Origin: Lachnospiraceae bacterium
GTDB taxonomy: Bacteria; Bacillota; Clostridia; Lachnospirales; Lachnospiraceae
Direction: 5' to 3'
DNA: 62,610 nt
NCBI GenBank assembly: GCA_015057055.1
Contig: SVFE01000006.1
Location: forward strand, 1-62,610
Below the pieces are notes generated by a model. The model was given only the letters and a program-made list of their open reading frames with translations. It was not told the DNA's origin and ran no database searches. Below, one piece after another: positions 1 to 62,610 of this stretch. Position numbers and translations under genes: made by a program. Positions within the stretch are counted from its first letter, which is position 1. Every line of letters begins with the position of its first letter.

Positions 1-2
1 TA

Positions 3-950
3 TTTCTTGGCGGGACTCAAAACAAGGAAGAAACCGCTATCTCTATCGCTTTTTATTGTGAAACCGATGACGATTACGGCGATTTATCCTCCGAAAGGTT
101 TATCGGCGCATTGGAAGATTATGAAGGACTCTTTCACTTCTATCCGCTTGACAGTAAAGAAGCGGTTTATGAAGCAGTAGGACGGGGGGAATATGAATGC
201 GGCTACCTTATACCGGAGGATTTTTTGACGGAAATTCTGGATGGGGAAAATGATGAATTAATTACGGTTATTACATCACCCTCCACCACAATGGCCAGTG
301 TAATTAACGAAACCGTTTACAGCCTTCTATTTGATGAAATCGCAAAAGAATTGTTGTTTCTGTATTTGTCGGAAGACAGCGCCATTTCTTCCGCTTACCC
401 TGATGCCTATGCAAAAGAGGATGTGGATGCACTGTATGAATTGTATTGCAGCAACGGCTCTACTTTTCACTTTGAGTACGCCGGTGAACCGGAGGACTTT
501 ACCTTAAGCACCGCAGGACTTTTGCTTTCGCCTTTTCGCGGACTCATTGCCATCATTATTTTGATTGGCGGTTTTGGCGGCCTCATCAGCCTGTACCGGG
601 AACAGAAAAATCCTTTATTTCAGAATAATTGTTCCTGTATCATAACCATTGCCACGCCTATGACTTTACTGTCCTTGGTGGCTTTTTTCTGCAATTTAAT
701 CATAAAAAAAGGAGGGAATCCTTTGGTCGAATTTCTTCTCCTTTCCGGATACCTCCTTATTTGCACTTTTGCACTGCTGATTTTAAGAAAAATTATTAAC
801 AATCCTATTGTAATTTCTGCCTTCATCCCGATTTATCTGTTGGGATGTATGGTTTTTACACCGGTGTTTTGGGAAATCGGTATCTTTTTGCCACAGTTTA
901 AATGGTTTTCCTACCTGTTCCTTCCCTATTACTATCTTATGTTTTTCTAG
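3..950 (+). CDS. ABC-2-type transporter permease-like protein, 3' part (5' end outside window)
   Basis: The frame is open from the first bases of the window, so the true start lies upstream. The first 160 or so visible residues are soluble and acidic, as in the extracytoplasmic loop of ABC-2 permeases, and include a segment resembling the loops of drug or bacteriocin exporters. About five hydrophobic membrane segments follow, ending in an aromatic-rich C-terminus. This fits the C-terminal half of an ABC-2 membrane subunit, with the ATPase presumably upstream. Substrate cannot be told. A TTG at 111 could be read as a start but has no ribosome binding site and lies inside the domain. Its TAG stop shares a CTAG tetranucleotide with the stop of the convergent VWA gene. 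The family call is an inference from topology. Confidence 0.6.
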   Translation, partial: FLGGTQNKEETAISIAFYCETDDDYGDLSSERFIGALEDYEGLFHFYPLDSKEAVYEAVGRGEYECGYLIPEDFLTEILDGENDELITVITSPSTTMASVINETVYSLLFDEIAKELLFLYLSEDSAISSAYPDAYAKEDVDALYELYCSNGSTFHFEYAGEPEDFTLSTAGLLLSPFRGLIAIIILIGGFGGLISLYREQKNPLFQNNCSCIITIATPMTLLSLVAFFCNLIIKKGGNPLVEFLLLSGYLLICTFALLILRKIINNPIVISAFIPIYLLGCMVFTPVFWEIGIFLPQFKWFSYLFLPYYYLMFF

Positions 951-2149
951 TTTTTTCCCATTAAAACAGCCATTGCCGCATGCAACCCTTCCACGGTAAG
1001 GGGATGCATCGGAAATAATTCCTTAATCGCAGTCTCGGCTTCCCGCCAGGGTGCTTTTCCTACTGCCATCTTAGGATTCAGCCAGGCAATCTTTTTGTAT
1101 TTGCCTTTTAAACGCACAAGCCACTCATAGCCGGAATAGCCGCCATTGGGACCTCTGTAGTTTCCGTCTTTGGCAAACAATTCCTCTGGTGCCATGGCCG
1201 CATCACCAACGATAAGCACTTTATAATCTTTGTCCAAATTACGAAACAACCATTCGGTTTCTATCCAGTCACCGTTATCACACTCCGGTGTCTTATACAC
1301 GTGGGAATAAATACAATTATGAAAATAATATGCTTTTACATCTTTATAGTGATTGGATTTATGAACCGCCTGAAATAACTCATTAAGCAATTTACAATAC
1401 GGAATCATGGTACCGCCGGAATCCATTAACAAAAGGAGTTTCACCGTATTCTTCCTTGGTTTATCCATGACAATTTGAAGACATCCCCCGTTATTACAGG
1501 TTTTATCCACGGTTGCATCAATATCCAACTCCGTTTTCGGAATATCCAACTTGGAAGAGAATTGACGCAATTTACGAAACGCCAACTGAAACTGTCGGTT
1601 GTCCAGCATGCGGTCATCTCGAAAATCACGGAATCTTCTTGCACCGACTACCTGGAACGCGGATTGATATCCGGTACTTCCGCCCACCCGGATACCGCCG
1701 ATATTTCCTCCGGTATTACCAAAGGAGGTTTTTCCCATGGTTCCGATCCAATAGGACCCACCATTATGTTCGCTATCCTGATCCTTCATCCGCTGCTTAA
1801 ATTTTTTCTCAACATCATCTTTGTCGATGTGTCCTACTTCCGTCTGATTCAAATACTGCTTGTCCGTCTCATGAAGCAGTTCATTCATCTCCGGCTTATC
1901 GAGCCAGCGTAGCATTCTTGCTGTAATCTCATCATCGGAACGAATCCCTTTAAAACACTCTTCAAAAGCAAGGTCGTACTTATCAAAATCCGTCTCACTT
2001 TTTACCAAAATCATCCGGGCAACATAATAAAACTTAGTCAGACTGCTTTCACACAAACCTTTATCCAAAGCTTCCTGTAAGGTCAGCCATTCACTCAGTG
2101 TTACATCAATGCCCTTTGCTTTTAATGTGTCAAAAAATCGATTAAACAT
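947..2149 (-). CDS. VWA domain protein, CoxE-like partner of a MoxR ATPase
   Basis: A 400-residue soluble protein. The N-terminal half resembles the CoxE/VWA-containing family. The C-terminal half is a von Willebrand A fold whose metal-site motif reads LLLMDSGGTM, matching the DxGGS form of CoxE-like proteins rather than the classical DxSxS. A glycine-rich linker lies in the middle. The ATG start overlaps the end of the upstream MoxR-type ATPase gene by 8 bases, so the two are translationally coupled. Known MoxR/VWA pairs act as chaperone-like systems that insert cofactors or assemble complexes. The target here is unknown and nothing nearby reveals it. The stop lies in a CTAG shared with the opposing gene. 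Confidence 0.8.
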   Translation of the reverse strand: MFNRFFDTLKAKGIDVTLSEWLTLQEALDKGLCESSLTKFYYVARMILVKSETDFDKYDLAFEECFKGIRSDDEITARMLRWLDKPEMNELLHETDKQYLNQTEVGHIDKDDVEKKFKQRMKDQDSEHNGGSYWIGTMGKTSFGNTGGNIGGIRVGGSTGYQSAFQVVGARRFRDFRDDRMLDNRQFQLAFRKLRQFSSKLDIPKTELDIDATVDKTCNNGGCLQIVMDKPRKNTVKLLLLMDSGGTMIPYCKLLNELFQAVHKSNHYKDVKAYYFHNCIYSHVYKTPECDNGDWIETEWLFRNLDKDYKVLIVGDAAMAPEELFAKDGNYRGPNGGYSGYEWLVRLKGKYKKIAWLNPKMAVGKAPWREAETAIKELFPMHPLTVEGLHAAMAVLMGKN

Positions 2150-2951
2150 AGTGTTTTACGGTTTCCAAATCCTCATCTTTTTTTACAATAACACCGATAA
2201 ACGGTAATTTTTCCCGCAAAGTATCCGTAGGAATTCCGCCCATTTGGAGTGCATTCACCCAATCAATCAATTCGGAGGTACTGGGTTTTTTCCGAATATC
2301 GCGAATTCCCCGAATCCAATAAAATACATCCATAGCATTTTTCAGCAAATTATCCTCAATATCAGGATAATGGGTTTTTACGATTTCCTCCATAAGTTCT
2401 GCTGTGGGGAATTCAATATAATGAAATATACAACGACGAAGAAACGCATCCGGAAGTTCCTTTTCCGCATTGGAGGTTATAATTACAATCGGGCGATGCT
2501 TCGCTTTCACCGTACGCTTTGTCTCATGAATGTAGAATTCCATTTGATCAAGTTCCCACAACAAATCGTTAGGGAATTCCAAGTCCGCCTTATCAATCTC
2601 ATCAATAAGCAGAACAACCTGTTCATCGCTTTCGAAGGCTTCCCCGAGTTTTCCCAGTTTTATGTATCTGCTGATGTCATCTACGCCTTCTTCGCCAAAT
2701 TGTCCGTCGTACAAACGCTGAATCGTATCATATACATAAAGACCTTCCTGTGCCTTTGTTGTGGATTTTATGTTCCATATAACCAGTTTTTTTCCAAGGG
2801 ATTCTGCCACCGCTTGTGCCAGCATAGTCTTCCCGGTTCCCGGTTCACCTTTAATCAGCAACGGTTTTTGCAAAGCCACGGCAACATTAACACTTGCCAT
2901 CAGTTCTTCACTTGCAACATAACTCCCCGTACTTTTAAATGTATCTGCCAT
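2142..2951 (-). CDS. MoxR-family AAA+ ATPase
   Basis: A 269-residue AAA+ ATPase. It has Walker A (GEPGTGKT, about residue 35), Walker B (LLIDEIDKAD) and a sensor-1 motif (IVIITSN), followed by an arginine-finger region (FLRRCIF). This order is typical of MoxR/RavA-like ATPases that work with VWA proteins. I chose the ATG at 2951 because AGAGG sits 8 bases upstream; an in-frame start at 2969 has no ribosome binding site. It is followed by the VWA gene with an 8-base overlap, so the two form an operon. The likely role is ATP-driven remodelling or maturation of an unknown partner. Confidence 0.85.
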   Translation of the reverse strand: MADTFKSTGSYVASEELMASVNVAVALQKPLLIKGEPGTGKTMLAQAVAESLGKKLVIWNIKSTTKAQEGLYVYDTIQRLYDGQFGEEGVDDISRYIKLGKLGEAFESDEQVVLLIDEIDKADLEFPNDLLWELDQMEFYIHETKRTVKAKHRPIVIITSNAEKELPDAFLRRCIFHYIEFPTAELMEEIVKTHYPDIEDNLLKNAMDVFYWIRGIRDIRKKPSTSELIDWVNALQMGGIPTDTLREKLPFIGVIVKKDEDLETVKHYV

Positions 2952-2977
2952 CAGTCCAACCTCTTTCATCCATTAAT

Positions 2978-3988
2978 CTAATCCCAAAGGGCATCTTCAT
3001 GTTCTTCTTTCACATCACGAAGCATCAAATCTTCCACTGCATCCTTGACCGTTTTATTATTAAACAAAATCTCATTCACCTGCTCTACGATAGGCATTTC
3101 TACATTGTATTTTTTAGCCAATGCAATGGCTGCCTTGGCAGAATAAACGCCTTCCACAACCATTTTTACTTCATCCATAGCTTCCTGCATCGTCTTTCCC
3201 TGACCCATAAGCATTCCGGCTTTACGGTTGCGGGAATGAACACTGGCACAGGTTACAATCAAATCACCGATACCGGAAAGCCCCGCAAAGGTATCATCAT
3301 CTCCGCCCATGGCTTCTCCAAGACGAGTGATTTCAGCGATACCACGGGTAATCAATGCCGCTTTTGTATTGTCTCCGTAGCCCAGACCATCTGCCATACC
3401 GGCTGCCAAAGCCACCACATTTTTAAGGGCTCCGCCCAGTTCAATTCCCAAAATATCGGAAGAAATGTAGGCACGAAAAACGGTAGAATTAAATATCTTT
3501 TGTACGTATTTCGCAGTCACCATATCTTTGGCTCCCACTACCACCGTTGTGGGCATGCATTTGCCCACTTCCTCTGCATGAGAAGGACCGCTAAGTACGG
3601 TAACATTTGCCTGCGGAATCTCTTCTTCAATAATATCCGAAAGGGTCATAAGGGTTTGCTCTTCAATACCCTTGGCTACATTCACAATAATCTGTCCATC
3701 TGCCACAAAAGGACGCATTTGTTTTGCCGTCTGTCTTGTAAACACGGAAGGAACTGCCAAAACCAACAAATCCATTCCTTTCATACACTCTTCCAAATCT
3801 TTTGTAAAAACCATTGTTTCGGGCAATTGAATTCCCGGCAGTTTATCCACATGCTCTCTTTTTTCATTCAGCATGTCAATCTCCGTTCCGATTGCGGACC
3901 ACATCCACACTTTGTGTCCGTTATTGGAAAGCAGAATTCCGATTGCGGTTCCCCAACTTCCTGCCCCGATAATTCCTATGTTTGCCAT
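2978..3988 (-). CDS. gpsA: glycerol-3-phosphate dehydrogenase [NAD(P)+]
   Basis: This enzyme reduces dihydroxyacetone phosphate to sn-glycerol 3-phosphate, the backbone for phospholipids. The 336-residue protein opens with the Rossmann motif GAGSWGTA. It carries the conserved VNVAKGIE and LSGPSHAEEV segments, the catalytic-lysine region ALKNVVALAAG, and GLSGIGDLIVTC. Length is normal. The ATG at 3988 is 9 bases after AGAGAGG; a TTG two codons upstream is too close to it. It follows plsY by 22 bases, so the enzyme making glycerol 3-phosphate and the acyltransferase using it are co-encoded. Confidence 0.96.
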   Translation of the reverse strand: MANIGIIGAGSWGTAIGILLSNNGHKVWMWSAIGTEIDMLNEKREHVDKLPGIQLPETMVFTKDLEECMKGMDLLVLAVPSVFTRQTAKQMRPFVADGQIIVNVAKGIEEQTLMTLSDIIEEEIPQANVTVLSGPSHAEEVGKCMPTTVVVGAKDMVTAKYVQKIFNSTVFRAYISSDILGIELGGALKNVVALAAGMADGLGYGDNTKAALITRGIAEITRLGEAMGGDDDTFAGLSGIGDLIVTCASVHSRNRKAGMLMGQGKTMQEAMDEVKMVVEGVYSAKAAIALAKKYNVEMPIVEQVNEILFNNKTVKDAVEDLMLRDVKEEHEDALWD

Positions 3989-4010
3989 AATCAAATACCT
4001 CTCTGTTTCT

Positions 4011-4694
4011 TTATTTTTCCGTCTTTTCTTGATTGATGTTTTCCTTATTCTTCTTAAAAATATAGGTTTTTCTTTCCGTACCTGTTGCTAATCGCTTGAT
4101 GTTTTCCGCATGCCGGATATAGGCCAATATCATAATAACAAAACCAACTGCGTACATTTCGTACAAAACAACTTGCGGGATTTCAGCAAAGGGACCCACG
4201 CCAAACTGTCCCATCAGAATCATTTGAATCGGAAATGCCGCGGTAAGTATAAGGGACCCCAAGGATACATAGTGGGTCAGTGCAAAGGTTCCGAAAAATG
4301 TAAGGAGCCCCACCGGGATAAACATCCACTGAAAACTAAGAATTAGTCCACCGGTTGCCGCAATTCCTTTTCCGCCCTTAAACTTTAAATAAAAAGGAAA
4401 ATTATGTCCCAAAACAGAACCAAGGCCTGCGTAGAGTTTTAATAAATAAACCTGCTCCGGATAGTCTTCCTTAAACAAAATACCAACCAAAACTACTGCC
4501 AAGATGGTTTTTAATATATCTCCAAGAAAAACAATAAGTCCTGCTTTTTTTCCTAATACACGAAGGGTGTTGGTCGTCCCGGCATTACCGCTTCCGTGTT
4601 CACGAATATCAATTCCTTTTACTTTCCCAAGGATATAAGCTGTCTGAAAAAGCCCAAACACATAACCAATGCAAAGGCATACGAAACGAATCAT
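4011..4694 (-). CDS. plsY: acyl-phosphate:glycerol-3-phosphate acyltransferase PlsY
   Basis: PlsY is a membrane enzyme that transfers an acyl chain from acyl-phosphate (made by PlsX, also in this window) to glycerol 3-phosphate, giving lysophosphatidic acid. The 227-residue protein has several membrane segments and the three family motifs: GSGNAGTTNTLRVLG near residue 35, GHNFPFYLKFKGGKGIA near 97, and a third near the C-terminus (HAENIKRLATGTE). The lysine-rich, charged cytoplasmic tail is longer than in many homologues. Its ATG overlaps the der stop codon by 4 bases (ATGA), showing translational coupling. gpsA follows in the same operon. Confidence 0.95.
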   Translation of the reverse strand: MIRFVCLCIGYVFGLFQTAYILGKVKGIDIREHGSGNAGTTNTLRVLGKKAGLIVFLGDILKTILAVVLVGILFKEDYPEQVYLLKLYAGLGSVLGHNFPFYLKFKGGKGIAATGGLILSFQWMFIPVGLLTFFGTFALTHYVSLGSLILTAAFPIQMILMGQFGVGPFAEIPQVVLYEMYAVGFVIMILAYIRHAENIKRLATGTERKTYIFKKNKENINQEKTEK

Positions 4695-6028
4695 GATTCT
4701 TTTTCCTTTCTCTCTCGTATAATAAACTTTAACGGTGTGCCGCGAAAACCGAAGGCATCACGAATCTTATTTTCAATATATCTGGTATATGAAAAATGCA
4801 TCAATTCTTTATCATTCACGAAAATAACAAAGGTCGGCGGTTTCACACTAACCTGGGTAATGTAATACAATTTAAGCCGTTTTCCTTTGTCCGTGGGAGG
4901 CTGCTGAAGCGCCACCGCTTCCATCATAATCTCATTGAGTACACCTGTCGCAACGCGGAGAGAATGATTCTCAATGACTGCATCAATCATATCAAACAAT
5001 TTGGGCAAACGCTGCCCGGTCTTCGCAGAAACAAAAATCATTTCCGCATACGGCATAAAGGATAAGATCTCTTTTACCTTGTTTGTGTATTGATAAATGG
5101 TCTTATCATCCTTTTCTACCGCATCCCATTTATTCACAACAATAATCATGCCTTTGCCGCGTTCATGAGCAATTCCGGCGATTTTTGCTTCCTGCTCCGT
5201 AACGCCTTCTTTTGCATCAATCACCAAAAGCACAACATCGGCCCGTTCCACCGCACCCACGGTACGAACAATCATGTATTTTTCTAACTCTTCTTTGATT
5301 TTGTTTTTACGACGAAGTCCTGCCGTATCAATAAAGACATATTCTTTTCCGTTATGCACAACTTCCGTATCAATGGCATCTCTGGTCGTTCCGGCAATAT
5401 CCGATACAATGACGCGATTTTCGCCAATCAACTTGTTAACAATGGATGATTTACCTACATTGGGTTTACCCACAATAGCGATACGAGGGCGTTCATCCTC
5501 TTCCTCTTCTTCGGAAAATTCCGGAAATAGTGCGATTACTTCGTCCAACATATCACCGATTCCAAGACGGCCGGATGCCGAAATCGGAACCGGGTCACCA
5601 ATGCCCAAATTGTAAAACTCATATACATCCGGCATCATTTTGTTAAAATCATCCACTTTATTAACGATTAAAATCACCGGTTTTGCACTGCGGCGAAGCA
5701 TATCTGCCACTTTGGAATCCGCATCCGTAAGCCCTTGCCTTACATCCGTCATAAACAAAATCACATCTGCCGTATCAATGGCAATCTGAGCCTGCTCTCT
5801 CATCTGGGATAAAATAATATCCTTGCTGTCAGGCTCAATACCACCGGTATCAATCAATGTAAAATTCTTATCCAACCAGGTTACATCCGCATATAAGCGG
5901 TCTCTGGTAATTCCGGGCGTATCCTTCACAATCGCAAGATTGGTGCCGGATAACGCATTAAATAATGTCGATTTACCTACATTGGGGCGTCCTACAACGG
6001 CCACAATCGGCTTTCTTTGTCTGCTCAT
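4691..6028 (-). CDS. der: ribosome-biogenesis GTPase Der (EngA)
   Basis: Der is a tandem-GTPase that helps assemble the 50S ribosomal subunit. Two complete G domains are visible: GRPNVGKST near the N-terminus, then DTGGIE and NKVDD, and a second set starting GKPNVGKSS near residue 180, with DTAGLRRK and NKWDAVEKD. A C-terminal KH-like domain follows (residues about 350-440). Length is typical. The ATG at 6028 is 13 bases from AGAGAGG, while a TTG at 6034 is 7 bases from it, so the longer start (two more residues) is a real alternative. It sits one base after the upstream DUF512 gene (or about 7 with the ATG) and overlaps plsY downstream. Confidence 0.96.
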   Translation of the reverse strand: MSRQRKPIVAVVGRPNVGKSTLFNALSGTNLAIVKDTPGITRDRLYADVTWLDKNFTLIDTGGIEPDSKDIILSQMREQAQIAIDTADVILFMTDVRQGLTDADSKVADMLRRSAKPVILIVNKVDDFNKMMPDVYEFYNLGIGDPVPISASGRLGIGDMLDEVIALFPEFSEEEEEDERPRIAIVGKPNVGKSSIVNKLIGENRVIVSDIAGTTRDAIDTEVVHNGKEYVFIDTAGLRRKNKIKEELEKYMIVRTVGAVERADVVLLVIDAKEGVTEQEAKIAGIAHERGKGMIIVVNKWDAVEKDDKTIYQYTNKVKEILSFMPYAEMIFVSAKTGQRLPKLFDMIDAVIENHSLRVATGVLNEIMMEAVALQQPPTDKGKRLKLYYITQVSVKPPTFVIFVNDKELMHFSYTRYIENKIRDAFGFRGTPLKFIIRERKEKES

Positions 6029-6035
6029 GGTCAAA

Positions 6036-7373
6036 CTATAACCTCTCTACTCCTAGTATACTCTCAATTAAATCCATTCCGCTTGATTTTACAACACACA
6101 CCGGTACTTGTAAAGCATTTTGAACCTCGGAGAGGGTAACATCATCAAGAAAAACCTCCTCTCCGCTACGGAGCATATTTTGCGGTATAAGCAAAACATC
6201 TCCCAGGTCCTTCCCCTTCATTTGTCTTATCAAGTCGCCTCCCGTAATTAAGCCGGAAACGGTAATCCTTTCGCCGAAAAATTCATTTACGATTCCAAAA
6301 ACATTCGCTTTTATCCCCGGAAATAAGTTCTCGGTCCGGGCAGCAATCTCCTTTAGAACCGGCTCTGCCAAAAGACCGGTAGCAATGCTTACTTTTCGGG
6401 CGGGAGCACCCGCTCCCCTTTCTTCTGCGGATAGAATAGTAAATGCATCCGTTACCTGTTCCTTTAAAAGCCGAAGCATTCCGACTCCGTTTTCCAGCTG
6501 CAGATATCCGTCGTAGCTTTCTTCCGCCGGCAACTCGCGCTCCGCAAGCAAATACCATTCATCACTGGCATGCACAAAATGATTGTAGCCCTTTTGCAAC
6601 GATTTTTGCTGAAACTCCTCTACCATAGCAATCACGGCATTTGCTTCTTCTTTATTGAATGGCTCTAAAGGATACAAACCATCCCGGTATTTGGATAAGC
6701 CCACCGGAACCACCGATACACTTTCCAGCACCGGAAGAAATTCCATCAATTTTTCTAAACTATAACGAAGCTCATCACCATCATTGACCCCTTTACAAAG
6801 CACAATCTGCCCGTTCATCCGGATTCCCGCCTCATAAAGGCGATAGGCCTTTTGCAACGCATCCCCGGCAAAACGGTTGTTAAGCATCTTGCATCGAAGG
6901 GCCGGATTCATCGTTTGAAAAGATATATTAATCGGCTCCAAACGATAACGAATCATCCGTTCTATATCATGATCACTCAGATTCGTAAGGGTCACGTAAT
7001 TGCCCTGCAAAAAAGACAATCTGGTATCATCATCTTTAAAGTACAATGTATCCCGCATTCCGGGTGGCATTTGGTCAATAAAGCAAAAAATACATTTGTT
7101 ATGACAGGAACGGTACTCATCCATAAGCCCCTGTTCGAATTCAATGCCCAAATCCTCATCTTCCTCTTTATCAATTTCAAGAAGCCATTCTTCCCCGTCC
7201 TTTTTCCGAATCAGCACCTCAAGATATTCGTCTGTGCAATAAAACTGGTAATCAAATATATCTTCTATTTCTTCGCCGGAAATTGACAAAAGTTCATCCC
7301 CCGGTTCAATCCCGAGTTCTTCCGCTATACTTCCGGATTTGACCGATTTAATCCGATGTCGGTTTTCTTTCAT
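6036..7373 (-). CDS. DUF512 family protein: PDZ-like domain plus radical-SAM-type Fe-S motif
   Basis: A 445-residue member of the DUF512 family, which is usually found beside der in Clostridia. Residues 1-60 form a PDZ-like domain (SIAEELGIEPGDELLSISGEEI). A CxxxCxxC motif (CHNKCIFC, near residue 90) follows, as in radical-SAM [4Fe-4S] proteins, then a TIM-barrel-like region and the C-terminal DUF512 domain. The reaction is not known to me. The ATG at 7373 is 9 bases after AAAGGA; starts further upstream are not supported. It is the first gene of the DUF512-der-plsY-gpsA run and has its own promoter at 7430-7458. Confidence 0.85.
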   Translation of the reverse strand: MKENRHRIKSVKSGSIAEELGIEPGDELLSISGEEIEDIFDYQFYCTDEYLEVLIRKKDGEEWLLEIDKEEDEDLGIEFEQGLMDEYRSCHNKCIFCFIDQMPPGMRDTLYFKDDDTRLSFLQGNYVTLTNLSDHDIERMIRYRLEPINISFQTMNPALRCKMLNNRFAGDALQKAYRLYEAGIRMNGQIVLCKGVNDGDELRYSLEKLMEFLPVLESVSVVPVGLSKYRDGLYPLEPFNKEEANAVIAMVEEFQQKSLQKGYNHFVHASDEWYLLAERELPAEESYDGYLQLENGVGMLRLLKEQVTDAFTILSAEERGAGAPARKVSIATGLLAEPVLKEIAARTENLFPGIKANVFGIVNEFFGERITVSGLITGGDLIRQMKGKDLGDVLLIPQNMLRSGEEVFLDDVTLSEVQNALQVPVCVVKSSGMDLIESILGVERL

Positions 7374-7429
7374 TCCCGTCATTCCTTTCCCGTTACATCC
7401 CCTCAAAACAGATGTAATCTCCTTCGTCT

Positions 7430-7458
7430 ATTTTACTAGAATTCCCTTGACGTGTCAC
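7430..7458 (-). promoter_or_regulatory. promoter of the DUF512-der-plsY-gpsA operon
   Basis: GTGACA (-35, 7453-7458) and TAAAAT (-10, 7430-7435) are separated by 17 bases; each matches the vegetative consensus at five of six positions. The -35 box directly abuts the -35 box of the opposite-strand prs promoter. Confidence 0.65.
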
Positions 7459-7475
7459 TAGCATAATGTTATAAA
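7447..7475 (+). promoter_or_regulatory. promoter of prs
   Basis: TTGACG (-35, 7447-7452) and TATAAA (-10, 7470-7475) are separated by 17 bases. Predicted transcription start is near 7482, about 43 bases before the prs start codon. Confidence 0.75.
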
Positions 7476-7524
7476 ATAAATGTGTTTTTACATAAAATAA
7501 AGCATTTTTGGAATGGAGAATACT

Positions 7525-8715
7525 ATGCCGCAATTAAAAGAACTCGAACACGCCATGCCGGTTGCCCCGCTGAAACTCATTGCGTTAAACAGTGCAACCG
7601 CCCTTGGCAACAGCATCAACCGTTATTTGGTTGATTACAGAAAAAAAGTAAACAATTCCTTTAAAAACGACCCTGCTTTTCAGGGATATGTTTCCGACAA
7701 TTATCTGCTGCATGCGGAATGCCCCCGTTTTGGAAGCGGTGAGGCAAAAGGAATCCTTCGGGAATCCGTCAGAGGTACCGACCTGTACATATTGGTTGAC
7801 ATTACCAACCATTCCATTACCTACAACGTAAACGGATTCGAAAATTGCATGTCACCGGATGACCATTATCAGGACTTGAAACGTATTATTGCCGCATGTA
7901 ACGGTAAGGCACACCGCATTAATGTCATTATGCCCTTCCTATACGAAGGACGTCAGCATAAAAGAAGTACCCGGGAATCTTTAGACTGCGCATACGCATT
8001 AAAAGAACTTGCGGAAATGGGAGTTGCCAATTTCATCACTTTCGATGCCCATGACCCCAGAGTCCAGAACGCGACCCCCCTCTACGGATTTGACAACTTC
8101 TCTCCCAATTACCAGTTTACCAAAGAATTGCTGAAACATGTGAGAGATTTGACCATTGACAAGGATCATACCATTGTTATTTCTCCGGATGAAGGCGCAC
8201 TTGACCGTGCCGTATATTTTTCAACGGTACTGGGCGTTAACACCGGTATGTTCTACAAACGACGCGACTACTCCGTGATTGTAAACGGCAAAAACCCCAT
8301 TGTAGCCCATGAATTTTTAGGAGAAAATATTGACGGTAAGGATGTCATTATTATCGACGATATGATTGCTTCCGGCGAAAGTATGTTGGATACTTCCAGA
8401 CAGTTAAAGGAAATGAATGCAAACCGCGTATTTATTTGCACCACCTTCGGACTATTTACCAATGGTCTTGCTTCCTTTGACAAGGCATACGAAAAAGGCT
8501 ATTTTGACTATTTAATTACCACCAATTTAACCTATTTGAATCCGGAAATTTACAAAAAGCCCTATGCTTTAATCGCTGATATGAGTAAATTCCTTGCCTC
8601 TATCATTGACTTTTCCAATCATGATATTTCCATGGCAAAGGTTCTCACCCCCACGGAAAAAATTCATGATATTGTCAATCGCTACAACAACCGAATTTTC
8701 GATGACGATAATTAA
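7525..8715 (+). CDS. prs: ribose-phosphate pyrophosphokinase, long variant
   Basis: This enzyme makes phosphoribosyl pyrophosphate from ribose 5-phosphate and ATP, feeding purine, pyrimidine, histidine and tryptophan synthesis. The PRPP-binding loop is clear (VIIIDDMIASGESMLD, about residue 278), as are divergent versions of the catalytic flap (GRQHKRSTRESL) and the following DAHDP metal-site segment. At 396 residues it is about 80 longer than the classical enzyme, matching a clostridial long type. I chose ATG 7525 because GGAG lies 6 bases upstream; ATG 7513 has no site. It has its own promoter and terminator. It is the only plus-strand gene between 951 and 41546. Confidence 0.85.
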   Translation: MPQLKELEHAMPVAPLKLIALNSATALGNSINRYLVDYRKKVNNSFKNDPAFQGYVSDNYLLHAECPRFGSGEAKGILRESVRGTDLYILVDITNHSITYNVNGFENCMSPDDHYQDLKRIIAACNGKAHRINVIMPFLYEGRQHKRSTRESLDCAYALKELAEMGVANFITFDAHDPRVQNATPLYGFDNFSPNYQFTKELLKHVRDLTIDKDHTIVISPDEGALDRAVYFSTVLGVNTGMFYKRRDYSVIVNGKNPIVAHEFLGENIDGKDVIIIDDMIASGESMLDTSRQLKEMNANRVFICTTFGLFTNGLASFDKAYEKGYFDYLITTNLTYLNPEIYKKPYALIADMSKFLASIIDFSNHDISMAKVLTPTEKIHDIVNRYNNRIFDDDN

Positions 8716-8724
8716 AAAACAATC

Positions 8725-8759
8725 AAAAAATCCGTCCTTATTCAGGACGGATTTTTTTT
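8725..8759. terminator. bidirectional rho-independent terminator between prs and the purine permease gene
   Basis: A 10-base-pair stem (AAATCCGTCC, 8728-8737, with GGACGGATTT, 8745-8754) has a 7-base loop. It is flanked by a run of T on the right and a run of A on the left, so it can stop transcription from both converging genes. Confidence 0.92.
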
Positions 8760-8773
8760 ACTAATCAAATACC

Positions 8774-10153
8774 TTACATAAAAATATACTTCAAAATAAA
8801 CAATACAGCCAAAACAATCATTACCGGGCTGATTTTCTTTTTCTTTCCGGAGATAAGGCTCAATGCAACATAGGAAATAACTCCCATGGAGATACCTTCC
8901 GAAATACTGTAAAAGAACGGCATTGCAAAGATACAAATAAATGCGGAAATACCGTTAGCAGGGTCCTTGAAATCAATTTCAGAAACCGCACCAATCATAT
9001 AAAAACCTACAATAATCAATGCAGGAGCCGTTGCAAAAGAAGGTATTGCAAGGAAAATCGGCGACAACAAAAGGGATAACAAAAACAAAAATCCGGTGGT
9101 TAATGATGTAAGTCCCGTTCTTCCGCCTTCGGATACGCCCGATGCACTCTCAACAAATGTGGTTACCGTGGAAGTACCCAGTACTGCACCGCTTGTGGTA
9201 GCAACGGCATCTGCCAACAATGCCCCTTTAATTTTCGGGAGTTTTCCTTCTTCGTCCAGCATATCTGCTTTAGAAGCCACACCAATTAACGTTCCCAAAG
9301 TATCAAAAATATCTACAAAAAGAAAAGCAAATACAATTACAATAAATTCCAGAATCGGAACACCTGTAAAGGAAAGTTTGCCAAAAATCGGCATCAAAGA
9401 AGGTATCGTAATTCCGCCGGAAAAATCCGGAAGAAGGCTGTAAAATCCAAGTTCCGCATTGGGCACATAAAGACCGGCAAACTGACATACAATACCGAGA
9501 AGCCAGGTAATTAAAATCCCCCATAGAATATTACCTTTTACATTCTTAACAACAAGAATTCCGGTAATAATAACGCCTAAAATTGCAAGTAGCACCGTAA
9601 TTCCCGCATCAGAGAAAGACGCTGCCTGTCCTTCCGCCAACGTTGCGTTGTATCCGTCCAAGGAAAACAGACTAACCAAGGTACTGCTTCCGATTACGAT
9701 TTTGGCATTTTGAAGTCCGATAAATGTAATAAACAGACCGATACCGACGCTAACCGCTTTTTTCAAGTTAAACGGAATTGCATTGAAAATTGCTTCTCTT
9801 ACATTAAACAGGGAAAGCAAAATAAAAATGATTCCTTCTGTAAAAACCGCTGCCAAAGCAACCTGCCAGGAATATCCCATTCCAAGCACAACCGTGTATG
9901 CAAAATAGGCATTCAACCCCATTCCCGGTGCTAATGCAAAAGGATAATTAGCAAACAATGCCATGCACAAACAGCCGATAAAGGATGCCAAAGCCGTTGC
10001 TGTAAACAATGCCCCCTGATCCATACCCGCCGCCGCAAGAATGCTGGGATTCACTGCCAAAATATAGGCCATCGTCATAAACGAGGTAATACCGGCCATA
10101 ATCTCCGTTTTTACATTGGTCTTGTTTTCTTTTAAATGAAAGAATTTTTCCAT
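8774..10153 (-). CDS. NCS2-family purine permease (AzgA/PbuG-like)
   Basis: A 459-residue integral membrane protein with about 12 hydrophobic segments. Family marks include the N-terminal TEIMAGITSFMTMAYILAVNP-like region (residues 15-35), the PGMGLNAYFAYT segment in the first repeat and the VDIFDTLGTLIG segment in the second. These identify the AzgA-like (hypoxanthine/guanine/adenine) branch of proton-driven purine transporters. Exact purine preference cannot be read from sequence. It lies 40 bases after tyrS, so it may be cotranscribed. I found no purine riboswitch in that short gap. It ends at the terminator shared with prs. Confidence 0.88.
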   Translation of the reverse strand: MEKFFHLKENKTNVKTEIMAGITSFMTMAYILAVNPSILAAAGMDQGALFTATALASFIGCLCMALFANYPFALAPGMGLNAYFAYTVVLGMGYSWQVALAAVFTEGIIFILLSLFNVREAIFNAIPFNLKKAVSVGIGLFITFIGLQNAKIVIGSSTLVSLFSLDGYNATLAEGQAASFSDAGITVLLAILGVIITGILVVKNVKGNILWGILITWLLGIVCQFAGLYVPNAELGFYSLLPDFSGGITIPSLMPIFGKLSFTGVPILEFIVIVFAFLFVDIFDTLGTLIGVASKADMLDEEGKLPKIKGALLADAVATTSGAVLGTSTVTTFVESASGVSEGGRTGLTSLTTGFLFLLSLLLSPIFLAIPSFATAPALIIVGFYMIGAVSEIDFKDPANGISAFICIFAMPFFYSISEGISMGVISYVALSLISGKKKKISPVMIVLAVLFILKYIFM

Positions 10154-10193
10154 GGTGGGTCTCCTTCTCTTTTAAATTGTATTGAACTGTAAT

Positions 10194-11417
10194 TTATTCC
10201 AGCACATACTTCATAAAGGTTTTCTTACCTTTTTTCACAATAAAATCGTCGGCGAATGCATCTGCGCCGTAAGAAGTCTTAATATCCGAAACCTTTTCTC
10301 CGTTTACGGAAACACCGCCCTGTTCTACGGTTCTTCGTCCATCGGCTCTGGAAGAGGCAATACCGCCTTTTACCATCAAAGTAATAATATCAACTTTACC
10401 GTCCATGAAATCTGCTTCGCTAATGCTTGTACAAGGCATATTTTCACTGACTCCGCCGCCTGCAAACAATGCTTTTGCTGCTTCTGCTGCTTTGTCCGCT
10501 TCTTCCTTGCCATGCACCAGATTCGTAAGCTCCCATGCAAGAATGGCTTTTGCTTCATTCAACTGGCTGCCTTCCCAAGCTTCCATCTTGCGAATTTCCT
10601 CCATCGGAAGGAAGGTAAGCATCTTAATACATTTCAATACATCGGCATCGGCCACGTTTCTCCAGTACTGGTAAAATTCAAAGGGTGATGTCTTCTCGGG
10701 ATCAAGCCATACCGCTCCCTTTTCCGTTTTACCCATTTTCTTTCCTTCGGAATTAAGTAAAAGGGTAATCGTCATGGCATAGGCATCTTTTCCGAGTTTT
10801 CTTCGAATCAGTTCCGTACCGCCAAGCATATTGCTCCACTGGTCATCACCGCCAAACTGCATATTACAATCATATTTTCTGTACAGTTCCAGGAAATCAT
10901 AACTTTGCATAATCATGTAGTTAAATTCCAAAAAGCTCAGACCTTTTTCCATACGCTGCTTATAGCACTCCGCACGAAGCATGTTGTTTACCGAGAAATA
11001 AGGTCCTACTTCTCTGAGCATCTCTACATAATTCTTGTCCAAAAGCCAATCGGCATTGTTTACCATTAAGGCTTTTCCCTCGGAGAAATCAATGAAACGG
11101 CTCATCTGCTTTTTAAAGCAGTCACAATTGTGCTGAATATCTTCCACCGTAAGCATTTTTCTCATATCGGTCTTTCCGGAGGGGTCACCAATCATACCGG
11201 TTCCGCCACCAAGAAGAGCAATCGGTTTATTTCCGGCCATCTGTAGACGTTTCATAAGGCAAAGCGCCATGAAATGTCCCACATGGAGACTGTCTGCCGT
11301 AGGATCAAACCCTATATAAAATGTAGCCTTTCCGTTATTGATTAACTCTTTGATTTCTTCCTCATCGGTTAATTGTGCCAAAAGGCCTCTCTCTTTCAGT
11401 TCTTCAAATAAAGTCAT
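10194..11417 (-). CDS. tyrS: tyrosyl-tRNA synthetase
   Basis: A class I synthetase that charges tRNA-Tyr. The 407-residue protein shows the HIGH-like motif HVGHF (near residue 45), the tyrosine-pocket segment [12 protein letters not shown], the GGDDQWSN motif and the KMSKS-like KMGKTE (near residue 228). It ends in an S4-like RNA-binding domain ([15 protein letters not shown]). ATG 11417 sits 5 bases after AAGGAGG; longer in-frame extensions upstream are not supported. The 5' region is only about 75 bases and contains a small hairpin but no T-box leader, which is the usual control of tyrS in Firmicutes. Confidence 0.96.
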
Positions 11418-11433
11418 AATATCCTCCTTCATT

Positions 11434-11457
11434 CGTGATTGCCACGAAATAATCACG
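11434..11457 (-). other. hairpin just upstream of the tyrS ribosome binding site
   Basis: CGTGATT and AATCACG (11434-11440 and 11451-11457) can pair around a 10-base loop, ending about 10 bases before the AAGGAGG of tyrS. It might affect translation; no known regulator is recognised. Confidence 0.4.
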
Positions 11458-11492
11458 TTTTGATTATACAATATCAAATGTCACATTACCAG

Positions 11493-12059
11493 TTATTTTT
11501 CAAAGGGATAAAAGCCTTTGGAAAAATAATAGGCCGCCATTTGTGCCCTGGACGAAAAATCACCGGTTTCAAGAAGCGCAGCGATTTCTTCCCGGCTATA
11601 AAATCTTGCTTCAATTTCTTCATTTGCCGAAGAATGATCTTCAATCTCTCCTTCCGCCTCCACAAAAGCAATATGGGTTTTCACATCCGATATGGCAACT
11701 GCAGCAAAACTGGGGGGCAAAATATGATAAATCCGGGTAAGTTTCAGCCCGGTTTCCTCATATAATTCCCGCTCAATACATTCCTGCATGGTCTCGCCCG
11801 GTTCCAAAAGACCGGCAACCAAATTATATACATTACGATTTACCCCCATACGGAATTCATGTAAAAGAAGCATTTTGTCCCCACGGTACACCACGATAGA
11901 AACACCGCTGACCACATTTCCCAAGTCTTCCGGCGTATTTATCTCGTGTCGGCTTACCATTTCATAAGACTTTTCTTTGCCGTTCTTATTCAGGTACACC
12001 AGTTCGTAATGATGCAAATACTTCTCCGAATCCTTTTTCTCAATCCTTAAAAACTTCAT
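11493..12059 (-). CDS. Nudix hydrolase, ADP-ribose pyrophosphatase-like
   Basis: A 188-residue Nudix hydrolase. The Nudix box is intact near residue 95 (GLLEPGET followed by RELYEETGL), giving the metal-binding glutamates that cleave nucleoside diphosphate-X compounds. The surrounding sequence (VAGLLEPGET, VAISDVKTHIAFVEA) resembles ADP-ribose pyrophosphatases, but the substrate is an inference. The ATG lies inside the end of the upstream YfiH-type gene (20-base overlap), so it is translationally coupled. A YfiH protein also acts on nucleosides, so the pair may serve nucleotide salvage or clean-up. Confidence 0.85.
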   Translation of the reverse strand: MKFLRIEKKDSEKYLHHYELVYLNKNGKEKSYEMVSRHEINTPEDLGNVVSGVSIVVYRGDKMLLLHEFRMGVNRNVYNLVAGLLEPGETMQECIERELYEETGLKLTRIYHILPPSFAAVAISDVKTHIAFVEAEGEIEDHSSANEEIEARFYSREEIAALLETGDFSSRAQMAAYYFSKGFYPFEK

Positions 12060-12975
12060 TTTCTGCCCTCTGACTGTCCTCTTCCATTACAATAAATGCT
12101 CCAAGGTTTCCTCTGCGGCCTTTGCTTGCCCGGTGAGAAAACAAATACTTTGAATTGCAGCATGTACACACATTGGTCACTTCGATATGTTCCGGCAAAA
12201 TGCCTGCGTTTTCCAAAACAAGCAAATTGGCGCGCCACAAATCCAAATGGTATTTGCCGTTTCCTTTATCCCAAAACAACGCCCCAGCGTCTCTGTCCCT
12301 GCTGCATAGAGGCACTAAATTCCGCCCGTAAACCGGATAAAAACGCTCCCGAAAAGCAAGCAGTAAATCCTCGCTGACTTCGTAGCAATTCCGGCATATG
12401 GATGGCCCAATCGCAACCAAAATATCTTCCGGATTACAGCCAAATTCCGCTTGCATTTTTTGAACGGTTTTTGCTCCGATTCCGTTCATGGTTCCTTTCC
12501 ACCCGGAATGACTAAGTCCGATACCTTTCCCTGTTTTATCCGCGAAAAACAGGGGTACACAGTCCGCGAAAAAAGCGGAAAGAACTACGCCGCTTTCCTT
12601 GGTTACCAAACCATCCGTATCAAAAAAATCCTTTTCCCTTACAATGCCGTGCCCCTTGTCTTTTTTTGTGACAACCCGGACGACATCGGTATGGGTTTGG
12701 TCCGTCGAAACCAAATCCTCTGATTCGTATCCCAGTGCCTCAGCAATGCGACGAAAATTTTCCTCCACTGCAGTTTTTTCATCACCTCTGGAAAAACTCA
12801 GATTCATGGAGGACCATTCACCTGCGCTAACGCCTCCCATTCTAGTAGAAAAAAGATGTTTCACACCGACGCATTGTTGTAATTTCGGAAAAACCAAATA
12901 CGGAAGGAACGTTTTTTCCTGTAGCCCGGGAACCATCCTGTTTCCGTCCGTTGTCTTCCACTGCCTCTCTATCAT
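12040..12975 (-). CDS. YfiH/LACC1-type purine nucleoside phosphorylase (polyphenol oxidase family)
   Basis: A 311-residue member of the multicopper-oxidase-unrelated DUF152/YfiH family. Members, including human LACC1, have purine nucleoside phosphorylase and adenosine deaminase activity. The metal-site segments are visible: FSTRMGGVS near residue 42, TDQTHTDVV, ADCVPLFFAD, GLSHSGWKGT with its key His, and the C-terminal TCCNSKYLFSHRAS. Length is a little above the usual 250-280. Its ATG overlaps the stop of the upstream kinase gene by 4 bases, and its end overlaps the Nudix gene by 20, so the three form a tightly packed operon. Confidence 0.85.
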   Translation of the reverse strand: MIERQWKTTDGNRMVPGLQEKTFLPYLVFPKLQQCVGVKHLFSTRMGGVSAGEWSSMNLSFSRGDEKTAVEENFRRIAEALGYESEDLVSTDQTHTDVVRVVTKKDKGHGIVREKDFFDTDGLVTKESGVVLSAFFADCVPLFFADKTGKGIGLSHSGWKGTMNGIGAKTVQKMQAEFGCNPEDILVAIGPSICRNCYEVSEDLLLAFRERFYPVYGRNLVPLCSRDRDAGALFWDKGNGKYHLDLWRANLLVLENAGILPEHIEVTNVCTCCNSKYLFSHRASKGRRGNLGAFIVMEEDSQRAENEVFKD

Positions 12976-15686
12976 AAATCACTATTCTTTCTGTCGGCGT
13001 AATCTGCCGCACATTGCAATGTCTCCCGATACAAGGTCTTGAAATTATCCCATTCCGCATTCAGAAAATCTTCCAGCGCCGCATTGGCGGCCAATTCATG
13101 CTTTTTGGCCATATCCGCTATTTTCTTTGCACCAACGGCCAGTGACGTACCGTTTATGGAATGCATAACAATTCCGTAATCTTTCCATTTCTGTTCTTTT
13201 AAATATTGCTCTAATTGTCCGATGTACTCTTCTCCGTCCTCGCAATATATGCGCAAAGACTCAAGATACAACTCTGTATCGTTATTAGTGTAATGATAAC
13301 CCAAATTAAAGTTGATATATTCATTTCCTTCTGCAATCAGATATTTCTTTAAAAGAGCTTCCAACTTATCGGATTCTACCGGCTTGGAAAGATAGCCGTC
13401 AAATCCCTCGTCTTTGTATTTCTGCTCTACTCCGGCAATGGCGTTCGCTGTTAATACGATAATAACCGTTTTATGATTCGGGTTTTCCAAATCCTCTTTA
13501 ATCATATGCATGGTTTCCACGCCGTCCAAATCCGGCATCATATGATCCATTAAAATCAAATCATATTTTTTATTCTTGGTACTTTCCAGACATTGCCGTC
13601 CGCCGGATGCATAATCTGCCTGAATTCCGGTCCTTTTCAGCAAACCCTTCATAACCTGCAGATTCAAATCATTATCATCTACAATCAATATATTCGCATT
13701 GGGCGCATACAAATACTCTTCCTTAACATTTTCTGACTTTCCGGAATTAACGCTCAAAGCTTCTTTCCAGTGACTCCAATCCGTGTCATCCACAATTTCC
13801 TGCGGAATCTTAACAATAAAGGTTGTTCCCTTTCCGTATTCACTTAAAACCTCCATGGAACCGTCCATCCCTTCCACCAATTGCTTGGCGATGGCAAGCC
13901 CCAGTCCGGTGCCCTCCACGTTACGGTTTTTCTTTAATTCAAGACGCAAAAAACTTTCGTATAAATGTTCCAGATCTTTTGGTTTAATACCAATTCCGGT
14001 ATCGGCAATGGAAAAACACAACACAAATTTTTCCTCTGCTTTTTCACTGTAAACCTTAAAGGATACGCTTCCTTTCTCCGTATATTTGGTAGCATTGGAC
14101 AACAAATTATTCAGTATCTGTTTGACGCGGATTTCATCACCTTTTAATACACTGGGCAAGCCTTCTTCCACATCCGTGATAAACTGTAAATTTTTTTGCT
14201 TAATACGTACCTGGGAGCCGATAATGACATCTTTCACCAAATCCGGCAAAACATAGTCCCCTTCTATGATTTCAAGTTTTCCTGCTTCAATCTTGGAATA
14301 ATCCAAAATATCATTAATGATGCCCAGAAGCATTTGACTGGCACGCTTAATATTTTCCGCATACTCATTGATGGATGAATCCTTGCTTTCCCGCAAAATC
14401 ATCTCATTCATACCGATAACCGTGTTGATCGGCGTACGGATTTCATGGGACATATTCGCCAAAAACATATCTTTGGATTCGCTGGCTGCTATAGCCTTTT
14501 GCTTTTCTTTTTCACTGCGAAGCAAATCATTAATTGTCTTTAATCCGGACATCATAAGAAGGAATAAAAGTCCGATGCAAAGCGGTACTCCGTTGTATTT
14601 TGCATCGTTGCTGTATACCATAAGAATTTCAAAAATCCCCATCACCATCAGTCCGGAAAATCCAATGGCAACCTCTTTATATTCTTTGATATACCCTTTC
14701 ACCAAATCCGTAAACATGGTAACAAAGAACAGCACAATCAGACCAAACAGTAAAATATGAGAGGAAAGCATGGTCTCAAAAAAGTCCTTAATTTCCAGTA
14801 TCTGCAGCAAAAACAATACAATGAAGTTAATTTCCGAAGCCAGGGAAAGCAATACATAATAACGGTTATATCGCCCTTTTTGGATTTTATTCATAAATAA
14901 ACCGCCGGGAATCGGCAAAAGCATAATCACCAAAAAGCCCATATACATGGCAATTGTACTGTTCGGAAGCAAAAATTGTCTAAGTCTTGATTCCGAAAGC
15001 ATCCAGGTTGAGGCAAGAAGCATAAAAAGTCCCAGGTAAACAAGTTCTGTTTTTTTATGGTACCTTAAATTGATAAACAGACACACTGCAACAACCAGCA
15101 TACTCAAAATCATCAAAAGAATTGCCACAACCGTAGCCGCTGCGTAGGAACGGATCAGATAAGACCAAATTTCCGACTTAATTCCCATAATAATTTCGTC
15201 GACATGTCCGGAATAGGCGGAATCACTAAAACTTTCCATCCGAAGCGTCTTTCCGGCGTCTTCTTTTCTCACTTCAAACAGGATGTAGGTCGTCGTACTT
15301 GTTTTTCCGAACATTTGTGAATCAATCGTGGAATATTCGGCCCGCAGTTCTTCTCCAACATAAATTTTATAATCCTGTTGGATTCCCCGGATACAAAACC
15401 ACAAATCCCCGATTCCCTCCGGAATCGTGGTTTCAATGGTAAGAATCTCACCGCGTGGATTTTCATATTCGCCGGGAACGGTAATCGGCACGCGGCTTCC
15501 GTCCGGCATAACCCGCTCCCATTTTGCTTCAAAAGGGACACATACTCCCAGTTCTACTTTATTTTCGGAGGTCCAAAATGTTTCTCCTAAAGCAAAAAAC
15601 AAATAGGTGCCAACAACCAGAAGCATCATCACTATCTGCACTAAACTGTCTATTCTTTTTGCACTTTCCGTTTGTTTTTCTTTCAT
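12972..15686 (-). CDS. hybrid sensor histidine kinase with receiver and Hpt domains
   Basis: A 904-residue membrane-bound phosphorelay protein. Order: one N-terminal membrane segment (about 12-33), an extracytoplasmic region (about 35-175), a seven-segment membrane block (to about 390) resembling 7TMR-DISM receptors, HisKA (MSHEIRTPIN, phospho-His), HATPase_c (NNLLSNATKY and GTGLGLAIAK), a receiver with the phospho-Asp motif LILMDHMMPDLDG, and a C-terminal Hpt domain (MHSINGTSLAVGA). The Hpt motif has Asn where Lys is usual. No DNA-binding response regulator or output partner is encoded nearby. The signal is unknown. It lies 19 bases downstream of yraN and overlaps the YfiH-type gene by 4 bases. 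Confidence 0.9.
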   Translation of the reverse strand: MKEKQTESAKRIDSLVQIVMMLLVVGTYLFFALGETFWTSENKVELGVCVPFEAKWERVMPDGSRVPITVPGEYENPRGEILTIETTIPEGIGDLWFCIRGIQQDYKIYVGEELRAEYSTIDSQMFGKTSTTTYILFEVRKEDAGKTLRMESFSDSAYSGHVDEIIMGIKSEIWSYLIRSYAAATVVAILLMILSMLVVAVCLFINLRYHKKTELVYLGLFMLLASTWMLSESRLRQFLLPNSTIAMYMGFLVIMLLPIPGGLFMNKIQKGRYNRYYVLLSLASEINFIVLFLLQILEIKDFFETMLSSHILLFGLIVLFFVTMFTDLVKGYIKEYKEVAIGFSGLMVMGIFEILMVYSNDAKYNGVPLCIGLLFLLMMSGLKTINDLLRSEKEKQKAIAASESKDMFLANMSHEIRTPINTVIGMNEMILRESKDSSINEYAENIKRASQMLLGIINDILDYSKIEAGKLEIIEGDYVLPDLVKDVIIGSQVRIKQKNLQFITDVEEGLPSVLKGDEIRVKQILNNLLSNATKYTEKGSVSFKVYSEKAEEKFVLCFSIADTGIGIKPKDLEHLYESFLRLELKKNRNVEGTGLGLAIAKQLVEGMDGSMEVLSEYGKGTTFIVKIPQEIVDDTDWSHWKEALSVNSGKSENVKEEYLYAPNANILIVDDNDLNLQVMKGLLKRTGIQADYASGGRQCLESTKNKKYDLILMDHMMPDLDGVETMHMIKEDLENPNHKTVIIVLTANAIAGVEQKYKDEGFDGYLSKPVESDKLEALLKKYLIAEGNEYINFNLGYHYTNNDTELYLESLRIYCEDGEEYIGQLEQYLKEQKWKDYGIVMHSINGTSLAVGAKKIADMAKKHELAANAALEDFLNAEWDNFKTLYRETLQCAADYADRKNSDL

Positions 15687-15705
15687 TTTCTTATCCTCTC
15701 AACTG

Positions 15706-16059
15706 TTAAGGGATATAGGCGAAGGCATTTTTTATCCAATGCAGTTCATCCCCCTCTATTGCAATAACATCAAAACGCATCGGTGAATTTTCCGTCAAAA
15801 AATTCTTCATCCTATAATAATCGGATGTGCGGCAAATCGTTCTTTGCTTTTTCCAATCCACGCTTTGCAGGGCACTTCCGCTTCTGGAAGTTTTTCTCCA
15901 TTTCACCTCGGTAAAAACCACAAATTCTCCGTCTTTGGCAACAATGTCAATTTCCCCCATCCGGCATCTGAAATTTCTTTCCAAAATTTTCAATCCCTGT
16001 TGCTCCAAATACAAAACTGCTTTTGTTTCATATTCGCCGCCAACCTGTCTTTTATTCAA
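15706..16059 (-). CDS. yraN: YraN family (UPF0102) endonuclease-like protein
   Basis: A 117-residue protein of UPF0102, a family with a Holliday-junction-resolvase-like nuclease fold. The active-site pattern is present: GEIDIVAKDG followed by VVFTEVKWRK, giving the E-D...ExK arrangement of PD-(D/E)xK nucleases. Biological role remains unclear in the family. I chose TTG 16059 because AGGA lies about 9 bases upstream and it overlaps the end of the FlhB-like gene by 8 bases; the upstream in-frame extension runs through that gene. The neighbourhood rnhB-FliK-like-FlhB-like-yraN is also seen in other Firmicutes. Confidence 0.85.
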   Translation of the reverse strand: MNKRQVGGEYETKAVLYLEQQGLKILERNFRCRMGEIDIVAKDGEFVVFTEVKWRKTSRSGSALQSVDWKKQRTICRTSDYYRMKNFLTENSPMRFDVIAIEGDELHWIKNAFAYIP

Positions 16060-16363
16060 GAATTCGTTTCCTTTCCGCGCTTTCTGTCTTCGCTTTAATC
16101 TTATCCATCGCATCCACAAAGACCAAAATTTCTGCCACTACCTCATATAGTTCCGGCGGAATCATATCTCCGATTTCCAATCGGGACAATGTATCAGCTA
16201 ATTTTCCGTCCTGATGAACCGGTACGTTTTCTTCTTTTGCTTTTTCAATAATTTTTTCCGCTAAAGCGCCTCGTCCGGACGCAATGACTCTCGGCGCTGC
16301 ATCATCCGGATCATACTCCAGCGCGATGGCCTGTTTCGGTTTTTCTTTCATACTGTCTTTCAT
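16052..16363 (-). CDS. FlhB C-terminal-domain-like protein (YlqH-type)
   Basis: A 103-residue soluble protein matching the cytoplasmic C-terminal half of FlhB/YscU export-switch proteins: AIALEYDPDDAAPRV, then GRGALAEKI, AKEENVPVHQD and EIGDMIPPELYEVVAEILVFV. In full-length FlhB this region follows the NPTH self-cleavage site. Here the protein begins at the equivalent place and has no membrane domain and no NPTH motif. This is the B. subtilis YlqH type. ATG 16363 is 6 bases after AGAGG. It follows a FliK-like gene by 12 bases. The pair mimics FliK and FlhB-C, which interact in the flagellar substrate switch, but no other flagellar gene is in the window. Confidence 0.85.
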   Translation of the reverse strand: MKDSMKEKPKQAIALEYDPDDAAPRVIASGRGALAEKIIEKAKEENVPVHQDGKLADTLSRLEIGDMIPPELYEVVAEILVFVDAMDKIKAKTESAERKRILE

Positions 16364-16375
16364 TCTCGTCCTCTT

Positions 16376-18205
16376 TTATGCACGCATATCAAACCCTAAA
16401 TGACCGGTGGTTTTCGGTATCCCACCCTGCTCTTTTATCAGTAGTTCCTTAACATCGCCTTCTTCGCCTTTTTTTATCATCTCACTCTTCATCTTGTAAC
16501 CGCGTTTTTCCAAACGTTCATTCAATACATGAATGTTTTCTGCGATAAAATCAATCATTTCATCGCTTTCCAAATAAAACTTGGTGAAAACGGATTTTTC
16601 CGGCGTTATGGATGCGTACACATCCAACGGTCCGAGGGAAGGCATATCCAAATGAAGAAGTGCACTGACATTTCCGTCATTCTGAGCCAGACTCTTTTTA
16701 TCCGTATAAACAAACAAATCTCCCGTGGTTTCGCTCCCGTTCATTTTCAATGGAAGTTGAATGTACTGATACATCTGGTTCATCTGATTCATAAAATCCA
16801 AATTCTGATTCATTTGGGATAAATTACCCGCCAATGCCGAATCCGGTTTGGCAATTTGGGAAAGCACCTGGGATAAATCCTTTGTTTGTCTGGTCAATCT
16901 TTCATAAAGGTTATCTACCGTCTGCTTTTTCCCTACTTCTTCCGGGTTCAGCATCCATTGTCCTGTCATGGCATCCCGAAGCAAAGCTTTAAACTCTTTC
17001 CCCTCCAGCATCTGTTTCAACGGTTCCGTTAATCCCTCTTTCTGCAAAAGAGTTCTGACCACGGAGAAAATATCCTTTGCGGAAAGAGCAGTTTCCTTTC
17101 CTTCCGGCATTAAGGTTTGTCTAAGTTCGCTGTCTTGCAGGATTGCAAACAGTTTATCTTTTATTTCCGTGGAAACTGCGATTTTCCCGTTCTCCGAAGA
17201 AGATTCCAATGCATTTTTTTCGGAAAGCATGTCGGCATCCGCCAAAACCAGCCGATGGTCCTGCATCGTTCCTTCCGCTTCCTTTGAAGTAACGGCGCCT
17301 TCCGGCTGCCCCTTCACAGTTCCCTGCTCCTGCATTTCTTTTAAAATCACCTTACCGTCCACCACATCCAAGGTAGCAATATTTTGTCCCTGCAAAGGAT
17401 TTCCGGTTGGATTTGCCGTAAGAGAATTGGTCGCTTGCCCTTTCTCGCCCGGCAATGTAAGAGGCGAATTTTCCGCTGTTCCCTCTTGCATCGTTATTCC
17501 CCCGGCCTCTCCGGCTAACGATTCCCCGGAAAATATTTTTAAAACGCTGTCCATAAACTGCATTGCTTTGGAATTTTCACCATTTGCAGTCATCTCCGTA
17601 AAAAGATTATGGACATCCTCCATGATATTTTGCATATGACCGGTAATTTGATTTTCATAGTTCTGATAAGCTTCAAATTGCTTCACTGTACCCGGATTTA
17701 TTTCTATTCCCAGTTTTTTCATCTGCACAAGGGCAGAAACATCCGCCTCCGGATGGGCCGATACCGTCTGATACATGTCCGTAAGCCCCTGCTTATCAAT
17801 TCCCATTCCCGCTTCCATCATGGAATTGGTCATGGCAAGGGTCGTTTCATTTATCGTCATGTTGGCTGCCAAAAGCGCCGAAGACGCCGTACTGACATTA
17901 TTCATATTGGTATATAACGGCGATAAAGTGACCTGTTGTCCTGCCGTTCCTTTTAAAGCAAATGTCACCGTCTGTCCCGGTTGCAAATCCATATTGCCTT
18001 CCAAACGCGCCGTCAACACCTTACCTTTCCCCACTTCAACCTGCACCGCATCACCGCTCATTCCGACAATTTTGCCGGTAATCATCTGTCCCGGTTTTAT
18101 GCCGGAAGACGCCGAAGCATCCCCTGTTGCGGGCATTATATTGTCTGCGGTGGGAACGGGACGAACCCCACTCTGACTCCCATATATTCCGGATAATGCA
18201 CTCAT
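16376..18205 (-). CDS. FliK-like protein (flagellar hook-length control C-terminal domain; YlqG-type position)
   Basis: A 609-residue soluble protein. The N-terminus is low complexity. A small beta-rich region (about 35-95, GQMITGKIVGMSGDAVQVEV) follows, then a long variable, Q/N/T-rich middle. The C-terminal 120 residues (QLPLKMNGSETTGDLFVY, LHLDMPSLGPLDVYASI, LNERLEKRGYKM) fit the FliK/Flg_hook C-terminal domain. FliK measures hook length and then triggers FlhB. Here the gene sits between rnhB and an FlhB-C-like gene, the position of ylqG in B. subtilis. Function outside the flagellum is unknown. ATG 18205 is preceded by a GGGGAGAGA-type site. Confidence 0.75.
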   Translation of the reverse strand: MSALSGIYGSQSGVRPVPTADNIMPATGDASASSGIKPGQMITGKIVGMSGDAVQVEVGKGKVLTARLEGNMDLQPGQTVTFALKGTAGQQVTLSPLYTNMNNVSTASSALLAANMTINETTLAMTNSMMEAGMGIDKQGLTDMYQTVSAHPEADVSALVQMKKLGIEINPGTVKQFEAYQNYENQITGHMQNIMEDVHNLFTEMTANGENSKAMQFMDSVLKIFSGESLAGEAGGITMQEGTAENSPLTLPGEKGQATNSLTANPTGNPLQGQNIATLDVVDGKVILKEMQEQGTVKGQPEGAVTSKEAEGTMQDHRLVLADADMLSEKNALESSSENGKIAVSTEIKDKLFAILQDSELRQTLMPEGKETALSAKDIFSVVRTLLQKEGLTEPLKQMLEGKEFKALLRDAMTGQWMLNPEEVGKKQTVDNLYERLTRQTKDLSQVLSQIAKPDSALAGNLSQMNQNLDFMNQMNQMYQYIQLPLKMNGSETTGDLFVYTDKKSLAQNDGNVSALLHLDMPSLGPLDVYASITPEKSVFTKFYLESDEMIDFIAENIHVLNERLEKRGYKMKSEMIKKGEEGDVKELLIKEQGGIPKTTGHLGFDMRA

Positions 18206-18244
18206 ACCTGTCTCTCCCCGTAATACATCTCACGCCATGTAACA

Positions 18245-19021
18245 TCAATCAGTAACATCAACAAAGTTCTTTATAAAGCTCTTTCTGTGAATCGGGCTGG
18301 GCCCATATTCTTTTATGGCGGCAATATGCGCCGCGCTGCCGTAGCCCTTGTGTCCGGCAAAACCATACACCGGCATAACACTGTCGTATTCCACCATCAG
18401 CCGGTCCCTGGTTACTTTTGCAATAATACTGGCTGCCGCAATGGATGCACTTTTTGCATCCCCTTTTATAATGGGAACCTGCCGAACCGCTAAACCGGGA
18501 ATTGTCACCGCATCATTTAACAAAATATCCGGAGCCGGATTCAGCATCGACACGGCCTCCTTCATTGCTTCATACGTAGCATTTAAAATGTTTATTTCAT
18601 CAATGCGCTTGGGCGATGCATATCCAATCCCGACACTGATTGCTTCCTTCATGATGATATCGTATAATTCTTCCCGTTTTTTTTCGGAAAGTTTTTTCGA
18701 ATCATTTAAATACAAAATGGAACAATCTTTCGGCAAAATAACTGCCCCCGCTACCACCGGTCCGGCAAGCGGCCCTCTGCCGGCTTCATCGATTCCGCAA
18801 ATGTAATCATATGCTGCATACTCTCTTTCAAAAGAAAACATCTGATGCATTCTTTCTTTTTCTTTTCTGCAGGCCGCAATAAGTTTCTCGGCTCTTTCTA
18901 CCAATTTTTTAACCGAGGAGCGTTCATCTTCACCGTATACCGCAATAAATCTCTCTGGCTCCGAATCCTTCCAAAGAGCGAAATCCTCTTGAATCTGTGT
19001 CATTTTTATCTTCTGTTCCAT
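18245..19021 (-). CDS. rnhB: ribonuclease HII
   Basis: RNase HII removes ribonucleotides and RNA primers paired with DNA. The 258-residue protein has the catalytic DEAGRGPLAGPVVAGA segment (near residue 77; Asp-Glu pair), then NDSKKLSEKKRE and the later KGDAKSASIAAASIIAKVTRD containing another catalytic Asp. The first 70 residues are an extra N-terminal region, as in other Firmicutes enzymes. ATG 19021 lies 7 bases after AAGGGG. It follows a signal peptidase gene by 11 bases and precedes the FliK-like gene. Confidence 0.96.
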   Translation of the reverse strand: MEQKIKMTQIQEDFALWKDSEPERFIAVYGEDERSSVKKLVERAEKLIAACRKEKERMHQMFSFEREYAAYDYICGIDEAGRGPLAGPVVAGAVILPKDCSILYLNDSKKLSEKKREELYDIIMKEAISVGIGYASPKRIDEINILNATYEAMKEAVSMLNPAPDILLNDAVTIPGLAVRQVPIIKGDAKSASIAAASIIAKVTRDRLMVEYDSVMPVYGFAGHKGYGSAAHIAAIKEYGPSPIHRKSFIKNFVDVTD

Positions 19022-19032
19022 ACAAAAACCCC

Positions 19033-19704
19033 TTATTGATGTTCTACTATCCCAAAATCCGCGAAGGGATAAATTCTAAGCCACGCCTTTCCGATTATCT
19101 GCTCCCGGTGAATAACCCCAACTGCAGGATTTCTGCTGTCCGAAGAATGGTTTCGATTATCTCCCAGCACAAAATATTCATCCGCAGCCAGCGTAATCCC
19201 GTAAGCCGCCATGCCCGGATCCTCAATTACTTCCGCGCCGTAGTTTTCCTCCAAAATCCGTTCTTCGCCGCTTTCATCCGTAATATAAATCACACCGTCT
19301 TCATCAATCCGCACCGTCTCTCCCGGCATGCCGATAATTCGCTTAATGTAATAGGTATCCTCTTCGTAAGCAAAGGGAAACACAATAATGTCAAAACGCT
19401 CCGGCTCGGAGAATCGGTAAGTCACTTTATCTACAATCAGATTATTTTCGTCCATTAACGTCGGTGCCATACTGGAACCATATACCACCGTCCTTTGTCC
19501 GACATATTTAACAATAAATAGTGTAAGAATCAACACAGCAAGCAAATACAGACTATTAAACAAAATCTCCTTTAACAACGCTTTTGTTTTTTCTTGCCGC
19601 TCCTTTGTCTCATCAACCCCAACTTCCTCTGCGGTCGTTTCTTCCGTTAACGAGACGCTTTCCAAATCATCATCATCAAATCCCGGCATATCCGCTAATC
19701 TCAT
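19033..19704 (-). CDS. lepB: signal peptidase I (paralogue 1)
   Basis: Signal peptidase I cleaves signal peptides from exported proteins at the outer face of the membrane. The 223-residue protein has a 40-residue acidic cytoplasmic N-terminus, one membrane segment (about 48-66), the nucleophile Ser78 in YGSSMAPTL, and the general base Lys121 in YYIKRIIGMPGE. The later LGDNRNHSSDSRN box is also intact. It starts one base after rbgA. A second lepB lies on the other side of rbgA. The two differ mostly in the N-terminal tail, this one being longer and acidic. Confidence 0.95.
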   Translation of the reverse strand: MRLADMPGFDDDDLESVSLTEETTAEEVGVDETKERQEKTKALLKEILFNSLYLLAVLILTLFIVKYVGQRTVVYGSSMAPTLMDENNLIVDKVTYRFSEPERFDIIVFPFAYEEDTYYIKRIIGMPGETVRIDEDGVIYITDESGEERILEENYGAEVIEDPGMAAYGITLAADEYFVLGDNRNHSSDSRNPAVGVIHREQIIGKAWLRIYPFADFGIVEHQ

Positions 19705-19705
19705 A

Positions 19706-20548
19706 TTATTCCGGCCTTTCTATTGTAATCTGTCCCAGTTTACCGCTTCGGAATTCTTCAATAACAATTCCGGACGCTTTTCCGAGATCCGGAGCTGCCC
19801 CTTTTCCGAGACACCCCCTGCTATGACATATACGCTCCAAAAGTTCAATTCTATCACCGTCTTCTTCTATACCGTAACGACGACTCAATTCCCCCGGATA
19901 ATTCGCTTTCATAAAATCAATAATTTCATACGCAAGCTCATCCGTTTGCAAAATTTCATCATTGATGGAGCCAATCATAGCCAAATGAAGGCCCACGGTT
20001 TTATCCTCGAACTTCGGCCATAATACCCCGGGGGTATCCAGCAATTCTAAGGATTTATTCAATCGAATCCATTGTTTCCCCTTCGTCACACCGGGTTTAT
20101 TTCCGGTTTTGGTACAGGCTTTTTTCGCGTAAGAGTTAATAAATGTAGATTTTCCAACATTAGGAATTCCGGCTACCATCGCCCGCAGCGGCCGGTTCAT
20201 AATTCCTCGTTTTCTGTCCCGCTCGATTTTTTCCTTACAGGCAACCTGTACTGCATTCTGTATTTCCCGAAGCCCGGTTCCTTTTCGCGAATCAATTAAA
20301 ACCGCCGTAATTGCGTTTTGCTTATAATAATCCACCCAAGCTGCATTTCCCGTAGGATCCGCCAAATCGCTTTTGTTGAGTAGTATCAGTCGCCCCTTAT
20401 TTTTTCCGAGCTCATCAATATCCGGATTCCGGCTGGAAAAAGGAATTCTCGCATCCACAATTTCGATTACCAGATCAATCAGTTTAATATCTTCCTGCAT
20501 CATACGCATTGCTTTTGTCATATGACCGGGATACCATTGATAATTCAT
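19706..20548 (-). CDS. rbgA: ribosome biogenesis GTPase RbgA (YlqF)
   Basis: RbgA is a circularly permuted GTPase needed for late 50S assembly. The 280-residue protein begins with the family motif QWYPGHMTKAMR. The G motifs are in permuted order: G4 (LLNKSDLAD, near residue 60) comes before G1 (GIPNVGKST, near 128) and G3 (LLDTPGVL). The C-terminal region ends in the RNA-binding domain. In B. subtilis the gene sits between rplS and rnhB; the same order holds here, with a signal peptidase gene inserted on each side. It runs into lepB with one base between. Confidence 0.95.
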   Translation of the reverse strand: MNYQWYPGHMTKAMRMMQEDIKLIDLVIEIVDARIPFSSRNPDIDELGKNKGRLILLNKSDLADPTGNAAWVDYYKQNAITAVLIDSRKGTGLREIQNAVQVACKEKIERDRKRGIMNRPLRAMVAGIPNVGKSTFINSYAKKACTKTGNKPGVTKGKQWIRLNKSLELLDTPGVLWPKFEDKTVGLHLAMIGSINDEILQTDELAYEIIDFMKANYPGELSRRYGIEEDGDRIELLERICHSRGCLGKGAAPDLGKASGIVIEEFRSGKLGQITIERPE

Positions 20549-20575
20549 TTTTTCACCATTCCTTACTTCTTTCTG

Positions 20576-21163
20576 TCATTCAATAAAGCCCATACTGGTT
20601 TCGTTTTCGGGAAGCCGAAACCATGCGATACCGATAATGTAATCCTTTTTGACAACCCCCACATTACTGGAACGGCTATCCTCGCTGTTGTTCCGGTTGT
20701 CTCCCAAAACAAAATATTCATCTTCTCCCAAGGTCACTCCGGCCTGGGCAATGCCGGCATCTTCGATGCGGTCATACACTCCCGCCTCTTCATAAGGTTC
20801 CCCGTTGACATACACCAAACCGTCCTGTATCAGTACCGTATCTCCCGGCACTCCCACAATACGTTTAATATAATAGTGGGAGTTTTCATTACCATTGGGC
20901 AAAAAAACAACAACATCACCGGCTTTCGGCGACACCCAAAAATAGGCGAAACGATTAATCAACACTTCCTGTCCGTTATACAGGGACGGCTCCATGGATA
21001 CGCCGATTACACTGGTTCGGATACCGAAACAAAATACAAACACAAAGGCCAACAGTGCCATAGCAAAAGTCCAAAAAACCCATGTTCCGATTTCCCGAAG
21101 CACCTTTTTATTCAGTCTCTTTTCCCGGTTATAAAAGCTTAACCCTCTTCGTCGTTTGGCCAT
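20576..21163 (-). CDS. lepB: signal peptidase I (paralogue 2)
   Basis: A 195-residue signal peptidase I. A basic cytoplasmic tail (MAKRRRGLSFYN) precedes one membrane segment (about 28-46). The nucleophile is Ser56 in GVSMEPSL and the general base Lys100 in YYIKRIVGVPGD; LGDNRNNSEDSRS follows. I chose ATG 21163 because AGAGG lies 5 bases upstream. The opposite charge of its N-terminal tail compared with the paralogue 0.9 kb away suggests different partners. It lies downstream of the rplS terminator, so it may depend on readthrough or a promoter I cannot place. Confidence 0.95.
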   Translation of the reverse strand: MAKRRRGLSFYNREKRLNKKVLREIGTWVFWTFAMALLAFVFVFCFGIRTSVIGVSMEPSLYNGQEVLINRFAYFWVSPKAGDVVVFLPNGNENSHYYIKRIVGVPGDTVLIQDGLVYVNGEPYEEAGVYDRIEDAGIAQAGVTLGEDEYFVLGDNRNNSEDSRSSNVGVVKKDYIIGIAWFRLPENETSMGFIE

Positions 21164-21242
21164 CTTATCCTCTCCATAAAGGCAACAATTTTTTTCGCCA
21201 AAAATTGTCGCGCACAATCATGATAATTATACCAAAAAACGC

Positions 21243-21270
21243 AAAAAAAGGGAACAGCATAACTGTTCCC
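21243..21270 (-). terminator. rho-independent terminator after rplS
   Basis: An 8-base-pair stem (GGGAACAG and CTGTTCCC, 21250-21257 and 21263-21270) with a 5-base loop is followed on the minus strand by seven T residues. It would end rplS transcripts before lepB, at least in part. Confidence 0.9.
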
Positions 21271-21291
21271 TTCCGAAATTTTCATTCCTTA

Positions 21292-21639
21292 TTATTTCAG
21301 GATTTCTTTTACTTTTGCTCTCTTACCTACGCGGCCTCTAAGGTAATTCAATTTTGCACGTCTTACCTTACCTCTTCTGGTTACTTCCACCTTTTCAACG
21401 TTAGGGGAATGAAGGGGCCATGTCTTTTCTACGCCAACACCGTTGGATGATTTACGAACGGTAAATGTTGTTCTGTTTCCGCCGTTCTGGATTTTCATAA
21501 CAACACCTTCGAAGATCTGAATTCTTTCTTTTTCACCTTCCTTGATTTTACCGTAAACTTTTACAGTATCACCAACTTCGAATGAAGGTACTTCTGCTTT
21601 GAGCTGTTCCTGCTCGAGTTCTTTAATAATGTTACTCAT
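21292..21639 (-). CDS. rplS: 50S ribosomal protein L19
   Basis: L19 lies at the 30S-50S interface. The 115-residue protein has the family features: [25 protein letters not shown], then [21 protein letters not shown] and the C-terminal [24 protein letters not shown]. Length is normal. It has its own consensus promoter and a structured leader, and ends at a strong terminator. In most Firmicutes it directly follows trmD; here two transporter genes lie between. Confidence 0.98.
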
Positions 21640-21654
21640 AATTATCCTCCTTGT

Positions 21655-21705
21655 TTTTCATCGGATGTTCTTAATACCCTTCGTAACAGCGGAACATCTC
21701 TTTAC
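21655..21705 (-). promoter_or_regulatory. candidate ribosomal protein L19 leader (autoregulatory RNA)
   Basis: The rplS 5' region contains GATGTTC and GAACATC (21692-21698 and 21664-21670 on the plus strand), which can pair to enclose a conserved-looking CGCTGTTACGAAGGG segment. This resembles the L19 leader family known upstream of rplS in low-GC Gram-positives, where L19 is thought to repress its own synthesis. The match is from memory of the family, not a covariance search. Confidence 0.6.
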
Positions 21706-21712
21706 TCGCAAC

Positions 21713-21742
21713 GTTATGAATTTTAACACATAATTGTGTCAA
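21713..21742 (-). promoter_or_regulatory. promoter of rplS
   Basis: A perfect TTGACA (21737-21742) is followed by CATAAC (21713-21718) at an 18-base spacing. Transcription would start near 21706, giving a leader of about 66 bases. Confidence 0.6.
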
Positions 21743-21769
21743 ATGCAAGTAATTATTATATTTTTCTTT

Positions 21770-23827
21770 TTAAATTCCCGTTTTTGCTTCCCTTTCCGCA
21801 GTTTTTTCTCCTCCCACCTTCTTCATCAGGAAAAATCCGAAAAGAATCAGCAGGATTCCCGCAAGCAATAGTCCTAAAAGTGCAGCTACTCCGATTTGCT
21901 CCGAAAACAGAACCGGTAAATGGTTTTCAAACCAGCTACCGTAAACCGTAAGCAGACATGCGGAAAGATTATTTACAAAATGAATCATCACACAGGTCCA
22001 AATACTTTTACTTCGGTAAGCCGTATACGCCAAAACTGCTCCCAAAAGTCCCACTGCAAAAAACTTAATTAAATTCATGTGGAAAAGCCCGAAAATAATA
22101 CCGGTCCACAAAATCGCTACAGGTATGCGATACTTTTCTTTTAAAGTTCCGAAAAGGAAACCACGAAAAGCAAATTCTTCACAAAGCGCCGGCATAAATG
22201 CCATTGCAAAGACAATCAGCCAAATCGGAGCATTTTCCAACATCGCGGAAATGCTGTCCGCAGCCTCTGCGCTTTCCGGGAAAAAGGTGGCTAGAATGGC
22301 AGACAAAACCATCATAAGCAGATACGTTCCTGCCCATACGATAACCGCAAACAACAAATGCAATACATTCACCCTGTGTGCCTGAAACAAACGCTTGAAA
22401 TCCGCCTTGATATACCAAGCGTAAAACAAGGTGCAAAACAAAATAATTGCCTGTTCCGCCACGAGTCCCCAAAGTCCCCATTTTAAAATCAAAACAGAGC
22501 CAAGCATCAACAGCACCAAAAGAAGCACCGAGAAAAGCAAGAGCACATCTCCGATGCCCGGAAGTTGTTTTTCTTTCATATCGGAGCGTTTTTCAATCAG
22601 GCGGATATTCATGCTTCCGTCGCCAAACAAAATATCTTCGCAGTCAAAAATTTTCGTCATGAACCATACTGCCAAAATGCTGTAGGCAATATTGGTAAAC
22701 AAAACCAATGAAATCATTCCGGTTTCAAATTTAAACTGGAAAAGATTGGTTATCAAAATCGAAATATTAACCACCGGAATAAAAGCCGTCACTTCATTCA
22801 GTGCCACGCCCGGAATCATTCCGGCCATACCTGCAAACATAAATACCAGCATAATCGGCGTAGTGTAATTCTGCGCCTCTTTGAAGCTTTTTGCAAAAAT
22901 ACAAACACAAAGGCAGACCGCCGAAGAAAACATTGCAAATACAATGGCGCACAAAAGCATAATTCCCACTGCAGGAAGATAGGACCATACATTAAATTCT
23001 ACTGCCGTCTCACTCCCCGCCGTAATGCTACCGTAGAAAAATGCCCCCATTGCCCCCATGGATAAAACATTTAAAAATGCCGCCGCCGTGGCAATGGTTG
23101 AGGTTGCCAAAAATTTTGCCGTGATCAGTTCCATATTTTTTACCGGCAGGGTCAAGAGCGTCTCTAACGTTCCCCTCTCTTTTTCTCCTGCGGTAATATC
23201 AATCGCCGGATACATCGCCCCCATCAGAACACTGGAAATCAACAAAAATGGTAATATTGCGCCAAATAAACTTCCCACGGTTTCTTCATTGGACGCCCGG
23301 TCCTCATATTCGTAAGTAATTGGATATAAAAATATATTTTCATCCAAATCATTGGCTGCAAGATTATTTTTCCGCAGTTCTTCCCGGTACTCTTTCAGCA
23401 TATCTTCCAACATGGAAGCCGCCGTAGCCGAATCCGCAACAGAGGAAATATAGACGATTTCATAATGAACAACGCCGTCTTCTTCCGTTGCCGACAAATA
23501 CGCATGAACCGTTTCCTCTGCCAGTGCCGTTTCCCAGTCCGAATTCTCCAAATCCGGGGTAATGTAAGCAAAATCATATTCATATTCTGCCCCTACGCGA
23601 TTAAAGAACGCGGAAAGTTCAGCAGAATTTTCAATGTTATCGAAGCCGATGCGGTAAGTATTATGGGTACTTGCCGTAGCCATACTCGACGCCAACAAAA
23701 AGGAGCCGAGAAAAATCAGCGGATACAAAACCAAAGGCACAACAATCATCATCAGAATTGTTTTTTTATCTCGCAAAATATCGGTGATTTCTTTTTTGTA
23801 TAATGCTTTTACAATTTCCTTATTCAT
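21770..23827 (-). CDS. ABC-2 exporter permease fused to CPBP intramembrane protease
   Basis: A 685-residue fusion. Residues 1 to about 430 are a NatB-like ABC-2 permease: a membrane segment at 20-40, a large extracytoplasmic loop to about 190, then six membrane segments with the coupling-type motif TAGEKERGTLETLLTLP. Residues about 450-670 are a CPBP glutamic protease with EExxxR (CEEFAFRG), the FxxxH motif (GLFHMN) and HxxxN (HFVNN). The fusion is a known architecture in Firmicutes. The protease may process or protect against the exported substrate, but that is an inference. Start overlaps the ATPase gene by 8 bases. Confidence 0.9.
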   Translation of the reverse strand: MNKEIVKALYKKEITDILRDKKTILMMIVVPLVLYPLIFLGSFLLASSMATASTHNTYRIGFDNIENSAELSAFFNRVGAEYEYDFAYITPDLENSDWETALAEETVHAYLSATEEDGVVHYEIVYISSVADSATAASMLEDMLKEYREELRKNNLAANDLDENIFLYPITYEYEDRASNEETVGSLFGAILPFLLISSVLMGAMYPAIDITAGEKERGTLETLLTLPVKNMELITAKFLATSTIATAAAFLNVLSMGAMGAFFYGSITAGSETAVEFNVWSYLPAVGIMLLCAIVFAMFSSAVCLCVCIFAKSFKEAQNYTTPIMLVFMFAGMAGMIPGVALNEVTAFIPVVNISILITNLFQFKFETGMISLVLFTNIAYSILAVWFMTKIFDCEDILFGDGSMNIRLIEKRSDMKEKQLPGIGDVLLLFSVLLLVLLMLGSVLILKWGLWGLVAEQAIILFCTLFYAWYIKADFKRLFQAHRVNVLHLLFAVIVWAGTYLLMMVLSAILATFFPESAEAADSISAMLENAPIWLIVFAMAFMPALCEEFAFRGFLFGTLKEKYRIPVAILWTGIIFGLFHMNLIKFFAVGLLGAVLAYTAYRSKSIWTCVMIHFVNNLSACLLTVYGSWFENHLPVLFSEQIGVAALLGLLLAGILLILFGFFLMKKVGGEKTAEREAKTGI

Positions 23828-24626
23828 GCGCAGCCTCCTCTTCCTTTGTTTTTGAAGCTACCAGCACATGAAAAGTATCCCGCAGATTATCCGTACCGGT
23901 CTGTTCCATAAGATGCTTCGGGGTATCGTCAGCAATCACGCTGCCCTCATACAGCATTACAATCCGATCACAAAGATATTGCGCTTCTTCCATATAATGG
24001 GTCGAATACAGGATGGTTTTCCCCCGTTCCTTTTCCTGTTTCATGAATTGCAAAATAGCATCCGAACTGATAATATCAAGTCCCAGTGTGGGTTCATCAA
24101 AAATGTATATTTCCGGTTCATGAATCAGGCATCTTGCAATATTGGCTCGCTGGGTCTGGCCGGTGGATAAAACCTCAATCCGATTATCCGCAAACTCTTC
24201 CATGGAAAGGATGCGAATAATCTCTTCCGCTCTGTTGCTTGTCTCCTCTTTTGTTAAACCATATATTTCGCCCAGCATAAAAAGCATTTCGCGGACAGAA
24301 AAACGGTGATACAACTTTGTATTTCCGGATAAGTAACCGACCCTTTTTTTCCGCTCCACCATATCCAAAACAGCAGTCCCGTCTTGGTCTGTTATAATAA
24401 CATTTCCTTCTGTAGGTTGCATAAGATTCCCCATCATCCGAAGAAGGGTGGTTTTTCCTGCGCCGTTTGGCCCGAGAATCCCCAAAATCTCACCGCTGTT
24501 TGCCTGTAAATCCACATGATTTACCGCATAAAACTCCCTTGAAGTCCTTTTTTTCTTTTCCTTTTTCTTTTCTTCCTCAGAAATTTTTTTTACAAAAATC
24601 TTGGAAAGCCCCTCCGATTTTATCAT
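23820..24626 (-). CDS. ABC transporter ATP-binding protein (NatA-like)
   Basis: A 268-residue ATPase with Walker A GPNGAGKTT (near residue 52), a Q-loop region, the signature LSTGQTQR (the central glycine pair of LSGGQ becomes TG), Walker B IYIFDEPTLGLD and the switch His in YSTHYMEEA. An unusual Lys/Glu-rich insertion lies at about residues 15-30. It partners the downstream permease-protease fusion, which it overlaps by 8 bases. Together they form a NatAB-like exporter (sodium, antibiotic or peptide are possible substrates; none can be chosen). The pair lies between trmD and rplS. Confidence 0.93.
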   Translation of the reverse strand: MIKSEGLSKIFVKKISEEEKKKEKKKRTSREFYAVNHVDLQANSGEILGILGPNGAGKTTLLRMMGNLMQPTEGNVIITDQDGTAVLDMVERKKRVGYLSGNTKLYHRFSVREMLFMLGEIYGLTKEETSNRAEEIIRILSMEEFADNRIEVLSTGQTQRANIARCLIHEPEIYIFDEPTLGLDIISSDAILQFMKQEKERGKTILYSTHYMEEAQYLCDRIVMLYEGSVIADDTPKHLMEQTGTDNLRDTFHVLVASKTKEEEAAHE

Positions 24627-24666
24627 TCCATTCCTCCTAAAAAACTGTTACGCAAAAATCCGAAAC

Positions 24667-25359
24667 CTAAGGCCCAAATTTGCGCTGATATAGATCCGGT
24701 CTTCTTTGTCTGGTTCGCTCCACCGACTGCTCATAACGCCATTTTTCAATATTGGCATGATGTCCGCTAAGAAGCACCTCCGGAACTTTTTTCCCCATCC
24801 ATTCTTCCGGTCTGGAATATTGCGGGTACTCCAAAAGACCGTCCGTAAAAGACTCTGTCATGAAGGACTCTTCCTTGCCAAGGACTCCCGGTACCAATCG
24901 GGCAATCGCATCCATCATAACAAGTGCTGGCAATTCTCCGCCGGTCAAAACATAATCTCCGATGGAGACATAGTCGGTTACAATCTCTTCCAAAACACGC
25001 TCATCAATACCTTCATAATGTCCGCAAAGAAAAACCAAATCTTCTTCCGCGGCAAATTCCTGGGCCATGTCCTGATTAAAAACCGCCCCTTGGGGGGTAA
25101 CGTAGATACAACGTACCGGCTTTTGTATTTTTTCCTTCACTGCCTGAAAAGTATCGTATACCGGTTGGGCCTGCATCAGCATTCCCGCACCGCCTCCATA
25201 GGTATAATCATCTACTTTACAATGCTTATCTTTGGTATAATCCCGGATATTAAACGCCTGAAAACGTAAAATATCCTTTTCCATGGCACGCTTTAATATA
25301 CTGGTATTCATCGCCTGTTCCATCATTTCCGGAAACAGCGTCATACAATAAAAATTCAT
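24667..25359 (-). CDS. trmD: tRNA (guanine37-N1)-methyltransferase
   Basis: TrmD methylates G37 next to the anticodon of several tRNAs, preventing frameshifting. The 230-residue protein shows the YVTPQGAVF segment, the trefoil-knot SAM site (LCGHYEGIDERV, then GDYVLTGGELPALVMMDAIARLVPGVLG), and the C-terminal YTRPEEW-like motif (here YSRPEEWMGKKVPEVLLSGHH). Length is typical. Its ATG directly follows the rimM stop codon. The usual next gene, rplS, is 3 kb away. Confidence 0.97.
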   Translation of the reverse strand: MNFYCMTLFPEMMEQAMNTSILKRAMEKDILRFQAFNIRDYTKDKHCKVDDYTYGGGAGMLMQAQPVYDTFQAVKEKIQKPVRCIYVTPQGAVFNQDMAQEFAAEEDLVFLCGHYEGIDERVLEEIVTDYVSIGDYVLTGGELPALVMMDAIARLVPGVLGKEESFMTESFTDGLLEYPQYSRPEEWMGKKVPEVLLSGHHANIEKWRYEQSVERTRQRRPDLYQRKFGP

Positions 25360-25866
25360 TTATAAAAGCCCTTCCATAATATGTACTTTCATTATTCCTT
25401 CCGGAATATTTACCTGCAAAATACACTGTTTGATTGCCGGAAGTAAAACTTCACGGCCGTCATTTAATTCAATCCGGTAAACATCATTGGCTCCGGTGGT
25501 TATGACCTCCGCCAAAGTTCCGATGCCCACCCCGCTCTCATCCTCTATGGTTAATCCTTCCAAATCAGAGATGTAATATTCATCCTTATGAAGCGGCACT
25601 GCATTTTCCCTGGTAACAAACAATTCTTTCTTACGTAATTTTTCCACGTCATCCCGGTTTTCAAATTCCGCAAATTTTATAATTAAAAACTGCTTATTGA
25701 ATTTAACTCCCATCGGATGTAAACGATGCAGTTCCTTCCCGTCATTTAAAATAATTTCCTTGATTCTCTTTATCCTACCCGGATCATCGGTTGTAGGATA
25801 TACCTTTACTTCACCATGTACACCATGGGGTTCCGTAATGACACCAATTCGAAACAAATCGTCCAT
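25360..25866 (-). CDS. rimM: 16S rRNA processing/30S maturation protein RimM
   Basis: RimM helps assemble the 30S head around S19. The 168-residue protein has the N-terminal beta-barrel (IGVITEPHGVHGEVKVYPTTD) and the C-terminal PRC barrel (EYYISDLEGLTIED, GANDVYRIELNDGREVLLPAIK). It runs straight into trmD. A terminator-like hairpin lies between it and khpA. Confidence 0.96.
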   Translation of the reverse strand: MDDLFRIGVITEPHGVHGEVKVYPTTDDPGRIKRIKEIILNDGKELHRLHPMGVKFNKQFLIIKFAEFENRDDVEKLRKKELFVTRENAVPLHKDEYYISDLEGLTIEDESGVGIGTLAEVITTGANDVYRIELNDGREVLLPAIKQCILQVNIPEGIMKVHIMEGLL

Positions 25867-25912
25867 GCACTAACTGACCTTTCTCTTTCCTCATAAATTT
25901 ACATTTCTTTAT

Positions 25913-25944
25913 TCGAAAAGAGAACACCGCTTCAGTGTCCTCTT
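25913..25944 (-). terminator. attenuator-like hairpin between khpA and rimM
   Basis: AAGAGGACAC and GTGTTCTCTT (minus-strand reading, 25935-25944 and 25918-25927) form a 10-base-pair stem with one G-T pair and a 7-base loop, followed by TTTTC. The short T run suggests partial termination, so rpsP-khpA mRNA would exceed rimM-trmD mRNA. Confidence 0.6.
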
Positions 25945-25959
25945 TCCAAAGTTTCGTTA

Positions 25960-26190
25960 TTATTCAACGATTTCAACATCAACTCTCAGATCTTCTTTTG
26001 TAGATGCAGCTTTTACAACAGCACGGATTGCTTTCGCAATTCTTCCCTGTTTACCGATAACTTTTCCCATATCAGTAGGGGCAACATGAAGTTCTATTGT
26101 AATGTGTTTTCCATTGTTTTTTTCCGTAACTACAACTTCTTCCGGATGTTCTACCAAAGCTTTTGCAATTACTTCAACTAAATCTTTCAT
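25960..26190 (-). CDS. khpA: KH-domain RNA-binding protein KhpA (YlqC)
   Basis: A 76-residue single-KH protein. The RNA-binding GKQGR loop is present (VIGKQGRIAKAIRAVVKAA), as is the family start MKDLVEVIAKALVEHPEEV. In other Firmicutes KhpA works with KhpB/Jag in RNA binding tied to cell elongation and division. It sits in the standard place between rpsP and rimM. Confidence 0.95.
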   Translation of the reverse strand: MKDLVEVIAKALVEHPEEVVVTEKNNGKHITIELHVAPTDMGKVIGKQGRIAKAIRAVVKAASTKEDLRVDVEIVE

Positions 26191-26223
26191 AAGCCACCTC
26201 CCAAAATTGTTAATGTAACAGGA

Positions 26224-26469
26224 TTATTTCTCGATACCAGCGAGTTTGAAAATCTTGCCAACAACTTCAGTAGGCTGAGCACCGTCTGCCAACCATTTTT
26301 TTGCTTTTTCTTCATCTACTTTGTAAGTACTGGGATCTGTGTTCGGATCGTAAGTACCGATTTCATCGATGAATCTTCCGTCTCTGGGAGATCTGGAATC
26401 TGCAACGATAATTCTGTAGATAGGATTTCTCTTCTTACCCATTCTTGTAAGTCTGATTTTTACTGCCAT
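26224..26469 (-). CDS. rpsP: 30S ribosomal protein S16
   Basis: An 81-residue S16 with the family N-terminus [20 protein letters not shown] and the [19 protein letters not shown] segment. A good GGAGGAAT ribosome binding site precedes the ATG. It lies between ffh (86 bases upstream) and khpA. Confidence 0.98.
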
Positions 26470-26555
26470 TTTTTCATTCCTCCAAATAATAATAAATTTA
26501 TCTATGAGATTTCTCTCGCAGCCTAGCCCGAATCGGTCTAAGATTACTGCCTTAA

Positions 26556-27911
26556 TTAAAAGGGAAAACGCATTCCGCCCTTCCGCTTTCTTCCTCCAAA
26601 GCCACCCATCATGGAAGGAAGTTGTTTCATCATCTTCTGGCTCTGTTCAAACTGCTTGATGAAACGGTTAACAACTGCAATATCAACGCCGGCTCCCTTG
26701 GCAATGCGATGTTTACGACTGGGATTTAAAAGTTTCGGATTTTCCCGCTCCTTCGGCGTCATGGAAAGCACGATGGCTTCTGTCTGGGCCAGTTGTTTTT
26801 CGTCAATCATGGATTCCATATCCTTAATCTGCCCCATTCCGGGAAGCATTGAGGCGATGCCGGCAAGTCCGCCCATATTCCGCATCTGTTTCATGGACTC
26901 CAGATAATCATTAAAGTCAAATTTACCCTTTTTCATGCGGCCGGCCATTTCTCTTTCCTTATCCGCATCCAGAGTAATATTTTCCTGGGCTTTTTCAATC
27001 AGGGTAAGGACATCACCCATTCCCAAAATTCTGCTTGCCATACGATCCGGGTAGAACTGTTCCAAATCAGAGAGTTTTTCACCCATACCCACAAACAGAA
27101 TCGGCTTACCGGTTACTGCTTTAACCGACAATGCAGCACCACCTCTTGTATCGCCGTCCATCTTGGAAAGAACGATACCGGTTACACCGATTTTCTCATC
27201 AAATTCTTTTGCCACATTAACGGCATCCTGACCGGTCATGGCATCCACCACAAGAAGTGTCTGATGAACCGTCACATTGGCTTTTATATTCATAAGTTCC
27301 TGCATCATGTCCTCATCTACATGAAGACGTCCTGCAGTATCAAGAATAACTACATTTTGATTGTTTTTTTCTGCGTGGAGAATTGCCGCTTTCGCAATAT
27401 CCACAGGGCTATGCTCCGTGCCCATGGAAAATACTTCCACGCCTTGTTTTTCGCCGTTGACTTTAAGCTGTTCCACTGCCGCCGGACGATATACGTCGCA
27501 GGCTACAAGCAAAGGTCTTTTTCCTTTTAACTTTATTTTTCCGGCAATCTTCGCGGTTGTGGTAGTTTTACCGGCACCTTGCAAACCGCACATCATAATG
27601 ACCGTAATTGCTTTTCCGGGCTGAAATTCCAGTTCCGTTGTCTCTGACCCCATCAGGGACGTCATTTCCTCATTTACAATCTTAATTACCATCTGTCCGG
27701 GATTCAGACCGTTTAAAATGTCTTCTCCCACAGCTCGTTCTTCTACGGATTTTACAAACTGCTTAACCACTTTGAAGTTAACATCCGCTTCCAAAAGGGC
27801 CATCTTAACTTCTTTCATGGCGGTTTTTACATCGCTTTCCGTCAAACGCCCTTTGCTTCTCAAATTTTTGAATACGTTCTGAAGTTTATCACTTAAACTT
27901 TCAAAAGCCAT
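26556..27911 (-). CDS. ffh: signal recognition particle protein Ffh (SRP54)
   Basis: Ffh binds signal sequences as they leave the ribosome and, with 4.5S RNA, delivers ribosomes to FtsY. The 451-residue protein has the N domain (residues 1-85), the G domain with [10 protein letters not shown] (near 107), [13 protein letters not shown] and [10 protein letters not shown], and a methionine-rich M domain (about 300-430) ending in a basic tail ([13 protein letters not shown]). It begins 4 bases after ylxM. Its receptor gene ftsY is in the same window. Confidence 0.98.
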
Positions 27912-27915
27912 GAAT

Positions 27916-28260
27916 CTATAACTCCTCTATGATTTCTGCTGTCAGGCTGGTAATTTCCCTCGCCTGAAGCTCCATTCCGTTTTCTTTTATTTCCTCGGAC
28001 AAGGCCTTAATCCGCTCTAACTTTTTCCGACTGGAAGAAAAACGCTTAACCAATTGTAATTTTTCTTCATATTCTGCCAGGATTTTATCACACCTTTTAA
28101 TGATATCGTGTACGCCCTGCCTGCTGATTCCGTTTTCCTTTGCAATCTCTCCGAGAGAAAGATTGTTATATACAACAGCCTCATAAATTTCCTGCTGATG
28201 TGCCGTCAGTAAAGGTCCGTAAAAATCATACAATATTCCCTGTTCTACGATTTTCTCCAT
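27916..28260 (-). CDS. ylxM: YlxM family DNA-binding/SRP-associated protein
   Basis: A 114-residue helix-turn-helix protein of the YlxM/p13 family, found beside ffh in Firmicutes and implicated in SRP function. The sigma-70 region-4-like helix-turn-helix is clear (YNNLSLGEIAKENGISRQGVHDIIKRCDKIL). A predicted coiled-coil C-terminus follows. ATG 28260 has GGAG 6 bases upstream; earlier in-frame ATGs have none. It is the first gene of ylxM-ffh-rpsP and has a strong promoter. Confidence 0.92.
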   Translation of the reverse strand: MEKIVEQGILYDFYGPLLTAHQQEIYEAVVYNNLSLGEIAKENGISRQGVHDIIKRCDKILAEYEEKLQLVKRFSSSRKKLERIKALSEEIKENGMELQAREITSLTAEIIEEL

Positions 28261-28315
28261 AATGCTCTCCATTCCGGCATGCCAAAAGAATCGACCTTCC
28301 CTTCGCACCTTGCTT

Positions 28316-28344
28316 ATCATAATACAGAGAAAGACAGGTGTCAA
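28316..28344 (-). promoter_or_regulatory. promoter of the ylxM-ffh-rpsP operon
   Basis: TTGACA (28339-28344) and TATGAT (28316-28321) are separated by exactly 17 bases. The -35 hexamer is part of the hairpin stem that follows yitT, so the upstream gene's terminator and this promoter overlap. Confidence 0.8.
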
Positions 28345-28370
28345 GTATTTTTTATTGACACCTGTCTTTT
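28331..28370. terminator. hairpin after yitT, overlapping the ylxM promoter
   Basis: A 14-base-pair perfect stem (28331-28344 with 28355-28368) surrounds a 10-base loop. On the plus strand it is followed by TTTT; on the minus strand by TTTCTCT. It should end yitT transcripts at least in part. Confidence 0.7.
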
Positions 28371-28377
28371 TTATTGT

Positions 28378-29256
28378 TTATAAGGAATCTGACCAGTAGT
28401 CCCGATATCCTTCCCCATATATTTCCGAAGCATTGGAGATAATGAGAAAAGCATTTTCATCCGTTTCACGTACTATAACTTCCGCTTTCGGTGCCTGGAA
28501 CTTTCGAACCACGCAAAAGATAACCCGCTTATTCTTTTTTGTATAGCCTCCCTGCCCTTCCAGATAGGTGATTCCCACACCCAGCTCTTGCATTAAACGC
28601 CCCGCCAGCATCTCCGCCCGGTCCGATACAATATGAAGCATTCTTGCCTCTTGTTTGCCGTAAAGTACAAAATCTAAAACCCTGGCCGACACAAACACGG
28701 TTACCATCGCATACAATACGGAATCCAACGAAGCAAATACAAAAACGGAAGAAAGCACTATCATAAAATCAATCGTTAGAAACAGGCTGCCGGTGCCCAT
28801 ATGCGGGTATTTCTTTCGCAAAACTTTTACAATGATATCCAATCCGCCGGTAGTGGCACCAAGATGCAAAATCATCCCCAGGGAAAAGCCGCTGATACAA
28901 CCGCCTGCCAGTGCTCCCAATATAGGCTCTTTCGTTACCGGTTCCATAAGTTCAAACCAATTGGTAAACACCGAAATCCATCCCAGGCAATATATCGTAC
29001 GAAAAGAAAAAGCCCGTCCAAATTTTCGGAAACTAAGGATCAAAATCGGAATATTAAAAACAAAAATAAGGGTTCCGATACTTATTTCGCTGATTCGATT
29101 CACCAAAATGGCAATTCCCGTGACACCGCCGGGAGCAATGTCATTCGGATCAATCAGCGCCGCAACCCCGAATGCATATAATGCTGCAAAGGGGATTATT
29201 TTCATAAACCGCAACATCTCTGCTATTGAATTTTCATTAAAACACTTTGCTTTCAT
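28378..29256 (-). CDS. YitT family membrane protein (DUF161/DUF2179)
   Basis: A roughly 292-residue protein with about five or six membrane segments and a C-terminal soluble DUF2179 domain (residues about 215-285, RVIFCVVRKFQAPKAEVIV). The membrane part has the conserved PGGVTGIAIL and GATTGGLDIIVK glycine segments of the family. Role unknown in general. The start is doubtful: ATG 29256 sits directly after the T-run of the upstream terminator and has no ribosome binding site. ATG 29268 lies inside the hairpin; ATG 29217 or 29205 are shorter options. Confidence 0.85.
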   Translation of the reverse strand: MKAKCFNENSIAEMLRFMKIIPFAALYAFGVAALIDPNDIAPGGVTGIAILVNRISEISIGTLIFVFNIPILILSFRKFGRAFSFRTIYCLGWISVFTNWFELMEPVTKEPILGALAGGCISGFSLGMILHLGATTGGLDIIVKVLRKKYPHMGTGSLFLTIDFMIVLSSVFVFASLDSVLYAMVTVFVSARVLDFVLYGKQEARMLHIVSDRAEMLAGRLMQELGVGITYLEGQGGYTKKNKRVIFCVVRKFQAPKAEVIVRETDENAFLIISNASEIYGEGYRDYWSDSL

Positions 29257-29288
29257 AAAAAATAGCATACCCAGGGCATGCTATTTTT
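29257..29288 (-). terminator. rho-independent terminator between ilvA and yitT
   Basis: AAAAATAGCAT and ATGCTATTTTT pair over 11 bases around a 9-base loop and are followed by a T-run on the minus strand. The T-run touches the ATG of yitT. Confidence 0.85.
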
Positions 29289-29342
29289 ATTTCAGATATT
29301 TCGTTTCCTATTTCGGATAATACTTTCCGGATAATACTACTT

Positions 29343-30566
29343 TTAAATATTGGTACGTACTACTTTGGGCAGATATCCTTCTTTCTCCAGCCGTTCCAAA
29401 ATCTGCTGTTTGTGTTCACTTCCGAATGCTTCAATGGTAATTCGAAGTTCTACGGCAGCATTTCGGTTCGTCGATACGAACTGGTTATGCTCCAATTTAA
29501 TAACGTTACCGTTCGTTTCCGCAATGACTCCTGCCACTCTGCAAAGTTCACCCGGCTTATCCGGAAGAAGGGTCGATACGGTAAAGATCCGATCACGGAA
29601 AATCAATCCCTGCTGAACAACGGAAGACATAGTAATTACATCCATATTACCGCCGCTGAGAATCGCTACCACCTTTTTATCTTTTACGTCCAGGTGCTTT
29701 AATGCCGCTACCGTAAGAAGACCGGAGTTTTCGACTACCATTTTATGATTTTCCACCATATCAAGGAAAGAAACAATGAGTTCTTCATCCTCAATGGTAA
29801 TAATTTCATCGATATTATCCTGAATGTAAGGGAAAATTTTGCTTCCGGGCGTCTTCACTGCCGTACCGTCCGCAATGGTGCTTACCTGACTAAGCGTCGT
29901 AACCTCTCCTTTATTGATAGACGTTTTCATACAAGCTGCTCCCGCAGGTTCCACGCCAATCACTTTAATCTTCGGATTCAGCAATTTAGCCAAGGTAGAA
30001 ACCCCTGCCGCCAATCCGCCGCCGCCGATGGGAACGAGGATATAATCCACCAAGGGCAACTCTTTAATAATTTCCATTGCAATGGTTCCTTGTCCGGTTG
30101 CCACCGCCAAATCATCAAAAGGATGAATAAAAGTATAACCATGTTCCTGAGCCAATTCATATGCTTTTGCACAGGCTTCATCATACACATCCCCGTAAAG
30201 GACAACGTCTGCACCGAAATTCTTGGTACGATTAACCTTGATCAGCGGGGTGGTCGTAGGCATAACAATGGTTGCCTTCATATTGTTTCGTTTGGCTGCA
30301 TAAGCAACTCCCTGAGCATGGTTTCCTGCCGATGCCGTAATAACGCCCTTTTCCTTTTCTTCTGCAGAAAGAGTACTTGCTTTGTAATATGCACCTCGAA
30401 CTTTGTACGCGCCGGTAAACTGCATATTTTCCGGCTTTAAATAAACTTTATTTCCTGTCAGAGAGCTTAAATAGTCACTAAAGACCAATTTGGTTTCCAG
30501 TGTTACCTGTTTCACAATTTCAGAAGCTTCTTCAAATTTTTCCAGGGTAAGCATTTTTTCTTCCAT
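29343..30566 (-). CDS. ilvA: threonine ammonia-lyase (threonine dehydratase)
   Basis: A PLP enzyme that turns threonine into 2-oxobutanoate and ammonia, the entry to isoleucine. The 407-residue protein has the PLP-lysine segment FTGAYKVRGA (near residue 50), the SAGNHAQGVAYAA motif, the phosphate loop GGGGLAAG, and one C-terminal ACT domain (about 328-405, LLPDKPGELCRVAG). The short one-ACT form occurs in both catabolic TdcB-like and biosynthetic enzymes, so the direction is uncertain. ATG 30566 has GGAG 7 bases upstream, overlapping the end of ftsY. It is the last gene of the plsX-to-ftsY run and has a terminator. Confidence 0.93.
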   Translation of the reverse strand: MEEKMLTLEKFEEASEIVKQVTLETKLVFSDYLSSLTGNKVYLKPENMQFTGAYKVRGAYYKASTLSAEEKEKGVITASAGNHAQGVAYAAKRNNMKATIVMPTTTPLIKVNRTKNFGADVVLYGDVYDEACAKAYELAQEHGYTFIHPFDDLAVATGQGTIAMEIIKELPLVDYILVPIGGGGLAAGVSTLAKLLNPKIKVIGVEPAGAACMKTSINKGEVTTLSQVSTIADGTAVKTPGSKIFPYIQDNIDEIITIEDEELIVSFLDMVENHKMVVENSGLLTVAALKHLDVKDKKVVAILSGGNMDVITMSSVVQQGLIFRDRIFTVSTLLPDKPGELCRVAGVIAETNGNVIKLEHNQFVSTNRNAAVELRITIEAFGSEHKQQILERLEKEGYLPKVVRTNI

Positions 30567-30567
30567 C

Positions 30568-31740
30568 CTATTGCTCCTCCTCTTGCTCGTCATTTACTAA
30601 TTGTACATCAAAAAGTGCGTCTACGAAACGGTCTGAATCAAATTTTTGCAAATCTTCAATTTTTTCGCCCACACCGATATACTTTACCGGAATTCCCAGT
30701 TCTGACTGAATGGCAATGGCGATACCGCCCTTAGCCGTACCATCCATCTTTGTTAGAATGATACCGGTCAAATCAGCAACTTCTCCGAACTCCTTGGCCT
30801 GCATCAAAGCATTTTGCCCGGTGGTTCCGTCCAAAACAATCAGATTTTCCCGATGCACGCCGGGAAACTCCCGATCGATGATGCGGTTCATCTTTTTTAA
30901 TTCTTCCATCAAATTCTTTTTATTGTGAAGGCGGCCGGCCGTATCACAAAGCAAAACATCCGCTTTTCTGGCCTTTGCTGCATTCACGGCATCATAGATG
31001 ACGCTTGCAGGATCCTGTCCCTCAACGCCGCCGATAATTTCCACGCCGGCACGATGCGCCCATTCCATAAGCTGGTCCCCAGCCGCCGCACGGAACGTAT
31101 CCGCCGCAGCTAAAAGAACCCGTTTGCCCTGTCCCTTCAAAAGGGAGGCCATCTTTCCGATAGAAGTAGTCTTGCCTACACCATTGACACCAATCACAAA
31201 TACCACGGATTGCTGCTTTTCAAATTCGTAGGCCGTTTCTTCCACTCGCATCTGCTCCTTAATATTTTGAATCAGCAGCGCTTTACATTCCTGCGGAACT
31301 TTTATATGGTTGGCTTTTACCTGTTCTTTTAGTTTATCAATGATCTCTTCCGTGGTTCTGACCCCAATGTCTCCCATGATAAGGATTTCTTCCAATTCTT
31401 CATAAAAGTCATCGTCAATCTGGGAAAAACCGCTGAAAACAGAATCGATTCCCGCAACAATATTATTTCTGGTTTTGGACAGTCCATCCTTTAGTCGTTG
31501 GAAAAATCCTTTTTTCGCAGGTTCCTCCGTTTTCTCTGCCAATACTTCCGGTTCCGTTTCCTGAATTAACGCCGATTCCGCTTCCGGCATTTCGTCCAAT
31601 TCCACTTCCGGCATTACCTCCGATTCTGCTTCCGGCATTTCGTCGAAAGAGGCTTCTTGCACCGTGTTTTCTTCCGGCACCGTCACTTCTGAAATTGTTT
31701 CAGGTTGCGGCTCTTTTACTTTTCTCTTAAAAAAATTCAT
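30568..31740 (-). CDS. ftsY: signal recognition particle receptor FtsY
   Basis: FtsY receives SRP-ribosome complexes at the membrane. The 390-residue protein has an acidic N-terminal domain (1 to about 85) containing near-repeats of EMPEAES, and an NG domain with GVNGVGKTT (near 197), DTAGRLHNKKNLM and TKMDGTAKGG. The NG region is close to Ffh, encoded 3 kb downstream. ATG 31740 follows the smc stop by one base. The gene order smc-ftsY is standard. Confidence 0.97.
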   Translation of the reverse strand: MNFFKRKVKEPQPETISEVTVPEENTVQEASFDEMPEAESEVMPEVELDEMPEAESALIQETEPEVLAEKTEEPAKKGFFQRLKDGLSKTRNNIVAGIDSVFSGFSQIDDDFYEELEEILIMGDIGVRTTEEIIDKLKEQVKANHIKVPQECKALLIQNIKEQMRVEETAYEFEKQQSVVFVIGVNGVGKTTSIGKMASLLKGQGKRVLLAAADTFRAAAGDQLMEWAHRAGVEIIGGVEGQDPASVIYDAVNAAKARKADVLLCDTAGRLHNKKNLMEELKKMNRIIDREFPGVHRENLIVLDGTTGQNALMQAKEFGEVADLTGIILTKMDGTAKGGIAIAIQSELGIPVKYIGVGEKIEDLQKFDSDRFVDALFDVQLVNDEQEEEQ

Positions 31741-31741
31741 A

Positions 31742-34700
31742 CTATTCATCCAAATCCTTATCAATAAGCTTTACGCTGACGAGAGCGGAAATACCTTTTT
31801 CCTGCATGGTAATACCATACAGACGATCGGCTTTTTCCATCGTTCCGCGCCTATGGGTAATCACAATAAACTGGGTATGTTTCGTCAGTTTATGTAGATA
31901 ATTTGCAAAGCGTCCTACGTTACTTTCATCAAGCGCCGCCTCAATTTCGTCAAGAAGACAGAACGGCGAGGGTTTCAGATTCTGGATTGCAAACAAAAGC
32001 GCAATCGCTGCCAATGCTTTTTCACCACCGGACAGCTGCATCATATTCTGCAATTTCTTTCCGGGGGGCTGTGCGATGATACGGATACCTGCCTCCAGGA
32101 TATCTTCTCCTTCCATCAGTTCCAAGGTACCTTTTCCACCACCAAACAGCTCCTTAAACACCTTATCGAACTCTTTACTGATTTCCGCGAATTTTTCCGT
32201 AAACTGTTTACGCATGGAAGCATCCAGTTCTTCAATGATTCCGTTCAGCGTTTTTTCTGCCTCCACTAAATCATCATGCTGCTCCTTTAAGAAAGTATAT
32301 CGCTCCATAACGTTTTTGTAATCTTCAATGGCATTTACATTAACATCACCAAGGCGCTTAATACTGTCCTTAATTTCCGCGATGGAACGCTTAATGAATA
32401 CCAAATCCGTCATGGTTTCATCCTTAAGACCTTCCGCATCGCGAAGGGTCATCTCATATTCGTTCCACATATATCCCACAAGTCCATCCAAAGACTCCTG
32501 GAATTTGTCTTTTTGTGCGGATAACCGGAACACTTCCTTGTCCAATCCGTTGATTTTATTATTTAATTCTTCACGGTCATTTACAAAATTCTTCTGCTTT
32601 TCGGATATCTCGCGCTTTTTGGCAAGCATTTCTTCCAGTCGGACAGCCTCATCAGACTGTGCCGTATGGGAGGCTTCGATGGTAGCCGTAATCTTGACGA
32701 TATTTTCTTCCTTCTCCTTCATATCGTCTAAATTCTTACCAAGAGCCTCTTCCACTTCCTGACGTTCGCTTTGATACCGGGAGAGTTCTCCCTCGATACG
32801 AAGCACATTCTGCTGCTCAAAATCTTGCTTCTGCAGAGCTTTTTCCACTTCTACGTCCGCTTCGGTTAATTTTGCGGCATGTCCGGCCTCCTGCGTACGC
32901 ATTTCCTCCAATGCAGCCTGTCTTTCATTGATAAGAATTTCTGTTTCTTTCTCCGTTACAACGGATTTTTCCAATTCCGTATCAATTCCGGCCTGATTGT
33001 CTTTTATTTCTTTTACCTGGCGTTCAATTTCTTCCTGCTCCGCTTTTAAGTCATCCACACCTCTTACGGCTTCGTCAATCTTTTCTTGGGCTTTAATTAC
33101 ATTAAGTCTTGCTGTATTTTGCAAGATAAACTGATTTTGGATTTCCAGTTTCACTTCTTCGATTGCAACCCGCAGTTCGTTCCGTTCCTTCTTGATGGCT
33201 TCAATCTGTTCCAGGATTTCATTGATTTCCGTCAGGTATCCCTTTACTTTCGCATTTAACTCGTCCATTTCACGGCGTCTGCCCAGCAAATTGGAATTAT
33301 TTTTGAATGCACCACCGCTGATTGCACCGCCGGGAACCAATAATTCACCGCTCAAAGTTACCATACGTACGCCGTAGTCAAACTTTCGCGCAATTGCCAA
33401 TGCATGATCCACATCATCAATAACAACAATACGGCCCAACATTGCTTTTGCTACATTTTTATATTCTTCTTCCGTGGAAACGATGTCGCAGGCCATACCC
33501 ACCACGCCGTTTTCCTTAAGAACCTCGGGCGTTTTAAATTCCTGGGGATTGGTAATGCTTGTTAAGGGCAGGAAGGTGGCACGTCCAGCCTTATTTTCTT
33601 TCAGGAAGGAAATCATTTTCTTGGCTGTACCTTCATCCTTGGTTACGATGTTTTGGATATTACCGCCAAGGGCAACCTCGATTGCCGTTTCGTATTTCTT
33701 CTCTACTTTAATAATATCCGCTACAACACCGATGATACCGTCATTTTCTTCCTTTTTCTCCATTACCTTACGGATACTGTTCCCGTATCCTTCATAACGT
33801 TCCGTTAAATTTGTAATGGATTCCAATTTTGACTTATCCTGGTGATACAGCACCTGGGTATCTCTGAGTTTCTGATCCAAAGACGCCAAATCGTCGTGAA
33901 TTTGTCCCGCTCTTTCTTCCTTTTTCTTCTGATCAAAATTCAGTTCTTCAATTTTGGCATTTACCGCTTGGAATTCTTTTTCTAATTTCTGTATAATTTC
34001 CTGTTGCTGCTCTTCGTTGGACTTAGCCTGAAGCAATCGGGAATTCAATTCCGCACGACGGATTGTCACCTGTTCCAACATCGTATCATATCGTTCCTTA
34101 CGGGAACGGATATTGGCACGTTCATTCAAGCATTCAATAATCCGGTTTTTGTCATTTTCAATGGCATCATTAATCTCACGGATTTTTTCCTGCACGCCGA
34201 AAAGCACATCTTCTACTTCTTTTCTGCGGGACTGCATTTCATTTAAAACCGCATCAACCTTGGATTTTTCCTCCAGTACTACCGATTTTTCTTTTTCTTT
34301 TTCCGCTATATTTTCGCCAATCGAAGCAAGACGCACCTCAAAATGAGCCACGTTGTTTTTCGCCGAATTAATCTGTTCTTTTAATACGTTAATTTCGCCT
34401 TCCAGTTTCGTACGCACCGAACTGGCATTGCTAAGAGAATTTCTGGTTTCTTCAATGGATTGCTCCAATTCATCCAGGACTGCCTGCATGGAATCAAATT
34501 CCGTCTTTACCTTCTCATAACGCGCTTTATGTTCCTCCAGGTCTTTGGACGCCACTTCCAAATTCTTCTCGGCATCCGCTAACTGACTTGACGTTTTTTC
34601 ACTTTCCAAAAGGAAATAATTCACATCAAGTTTTTTCAAATCCTCTTTTTTCTTTAAATATTCTTTGGCTTTTTCCGATTGTTTCTCCAAAGGTCCAATC

Positions 34701-35302
34701 TGTTTTTCAAGTTCAGCCAAAATATCATTGATACGCACAAGATTTTGTTTTTCTTCTTCTAATTTCTTTTGTGCCGTACTTTTTCTCTTTTTGAATTTTA
34801 CAATGCCGGCTGCTTCGTCAAAGAGTTCTCTTCTCTCCTCGGGTTTACCGCTGAGGATTTTGTCAATCTGACCCTGTCCGATAATCGAATATCCCTCTTT
34901 ACCGATACCCGTATCATAAAACAACTCCGTAACATCTTTCAAACGACAAATGGTTCCGTTTAATAAATATTCACTTTCTCCGGAGCGATAAATTCTTCGC
35001 GCCACAGTGACTTCATCATATGAAATGGGCAACTGGTGGTCCGAATTATCCAAGGTAATGGCAACATAAGCATAGCCGAGAGGTTTTCTCTGCTCCGTAC
35101 CGGAAAAAATAACATCCTGCATGGACGCTCCACGCAGCTGTTTGATTCGTTGTTCACCCAAAACCCAACGCACCGCATCGGCAACATTGGACTTACCGCT
35201 TCCGTTAGGGCCTACAATTCCCGTAATACCGTTATGAAATTCAAACTTTATTTTGTTGGCAAAGGATTTAAAACCTTGTACTTCAATACTTTTTAAATAC
35301 AT
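31742..35302 (-). CDS. smc: chromosome segregation protein SMC
   Basis: A full-length 1186-residue SMC ATPase that forms the condensin-like complex with ScpA and ScpB. The N-terminal head has [14 protein letters not shown] (near 32). Long coiled coils run at about 165-500 and 680-1010. The hinge lies between them (about 520-640, [25 protein letters not shown]). The C-terminal head has the signature [17 protein letters not shown] and Walker [14 protein letters not shown]. It starts 3 bases after rnc. Confidence 0.98.
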
Positions 35303-35305
35303 CCC

Positions 35306-36004
35306 TTATTCACCGTACTCTTCCCTATACTTTTTGTATGCACAAAAGGCTGCCATCTGCTCTGCCGCCTTCTTATTCTTTCCGCATCCGCGGCCCTTTT
35401 CGCTGCCCGCAATCAATACGCGCACTTCGAATTCTTTCTTATGTTCCGGACCGGTTTCTCCGACGATTTCATAAGATATATTGCCCAAATTCTTTGCCTG
35501 CACAAATTCCTGCAAACCGGACTTATGATCCCGAAACAGCTCTTCATCTACGTCCAAAATATTTGCAATAATAAATTGGCGTACCACTTCCAGTCCGCTG
35601 TCCAAATACACAGCCCCGATAATCGCTTCCATTGCATCGGATATGATGGAAGCCTTATTCCGGCCGCCGCTGGCATCTTCTCCTTTTCCAAGGAAAATCA
35701 AATCCCCTACCTGCAGTTTCTTGGCACAAGCTGCCAAGGCCGGCTCGCAAACCAGGGAAGCCCGAATTTTGGTAAGTTCCCCTTCCGGCACATCCGGATA
35801 TTTTTGAAATAAATACTCACTGGACACCAGTTCCAAAACAGCATCTCCCAAAAACTCCAATCGTTCATTGCATTTGATTTTGTTAATATTCCGTTCATTG
35901 GCAAAGGAACTATGGGTCAATGCTTCTTTCACCAGTTCCTTGTTCTTAAATACATAACCAATTATTTTTTCCAATGCTTCTATTTTTCCTGCATTCATCT
36001 GCAA
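35306..36004 (-). CDS. rnc: ribonuclease III
   Basis: RNase III cuts double-stranded RNA, processing rRNA precursors and some mRNAs. The 232-residue protein has the signature NERLEFLGDAVLEL (near residue 45) with the catalytic acidic residues, a second acidic site (SDAMEAIIGAVYLD), and a C-terminal double-stranded RNA-binding domain (about 155-225). It follows acpP by about 41 bases across a weak terminator, and is followed directly by smc. Confidence 0.97.
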   Translation of the reverse strand: MQMNAGKIEALEKIIGYVFKNKELVKEALTHSSFANERNINKIKCNERLEFLGDAVLELVSSEYLFQKYPDVPEGELTKIRASLVCEPALAACAKKLQVGDLIFLGKGEDASGGRNKASIISDAMEAIIGAVYLDSGLEVVRQFIIANILDVDEELFRDHKSGLQEFVQAKNLGNISYEIVGETGPEHKKEFEVRVLIAGSEKGRGCGKNKKAAEQMAAFCAYKKYREEYGE

Positions 36005-36031
36005 GACCTCTTTTCTCGTTTACTATTCCAA

Positions 36032-36056
36032 GGAAAAAGCCCCATTTAGGGCTTTT
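36032..36056 (-). terminator. attenuator hairpin overlapping the acpP stop codon
   Basis: AAAAGCCC (36049-36056) pairs with GGGCTTTT around a short loop and is followed by TTTTT. The left arm contains the last acpP codons, so ribosomes finishing acpP could open it. Partial termination would set acpP mRNA above rnc-smc-ftsY mRNA. Confidence 0.65.
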
Positions 36057-36282
36057 CTTTTACTGCCTTAATCAGTTCTGCCGCATCCTTTACCGTCACA
36101 ACCTGTTCTAAATCCGCATCATCAATCCTTATGTCCAGCTTCTCTTCTACATATTTCAGAATTTGCACCATATCGATAGAATCTGCGCACAAATCACCGG
36201 AAAAAGTGGAATCCTCCTCAATTTCCGTTTCATAAACCTGCAAAATCTTTGCAATCGCTTCCTTTAGTACCTCAAATTCCAT
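36046..36282 (-). CDS. acpP: acyl carrier protein
   Basis: A 78-residue acidic acyl carrier protein. The phosphopantetheine serine is in CADSIDMVQI (near residue 35), a variant of the usual DSLD with Ile for Leu. It carries growing acyl chains in fatty acid synthesis and supplies acyl groups to PlsX, encoded 2 bases upstream. The sequence is somewhat divergent from the most common AcpP (Cys before the ADS), so a specialised role cannot be excluded. Confidence 0.93.
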   Translation of the reverse strand: MEFEVLKEAIAKILQVYETEIEEDSTFSGDLCADSIDMVQILKYVEEKLDIRIDDADLEQVVTVKDAAELIKAVKEKP

Positions 36283-36284
36283 GA

Positions 36285-37298
36285 TTATTCATTCCCTATC
36301 GCTAACTGTTCTCTTATTCTGTCGTTAATCCTCTGCTCTTTAAATACTTTACACTGTAAAATGGAATTTTTAACCTCTATCGCTTTGGAACTTCCGTGGG
36401 TTTTTACCACAAGGCCGTTAAGACCGAGAAGCGGAGCACCTCCGTACTCCTCTGTGTTAAATGTTTTCAGTGTTTTTTTCAAAGCAGGCAGGCACAATGC
36501 CGCACCGATTTTACTTTTCAATGTACTCATCAGACCTTTTTTAATCTGTCTTACCAGTGCCGTAGCCGTACCTTCGTATAATTTCAAAATTACATTACCC
36601 ACAAAGGCTTCACACACAATGACATCGGCCGCTCCGGCAGGAATATCCCTTGCTTCAATACTTCCGATAAAATTGATTCCTTCGCACTCTTTTAATTTCG
36701 GGAAGGTTTCCTTCACCAAAGCATTTCCCTTTTCTTCTTCAGCACCAATGTTTACAATGGCCACTCTGGGATTTTTTATACCAAGGGCATTTTCGCAGTA
36801 AATGCTGCCCATTTTTGCAAACTGCACAAGATTATTGGATTTTGCATCTACATTGGCACCGCAGTCAATCAAAAGCGCCATACCGTTTTCCGTAGGGATA
36901 ATCGGTGCCAAAGGGGCCCGTTCAACGCCTTTGATTCTTCCCACAATCAACTGGCCTCCGACCAAAATCGCTCCGCTACTACCTGCAGAAACAAATGCAT
37001 CGCAGGTTCCGTCTTTCACCATATATAATGCCTTTACAATGGAAGATTCTTTTTTTCTCCGAATTGCCATTACCGGCGGCTCCGCAGTTTCAATCACCTC
37101 TGACGCATGCACCACTTCGATTCTGGATTCATCGTATTGATATTTTTTTAACTCTTCCTTAATTGCATCTTCCAATCCAACCAAATAAACAAATACATCA
37201 TCAGATTCCTGCAACGCTTCCATAACACCTTTCACGATTTCAACCGGGGCATTATCTCCGCCCATTGCATCGACTGCAACTTTTACCATCTCACTCAT
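36285..37298 (-). CDS. plsX: phosphate acyltransferase PlsX
   Basis: PlsX converts acyl-ACP to acyl-phosphate, the substrate of PlsY. The 337-residue protein has the family segments VAVDAMGGDNAP, VSAGSSGAILVGG, RAPLAPIIPT, LIDCGANVDAKS and EYGGAPLLGLNGLV. The ATG at 37298 has AAGGA about 10 bases upstream. It is the first gene of the plsX-acpP-rnc-smc-ftsY-ilvA run and has a candidate promoter between it and the rpmF terminator. Confidence 0.97.
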   Translation of the reverse strand: MSEMVKVAVDAMGGDNAPVEIVKGVMEALQESDDVFVYLVGLEDAIKEELKKYQYDESRIEVVHASEVIETAEPPVMAIRRKKESSIVKALYMVKDGTCDAFVSAGSSGAILVGGQLIVGRIKGVERAPLAPIIPTENGMALLIDCGANVDAKSNNLVQFAKMGSIYCENALGIKNPRVAIVNIGAEEEKGNALVKETFPKLKECEGINFIGSIEARDIPAGAADVIVCEAFVGNVILKLYEGTATALVRQIKKGLMSTLKSKIGAALCLPALKKTLKTFNTEEYGGAPLLGLNGLVVKTHGSSKAIEVKNSILQCKVFKEQRINDRIREQLAIGNE

Positions 37299-37356
37299 TC
37301 TGTCTTTATCCTTTCTCCGATGATCTTTGGATTATCTTACACTGTTTTTGACAACA

Positions 37357-37385
37357 CCTATATAATGATACTAAAAAATGGTCAA
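37357..37385 (-). promoter_or_regulatory. candidate promoter of the plsX operon
   Basis: TTGACC (37380-37385) and TATAGG (37357-37362) are separated by 17 bases, immediately after the rpmF terminator. Confidence 0.6.
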
Positions 37386-37395
37386 AAAAGCAAAT

Positions 37396-37430
37396 GAAAA
37401 AAGGCTTTTCGGAAAAAACCGAAAAGCCTT
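37396..37430 (-). terminator. rho-independent terminator after rpmF
   Basis: A 12-base-pair perfect stem (AAGGCTTTTCGG and CCGAAAAGCCTT, 37401-37412 and 37419-37430) with a 6-base loop is followed by six T on the minus strand. Confidence 0.92.
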
Positions 37431-37444
37431 GTCTTGCAAAATAA

Positions 37445-37624
37445 TTAGTCAACGGAGATGATTTCCTTCTTGTTGTATGCACCACAAGCCTTGCATACTC
37501 TGTGAGGCATCATTAAAGCTCCACATTTGCTACATTTTACTAAAGTCGGAGCAGTCATTTTCCAGTTTGCTCTTCTCTTATCTCTTCTTCCCTTGGAAGA
37601 TTTATTCTTAGGACAAATTGACAT
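37445..37624 (-). CDS. rpmF: 50S ribosomal protein L32
   Basis: A 59-residue L32. It starts MSICPKNKSSKGRRDKRR and keeps both CxxC pairs of the zinc-binding form (CSKCG and CKACG). AGGAGG lies 9 bases before the ATG. In many Firmicutes it follows the DUF177 (yceD) gene and precedes plsX; plsX is here but yceD is not, and rpmF has its own perfect promoter instead. Confidence 0.96.
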   Translation of the reverse strand: MSICPKNKSSKGRRDKRRANWKMTAPTLVKCSKCGALMMPHRVCKACGAYNKKEIISVD

Positions 37625-37722
37625 CTAAATACACCTCCTGACGTTCTTTAACTTATTATCCTCTTTTATTAAATGCTTACTTAATTACAAAATGCCTTAA
37701 ATGCATTTTTCACACCTTTGCT

Positions 37723-37751
37723 ATTATACATAGCCATAATTATTTTGTCAA
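37723..37751 (-). promoter_or_regulatory. promoter of rpmF
   Basis: A perfect TTGACA (37746-37751), 17-base spacer and TATAAT (37723-37728). The transcript would have a leader of about 90 bases with one small hairpin (AATGC and GCATT). Confidence 0.92.
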
Positions 37752-37778
37752 CAGATAAATTACCAAAAACTGTGCAAA

Positions 37779-40199
37779 TTAATTATTTTCTTTATTTACC
37801 GGTTCTGTCGGTTGTTCTGTCGGTTGCGCCGTCGTCTCCGGCATCTGGGGCTGTGCATTTTGCTGTACAGGTGCTGCCTGCTGGGACTGCATCTGCGGTT
37901 GTACTGGTGCTGCCTGCTGGGACTCTACTACCTGCTGGGGCTCTACTACCTGCTGGGGCTGCACTCCTTGCTGGGGCTGCATTCCCTGCTGCACGAGAGT
38001 TCCTTGTTGCGCCTGCATCTGCTGCTGCATATAAGGCGGCATAAACTGCTGGTTATTGGTTGAAGATTGCATGTTCTGAGGCATTCCGTTCGTTTGCGCC
38101 TCTGCTTCCGCTTTCTTCTTCTTATTCTTTGATACAGTAACAACAATAATTATAATGAGAGCAACTAATACAAACAAACCAATGCCGCAAGCAACAAGAA
38201 GAATCATGTTTTCCTTTTCTTTTTTGGAAGAACGGCGGGAATCACGGTCATCTTCGTCATCCTCATCTTCGTCATCCCGACGATCACGGTCATCTTCGTC
38301 ATCCTCTTCTTCCTCAACCTCTTCATCAATATCCGCATCCACATCACCACTACCGGCTGGTACCGTTGTATCTGTAGGATCAACTAAACCTGCCTGAATA
38401 CGAATATTTTCCGCGTAATCTGCGAAACGGGGATTGGTAATCGGATTATTAATTCCGACCTCTTCCAGGGTTGCCTGGAAGGAATTTTCAGAACCGCGCT
38501 CTACCAATTCCAAATACAATTCGATGGCTGCATCGCGGTCATCCATGGCAAGGTCACGAATCTCTTCCGCGCCTGTCATGGAAACGGAATAACTGATATA
38601 ATACATCGGCGACTGGAAGGTGTGAGGGATTTCAATCCACTCATAAATCTGATCGGCCGGTGTCACACCGTAAAGCCCAAGATAATAGCTGTTATAAAAA
38701 TCTTCCGAACCATATTCCAAGCATACATCATAGTACATCTGGTTAACCTGTTCCAAGGTCAGCCCTTCTGCATTGGAATATACTTCATACTGGAATGCGT
38801 CTTCCTTTGCCCCCTCCACGGAAGCATATACCTGATTAAACAGGTTGTAGATATTCAATACGTTACTGTATTCGCCAAACATTTCATCATAATATTCCAG
38901 GAACAAAACTTCCAATCCCTGGGAATGAATTTCACACAAATCCAGTTCAAAATATCCGTAATACCATTCATCTGCAGAAGCATAGTACATCTGATTATAA
39001 TGTCCGAATTCATGAATCAATGTAGTCATGTCGGAATAACTTCCGTCGGCACAGTTAAACATATACGGTGCATTAAAACCGGAAATAGTCGTGCTGTATG
39101 CACCGGGCGCTTTTGCATCATTGACTTCCAAATCATACATTTCATGATCCAGCATATAATGGAATGAAACAAGCATATCTTCGGAAATAAGAGGAAGATA
39201 GGCTTCCATGTTGGCAAAGCATTCCTCTACGGAAATTTCTTCTTCCCACATTGCGGAGTATTCTTCATAATAAGTATTAAATAACAAATCATACAACTCA
39301 TCTGACAAAGGTGCATAGTATTCAATAATCTGTGCTCTGTATTCTTCCAAATCTTCCGGGGAATAATCTCTGCCGTATGTTTCTTCATATGCATAATCTG
39401 CATAATTATCATAGCCATAGCTTTCCGCAATCTGATCTCTGATTGCCACAAGCTGAAGGAACAACTCACCCATCTCCGTATTTCTTGCCTCCAAAATGGA
39501 GCCCAGACCGGCAAGATACTCATCCCAGGTTACTGTACCTGCGGAATAAGCCTCGTCCAGCGATTCCATGGTATAATCAACACCGGAAATAGTAACGGTA
39601 TATTCTTTGTTATATAACTCGTCATATGCCAGAGAAAGATCCGTTTCCTGCGCGAACAACTCTTTTTGTTCATCCGTCATCGGCACATAATCCAAAATTT
39701 CCTGCCATTCCTCGTCATCGTCAACACGAACTCGGAGCGCTTCACTACATGCAGACAAAGCAATAATCTGATAATTGATCTGAATTTTATCCGCGATATT
39801 GTACCAAAGTTCATCGCAATACTTCAGTTCTTCATCGTAGGCTTCATTTTCTGCGTCCAGAGTCGTATAAATCTGAGCAATGGCATACATACCGCTAAGT
39901 TCATTCGCATAATCTTCCATTGCAACAATAACATCCGTTACCGCATCCATATTGGCAGTGTCGGATGCAAGTGTTTCCAAATCCGCTACAATAGCATCAA
40001 AGGTGCTTTCCTCCATACGGTAATATTCCAATTCATCAAAGGTTAAATCCGTATGCTCTGCATCATCCACCAAAATACCGGTGATGTTATCCGCATACAC
40101 CCCAAAGGATGACCCGCCGATGATAAAAGCCATTGCAAATGCCAGGCATTGAATTATACGTCGGGGCATTTTTTTCGCATTTTTTTCACGTTTCTTCAT
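37779..40199 (-). CDS. membrane-anchored M3 family oligoendopeptidase with C-terminal Q/P-rich tail
   Basis: An 806-residue secreted, membrane-tethered zinc peptidase. A signal peptide is clear (basic start MKKREKNAKKMPRR, hydrophobic core, SFGVYA cleavage region). The M3 (PepF-like) domain fills about residues 40-620, with the zinc site HEFGH at about 394-398 and a downstream ELDLCEIHSQ glutamate. A highly acidic Asp/Glu/Arg region follows, then one membrane segment (about 665-693) and a 110-residue tail rich in Q, P, V and M with QPQQ-type repeats. Topology puts that tail in the cytoplasm. ATG 40199 has GAGGAG 9 bases upstream; ATG 40226 has none. Confidence 0.87.
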   Translation of the reverse strand: MKKREKNAKKMPRRIIQCLAFAMAFIIGGSSFGVYADNITGILVDDAEHTDLTFDELEYYRMEESTFDAIVADLETLASDTANMDAVTDVIVAMEDYANELSGMYAIAQIYTTLDAENEAYDEELKYCDELWYNIADKIQINYQIIALSACSEALRVRVDDDEEWQEILDYVPMTDEQKELFAQETDLSLAYDELYNKEYTVTISGVDYTMESLDEAYSAGTVTWDEYLAGLGSILEARNTEMGELFLQLVAIRDQIAESYGYDNYADYAYEETYGRDYSPEDLEEYRAQIIEYYAPLSDELYDLLFNTYYEEYSAMWEEEISVEECFANMEAYLPLISEDMLVSFHYMLDHEMYDLEVNDAKAPGAYSTTISGFNAPYMFNCADGSYSDMTTLIHEFGHYNQMYYASADEWYYGYFELDLCEIHSQGLEVLFLEYYDEMFGEYSNVLNIYNLFNQVYASVEGAKEDAFQYEVYSNAEGLTLEQVNQMYYDVCLEYGSEDFYNSYYLGLYGVTPADQIYEWIEIPHTFQSPMYYISYSVSMTGAEEIRDLAMDDRDAAIELYLELVERGSENSFQATLEEVGINNPITNPRFADYAENIRIQAGLVDPTDTTVPAGSGDVDADIDEEVEEEEDDEDDRDRRDDEDEDDEDDRDSRRSSKKEKENMILLVACGIGLFVLVALIIIIVVTVSKNKKKKAEAEAQTNGMPQNMQSSTNNQQFMPPYMQQQMQAQQGTLVQQGMQPQQGVQPQQVVEPQQVVESQQAAPVQPQMQSQQAAPVQQNAQPQMPETTAQPTEQPTEPVNKENN

Positions 40200-40269
40200 T
40201 CCGTCCGTCTCCTCTTTTTCACTCATTTTATATAATTAACTATCTGTCAGGGGATAGAAAATTATTCGT

Positions 40270-41277
40270 TTATTCTTCGATGTTTTGGGCTTGTACCGCC
40301 GTAAGTGCAACAACTCCCACGATATCTTCCCAGGAACATCCTCTTGACAAATCATTTACCGGTCTTGCAATTCCCTGTAACATCGGACCGTACGCTTCTG
40401 CTTTTGCCAGACGTTCCACCAATTTATAGCTGATATTTCCGCAGTCCAAATTCGGGAAAATCAAAACATTAGCCCGTCCTGCAATTTCACTGTCCGGCGC
40501 TTTTGTTTTGGCAACCTTAGGAACAATTGCCGCATCGGTTTGCAACTCTCCGTCTAAAACCAGATGAGGATATTGTTCATGTGCGATACGGGTTGCTTCA
40601 ATCACTTTATCCACAAGGGGATGCTTTGCACTTCCCTTGGTGGAATGGGACAACAACGCGATAATCGGATTGGCTCCCACCAAAGAGCGAAAACTCTTTG
40701 CCGAGGAATCTGCAATTGCAGCCAACTCTTCTGCCGTAGGATCCTGATTCAAACCGCAATCGGAAAACAAAAACGTACCTCCCTCTCCGAAAATACAATC
40801 CGGCACATCTAAAATAAAGAATCCGGAAACCAATTTTGTATCCGGTGCAGTCCGCAAAATCTGCAAAGAAGGTCGGAGCACATCTGCCGTAGCATGGCAA
40901 CACCCGGCCACCATACCGTCCGCATCACCGGCCTTCACCATGACTACGCCGAAAGTAAGGTAATCATTCAACAATATTTCCCTGGCTTTTTCCGGCGTCA
41001 TTCCTTTATCTTTTCTTGTCTCATAAAGCAGTTCAATGTAATCGTCCAATTTGTCCGTAGTTTCCGGATCAATCACCGATACATTACTCAAATCAATTTC
41101 CAGCCAGCCAGCACCGTCAAGAATTTTTTCTTCTTTACCCACCATAATAATATTGGCAATATTTTCTTCTATAATGTGAGAAGCTGCAATCAAAGTTCTC
41201 TTATCCGTCGTCTCCGGAAGCACAATGGTTTTCTTATCCGCTCTGGCTTTATCCTTAATAATATCGATGTAAGACAT
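40270..41277 (-). CDS. pta: phosphate acetyltransferase
   Basis: Pta interconverts acetyl-CoA and acetyl-phosphate, part of the acetate-forming energy pathway. The 335-residue protein has the short one-domain form with the SHSTKGSAKHPLVDKV, DGELQTDAAI and GRANVLIFPNLDCGNISYKLVERL segments of the family. Acetate kinase (ackA), its usual partner, is not in the window. A strong promoter lies upstream, and the divergent gene tmcAL uses acetate. Confidence 0.95.
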   Translation of the reverse strand: MSYIDIIKDKARADKKTIVLPETTDKRTLIAASHIIEENIANIIMVGKEEKILDGAGWLEIDLSNVSVIDPETTDKLDDYIELLYETRKDKGMTPEKAREILLNDYLTFGVVMVKAGDADGMVAGCCHATADVLRPSLQILRTAPDTKLVSGFFILDVPDCIFGEGGTFLFSDCGLNQDPTAEELAAIADSSAKSFRSLVGANPIIALLSHSTKGSAKHPLVDKVIEATRIAHEQYPHLVLDGELQTDAAIVPKVAKTKAPDSEIAGRANVLIFPNLDCGNISYKLVERLAKAEAYGPMLQGIARPVNDLSRGCSWEDIVGVVALTAVQAQNIEE

Positions 41278-41342
41278 ACCCGTCTCTCCTTTCGTAACCG
41301 CCCAAACTTAGTATACTTATTCTATGTAAACATACTTTAATT

Positions 41343-41371
41343 ATTATAAAGGATTTTTTCTTTGTATTCAA
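41343..41371 (-). promoter_or_regulatory. promoter of pta
   Basis: TTGAAT (41366-41371) and a perfect TATAAT (41343-41348) are separated by 17 bases. The rest of the 269-base gap up to tmcAL holds no other feature I can support. Confidence 0.8.
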
Positions 41372-41546
41372 CCTCTGAGACCAATCAAAATTGCTTTAAT
41401 TTTAATACAATCCGGAAAATCTTGTGATAATTATTTTTCTGTGCTAAATTGAAAACACAAGGCCAAAAAAGTACTCCGCTGATTTTTTTCAGCCGGTTAC
41501 ACGCCTTTTCATCCAAGCAAAATTCAACCGAAAGGAAACTGCCACA

Positions 41547-42656
41547 ATGAAAGTTTGCGGAATCATTGCCGAATTCAACCCCTTTCACAGAGGACATGAA
41601 TATATAATCAAAACAACCCGAAAACAAACCGGCGCAGACTATATTATCGTTGCCATGAGCGGCGATTACGTACAACGAGGCGAACCCGCCATTCTCGATA
41701 AACATTTTCGCAGCAAAATCGCCCTTTCCTGCGGTGCCGACCTGGTTTTGGAAATCCCGGGGCTTGCCGCAACGGGAAGCGCGGAATATTTTGCCAGGGG
41801 AAGCGTTGCTCTTTTCAACGCCCTTGGTGTTGTGGATATTCTCTTTTTCGGCAGCGAATCCGGAGACTTAAACAATGCAACGCCTATGGCCAATGGTCAT
41901 CTTTCCCCCAATGACCTTTTATCTGCCGAATATCAAAAAGCCCTGCACTATTTTTCCTCCTCCATCACCCCAATGACTACCAAGCGTGTGGGACACGGCT
42001 ATCACGATGCCGATGCTGAGAACGGCAAATTTTGCAGTGCCACCCATTTAAGAGATGTCTTATTAAAAAACGAAGACCTTTCCCTGCAAAAAAACAAAAT
42101 GCCCGATGCGTCCTATACGGTCCTTACCGAGGCGCAAAAGTGCTGTTCTTTTTTATCTTTTTCCGATTTTTCTTTACTTTTGTATCAAAAACTGTTGGAA
42201 TTACAACCGTCCGGATACGAAAACTACTTTGATATTTTTTCGGATTTGTCCAACAAAATCCGTTCCAATTTGCCCGATTTTCAAAATGCGGACGCTTTTC
42301 GTATGCTTTTAAAATCCAAGGACATCGCATATACCCATATCAGCCGAGGACTTTTACATATTTTACTGGATTACACCAAAGAAGATGTGGATTTCTATGT
42401 ACAAAACGGATATCTGTCCTATTTGCGGCTTCTTGGTTTTTCCGAAAAAGCAACGACGCTTTTATCTGAAATCAAAAAGAATTGTGCCCTTCCTCTTATT
42501 TCAAAGCCCGCCGATGCCGGCAAATTATTGTCTGCCGCGGCTTATAACCTGTTTGAAAAAGACGTTCGAGCTTCCCACCTTTATCAAATGGTTGCAAAGA
42601 AAGATAAAAACGCCTGTATCCCCAGCGAATACAGACGTTCTCCCATCATTTTATAA
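41547..42656 (+). CDS. tmcAL: tRNA(Met) cytidine acetate ligase TmcAL
   Basis: TmcAL activates acetate with ATP and acetylates the wobble cytidine of elongator tRNA-Met. The 369-residue protein has the nucleotidyltransferase motif FNPFHRGH (HxGH, near residue 11), then MSGDYVQRGEPAI and GADLVLEIPG. Homologues are usually about 390-400 residues, so it is a little short at the C-terminus. An AAGGAAA site precedes the ATG. It diverges from pta and converges on the UPF0210 gene. Confidence 0.93.
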   Translation: MKVCGIIAEFNPFHRGHEYIIKTTRKQTGADYIIVAMSGDYVQRGEPAILDKHFRSKIALSCGADLVLEIPGLAATGSAEYFARGSVALFNALGVVDILFFGSESGDLNNATPMANGHLSPNDLLSAEYQKALHYFSSSITPMTTKRVGHGYHDADAENGKFCSATHLRDVLLKNEDLSLQKNKMPDASYTVLTEAQKCCSFLSFSDFSLLLYQKLLELQPSGYENYFDIFSDLSNKIRSNLPDFQNADAFRMLLKSKDIAYTHISRGLLHILLDYTKEDVDFYVQNGYLSYLRLLGFSEKATTLLSEIKKNCALPLISKPADAGKLLSAAAYNLFEKDVRASHLYQMVAKKDKNACIPSEYRRSPIIL

Positions 42657-42680
42657 CAAAATTTATATCCGATGTCCGAT

Positions 42681-44045
42681 TTAATTTTTGAAACTATGAA
42701 TCGGTGCCGGCACTCTGCCGCCACGATTTACGAAGGCTTCGCAGGAATAGCCGTTGACCGGCATTACCGGTGCATAACCCAGAAGACCGCCGAATTCCAC
42801 CGTATCTCCCACCTCTTTTCCGATTACCGGAATGATACGGACTGCCGTAGTCTTTTGATTCACCATGCCGATTGCCATTTCATCCGCAATAATACCGGAA
42901 AGGGTTGACGCCTTGGTATCACCGGGAACCGCAATCATATCCAATCCCACCGAACATACACAGGTCATCGCTTCCAGTTTTTCCAGCGTAAGTGCACCAA
43001 TTTCCACAGCCTTAATCATTCCCTGATCTTCACTGACGGGAATAAATGCGCCGCTCAAACCGCCGACATAAGAAGACGCCATGACACCTCCCTTTTTCAC
43101 CTGGTCATTTAAAAGCGCAAGCGCCGCTGTGGTACCCGGGGCTCCCGCATATTCCAAACCGATTTCATGCAAAATATCTGCCACACTGTCTCCTACCGCA
43201 GGTGTGGGTGCCAGAGACAAATCAATGATACCAAAAGGAATTCCCAGTTTTTTGGAAGCCTCTTTTGCCACGAGCTGCCCCACCCTGGTAATCTTAAATG
43301 CAGTCTTCTTTATCGTTTCACAAAGCACTTCAAAACTTTCGCCCCGTACCTTTTCCAATGCATTTTTTACAACGCCGGGACCGCTGACACCAACGTTGAT
43401 GATGGCATCCGCTTCCGTAACACCGTGAAACGCTCCCGCCATAAATGGATTATCATCCGGCGCATTACAAAATACCACGAGTTTTGCACATCCCAAAGAA
43501 TCCGCATCCTTGGTTTCCAACGCTGTTTCTTTAATAATTTCACCCATAAGTTTTACCGCATCCATATTGATTCCGGTTTTGGTAGAAGCCAGGTTAACAG
43601 AACTGCACACCCGGTCCGTACAGGCAAGTGCCTTAGGGATAGAACGAATAAGCAATTCCTCGGCGTTTGTCATTCCCTTTGCCACCAATGCGGAATATCC
43701 GCCGATAAAGTTAACTCCCGTCGTCTTAGCTGCCTCATCCAGTGTCTTTGCAATTTCCACGAAATCCTCCGGTGATTTGCAAGCCGCGCCGCCCACAAGC
43801 GCAATGGGCGTTACGGAAATACGCTTGTTGACAATGGGGATGGCATATTTCTTTTCGATTTCTTTTCCGGTTTTCACCAAATCTTTGGCTACCGTGGTAA
43901 TTTTATCATAAATATTTTTCTTTAATACTTCCAAATCCGAATCAATACAATCCAAAAGATTTATGCCCAGAGTAATGGTTCTGACATCCAGATTCTCTTT
44001 TTCAATCATTTGATTGGTTTCAGCTACTTCATAAATGTTTATCAT
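42681..44045 (-). CDS. UPF0210 (PFL family, DUF711) protein
   Basis: A 454-residue protein of UPF0210, distantly related to glycyl-radical enzymes in fold but without a radical-glycine motif. Family segments include [35 protein letters not shown] and [20 protein letters not shown]. No biochemical function is known to me. It is nearly always beside a UPF0237 ACT-domain gene, as here (20 bases upstream), so the two probably act together, the ACT protein perhaps sensing an amino acid. Confidence 0.92.
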
Positions 44046-44065
44046 AGTTTCAGTCCCGCCTTTAA

Positions 44066-44338
44066 TTAAATTCGATGCATGGAATCAAAGATTTCTTCTC
44101 TTTGACACTTAATAATAACACCGATTTCCGTACCGATTTGTCCGAGTTCATCACTGATTACATCAAATTCCTTCTGAGACTCACCGGTATCGACAATCAT
44201 CATCATATTAAAATAGTCCTGAATAATCGTCTGGGAAATATCCAAAATATTTACCCGGTTATTTGCCAGATAGGTACACACTTTCGCAATAATACCCACC
44301 GTATCTTTTCCTACTACCGTAATAATTGTTCGTTTCAT
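44066..44338 (-). CDS. ACT domain protein, UPF0237
   Basis: A 90-residue single ACT-domain protein ([25 protein letters not shown]), the UPF0237 type. ACT domains bind small ligands such as amino acids. Operon with the UPF0210 gene is conserved in Firmicutes. Function unknown. Confidence 0.93.
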
Positions 44339-44373
44339 TGTTGCCTCCTGTTTTGCATTCTATCGTTATTATT

Positions 44374-45171
44374 TTAGAAACATACACACGGGGACGGTTC
44401 TGACCGCCGTGCAATTTCAATTTTAAAATCATCTCCGTGATACGGGGTGTCCGACATGGTCACCTCCAGGCGCACTGCCTCGTAAGCCAGTTCCGGCAAA
44501 TTGTTCTCACTGCTTAAATGGCTAAGTACCACACGCTTCATCTTATCATGTAATATTTGTACCAGCAATCGTCCGGATGCTTCATTGGACAAATGGCCTT
44601 TTTTTCCAAGTATCCGCTGTTTTAACGGGTATGGATAACGTCCGAGTTGGAGCATCCGCACATCATGATTTGCTTCCAAAAATACCACATCCATATTCTC
44701 CAGTTTTGATACAATATAAGCATCATAGGTCCCAAGGTCCGTGCAAATTGCACTTTTTTGTTCTCCGCAGCCAAAGGTATAGGCTACCGGTTCCGCCGCA
44801 TCATGGGAGATTGCAAAGGGCGAAATGGTCATGTCTTTGATGGTAAAATCCACATCTGACTTGATCTCGTGAAACAGCGACAAATCCATCTTTCCCATGG
44901 CCGAAGTGTTTTTTATGGCTTCTACCGTTCCTGCCGTAGCATAAATCGGCACGTGATACCTTCGACTCAAAACGCCGAGCCCGCCAATATGATCACTATG
45001 TTCATGGGTAATCAGTATCCCGTCCAAATCAGTTCCGCATATATCCAATGCATTTAAACCTTCTTCAATTCTTTTTCCGCTGATTCCCGCATCCACCAGT
45101 AAATGTGTCTGCTCAGAACCCACATAGATTGCATTACCGCTGCTTCCGCTGGCAATACTTTGCATCCGCAT
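44374..45171 (-). CDS. metallo-beta-lactamase fold hydrolase (YycJ/WalJ-like)
   Basis: A 265-residue MBL-fold protein with the metal motif THEHSDH (near residue 60) and further ligands (HDAAEP, TDLGTYD, ANHD, and a late LSHLSSENN). This matches the YycJ/WalJ group, proposed to be exonuclease-like and linked to cell division and DNA repair. ATG 45171 has GGAGG 10 bases upstream. It closes the polA-coaE-FtsA-like-MBL run. No walK/walR genes are near, so the WalJ comparison rests on sequence alone. Confidence 0.87.
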   Translation of the reverse strand: MRMQSIASGSSGNAIYVGSEQTHLLVDAGISGKRIEEGLNALDICGTDLDGILITHEHSDHIGGLGVLSRRYHVPIYATAGTVEAIKNTSAMGKMDLSLFHEIKSDVDFTIKDMTISPFAISHDAAEPVAYTFGCGEQKSAICTDLGTYDAYIVSKLENMDVVFLEANHDVRMLQLGRYPYPLKQRILGKKGHLSNEASGRLLVQILHDKMKRVVLSHLSSENNLPELAYEAVRLEVTMSDTPYHGDDFKIEIARRSEPSPCVCF

Positions 45172-45190
45172 AAATAAGGTTTCCTCCCGT

Positions 45191-47245
45191 TTATTTTTCC
45201 CAGTAGATATCGATTTTGGCGCCCTCATACAAAGGTTCGACAAAATCGGCATTCCGTCCGTCAATCAACGTAACCACGCTTTTTCCCTGTACATTTTTCA
45301 AATCAAAATCAATAAAATCAAACACATCAACAAATATGTACGAAGGCTTTCCGGTCAAAGTAACCGGCTTGGAATTTACGATGATGCCGATGGCGATATT
45401 ACCGTTTTTTTCTCTGGCATCTTCTTTGACAGTTTCCTCCGCATCGCTTTCTTCTAGCAAATCTTCCTCTGATAAATCAGTTCCATTTGCCGGTTTCAGC
45501 GCCCACTTTATGGTGAAATTATCATATACCTGTGTATCATCTCCGGCAAGTTCATTATTAACATACACTGCCATGGAATCGTCAAGAATCACGTCCATGA
45601 ACTCTTTCACCTGGGAAACCGTATAGTAATTTAACATCTCCACAGCATCCCCGTCCTGTACTTCATAGTACTGGGTCTTGATTTCACCGCCTACCATAGC
45701 GAACTTCGGAAGAAGAATCTTGCTTCCGTTGACCGTTACACTGATTGCAGACTTAAATTCCGGCAATTTGGCCAAGGGGAGTTTTGCCGGTTTTCCCGCC
45801 GTGGACTCCTCTACCAAAATCACATCATTCGACCGGATGGGGGTATTCATATCTGCCGCTTCCCCATTCAGAAGAATTTTTGCAGCCTCCCCAAGTTCCC
45901 CTCGGCAAATTTTCTTTACGCCGTTAATGGTGTAATTAATCTCTTTGCCTCGCTTCGGAAACAGTCCGTCATTGGGGAAATTAGCATGCATCGCTGCCGT
46001 CATCACGGTCAGGGAATTATTGTCATATAACTTAATCCGTTCCTCATTAAAGGTCACATAAATAAAACTGTTGGTTTGCTCGTAATAGTTCAGACAAATA
46101 CCCACCGGCGTAACCAAAAGGGAATCCTTCTTGGTCTTTTCCCTGTAAATAATGCGTTGCATTACCTCCTCGCCTCTAAGGGCCACACGTTCTTCCAAAA
46201 TATCCAGATGCTTCGCAAGTTTGGCATCGTAACCGGCAATCTTTCCGCCGCCGCCCACGATAAAGACAGCGCTAACGGATTTTCCGCCGTTCAATTCTTT
46301 GATCTTTTCCGATACCTGCAGGGTCATATCCGTAACCGTTTCATCCAGCATCTGCAAAACCGCTTCCCGTTCAATCTTGTGGGACAATCCCATAATATCT
46401 TTATAGTCAACGGTTTTTCTTGTTTTAATTCCTTTTTTGATTTTTTTGGCAGTAGCAAAATCCACCAGGCATTCTCTTGCAATCTTTTCCGTCAACTGGT
46501 CGCCGGCGCAGGGAATCATGCCGTAAGCAATAATACAGCCGTCCTTTGTAATGCAGATATCCGAAGTGCCTGCCCCTACATCAACCAAAGCAATATTCAG
46601 CATCCGATACATTTCCGGAATTGCCACTTCAATCGCCGCAATCGGCTCCAACGTCAGATTGGCAACCTTCAGTCCGGCAATTTCCACCGCTTTATATAAG
46701 CCGTCCACAACCTCATCCGGAAGAAATGTGGCAATAATGTCCGCTCCGATGCTACGGGCTTTATGATTTTCCAAATTTCCAATCTGATAACCGTTCAAAT
46801 AATAGCGGATGACAGAATTACCCACGCAGTAAAACTTCATACCGGTATCATTGGACTCTTGAAACTGCGCGTAGGCCTGTTCCATTCCCATGGAGGTTAA
46901 ACCGGCAATTTCATCTTGCGTTATCACACGTTCCTTGTCCAGATCCCAGGTCACTTTCGTCTCTACGGTGCGAAGAACACGACCCGCTGCCGCAATACAG
47001 ACATCGCTGAGACGGATGCCTAATTTCTTTTCCAATTCCTTCTTCACCGATGCGATGGTTTTCCCCACCTGCCCGATATCGTGAATCTGTCCATCCAGCA
47101 TTGCTCTTGTTTCATGTTCCTTTGTCACCTGGGCTTCCACATAAAACACATCCGCTTCCCGGTAGCCCACGGTACCTACAATGCTTCTGGTTCCGATATC
47201 AAGACCAAATACCAATGCACCCTGTTCTTTCAATTCTGCCGCCAT
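45191..47245 (-). CDS. FtsA-like actin-fold ATPase with large C-terminal extension
   Basis: A 684-residue protein. Residues about 15-400 match FtsA/PilM: phosphate-1 GLDIGTRSIVGTVG, the SHS2-type 1C region (VCIAAAGRVLRTVETKV), phosphate-2 ALVDVGAGTSDICI, and an adenosine segment (VFIVGGGGKIAGYDAKLA). Ordinary FtsA ends near 420 with a membrane-targeting helix. Here about 280 more residues follow, with SLAP- or SEA-like beta-rich repeats (VNGSKILLPKF, VNNELAGDD, VNSKPVTLTGKPS, DGRNADFVEPL), no membrane segment and no amphipathic tail. No ftsZ is near. It may be a second, specialised FtsA. ATG 47245 is 6 bases after GAAGG and 1 base after coaE. Confidence 0.82.
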   Translation of the reverse strand: MAAELKEQGALVFGLDIGTRSIVGTVGYREADVFYVEAQVTKEHETRAMLDGQIHDIGQVGKTIASVKKELEKKLGIRLSDVCIAAAGRVLRTVETKVTWDLDKERVITQDEIAGLTSMGMEQAYAQFQESNDTGMKFYCVGNSVIRYYLNGYQIGNLENHKARSIGADIIATFLPDEVVDGLYKAVEIAGLKVANLTLEPIAAIEVAIPEMYRMLNIALVDVGAGTSDICITKDGCIIAYGMIPCAGDQLTEKIARECLVDFATAKKIKKGIKTRKTVDYKDIMGLSHKIEREAVLQMLDETVTDMTLQVSEKIKELNGGKSVSAVFIVGGGGKIAGYDAKLAKHLDILEERVALRGEEVMQRIIYREKTKKDSLLVTPVGICLNYYEQTNSFIYVTFNEERIKLYDNNSLTVMTAAMHANFPNDGLFPKRGKEINYTINGVKKICRGELGEAAKILLNGEAADMNTPIRSNDVILVEESTAGKPAKLPLAKLPEFKSAISVTVNGSKILLPKFAMVGGEIKTQYYEVQDGDAVEMLNYYTVSQVKEFMDVILDDSMAVYVNNELAGDDTQVYDNFTIKWALKPANGTDLSEEDLLEESDAEETVKEDAREKNGNIAIGIIVNSKPVTLTGKPSYIFVDVFDFIDFDLKNVQGKSVVTLIDGRNADFVEPLYEGAKIDIYWEK

Positions 47246-47246
47246 T

Positions 47247-47840
47247 CTAAACCTTCTTTCCAAGCAAACGATTTATCTGCTCTTTTGCAGTCTCCAAACT
47301 TCCGTCATTATTTATAATAACGGAACAATTCAAACGGAACTCATCTTCCGACATTTGATTCATCATAATACTGTCAATCTTTTCGTCCGTGTACCCCCGG
47401 CTCTGTTTTAAACGTTTTCGTCTGGTCTCTTCCCGGGCATACACATACCATAACTCATCCAAAATCATAGCATACCCGTCTTCAATCAAAAGCGCCGCTT
47501 CTACCACGAAAAGCTTCGTCCCTTTTTTCTTTTCCTCTTGGATTTTGTCCTTAATATAATCCTTTACGGCAGGATGAATAATTTCATTGGCTTTTTTCAG
47601 ACACTCATTATCCGAAAAAATCACAGAAGCAAACCCTTTGCTGTCAATGCGGCCCTCGGCATCCAAAATTTCAATGCCGAACGCATCAACCAGCTTATTA
47701 TAGCAATCCTGCCCCGGCTCTTCAAGCCTGTGGGCAACATGATCCGCCAGCACCACAAAGGCCCCGTATTCCTGTTCCAAATATCTGACAATTTCCGTCT
47801 TTCCGCAGCCGACTCCGCCGGTAATACCGATTGTTCTCAT
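47247..47840 (-). CDS. coaE: dephospho-CoA kinase
   Basis: CoaE does the last step of coenzyme A synthesis. The 197-residue protein opens with the P-loop IGITGGVGCGKTEIV and has the later DHVAH, EAALLIEDG and RRKRLKQSRGYTDEKID segments. The ATG at 47840 has GGAG 6 bases upstream; an in-frame ATG at 47873 inside polA lacks one. The polA-coaE order is common in Clostridia. Confidence 0.95.
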   Translation of the reverse strand: MRTIGITGGVGCGKTEIVRYLEQEYGAFVVLADHVAHRLEEPGQDCYNKLVDAFGIEILDAEGRIDSKGFASVIFSDNECLKKANEIIHPAVKDYIKDKIQEEKKKGTKLFVVEAALLIEDGYAMILDELWYVYAREETRRKRLKQSRGYTDEKIDSIMMNQMSEDEFRLNCSVIINNDGSLETAKEQINRLLGKKV

Positions 47841-47859
47841 CCTACGCTCCGTTCTTACG

Positions 47860-50580
47860 TTATTTTGCTTCATACCAGTCTTTTCCCCAATGCGCCTCCA
47901 CTTCCAGGGATACGGCCAAATCAGCCGCCGAACGCATTTCTTCTTCCAAAATAAGCAAAACTTTATCCTTTTCTTCTTCCTTTACCTCAACTACCAGTTC
48001 ATCGTGTACCTGCAAAATCAGCCTGGCCGATTCACAGTCCTTTTGTAATCTGGCAAATACGTTTAACATGGCAATTTTCATAATATCTGCCGCCGTGCCC
48101 TGAATCGGCGCATTCATTGCCACACGTTCCCCGAAACTTCGCTGCATAAAATTGCTGCTTTTTAATTCCGGAATCGGGCGTCTTCTACCGAAATAGGTCA
48201 GGGAATAGCCGTTTTCTTTGGCAAATTCTTTAGTATTCTCCAGGTATTTCTTGATTCCGGGATAAGTTGCAAAATAATCCTCAATGTATTTTTGCGCTTC
48301 CTTTTTGGTAATCGACAAATCCTGACTCAGCCCGAAGGAACTGATTCCGTAGACAATACCAAAATTAACCGCCTTTGCATTCCGGCGCTGCAAATCCGTA
48401 ACCTCTTCAAAGGGAACATGGAACACCTTAGAAGCAGTGCTTCGGTGAATATCCTTATTGCTCCGGTATGCATCAATCAACTCCTCGTCGCCGGCAAGGG
48501 CCGCCAAAATCCGAAGTTCAATCTGGGAATAATCCGCATCAACAAAAACATACCCGTCTTTTGGGATAAATACTTTTCGGATTTTTCTGCCCAGTTCCAT
48601 TCGCATGGGAATATTTTGCAGATTCGGCTCCGTCGAACTGATTCGTCCGGTTGCCGTAATCGTCTGGTTAAAATTGGTGCGGATTCTTCCGTCCGCTTCA
48701 ATGTAAGCCGCCAGACCATCCGCATAGGTGGACTTTAGTTTTGCCACGGTACGGTATTCCAAAATATCCTTCACAAAGGGATATTCCGGCGCCAATTTTT
48801 CCAGCACTTCTGCTGATGTCGAAAAGCCGGTCTTCGTCTTTTTCCCGCCGGGAATCTGCATCTCTTCAAACAAAATCTCTCCAAGCTGTTTGGGGGAATT
48901 GATATTAAACTCTTTTCCGGCCGCCGTGTGGATTCGCGCTTCCAAGGCACGGATGCTCTTTTCCAGTTCCTCACCGTAAGCCTTCAGTTGCTTTGCATCC
49001 ACCCGGACGCCTTCCCGTTCCATTGCAAAAAGGACGTAAGAAAGAGGCATTTCCACGTTTTCCATCAAATCACACATCGCTGCGCTCTTTAACTTTTCCT
49101 GAACAGCAGACGCACTGAGGGCCAACCCTAAAATCTCACAGCAGGCATATTTAACAAATTCTTCCCGCCGTTCTTCGTACGCCGTTTCCCAATCTTTCTT
49201 TCCGAACAAAGTCTCATAATCCGGAAGAATAATTCCGTTGTATTCTTTGGCGATATCACTAATGGTATAATCGTTTTTTAACGGATTTAGCAAATACGCC
49301 CCCACTAACACATCGTAAAAACGCTTTGCCACGGCATTTGCATCCGACCCCCGCAAAACATCCTCATAGTAGGAATATAAATCCTTTACCCTATAGGATA
49401 TCAGACGTTTCTTTTCCTGACACGTCGTTAAAAAATCGCGTAAAGCCTGCTCCCCGACAGACTCCGAAGAAACAAAAAAGATTTTCTCACTGCGTTCGGC
49501 AAATGCCGCACACAAAATCTCTTTTTCTTCCTCCCGGGTAAAAAAAGACAATTGTCCGTTGGAAGAGGCTTTATATTCACCCTGTCGGTCTCCTACCCAG
49601 ATACGCAGGAACATGGATTCCTCTTTCATTTCTTTCCAGACGCTTTTTAACGCCTTCTCATCCTTGATTTCAAAAAAGTTTTGTTCTGCTTCTGCAACAG
49701 AAAGACTCTTTTCCTTGGAAAAATTAGAAAGCATATTTTTAAATTCCAATCGCACAAACCAATCATATGCTTCATCCGTGTAAAAATCCGTAATCTCAGC
49801 ATCCTTTGCCGAAAATTCGATCTCACAATCCGTATTAATCGTTGCAAGCACTTTGCTTAACTCCGCCAATTCCCGGTTCTGAGCAAGGCTTTCCCGAATG
49901 GATTTTTTTGAGATATTTTCCAAATTGTCGTAAATTCCGTCTAAACTATGATAGGTAACCATCAGTTCCGTTGCGGTTTTTTCCCCAACCTTCGGAACTC
50001 CCGGAATATTATCCGAGGTATCCCCCATCAAAGCTTTTAATTCAATAAACTGCTCCGGTGTTACCTGATATTTTTCAAAAACATCCCGGGCGTAATAGTT
50101 TTCAATTTCCGTTTTTCCGCCCTTTGTTTTGGGAATTTTAATCTTAATGTGTTCCTCAGCAATTTGAAGAAGATCCCTATCTCCGGAAAGAAGGGCCACT
50201 TCCATCCCTGCTCGCGCACTGCGCTTGGCAAGGGTTCCCAGAATATCATCTGCCTCCAGACCGGCCTTTTCAAGCACCGGGATTCCCATTGATTTAAGTA
50301 CCTCTTTCATAACCGGAACCTGTTGCCGCAGTTCTTCGGCCATAGGCTTTCGCGTACCCTTGTATTCCTTGTATATCTCATGACGAAAGGTAGGCGCGGA
50401 AACATCAAAAGCAACCGCAAGAAACTGCGGTTTTTCCTCCTCCAATATTTTAAACATGATATTTAGAAAACCGTATATTGCATTGGTATGCAACCCTGCT
50501 GCATTCGTCAAATCCGGCACACCGTAAAATGCCCGGTTCAAAATACTATGTCCGTCAATCAGTACAATCTTATCTGCCAA
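47860..50580 (-). CDS. polA: DNA polymerase I
   Basis: A 906-residue Pol I. The 5'-3' exonuclease domain (1 to about 290) begins LIDGHSILNRAFYG and keeps its acidic sites (AGLEADDILGT, GDRDLLQIA, GDTSDNIPGVPKVGEKTA). The 3'-5' exonuclease region (about 310-490) lacks the catalytic DxE (the aligned segment reads MFLRIWVGD), so proofreading is probably lost, as in Bacillus. The polymerase domain has VDADYSQIELRILAAL, RNAKAVNFGIVYG and QVHDELVVEV. TTG 50580 is the likely start: GGGAGG ends 6 bases before it. The frame stays open to an ATG at 50637 lacking a binding site. Confidence 0.96.
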   Translation of the reverse strand: MADKIVLIDGHSILNRAFYGVPDLTNAAGLHTNAIYGFLNIMFKILEEEKPQFLAVAFDVSAPTFRHEIYKEYKGTRKPMAEELRQQVPVMKEVLKSMGIPVLEKAGLEADDILGTLAKRSARAGMEVALLSGDRDLLQIAEEHIKIKIPKTKGGKTEIENYYARDVFEKYQVTPEQFIELKALMGDTSDNIPGVPKVGEKTATELMVTYHSLDGIYDNLENISKKSIRESLAQNRELAELSKVLATINTDCEIEFSAKDAEITDFYTDEAYDWFVRLEFKNMLSNFSKEKSLSVAEAEQNFFEIKDEKALKSVWKEMKEESMFLRIWVGDRQGEYKASSNGQLSFFTREEEKEILCAAFAERSEKIFFVSSESVGEQALRDFLTTCQEKKRLISYRVKDLYSYYEDVLRGSDANAVAKRFYDVLVGAYLLNPLKNDYTISDIAKEYNGIILPDYETLFGKKDWETAYEERREEFVKYACCEILGLALSASAVQEKLKSAAMCDLMENVEMPLSYVLFAMEREGVRVDAKQLKAYGEELEKSIRALEARIHTAAGKEFNINSPKQLGEILFEEMQIPGGKKTKTGFSTSAEVLEKLAPEYPFVKDILEYRTVAKLKSTYADGLAAYIEADGRIRTNFNQTITATGRISSTEPNLQNIPMRMELGRKIRKVFIPKDGYVFVDADYSQIELRILAALAGDEELIDAYRSNKDIHRSTASKVFHVPFEEVTDLQRRNAKAVNFGIVYGISSFGLSQDLSITKKEAQKYIEDYFATYPGIKKYLENTKEFAKENGYSLTYFGRRRPIPELKSSNFMQRSFGERVAMNAPIQGTAADIMKIAMLNVFARLQKDCESARLILQVHDELVVEVKEEEKDKVLLILEEEMRSAADLAVSLEVEAHWGKDWYEAK

Positions 50581-50586
50581 AGCAAA

Positions 50587-50612
50587 CCTCCCGGAAAAGC
50601 CCTCGCTTTTCC
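50587..50612 (-). other. hairpin touching the polA ribosome binding site
   Basis: GGAAAAGC and GCTTTTCC (minus strand; 50605-50612 and 50593-50600) form a perfect 8-base-pair stem with a GAGG loop. The loop itself is anti-SD-complementary and the real GGGAGG (50587-50592) follows immediately. This might tune polA translation. Confidence 0.45.
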
Positions 50613-50663
50613 AAATCAAATTTTTCCGTAATACCATGGGTGTCCAATCATATTACAATCATT

Positions 50664-50987
50664 TTATAAAAATAAACTCTGAATCAAAAACAACAATACA
50701 ATTGCAACACTTACCCCCATCAAGGCATTCATCCCTCGCTGCATTTTTGTAATGGAATCGCTCTTTTCCTTAGCAAATGCCAACATTTTTTTATAATCAG
50801 CCTGCAAGTCAAAATTCCCACCTTGGGAAAGACGTCTCCTTCCCTCCCTCGCCAGGTATTGTATTTTCATCTCTTCCCGGCAATCCGGACATCCTTCCAT
50901 ATGATTCAATACTTTTTTTACTTTTTTTTCATCCAATTCTTCCATAAAAAAAGGAAGAATCATTTTTCGAAAATCTCTGCACTCCAC
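50664..50987 (-). CDS. putative anti-sigma-like membrane protein with zinc-finger (ZAS/zf-HC2) motif
   Basis: A 107-residue protein. The N-terminal zinc-binding anti-sigma pattern is complete: Cys3, His29, Cys33 and Cys36 (HMEGCPDC). A coiled-coil-like charged linker follows, and one membrane segment (about 86-106) ends the protein. This is the layout of anti-sigma factors that hold an ECF sigma factor at the membrane. No sigma gene lies beside it, so either the partner is elsewhere or it has another role. It starts at GTG 50987 with GAGG 8 bases upstream. It lies upstream of polA on the same strand (83-base gap). Confidence 0.7.
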   Translation of the reverse strand: MECRDFRKMILPFFMEELDEKKVKKVLNHMEGCPDCREEMKIQYLAREGRRRLSQGGNFDLQADYKKMLAFAKEKSDSITKMQRGMNALMGVSVAIVLLFLIQSLFL

Positions 50988-51100
50988 ATTTTTTACCTCA
51001 CAGAAAACTTAAATAGTAGCTTTTCCTTTGTATTTGCGCACATTTTCCATTTTTACATTTTATATTTTACAACAATCTTTCATAAGATGCAAAAAAATTC

Positions 51101-51129
51101 TTGTATTTTATTTTTAAGTGTGCTATTAT
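51101..51129 (+). promoter_or_regulatory. promoter of tRNA-Leu
   Basis: TTGTAT (51101-51106) and TATTAT (51124-51129) are separated by 17 bases, ending 16 bases before the tRNA. Confidence 0.7.
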
Positions 51130-51145
51130 TCCTTTTAGTGATTGC

Positions 51146-51228
51146 GCCGGCGTGTCGGAATGGCAGACGAGGCAGACTCAAAATCTGTTGTGGGCAACCA
51201 CGTGCGGGTTCAAGTCCCGCTGCCGGCA
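51146..51228 (+). tRNA. tRNA-Leu (anticodon CAA)
   Basis: An 83-base class II tRNA. The acceptor stem is GCCGGCG with TGCCGGC, discriminator A. The D arm, anticodon stem (GCAGA with TCTGT, one G-T), loop CTCAAAA (anticodon CAA, reading UUG), variable arm and T arm (GCGGG, TTCAAGT, CCCGC) all fold. CCA is not encoded. A terminator follows 9 bases later. Confidence 0.97.
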
Positions 51229-51236
51229 TAGATTAC

Positions 51237-51270
51237 AAAACCGTAAATCGTCATGATTTACGGTTTTTTA
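51237..51270 (+). terminator. rho-independent terminator after tRNA-Leu
   Basis: An 11-base-pair perfect stem (AACCGTAAATC with GATTTACGGTT, 51239-51249 and 51255-51265), 5-base loop, then six T. Confidence 0.92.
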
Positions 51271-51288
51271 TATTTCATAATTTTTTCA

Positions 51289-51317
51289 TAGCAATTCAGC
51301 CAAAACCGTGTTATAAT
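51289..51317 (+). promoter_or_regulatory. candidate promoter of the anchored foldase gene
   Basis: A perfect TATAAT (51312-51317) has only a poor -35 box (TAGCAA, 51289-51294) at 17 bases. Transcription start would be near 51324. Confidence 0.45.
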
Positions 51318-51376
51318 TTCATGGTGTGTGCAACAAAGTTGTTGCATCAATTTAGGATTTTTAGGAGGAGAAACCA

Positions 51377-52720
51377 TTGAGTACCGAAAACCAAACTACG
51401 CAGGATGCAAAAGAAGATTCCTTAAGTACGGAAATTGATGAAATTTTAAGTGAAAGCAAGGAATCCCTGAAAAAAGATTCTGATGAAAATAAATCAGAGA
51501 AAGAAAAAGGTTCTGACGACAACGCAGGCAGCAAAGATAAAAAGATTTTAATTATAGAATTTGCCATCGTTATTGTTGCTTTGATTGCTATTCTCGTTGC
51601 TGTGCTGATGAACAAAAACGGAGACAATACCGTTTCCGGCAACGAAGTAAGCCAGAATACTACTGTTTCAGCGCCTACGGGTGTTGTAGATAATTCTGCA
51701 CTTTACACGGATATACCCGCGTTCCCCGCTGCGGATGCCTACAACACGCTCACAGAGGAAGAATGCGAAGCCAATGTAGCAGCCGGAACCATGATTCGGA
51801 TTGATAATGCTGACGGCAGTTATGTTTATGTAAATAATTATACGGATGCAGAATACTTCCTTGCGGAAACATCCTATACGCAGGAAGAAGTTGACGAATA
51901 CATTCTGTTCGACATCCTTTTCTACTATGCTGAAAACGTGGAAACAACCAGAACTGTTTGTCAGAAATGGGATTCTGTCAGTGTAAACTTTGTGGGAACC
52001 ATTGATGGGGAAGTTTTTGAAGGCGGTAGTGCAGAAAACTACAACATTCTTCTCGGTGAAGGACAGTTCATTGACGGATTCGAAGACGGAATCATCGGTA
52101 TGGAAGTCGGCGAAACCAAAGATATCTACCTTACCTTCCCTGAGGATTATGCCGAAGATTTGGCAGGAAAAGATGTTGTATTCACAATTACATTGAATTC
52201 CATTATTTCCGAAACCGTATTCCCTGAATTAACCGATGAAATGGTAACCGAATGTTTCGGCGGAGAATTGACCACGGTTGAGGAGTGCTATGAATACTAT
52301 GAAGAAATCATGGTACAGGACAAAATCTGGTCCTTCATTGACAACGGTTTCTATACCAGCACCTTACCGGAAGAAACCATTACCAATTACTACAACACTA
52401 CGATGGAATACTACGATACGCTTTCCGTCGGCCAGGGAATGGACATTGCAACCATGCTCTCCTATTACGGATTGACACTTGATCTTTTCAAGTCAGACGT
52501 TATGAATACCTCCGGCGAATCAGCAAGATACAGTATGCTTTATTCTACCATCGCTGCAGATGCCGGTTTAACCATAACCGATGAAGACATCGCAACTCTT
52601 GCTACAGATTACGGTTATACTGATACAGCACTGTTCATCGAAGACTATGGTCAGCAGAACATCAATGACTATATCTTGCAGTCAAAGGTAATGGATTATA
52701 TGATTTCACTTCGTCAGTAA
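51377..52720 (+). CDS. membrane-anchored FKBP/trigger-factor-like foldase
   Basis: A 447-residue protein. An acidic, disordered N-terminus (1-55) precedes one membrane segment (about 57-79) and a linker. Residues about 195-277 are an FKBP-type prolyl isomerase domain (VNFVGTIDGEVFEGG, LLGEGQFIDGFEDGIIGMEVGE). The rest (about 280-447) is helical and resembles the trigger factor C-terminal chaperone domain. The ribosome-binding tail domain of trigger factor is absent. Topology places the foldase outside the cell, suggesting help in folding exported proteins. It starts at TTG 51377 with GGAGG 8 bases upstream, and is single, with its own terminator. Confidence 0.82.
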   Translation: MSTENQTTQDAKEDSLSTEIDEILSESKESLKKDSDENKSEKEKGSDDNAGSKDKKILIIEFAIVIVALIAILVAVLMNKNGDNTVSGNEVSQNTTVSAPTGVVDNSALYTDIPAFPAADAYNTLTEEECEANVAAGTMIRIDNADGSYVYVNNYTDAEYFLAETSYTQEEVDEYILFDILFYYAENVETTRTVCQKWDSVSVNFVGTIDGEVFEGGSAENYNILLGEGQFIDGFEDGIIGMEVGETKDIYLTFPEDYAEDLAGKDVVFTITLNSIISETVFPELTDEMVTECFGGELTTVEECYEYYEEIMVQDKIWSFIDNGFYTSTLPEETITNYYNTTMEYYDTLSVGQGMDIATMLSYYGLTLDLFKSDVMNTSGESARYSMLYSTIAADAGLTITDEDIATLATDYGYTDTALFIEDYGQQNINDYILQSKVMDYMISLRQ

Positions 52721-52732
52721 GACGAAAACCAT

Positions 52733-52765
52733 AAAAAAAGTTGTCCTACACGGGCAACTTTTTTT
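52733..52765. terminator. bidirectional terminator between the foldase and ZnuA-like genes
   Basis: A 14-base-pair stem (52733-52746 with 52752-52765, one G-T) and 5-base loop, with A-run on the left and T-run on the right, serves both converging genes. Confidence 0.9.
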
Positions 52766-52783
52766 ATTTTCTTTCTTTTTATT

Positions 52784-53785
52784 CTATTGCGCTTCGCTAT
52801 CTAATACCTGTATCAAAACAGCGAGATTATCCTCCATAATTCCTATATACGAGGTTCCCGCCGTTACTTCTTCCATCGATACGGATTGCATGGAATTCAT
52901 CACAAGAATCTCGCGTTGCTTATTTTGTGAATTTTCAATCACGGTTTCTGCCACTCCGGCATCGGAATGTTCCAATACGATTACTGCCGGCAGATTATAT
53001 TGATCCGCCTTCTCCGCCAAAAAGATAATGGTTTCAAAACTTGCTTCCGTTTCCGCAAAACATCCGGGGAACGCCGCATAATATTCCAGTCCCCATTCTT
53101 CCGTAAAATAGCGAAACGGAAACCGGTCCGCAAATATCAAAACATTTCTGTCAGCACCTTCCACTGCTTCCCGGTATCGCTCCCGCAAAGTCTCAAGTTG
53201 TGCACAATAGTTTTCCGCATTCGCATCATATGTTGAACCCTCATCCGGATTTATACTTATGAGTGCATCTGCGATTTCTTCGCAAATCAGTTTTGCATTT
53301 TGAAGAGACAACCAGACATGCTCATCCGCTGCATTCTCCACGTGATTACATTCCTCTGTGCATTCCTCGTCAGAATGTTCCATCCCTTCTACAATTTCTT
53401 CCTCTAATATATTTTGCTGCAACGTTTCCATCATATTGATAACGATTTGCTGCTCATTATCATTTTCTTCCAGCGCATCCAAAATCCATCTTTCTGTTTC
53501 CCCTCCCACACAAACGACAATATCCGCGGTAGAAAGAAGCGCAATGTCCGCTGCAGTGGGCTGATAACTGTGCATATCCGCTCCGTTTCCGGTAAGCAAT
53601 GTTAAATTCACTGCATCTACAGTATCTCCAAGAATTTGCCTTGTCCAGTCGTAGGCCGGAAAAATAGTACATACAATATCCGTTTTTGCGTTTTGAGTTT
53701 CCGTTGCATCCCCCGTAAAATTTTCGGGTCCGCATGCAACCAAAAGAAACACCAATGCGCCGATAATCCATAATTTAATCTTCAT
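52784..53785 (-). CDS. zinc/manganese ABC transporter substrate-binding lipoprotein (ZnuA-like)
   Basis: A 333-residue lipoprotein with a clear lipobox (LVACG) after the signal peptide. It matches cluster A-I metal-binding proteins: IVCTIFPAYDWTRQI, GADMHSYQPTAADI (first metal His), and DEHVWLSLQNAKLICEEI (second His). The loop between these carries clustered acidic, His and Cys residues (HSDEECTEECNH), typical of zinc-handling loops. The third His is replaced by the ADRFPFRYF-type segment, and the last ligand region (EHSDAGVAETV) is altered. No permease or ATPase gene is beside it. Start at ATG 53785 has only a weak site. Confidence 0.85.
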   Translation of the reverse strand: MKIKLWIIGALVFLLVACGPENFTGDATETQNAKTDIVCTIFPAYDWTRQILGDTVDAVNLTLLTGNGADMHSYQPTAADIALLSTADIVVCVGGETERWILDALEENDNEQQIVINMMETLQQNILEEEIVEGMEHSDEECTEECNHVENAADEHVWLSLQNAKLICEEIADALISINPDEGSTYDANAENYCAQLETLRERYREAVEGADRNVLIFADRFPFRYFTEEWGLEYYAAFPGCFAETEASFETIIFLAEKADQYNLPAVIVLEHSDAGVAETVIENSQNKQREILVMNSMQSVSMEEVTAGTSYIGIMEDNLAVLIQVLDSEAQ

Positions 53786-53848
53786 ATTTACAATTTCCAA
53801 CTTCCTGTTATTTTCCATTTGATTTTTTTCTTACCGGCGTACCGGCAG

Positions 53849-53873
53849 ATGCAAATTTGCAACTCATTTGCAT
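53849..53873. promoter_or_regulatory. palindromic operator candidate over the ZnuA-like gene start site
   Basis: ATGCAAAT (53849-53856) and ATTTGCAT (53866-53873) form a 25-base inverted repeat, with a nested palindrome TGCAAATTTGCA at 53850-53861. It begins just downstream of the -10 box, covering the transcription start. This fits a repressor site, perhaps for a metalloregulator; it does not match the B. subtilis Zur consensus. Confidence 0.6.
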
Positions 53874-53879
53874 TTTACA

Positions 53880-53908
53880 ATTATAATTTCTTAAATAATA
53901 TATGTCAA
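53880..53908 (-). promoter_or_regulatory. promoter of the ZnuA-like gene
   Basis: Perfect TTGACA (53903-53908) and TATAAT (53880-53885) at 17 bases. Transcription start near 53873, within the palindrome. Confidence 0.92.
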
Positions 53909-53932
53909 CAGGAATTCTTCGCGTTGTTGACA

Positions 53933-53961
53933 TTGACATTTTCACTTTGCTACTGCATAAT
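53933..53961 (+). promoter_or_regulatory. promoter of the amino-acid ABC transporter operon
   Basis: TTGACA (53933-53938) and CATAAT (53956-53961) at 17 bases. A second TTGACA lies 6 bases upstream. Confidence 0.85.
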
Positions 53962-54013
53962 AGTAAAGTATTTGTTATACAAAATATCTACATATATAAG
54001 GAAGGAAATTATT

Positions 54014-54832
54014 ATGAAAAAGTTATTTGCACTCCTGCTTTCCCTTATCATGATGTTATCATTGTGTGCTTGCGGAAGCGAAACATCAGCTGAAACTGAA
54101 ACTGACTCAGATTACGATTACATCACCGGAAACGGCTATTTGGTAATCGGTATCACAGAATATCAGCCCATGAACTACTATGACGAAAACGGTGTTTTAA
54201 CCGGGTTCGACACAGAATTTGCCCAGGAAGTATGTTCCCGTCTTGGTGTGGAAGCACAATTCCAGATTATTGATTGGGATATGAAAGAAACCGAGTTGAT
54301 GTCCAGAAACATTGACTGTATCTGGAACGGCCTTACGGTTACAGAAGAAAGACGCGAAAACATGGATTTCACCACCTCTTATCTGACCAACCGTCAGTGT
54401 GTTGTAATCAACAGTGCCAATGCAGATACCTATACCGATGCAGCAAGCCTCGCTTCTGCCATGATTTCTGCAGAATCCGGTTCTGCCGGTGAAACTGCTG
54501 TGCTTGCAGACGCTTCTCTTTCTACTGCAAACTACACCCCTTCCAGCTCACAGGCAGACGCTTTACTCGCTCTCAAAGCCGGAAACTACGATGCTATCGT
54601 TATCGACTACACAATGGCTACTGCCAGCGTTGGAAACGGTGACTACGCCGACATGATGATTCTTGAAGACATTGCACTTGCAAACGAGGAATATGCCATC
54701 GGTTTCCGTCTCGGAAGTGATATGACTGCAAGAGTAAATGAAATTATCGAAGAAATGATTGCGGACGGTACTTTGGCAGCTTTAGCAGAAAAATACGATA
54801 TGACTGACCTTTATGAGGCAACATTAAACTAA
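54014..54832 (+). CDS. amino-acid ABC transporter substrate-binding lipoprotein
   Basis: A 272-residue lipoprotein (signal peptide ending LSLCACG, lipid-modified Cys) of the polar amino acid SBP family (SBP_bac_3). Visible family segments are LVIGITEYQPMNYYDENG, LTGFDTEFAQEVCSRLG, WDMKETELMSRNIDCIWNGLTVTEERRENMDF and the C-terminal NEIIEEMIADGTLAALAEKY. The amino acid bound cannot be told. AAGGAAGG lies a few bases upstream of ATG 54014; an in-frame extension upstream runs into the promoter and is not coding. It begins an SBP-permease-ATPase operon. Confidence 0.95.
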   Translation: MKKLFALLLSLIMMLSLCACGSETSAETETDSDYDYITGNGYLVIGITEYQPMNYYDENGVLTGFDTEFAQEVCSRLGVEAQFQIIDWDMKETELMSRNIDCIWNGLTVTEERRENMDFTTSYLTNRQCVVINSANADTYTDAASLASAMISAESGSAGETAVLADASLSTANYTPSSSQADALLALKAGNYDAIVIDYTMATASVGNGDYADMMILEDIALANEEYAIGFRLGSDMTARVNEIIEEMIADGTLAALAEKYDMTDLYEATLN

Positions 54833-54834
54833 TT

Positions 54835-55518
54835 ATGAATGAATTTATCAATGTAACACTACAATTAGCGGAGGGTTTTAAGACAACTTTAGGGTTATTT
54901 TTCTTAACCCTCCTTTTTTCTATTCCTTTAGGGCTTTTGGTGGCCGTATGTGCACGCTCCCATTTTACGCCTCTACGGATTTTAATTCGCGGTTTTGTTT
55001 ACATTATCCGCGGCACACCCCTTTTATTACAGTTAATGATTGTGGTATACCTTCCCGGAATCGCATTTCAGTATCCCATAACAAAATGGCCGATTTTTGG
55101 AGGCGATGTTGCAATGGCTTACTTTTACGGGGCCTTAGTTGCATTCGTCATCAATTATGCCTGTTATTTTTCTGAAATTTTCCGCGGCGGTATCGAAAAC
55201 ATCCCCAAAGGACAATACGAAGCCGCAGAAGTTTTAGGAATGACCAAATCCCAAATATTTTTCAAGGTCATCTTACTTCAGGTAATCCGCAATATTTTAG
55301 CGCCCATGAGCAATGAAATAATAACCCTTGTTAAGGATACCGCATTGGCAAGAACCGTATCAGTTATGGAAATGCTGTTTTTTGCAGAAGAAATACTGAC
55401 AAATCAATATATTGTTTGGCCGCTTTTCTATACCGGCGTCTTTTATCTGGTATTCAGTGCCTTTTTAACATTCCTGTTTAATTTGGCCGAAAAGAAATTA
55501 AGCAAATATTGGAACTAA
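54835..55518 (+). CDS. amino-acid ABC transporter permease
   Basis: A 227-residue HisM/GlnP-type permease with five or so membrane segments. The family signature is intact: IRGTPLLLQL near residue 60 and the coupling loop EIFRGGIENIPKGQYEAAEVLGMTK near 120. It starts 2 bases after the binding-protein gene and ends 18 bases before the ATPase gene. Confidence 0.96.
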   Translation: MNEFINVTLQLAEGFKTTLGLFFLTLLFSIPLGLLVAVCARSHFTPLRILIRGFVYIIRGTPLLLQLMIVVYLPGIAFQYPITKWPIFGGDVAMAYFYGALVAFVINYACYFSEIFRGGIENIPKGQYEAAEVLGMTKSQIFFKVILLQVIRNILAPMSNEIITLVKDTALARTVSVMEMLFFAEEILTNQYIVWPLFYTGVFYLVFSAFLTFLFNLAEKKLSKYWN

Positions 55519-55536
55519 AACAGATTGGAGATTACC

Positions 55537-56337
55537 ATGGCGTTATTGGAAGTATACAATTTACAAAAATCATTCGGAAGTGTTCCCGTATTAAAGGGCG
55601 TTTCTTTTTCCTTGGAAAAAGGGGAAGTCCTTGCCATTATCGGCTCCTCGGGAAGCGGAAAAACGACCTTACTGCGATGCTTAAACTTTTTGGAAAAAGC
55701 CGATGCCGGAACGATTTGTGTCGACAACAATCTCTTGTTTGACGGTGCCGACAAAAAACTTTCTTCCCAAAAGGAAATCCGAAAAAATCGACTCTTTTTC
55801 GGTCTTGTTTTTCAATCTTTTCACCTATTTCCGCAATATACGGTTTTAAAAAATCTTACCCTTGCCGCTGTTTTGGCTGCCAAGGAAAACAAAAAAAATT
55901 TTAATGCCAACAAAACTCAGATTTTGGCTGACATTGAAAAAAGGGCCTTAACCCTTTTAGACCGCGTCGGCCTGACAGAAAAAAAGGATGCATATCCCTG
56001 TAATTTGTCCGGCGGACAACAACAACGGGTTGCCATTGCCCGCGCTCTTATGCTGACTCCGGATATCTTGTGTTTCGACGAACCCACTAGTGCACTGGAC
56101 CCTGAGTTAACCAAAGAGGTACTGAAGGTAATCCGAGATTTAAAAACCTCTGATAATACCATGGTTGTTGTAACGCACGAGATGGAATTTGCAAGAAACG
56201 TGGCGGATAAAGTGATTTTCATGGCCAATGGAATCATTGAAGAAATGGGAACCCCGGAAGAAATATTCGAACATCCCAAGAGCCCTATTTTACAATCTTT
56301 TTTGAATAATGCTTTGGATTTTTCCGGAAATAACTAA
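55537..56337 (+). CDS. amino-acid ABC transporter ATP-binding protein
   Basis: A 266-residue ATPase with GSSGSGKTTLLRCLNFLE (Walker A, near residue 35), LSGGQQQRVAIARAL, FDEPTSALDPEL and the switch His in VVTHEMEFAR, the GlnQ/HisP pattern. A slightly extended insertion (ENKKNFNANKTQI) follows the Q-loop. ATG 55537 has GGAG 6 bases upstream. It completes the SBP-permease-ATPase importer and is followed by a terminator. Confidence 0.97.
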   Translation: MALLEVYNLQKSFGSVPVLKGVSFSLEKGEVLAIIGSSGSGKTTLLRCLNFLEKADAGTICVDNNLLFDGADKKLSSQKEIRKNRLFFGLVFQSFHLFPQYTVLKNLTLAAVLAAKENKKNFNANKTQILADIEKRALTLLDRVGLTEKKDAYPCNLSGGQQQRVAIARALMLTPDILCFDEPTSALDPELTKEVLKVIRDLKTSDNTMVVVTHEMEFARNVADKVIFMANGIIEEMGTPEEIFEHPKSPILQSFLNNALDFSGNN

Positions 56338-56351
56338 TCTTCTATTGCACC

Positions 56352-56393
56352 AAAAAACCACCTGACAAAAATTTCAGGTGGTTTTCTTTTTTT
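56352..56393 (+). terminator. terminator after the amino-acid ABC operon
   Basis: A 12-base-pair perfect stem (AAAACCACCTGA with TCAGGTGGTTTT) with an 8-base loop, followed by a T-rich run. Confidence 0.92.
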
Positions 56394-56432
56394 CTTTCTT
56401 TATTTAATTGAATTCTGCTCATTCGGAATCAA

Positions 56433-58061
56433 TTATTCTACATAATCCGAATTAACATAAGCAATCTGACCGTTATATACGATTTCAATCCATTCATCAT
56501 CCGAATCATCAATCACATCAAAGGTCTCGCCCTGATAAGCAACGCCGACACGTTCTCCGTCCAAATCTGCCGTTGCCCGGATATTCACGGTATCCGTCAC
56601 CGTAACCGTTCCTATCGTCTCAACACCATCTGCCGATTCCGTTAACGGTTCCCCAACAACTTGAAGGTATTCCGACTTAATATATCCGATTTCACCTTCG
56701 TAAACAACCTCACTCCAGCCATTTGCCAACTGCGCATTACACTGAAGAACCGTACCGCCTTCTACGCGGCCGAGACGGTCTGCTTCCTCACTGTCAGAAG
56801 CCCTAACATTTACCGTTGTAGTAGCTTCTACTTCAAAAGGACCTGCTTCTTCCTCCGGCTCCGTTTCTGCAACTTCATTATCGCTTACCGAGCCTGCATC
56901 CGCGACTTCATTTTCACTTACCGTTTCATCCGACAACTGGTATGCTTCTGCGGCAAGGCGTTCACCGACTTCATCCCGAATTACCTGATTCAATGCATTC
57001 ATGTAAGTTGCAAATTCTGCATTGGCATCCATAACTTCCGTATATTCCGTATCCACGCGGGTCAATAAATCTTTTACATCCTGCTGCGAAGTAACTGCAA
57101 CAATATAATCCGCAACGTTTTCATCAAAATCACCGGAATATACGTACAACTCTCCGCTTTCGTTTTCACATACAAACAGGGTAAGGAGCGATGGCGCCAC
57201 CTGTTCCCATCCGACGAGTTTTACATCATAGCATACATATACAATATAAGAATTTTCAAAAGGACCTGCTTTTGTATAACATACAATATTTTGATATTCT
57301 TCTACGTAGGTACTCTTTACCTCGATTTTTACCTCTTCCACAGTATCAATATAACTGCGCATGGAACGAAGGGTTTCAATATCATTGGTCTGCATTGCAA
57401 GGAAATAGCGATTTACCAAATCGTTTACTTCCGGATAAGCATTCTCCTGCAAAGGATCTGTCGGAACGCTTATAACCGCGGATTCGGACACCGTATTGGC
57501 AGAAAGACCATTCCCGGAAACAGATGCTGCCGGACTCTTTCCGTCTGTCAACGCAAAAACTAAAACTCCAATCAAAACAGCGCCTGCAACAACACCGGCA
57601 CCAATCGAAAGAACTTTCTTGTTCTTCTTACACCATTTTGAAAGTTTTTGCCATACCTCGCTCATAAATTCAAAAAATTCACCATCTTTGTTTTCTACAT
57701 GCTTTAACTGCTCACGTTCAAAAATAGTTTCTTTTTCTGAGAGAATCTCGCCGGTCATGGCATCGACTTCGATTTCAACAAATTCAGAATCATCTGCTTC
57801 TTCCAAGGACTCCTGTTCCATTTCCATCGGTTCCGTCGGTTCGGCATTATCTTCCGCCTCCGCCGTTACTGCAACCTGCGCAGTCTCTTCCGATTCCCGG
57901 ATGCTAGTCTCTTCCGGCTCTGTAACCGTTTTCTCCATCGTTTCCGCAGCCGTTGTTTCCTCTGTTTCGGAAACACTTTCTGCAGAAACTACTTCCGTAA
58001 CATTGCTATTTTCCGCAACCGGAAGTGCAGCAGACTTCTTTCCTTTTTTCTTTTTTCCCAT
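56433..58061 (-). CDS. membrane protein with two C-terminal SH3b domains
   Basis: A 542-residue protein. The N-terminal 130 residues are acidic and low complexity after a basic start (MGKKKKGKKSAA), then one membrane segment (about 147-172). A mixed region (about 200-345) follows, a Glu/Ser/Val spacer, and two bacterial SH3 (SH3b) domains at about 410-470 (TVNVRASDSEEADRLGRV) and 475-542 (TVNIRATADLDGERVGVA). SH3b domains usually bind cell wall, so the C-terminus should be outside. No enzymatic domain is seen. It may sense or attach to peptidoglycan. Own gene, upstream tRNA-Arg reads the same way. Confidence 0.8.
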   Translation of the reverse strand: MGKKKKGKKSAALPVAENSNVTEVVSAESVSETEETTAAETMEKTVTEPEETSIRESEETAQVAVTAEAEDNAEPTEPMEMEQESLEEADDSEFVEIEVDAMTGEILSEKETIFEREQLKHVENKDGEFFEFMSEVWQKLSKWCKKNKKVLSIGAGVVAGAVLIGVLVFALTDGKSPAASVSGNGLSANTVSESAVISVPTDPLQENAYPEVNDLVNRYFLAMQTNDIETLRSMRSYIDTVEEVKIEVKSTYVEEYQNIVCYTKAGPFENSYIVYVCYDVKLVGWEQVAPSLLTLFVCENESGELYVYSGDFDENVADYIVAVTSQQDVKDLLTRVDTEYTEVMDANAEFATYMNALNQVIRDEVGERLAAEAYQLSDETVSENEVADAGSVSDNEVAETEPEEEAGPFEVEATTTVNVRASDSEEADRLGRVEGGTVLQCNAQLANGWSEVVYEGEIGYIKSEYLQVVGEPLTESADGVETIGTVTVTDTVNIRATADLDGERVGVAYQGETFDVIDDSDDEWIEIVYNGQIAYVNSDYVE

Positions 58062-58159
58062 AATTCATTAAACCTCTCTTATATATGACTGCTCCAGTAC
58101 TTTCCATGCTTTATATTACAAAGTATGATTTCCGGTTTCCCCTTGTCATATAAGAAAAA

Positions 58160-58231
58160 TGCACTCGACAGGAATCGAACCTGCATTAAAGGCGTCGGAG
58201 GCCTTCGTTCTATCCATTAGACTACGAGTGC
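58160..58231 (-). tRNA. tRNA-Arg (anticodon CCG)
   Basis: A 72-base tRNA. Acceptor GCACTCG with CGAGTGC, discriminator A, anticodon stem AAGGC with GCCTT, loop CTCCGAC (anticodon CCG), T arm GCAGG, TTCGATT, CCTGT. The D stem (GTCT with AGAAC) has a one-base bulge or mismatch. CCA is not encoded. A run of T follows the 3' end. Confidence 0.93.
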
Positions 58232-58419
58232 GTTTTTTGCATCACAAGATATTATAATTGTTACATTTTTATTACATACTTGTTAAGCCTTGACTATAAT
58301 AGCACAATTTTTCTACTTTGTCTAGTATTGCCCCACCGGAATGATTTTTTCCTATATTCACGGTCACGGAAACGACATTTTTCAGCAAAAACAGTACACA
58401 CTTCTCCACATCTGCACTG

Positions 58420-59463
58420 TTATAGTCGGCTGATTATATCTTCCTGCCAATCATAATAATACACCGAATCCGTCAATACCTCTTCGCCGGATACCTGGGT
58501 TTCATTTACTTCACGCACCATACTTTGCAACCGCTGTGCATCTTCCAGATTCTCATCCGGCACCAAAATGATTTCATGAACCGAAGATGGTAAAATATAA
58601 AAATTCTTTTGAAGTCGCTTTCCAAAATTCTCCAATAATCCGTCATAAGTCATGCATGCCGCTCCATAAAGTTTCTTTTGGTTGGTTACCACATACATCG
58701 GGAAAGAATCCCTCATATCAAAAATCCGGTCCAAAAGTCGGTCTGCCATAACTTCCAGCCATTGCTCCGGCTCTTTCATTCGCAGTTCGTCATCATGGCT
58801 TAACTCCTCTTCACTAAGGTAAGTTTCCATGTATTCATCACATTTATGCAACAAATCTTCTTTTATAATACTGCGCATTACATCCTCCATGCTGCTGATT
58901 TTTGCCGGTAAATGGAGAGGTGTGTTTTTTCTGGCCAATGCCAGCAATTCTTCTTTTTCGATATTCCACAATTTCAAATGATTGTTATATACCAAAATGC
59001 TCGCTTCGCCTAACATTTCATTGTCTAAAATACAGTAAAAAATGTAAGACATATCCATGTAAGGGAACGAAGGTATATCTTTTAACAATTCCCGGTTTTT
59101 CTCCGTATTTACCAGTTTAAAAACCAACCGGCTTTTTACTTTTTCAAAATCCGTAAAAAAGTCCATGGAGAAATCCCCTTCTTTTGCATGTTCTTCCCCC
59201 ACCTTAATGATGCTGTTTACTATTTCTCCCATAGTCAGACAGCCTTTGTTATATTCTTCGTAAAAATCATCCACATATACCGTAGGCGAAATATTGCTGT
59301 TTTCATTTATCAGCGTAACCCCGTGTAATATGATTCCGTTATTTTTTCTGACGTTGGCGCGTCGCACCCGATTTTCATTTCCATAAAAATCTTTCAGTGC
59401 AGAACAAATCATCTCTAAAAATTCATCCATGGTTATTTCTTTATACATTGTTACAGTTTCCAT
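58420..59463 (-). CDS. DUF5688 family protein
   Basis: A roughly 347-residue soluble protein of the DUF5688 family, which is common in Lachnospiraceae and has no known function. Features: MDEFLEMICSALKDFYGNENRV, YVDDFYEEYNKGCLTMGEIVNSIIKV, and the later YVVTNQKKLYGAACMTYDGLLENF. No membrane segment or signal peptide. The start is doubtful: the nearest strong site (GGAGGAG) lies 26 bases before ATG 59463, and ATG 59448 has only a weak site. The TTG at 59535 lies in the T-run of the efp terminator and is unlikely. Confidence 0.78.
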   Translation of the reverse strand: METVTMYKEITMDEFLEMICSALKDFYGNENRVRRANVRKNNGIILHGVTLINENSNISPTVYVDDFYEEYNKGCLTMGEIVNSIIKVGEEHAKEGDFSMDFFTDFEKVKSRLVFKLVNTEKNRELLKDIPSFPYMDMSYIFYCILDNEMLGEASILVYNNHLKLWNIEKEELLALARKNTPLHLPAKISSMEDVMRSIIKEDLLHKCDEYMETYLSEEELSHDDELRMKEPEQWLEVMADRLLDRIFDMRDSFPMYVVTNQKKLYGAACMTYDGLLENFGKRLQKNFYILPSSVHEIILVPDENLEDAQRLQSMVREVNETQVSGEEVLTDSVYYYDWQEDIISRL

Positions 59464-59533
59464 AATTTTATTATGTAATCTTTCGACTACTCCTCCTTTT
59501 TTAGTTTTTTCCTCAGCGGTTCGTTTTCGGAAC

Positions 59534-59571
59534 AAAAAAAGACAATGAATGCGTCATACATTCATTGTCTT
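59534..59571 (-). terminator. terminator after efp
   Basis: A 13-base-pair perfect stem (AAGACAATGAATG with CATTCATTGTCTT, 59539-59551 and 59559-59571), 7-base loop, seven T on the minus strand. Confidence 0.93.
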
Positions 59572-59605
59572 GTAATCATTTCCATGCAATTAAAACGATC
59601 AAAGA

Positions 59606-60163
59606 TTATACACGGCTCAAGTATTCTCCGGTTCTGGTATCAATCTTAATCTTCTCACCCTGTTCTACGAAAAGAGGAACCATAACCTGTGCTCCGGTTT
59701 CAACAATAGCAGGCTTTGTAGCACCTGTTGCTGTATCACCCTTGAATCCGGGTTCTGTATTTGTAATCTCTAATTCTACAAACAAAGGCGGTTCAATTGC
59801 GAATACGCTGCCGTTATGAGAACATACCTTAACCATTTCGTTTTCCTTAACGAACTTAAGGGCATCTCCGATTGTTTCCTTATTTAATGCAACCTGATCA
59901 TAGTTTTCTGTATCCATAAAGTTATACAAATCACCATCTGCATATAAATACTGCATTTCTTTTCTATCAATACGTGCCTGAGGGCATTTTTCGGTGGGAC
60001 GGAAAGTTTTTTCTACTACACCGCCACTCTTGATATTTTTCAGCTTTGTTCTAACGAACGCTGCACCCTTTCCCGGTTTTACATGCTGGAATTCAATAAT
60101 CTGAAAAACATTGCCATCATATTCGATGGTAATACCATTTCTGAAATCACCTGCAGAAATCAT
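59606..60163 (-). CDS. efp: translation elongation factor P
   Basis: EF-P relieves ribosome stalling at proline runs. The 185-residue protein has the KOW-like first domain with the loop [10 protein letters not shown], whose Lys32 is the usual modification site. The following two OB domains include [20 protein letters not shown] and the C-terminal [26 protein letters not shown] precedes the ATG. A weak promoter-like pair lies just upstream (TTGAAA and TATAAA, only 15 bases apart). No epmA/epmB modification gene is in the window. Confidence 0.97.
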
Positions 60164-60243
60164 CCTTACATCCTCCTAAATTGTCTTCACGAAATAATTC
60201 TTTATTAGTTTATACTATAAACCACTATTTTTCAACTGTTTTT

Positions 60244-60684
60244 TTAGCTTTTTCGAGTCATTTCCAAAAGAATATCAATGGCATGCAAATACCCCTGCAA
60301 TCCTTCGCCGTAAATCTGTTTGTCACAGGCCGGTGCAGTCACGGAAATACTGCGAAATGCTTCTCTTTTGGTGATATCCGAAATATGTACTTCAATTTTG
60401 GGCATGGACACACTCTTTAACGCATCGTGAATCGCATAACTGTAATGAGTGTAAGCGCCGGGATTGATAATGATTCCTTCGGTACTATCCTCGTATGCGT
60501 CCTGAATACGGTCAATAATAGCGCCCTCATGATTGGACTGAAACACCTCAATCTGACAATTTTCTTTCTGTCCTTTTTCCCCAATCATCTGAAGAAGAGT
60601 ATCGTAATTTTCCGTGCCGTAAACTTCCTTTTCCCGGATTCCGAGAAAATTAAGGTTCGGGCCGTTGATAATCAGTATTTTCAT
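60244..60684 (-). CDS. aroQ: 3-dehydroquinate dehydratase, type II
   Basis: A shikimate-pathway enzyme making 3-dehydroshikimate. The 146-residue type II protein has the NGPNLNFLG start, the active-site INPGAYTHYSYAI and the EVHISDITKREAFR segment (family usually has Asn for Asp). AAGGAG lies 7 bases before ATG 60684. It belongs to the aroE-aroK-DUF3592-aroQ run, three pathway genes together. Confidence 0.95.
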   Translation of the reverse strand: MKILIINGPNLNFLGIREKEVYGTENYDTLLQMIGEKGQKENCQIEVFQSNHEGAIIDRIQDAYEDSTEGIIINPGAYTHYSYAIHDALKSVSMPKIEVHISDITKREAFRSISVTAPACDKQIYGEGLQGYLHAIDILLEMTRKS

Positions 60685-60698
60685 AGTTTTTCTCCTTC

Positions 60699-61244
60699 CT
60701 AACCAACAAAGAAACAAATAGCGGCAATCACCAGAAACAATGCGCCCACTGACAAAAGTACGATTCCGGCAATATCACTGACTACGACTACTTTTTCCAC
60801 GTAGGCCTGCTTCGGTTTCTTCGGATTATACACCACAGGAAGAGTACTTCCCAACGGCCACAGCGCATTTGCCGTGCTTTGATATGCATAAAACATTCCA
60901 GCATAACGAATTCTCTGAAACATATCCTTTTCCGTAACGGAAAACGCTTCCAAATCTTCTCCCTTTTTTCCCTCCGGCAACACTTTGGATACCACTTTAC
61001 ATCCCCGGTAATGCCGATATGCCCGGTAAGATTTTCCGTCTGCATCAAATTCCACAACCGGGGTAATGGCATGACGCGTATTGTCTCCCATTGCTAATTT
61101 TTTGTACTCTATCACTCTTCCTTCCGTCTTTTCGCTACATTTTGCCACCAAAGACTTCTTATGCATAAAAAAGGGAATAGAAATCACCATAAAAAGCAGG
61201 GAAACACCACCAAAAATAATTGCTAAAAGTACTCCTAATTCCAT
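60699..61244 (-). CDS. DUF3592-like two-segment membrane protein
   Basis: A 181-residue protein with one membrane segment near each end (about 4-27 and 155-180) and a soluble middle that contains PVVEFDADGKSYRAYRH and LPVVYNPKKPKQAYV, the DUF3592 pattern. No function known. It lies between aroK and aroQ, overlapping aroK by 10 bases, so it is in the aromatic operon, but nothing links it to the pathway. Confidence 0.75.
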   Translation of the reverse strand: MELGVLLAIIFGGVSLLFMVISIPFFMHKKSLVAKCSEKTEGRVIEYKKLAMGDNTRHAITPVVEFDADGKSYRAYRHYRGCKVVSKVLPEGKKGEDLEAFSVTEKDMFQRIRYAGMFYAYQSTANALWPLGSTLPVVYNPKKPKQAYVEKVVVVSDIAGIVLLSVGALFLVIAAICFFVG

Positions 61245-61753
61245 TTTTCTCCTCCTATTCGACAGATGTAATCTGCGATTTCCTCCGGCGTTTTGTCATC
61301 GGTTCGGATTATTACCTCTGCCGCCGCCTCATAAATCGGTCCTCTCACGCAAAGCATGTTGTGAATCTTTTTCTTCCGGTCCGCATCCTGCAATAGCGGT
61401 CTGGAAGTATCCTTTTCCACTCTGTCAAAAATTACGTCTTCCCCGGTCTTTAAATAAATCACTTTCCCGATGTTCTTCATCAGCTCTGCATTTTCTTTTC
61501 GAAGCGGCATCCCGCCACCGGTGGATAAAATAACATCCTCCTCCATCGCGGCAATTTTCCTTAGATACTCCGTTTCCATATTCCGAAACGCCTCTTCTCC
61601 GAGAGAAGAAAAAATATCGGAAATGGTTCGCCCCTGTTCTTTTTCAATTTCACGGTCGGCATCCAAAAGTTTCTTCCCGCACCGCCGGGCGAGTAACTTA
61701 GCCACGGTACTTTTACCGCAGCCCATATAGCCGATTAATACAATTCCGCTCAT
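61235..61753 (-). CDS. aroK: shikimate kinase
   Basis: Phosphorylates shikimate with ATP. The 172-residue protein has the P-loop GYMGCGKST, the shikimate-binding DADREIE and STGGGMPLR segments and the lid RPLL motif (TSRPLLQDADRKKK). Length is typical. ATG overlaps the aroE stop by 4 bases and its end overlaps the DUF3592 gene by 10. Confidence 0.95.
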   Translation of the reverse strand: MSGIVLIGYMGCGKSTVAKLLARRCGKKLLDADREIEKEQGRTISDIFSSLGEEAFRNMETEYLRKIAAMEEDVILSTGGGMPLRKENAELMKNIGKVIYLKTGEDVIFDRVEKDTSRPLLQDADRKKKIHNMLCVRGPIYEAAAEVIIRTDDKTPEEIADYICRIGGEKWN

Positions 61754-62610
61754 CTTGTTTCCTCTAACTTTTGCAGCACCAATGCTGCGTCCTCATCCGT
61801 TATCGTTTCTCCGGTCCAAAGCTCGTACGCCATAATCCCTTGGAACAAAAGCATTTTCAGTCCGTTAAATGCTTTTCCGCCCTGCGCCTCCACCAGCTCC
61901 ATGAATTTTGTCTTGGCGGGATTAAAAATAAGGTCATAGCCAATTTCTATTTTTTCATAAAAGGCAGGATTTTCGATGGCGGAAACCGTTACGTTGGGAT
62001 GCATTCCCACGCTGGTCGCCTGGATGGCCAGCCACTTTTCATTGCCACCAATCTCATCCATTCTTTCCAAATACTTTTCTTCATAGGAAGCTACTGTAAT
62101 CTTTCGCTCCGGATAGGCAGTCATAAAATGCTCCGCAAGGGAAAGGGCTTTTTCTTTACTGCGATTTAACAGTAAAATATTTTTAGCGCCTGCTTCCAAC
62201 AGCATACAAAGCACCGCGTTAGAAGCACCGCCGGCACCAATTACCACTGCATTCTTTCCTTTTAAGGTAATCCCGTCGTATTCCATGGCGCGCCAAAGTC
62301 CCGGCATATCCGTATTATACCCTTTCAGTCCGCCCGGGACGGGAACCAACGTATTCACCGCGCCAATCAGCGACGCTTTTTCGTCAATTTCCTTTAAATA
62401 TTCCATCACGGCGCGTTTATGCGGCACCGTAACATTCGCCCCTTTGGCCCCTAAAGCAGTCAAGCCTTTTACCGCATCGCCCAATGCCTCTTCCTCCACC
62501 CGGAAAGCCATATAGGAAAAGTTTCGTTCCTTTATCTTTGACAAACTTTCATGAATCACCGGCGACAAAGAATGCTCCACCGGATTTCCCAAAAGGCATA
62601 AAAGCTTTGT
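61750..62610 (-). CDS. aroE: shikimate dehydrogenase, 5' end outside window
   Basis: Reduces 3-dehydroshikimate to shikimate. The visible 286 residues begin in the family N-terminus (TKLLCLLGNPVEHSLSPVI), so only a few residues are missing. Also seen are GANVTVPHK, IGAVNTLV, NTDMPGLWRAME, the NADP site VIGAGGASNAVLC, LNRS, and QATSVGM. First gene visible of the aroE-aroK-DUF3592-aroQ run, reading leftward. Confidence 0.95.
   Translation of the reverse strand, partial: TKLLCLLGNPVEHSLSPVIHESLSKIKERNFSYMAFRVEEEALGDAVKGLTALGAKGANVTVPHKRAVMEYLKEIDEKASLIGAVNTLVPVPGGLKGYNTDMPGLWRAMEYDGITLKGKNAVVIGAGGASNAVLCMLLEAGAKNILLLNRSKEKALSLAEHFMTAYPERKITVASYEEKYLERMDEIGGNEKWLAIQATSVGMHPNVTVSAIENPAFYEKIEIGYDLIFNPAKTKFMELVEAQGGKAFNGLKMLLFQGIMAYELWTGETITDEDAALVLQKLEETR

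Follow-up and report, generated by a model that had tools for sequence, protein, structure and literature searches.

Helicobacter pylori, a flagellate with a full-length FlhB, also encodes a stand-alone homologue of the FlhB cytoplasmic C-terminal domain (FlhB-CC), HP1575 or FlhX, which Wand et al. reportedly presented in 2006 as a 'spare part' and which, going by the title of that study, is said to permit export when FlhB-CC has been deleted. The locus that we describe here is of the same kind, but it differs in having a linked FliK-type partner gene and in lying in a housekeeping operon; FlhX as a 'spare part' in Helicobacter is already known, and a dedicated FliK-type partner across the Bacillota is something that we did not find described. 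The same gene order presumably exists in Bacillus subtilis, as ylqG-ylqH between rnhB and a yraN-like gene. Among the papers listed by our literature searches there was no functional study of ylqG/ylqH, nor any study of the function of the pair, and we know of no experiment on the present FlhX family, whose COG we take to be COG2257. A previously unreported flagellar connection of COG2257 was suggested from phyletic vectors of 50 bacteria; in its available text that study comes to the same co-inheritance conclusion as ours, but with no partner gene or mechanism (PMC1489924). In Nitratiruptor, flhX and fliK are likewise named together outside the main flagellar cluster, although that genus belongs to a different phylum and its fliK may be a second or the sole FliK, as far as the available part of the report goes (PMC9321776).

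It has long been asked how the flagellar type III gate passes from one set of substrates to the next, and recent work on Salmonella attributes the change to the expulsion of FlhB-CC. According to the accessible text of that work, FliK drives the removal of FlhB-CC, whose loss stops early export, and is proposed to act on it through its five C-terminal residues (PMC13344023). Our locus shares with that system the two domain families, the pocket residues and a FliK C-terminal tail, but whereas the Salmonella FlhB-CC is cut from FlhB and removed FliK-dependently, here a separate gene encodes a free copy that cannot be cleaved. We analysed 62,610 nucleotides of Lachnospiraceae bacterium DNA (contig SVFE01000006.1 of GCA_015057055.1; hereafter the window), and propose, at slightly better than even odds (about 0.5), that its gene pair, encoding FlhX and a partner FliK2, supplies the flagellar export switch with an accessory second copy that acts in trans.

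A stand-alone FlhB domain and a second FliK-family protein

Both open reading frames of the pair were found where the earlier note had placed them (Table 1). The smaller protein, which that note had called an isolated FlhB C-terminal domain, matched Pfam Bac_export_2 (PF01312) at C-terminal model positions 262-335 only (E 2.5e-20, 73.4 bits, cut-off 24.4). It also matched NCBIfam flhB_rel (TIGR00789; E 6.9e-29), at 99.9 bits under that model's cut-off of 117.35, and FlhB chains in the PDB (best E 9.2e-13). FlhX is thus a homologue of the cytoplasmic C-terminal domain of FlhB only, of the FlhX/YlqH type.

Table 1. Features of the locus, in window coordinates
Feature	Position	Strand	Description
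rnhB (RNase HII)	18245..19021	(-)	Housekeeping gene upstream of fliK2 at a distance of 39 nt; identified by eye among the listed ORFs
fliK2 (ylqG type)	16376..18205	(-)	Second FliK-family protein, 609 aa; PF02120 match over cut-off
FliK2 residues 41-96	17918..18085	(-)	Five predicted strands: 41-50, 53-58, 62-68, 79-88, 91-96
FliK2 residues 233-339	17189..17509	(-)	Mostly low confidence; pLDDT < 50 at 233-280 and 288-339
FliK2 switch (T3S4 / Flg_hook) domain	16481..16696	(-)	Profile matches
FliK2 last five residues FDMRA	16379..16393 (codons)	(-)	Conserved C-terminal tail
flhX (ylqH type)	16052..16363	(-)	Stand-alone FlhB-CC domain, 103 aa; without transmembrane part and NPTH cleavage motif
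FlhX A23-P24 codons	16292..16297	(-)	Early-substrate pocket, first half; align with A286, P287 of solved 383-aa FlhB (PDB chain 36hu_K1)
FlhX A77 to L80 codons	16124..16135	(-)	Pocket, second half; A77, L80 align with A341, L344 of 36hu_K1
yraN (UPF0102)	15706..16119	(-)	Downstream neighbour, named by eye; start codon provisional, listed ORF overlaps flhX

The NPTH motif was absent from all 61 FlhX of the family and from the 26 FlhX of loci outside it, and present in 39 of 39 aligned FlhB; FlhX begins shortly before the strand that follows NPTH in FlhB. In a tree of these proteins, the 61 FlhX fell on one side of a branch and the 39 FlhB on the other, with support of 99/97 (84 columns, bootstrap not settled). 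Since FlhX forms a separate clade, we ruled out a recent origin by fragmentation of the flhB in the same genome. It carries signatures of its own relative to FlhB, namely SGxG, P48, D52 and a one-residue deletion. We took the residues of the FlhB early-substrate pocket from the accessible text on Salmonella (PMC13344023). All four counterparts were invariant in 50 aligned FlhX, and outside the family A23 and L80 were each kept in 25 of 26 proteins and P24 and A77 in 26 of 26. The ten FlhX of a second clade (clade B) have V/I and Y in place of the two residues of the second half. Alignments A1 and A2 omit the first residue of the window sequence and the last residue of some others, while A3 to A5 hold full rows.

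The assignment of the larger protein to the FliK family had been the weaker half of the original claim. Residues 505-574 matched Flg_hook (PF02120) with an E-value of 7.9e-8 and 32.5 bits, narrowly above the curated cut-off of 29.8, and because the score exceeds that threshold the assignment stands; the profile search proposed as a check thus gave matches above the Pfam cut-offs for both proteins. A profile of flagellar FliK matched FliK2 with a probability of 89.1, and a comparison of FliK2 with PDB sequences gave no meaningful match. An AlphaFold2 model of the protein (mean pLDDT 70.1, pTM 0.51) suggests that residues 41-96 presumably form a small beta-barrel, a region with a sub-threshold TOBE match (E 0.0033), and that residues 233-339 are presumably a disordered linker. 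The C-terminal tail was conserved as FDxRA in 55 of 58 FliK2. It differs from the tail of flagellar FliK, which ends in [VILM][DEN][YF]x[AV] in 12 of 14 clade-A proteins, a pattern absent from the four clade-B flagellar FliK read.

Host genome and gene order

The earlier note had described the setting as one with no flagellar genes, which would apply at most to the window and not to the genome. Searches of the genome with PF01312 and PF02120 located an flhB of full length and a better-matching fliK on another contig (C69), which also carries flhA, fliP, fliQ, fliR, a FliY-type gene, motA, motB and a FlgE-type gene; the host organism is a flagellate by gene content. Near the pair, a search for a sigma-28-like pattern gave a few scattered one-mismatch sites, and no promoter could be assigned to the pair, whose timing may therefore be independent of flagellar assembly.

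We then compared gene neighbourhoods in the best 60, by score, of the 70 listed FlhX genomes of the family, besides the window's own. In clade A the pair proved to be conserved in its place between rnhB and yraN, as predicted: flhX lies downstream of rnhB in 50 of 50 loci, and 45 of the 50 have yraN no more than 500 bp away from flhX. PF02021 matches in relatives fit the naming of yraN. In 11 of the 50, fliK2 is not beside flhX, which remains at rnhB. Three FliK2 genes lying away from flhX have neighbours, read by eye, of which none is obviously flagellar.

In clade B, a sister clade, flhX abuts or overlaps a FliK2-like gene in nine of ten loci, and a contig end truncates the tenth; a scan of the neighbours at three loci found flagellar genes nearby each time. 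One reads flhA, sigma factor, two FlgF/G-type genes, fapA, fliK2B, flhX, and another fliK2B, flhX, GGDEF-EAL gene, rod-type gene, fliE, fliF. The FliK2-B profile aligned with that of FliK2-A with an hhalign probability of 91.5 and a score of 61.0, against at most 20.9 for 20 column-shuffled controls. Compared directly with flagellar FliK it gave a probability of only 0.5, so its link to FliK runs through FliK2-A. FliK2-B does have a tail of the usual kind, which the flagellar FliK read in this clade are without, and it is conceivable, if rather unlikely, that the job of the tail has passed to FliK2-B there.

FlhX is confined to flagellates in the genomes sampled

Among 150 genomes of the family, FlhX was present in 77 of 79 with FlhB and in 0 of 71 without it (Fisher p 3.5e-41, not corrected for phylogeny), and the phyletic profile that had been suggested as a check thus has FlhX tracking FlhB. 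No genome with FlhX only was found among 299 of the phylum. FlhX is therefore confined to flagellates in the samples examined, which we regard as strong support for a flagellar link. The earlier note had said that occurrence only in flagellated strains, and there in random places, would speak against its idea; the pair does occur only in flagellates, but its places are not random.

FlhX is nevertheless dispensable in evolution, as many flagellates do without it. In the phylum sample, 65 of 251 FlhB-bearing genomes had a single PF01312 match, and in one of the genomes examined (G044) rnhB adjoins yraN with no flhX. A further 185 had at least two matches, the second not individually confirmed as FlhX, and the FlhX profile matched once in a few of these (G172, G265, G268, G436). 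G035, G054 and G173, whose weak PF01312 matches proved to be membrane-part or stop-ridden, were dropped from the FlhB counts. G369, with an N-terminal flhB piece at a contig end, was counted as FlhB-bearing and excluded from the 65, while G096, whose FliK2-B runs up to a contig end, was still counted as lacking FlhX.

A possible second export switch and its alternatives

The earlier note had offered two options, that the pair works together at something else or that it modifies export in trans. The first does not fit a host that is a flagellate by gene content and a protein found in 77 of 79 genomes with FlhB against none of 71 without; the second appears the better one. In the mechanism that we propose, FlhX would be made as a ready-cut FlhB-CC, with the pocket for early (rod and hook) substrates kept but no membrane anchor or cleavage site. 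It would work at the flagellar gate, replacing or standing beside the FlhB-CC that flagellar FliK removes at hook completion, and the switch domain and conserved tail of FliK2 would act on it. From the identities of the two proteins, the confinement of FlhX to flagellates, the co-occurrence of the pair, the conserved pocket and tail, and the flagellar placement in the sister clade, we infer docking of FlhX at the gate, binding of FliK2 to FlhX and an effect of the pair on the timing or reversibility of the early-to-late switch. Counting against the proposal are the flagellates without FlhX, the loci in which FliK2 lies away from flhX and the half-changed pocket of clade B. The available text on Xanthomonas HrcU bears on it in two ways: the C-domain works in trans, and the isolated post-cleavage fragment (265-357) failed to bind HpaC, a T3S4 protein (PMC3040844). 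The latter result makes us suspect that FlhX, which has no NPTH, may be unable to bind FliK2 unaided.

Free FlhB-CC made alongside a dedicated FliK-type protein amounts to a natural test of whether the gate is reset or held in early mode. The early-to-late switch is described as irreversible in Salmonella. It is conceivable, if rather unlikely, that here it can be reset, with FlhX re-supplying FlhB-CC to gates whose CC has been ejected, so that they go back to early mode or stay in it. FliK2 would then be the dedicated ejector or holder of FlhX, and the two an exchangeable module expressed from a housekeeping operon.

Alternatively, the pair might play no part of its own in switching in the wild type, FlhX being purely a spare for FlhB-CC and FliK2 being redundant with FliK. 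The 'spare part' name of the Helicobacter precedent and the evolutionary dispensability of FlhX are in line with this, but both partners are separately conserved with their own signatures (SGxG, P48, D52 and the deletion in FlhX, the tail in FliK2), which suggests a distinct job, and faster drift or loss would be expected of a backup; we consider it unlikely, though the foremost of the alternatives. Somewhat less likely still, FlhX might be a cytoplasmic decoy or chaperone, released by FliK2, that captures early substrates or the flagellar FliK at a distance from the gate, so that export would be tuned without docking at FlhB. The trans function of the HrcU C-domain and, by its title, of HP1575 argues instead for action at the gate, as far as the available accounts go. 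The lack of a membrane part and the retained pocket would suit a decoy, as would the competition of Xanthomonas T3S4 proteins and early substrates for the C-domain, reported in the available text (PMC3040844).

FliK2 could also be a second ruler, for another hook or rod length, with FlhX merely linked to it. The switch domain and the long, presumably disordered linker that the model places between its N- and C-terminal parts would allow this, but FlhX stays at rnhB even where FliK2 is elsewhere (11/50), and FliK2 is rare without FlhX. It adjoined flhX in 18 of the 20 controls that have FlhX and not in the other two, whereas in 57 of 60 FlhX-lacking flagellates (of the 65) its N-terminal part had no match. 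Two of the three exceptions were rejected as cases of FliK2 without FlhX: the FliK2 frame of G218 continues past the end of its contig, and in G372 the contig ends 64 nt past FliK2. The third (G159) is a weak match. Dependence therefore runs from FliK2 to FlhX, and a second ruler is improbable. Finally, a role outside the flagellum, in RNA or DNA housekeeping or another secretion route, would accord with the housekeeping neighbours in the window, but we reject it as very improbable, because FlhX is missing from all 71 FlhB-lacking family genomes, 70 loci from which lack the pair and have rnhB within 160 nt of yraN in 61, and because the sister-clade pair lies among flagellar genes.

Loci outside the family

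The linkage behind our proposal of an accessory switch module suggests a likely job for ylqG and ylqH, annotation orphans of many Bacillota families, and brings to light FliK2-type proteins missed by Pfam. We took the 30 best-scoring phylum loci rather than a random draw, and in the best-scoring 26 outside the family a long gene lies just upstream of flhX in 25. Pooled in one profile, for which no shuffled control was run, these 25 genes matched FliK2 with a probability of 99.3 and flagellar FliK with 94.7, whereas taking one family at a time gave weak matches to FliK2 (71.5 and 52.6) and next to none to flagellar FliK; by profile comparison the upstream genes thus appear FliK-like as a group. 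Tails of the form [DN]x[KR][VIA], a pattern picked after the tails had been seen, end 23 of the 25, close to half of which come from two families, against 3 of 879 background ORFs. One locus of another family (L358) has the order rnhB-fliK2-flhX, and in a further family (f81) flhX lies near yraN.

The gene pair in its operon

The 609-aa and 103-aa ORFs form a real pair of flagellar genes, a variant of a known component: FlhX plus a dedicated second FliK, here called FliK2. They are closely packed, with 39 nt separating rnhB from the larger ORF and 12 nt between the two (Table). The smaller protein had been described from sequence as an isolated FlhB C-terminal domain, and this was borne out: its PF01312 match is restricted to positions 262-335 (E 2.5e-20), it matches TIGR00789 with an E of 6.9e-29, under that model's cut-off, and its best E against solved FlhB chains is 9.2e-13. 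The FliK-like assignment of the larger protein also stood, with Flg_hook matching residues 505-574 at 32.5 bits, narrowly above the curated cut-off of 29.8. The predicted structure of FliK2 has five strands in its N-terminal part, along with helices, a stretch of low confidence and an alpha/beta domain at the C-terminus (mean pLDDT 70.1, pTM 0.51); confidence in the modeled switch domain is only moderate.

Table. Places of the pair, of its clade-B counterparts and of further FliK-domain proteins (L, fetched loci; G, sampled genomes; C, contigs)
Feature	Place	Strand	Remark
rnhB	18245-19021	-	first in transcription order
fliK2, 609-aa ORF	16376-18205	-	second; Flg_hook (FliK) domain
flhX, 103-aa ORF	16052-16363	-	third; FlhB C-terminal domain alone
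yraN	15706-16119	-	fourth; start codon unsettled
FliK2-B	L201:3527-4918		abuts or overlaps flhX; example among others
FliK2-B	L199:13038-14468		as above
FliK2-B	L206:5165-6592		as above
Further FliK-domain protein	G140:C40:69468-69680		
Further FliK-domain protein	G143:C8		
Further FliK-domain protein	G011:C63		
Further FliK-domain protein	G068:C18		
Further FliK-domain protein	G091:C15		
Further FliK-domain protein	G017:C31		

FlhX occurs with flagellar genes

A search of the whole genome located, on another contig, a full-length flhB as well as a second and stronger fliK. The contig with flhB also carries flhA, fliP, fliQ, fliR, a FliY-type gene, motA, motB and a FlgE-type gene, and the source organism is flagellate by gene content. 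Named relatives in the genome scan were mostly Lachnospiraceae.

The earlier note had implied a non-flagellar setting for the pair, a view that the phyletic profile does not support. PF01312 matched in 81 of 150 family genomes; two matches (G035, G054) were spurious on inspection, leaving 79, which include two with only a piece of flhB (G123, G141). A separate FlhX is present in 77 of these 79 FlhB-bearing genomes (71 + 6 from two listings, recounted) versus 0/71 FlhB-lacking ones (Fisher p 3.5e-41, uncorrected for phylogeny). In one exception (G044) rnhB adjoins yraN; in the other (G096) a FliK2-like gene reaches the contig end. The FliK domain was found in the identical set of 79/150 genomes. 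Of the FlhB-lacking genomes, 70 of 71 gave one yraN locus each, and none of the 70 showed any sign of FlhX or FliK2; rnhB lies nearby on the same strand in 65 (61 of them within 160 nt), whereas in the remaining five rnhB or yraN was unrecognised, partly owing to contig ends.

Of the 299 genomes sampled across the phylum, 252 had a PF01312 match, or 251 after dropping a spurious one in G173. FlhB stands alone in 65, at least two matches occur in 185, and G369 has only a piece of FlhB, located at the end of a contig. FlhX without FlhB was found in 0/299. FlhX therefore implies flagellar genes, while the converse fails. Some of the genomes (G425, G195, G233, G188, G287) have more than one FlhX-type match, G425 with four PF01312 and five FlhX-profile matches.

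Two genomic settings

The 60 fetched FlhX loci fell into group A (50, window-like) and group B (10). The placement at rnhB and yraN proved conserved in group A: rnhB is upstream of flhX in 50/50, yraN follows within 500 bp in 45/50, and FliK2 lies between rnhB and flhX in 39/50, rnhB being followed directly by flhX in the other 11. Among 80 named FliK2 loci, flhX adjoins in 78, the other two stopping at a contig edge, and rnhB adjoins in 79.

Group-B loci have neither rnhB nor yraN. In nine of ten, a gene of ~470 aa (FliK2-B) abuts or overlaps flhX; the tenth is cut by a contig end. Three scanned copies of FliK2-B gave nothing over the Pfam cut-off, and the protein is recognisable as FliK-like through profile comparison only, its C-terminal half matching FliK2 (probability 91.5; the score of 61.0 compares with a maximum of 20.9 among 20 column-shuffled controls). 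One locus reads flhA, sigma factor, two FlgF/G-type genes, fapA, FliK2-B, flhX, PilZ; a second has FliK2-B, flhX, a GGDEF-EAL gene, a rod-type gene, fliE and fliF, with a CheA-type gene divergent upstream; in a third, less completely scanned, flagellin is ~4 kb off. The group-B neighbours thus give the pair a positional link to the flagellum.

FliK2 accompanies FlhX beyond the family

Among FlhX loci from outside the family, 25 of the 26 with the highest scores have a long ORF immediately upstream of flhX. Pooled as one profile, in a comparison made without a shuffled control, the 25 ORFs matched clade-A FliK2 (FliK2-A) with probability 99.3 over 359 columns, FliK2-B with 93.0 and flagellar FliK with 94.7. 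Single-family profiles were much weaker (71.5 and 52.6 against FliK2-A; 1.6 and 0.4 against flagellar FliK). The extreme C-terminus reads [DN]x[KR][VIA] in 23/25 upstream ORFs versus 3/879 background ORFs, with a pattern picked post hoc from the tails and loci that are non-independent. A search with a profile built from proteins of this kind placed FliK2 beside flhX in 18 of 20 FlhX-bearing control genomes (16 plus G152 and G277) and did not find it there in G190 and G259. The N-terminal part of the FliK2 profile had zero matches in 57 of 60 FlhX-lacking flagellates; G218 and G372 matched at contig ends and G159 weakly. FliK2 thus follows FlhX. Gene order is inverted in three controls, flhX preceding FliK2; these loci (L350, L352 and L354, from G184, G155 and G224) encode a short FliK2 of ~315 aa with the tail GVN[FY][KQ]V.

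Tails also mark the groups. FliK2 ends in FDxRA in 55/58 and all 14 distinct FliK2-B in [DN]x[KRT][VI]; 12 of 14 clade-A flagellar FliK end in [VILM][DEN][YF]x[AV], and four clade-B flagellar FliK (L201, L203, L200, L207) lack the VDYxA-like tail of clade A.

What FlhX retains and how it might act

The cleavage motif NPTH is found in 0/61 family FlhX versus 39/39 FlhB, and in 0/26 FlhX outside the family. In FlhX, the strand next after the cleavage site is preceded by anything from a few to a few dozen residues, so the protein corresponds to the FlhB cytoplasmic C-terminal domain (CC) minus the membrane half. It has signatures of its own (SGxG versus KGxD in FlhB, P48, D52, a one-residue deletion) and forms a single clade against FlhB (support 99/97, on 84 columns with the bootstrap unsettled). 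The early-substrate docking pocket described in Salmonella FlhB, A286, P287, A341 and L344 (PMC13344023), aligns with A23, P24, A77 and L80 of the window FlhX (PDB chain 36hu_K1). All four are invariant among 50 aligned FlhX, and each is conserved in at least 25 of the 26 sequences from outside the family; group-B FlhX differ in the second half of the pocket.

In Salmonella, FliK-dependent removal of cleaved CC switches the gate from early to late export, early export stops once CC is lost, and an action on CC has been proposed for the five C-terminal residues of FliK (PMC13344023). Work on Xanthomonas HrcU reports that its C-domain is functional when given in trans, but that the post-cleavage fragment by itself failed to bind the switch (T3S4) protein (PMC3040844), which counts against FliK2 simply contacting FlhX. 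On the economical reading, FlhX would act in trans as a CC at flagellar export, with FliK2 as its matched FliK-type protein, both produced in group A from a housekeeping operon. The pair makes the question of whether the switch is resettable testable, the main reason for specialist attention. A Helicobacter homologue, like FlhX a stand-alone FlhB-CC, is reportedly termed a 'spare part' in a paper's title. We take COG2257 to be FlhX.

Published work touches on these genes in several places. In 2006 a connection of COG2257 with flagella was suggested on the basis of phyletic vectors (PMC1489924). Two surveys name FlhX as a flagellar export component (PMC10746217, PMC9321776), one mentioning a Nitratiruptor flhX-fliK pair outside the main cluster (PMC9321776). 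ylqH is among the type III genes listed for Aliarcobacter (PMC9235176), and the changes tabulated for evolved B. subtilis clones include a point mutation in ylqG (PMC11523185). Within a limited literature collection, we came across no study dealing with the FliK2-FlhX unit of Bacillota.

An additional FliK-domain protein of ~950-1200 aa occurs in several family genomes (six fetched, L306-L311), and some thus have three FliK-type proteins; L306, the one scanned, carries DUF6240 (PF19753) and Flg_hook. In the window, two type I signal peptidase-like genes (19033-19704 and 20576-21217) flank a ylqF-like GTPase gene, and a 904-aa hybrid histidine kinase-like gene (12972-15686) lies immediately downstream of yraN, the peptidase and kinase genes being named by eye.
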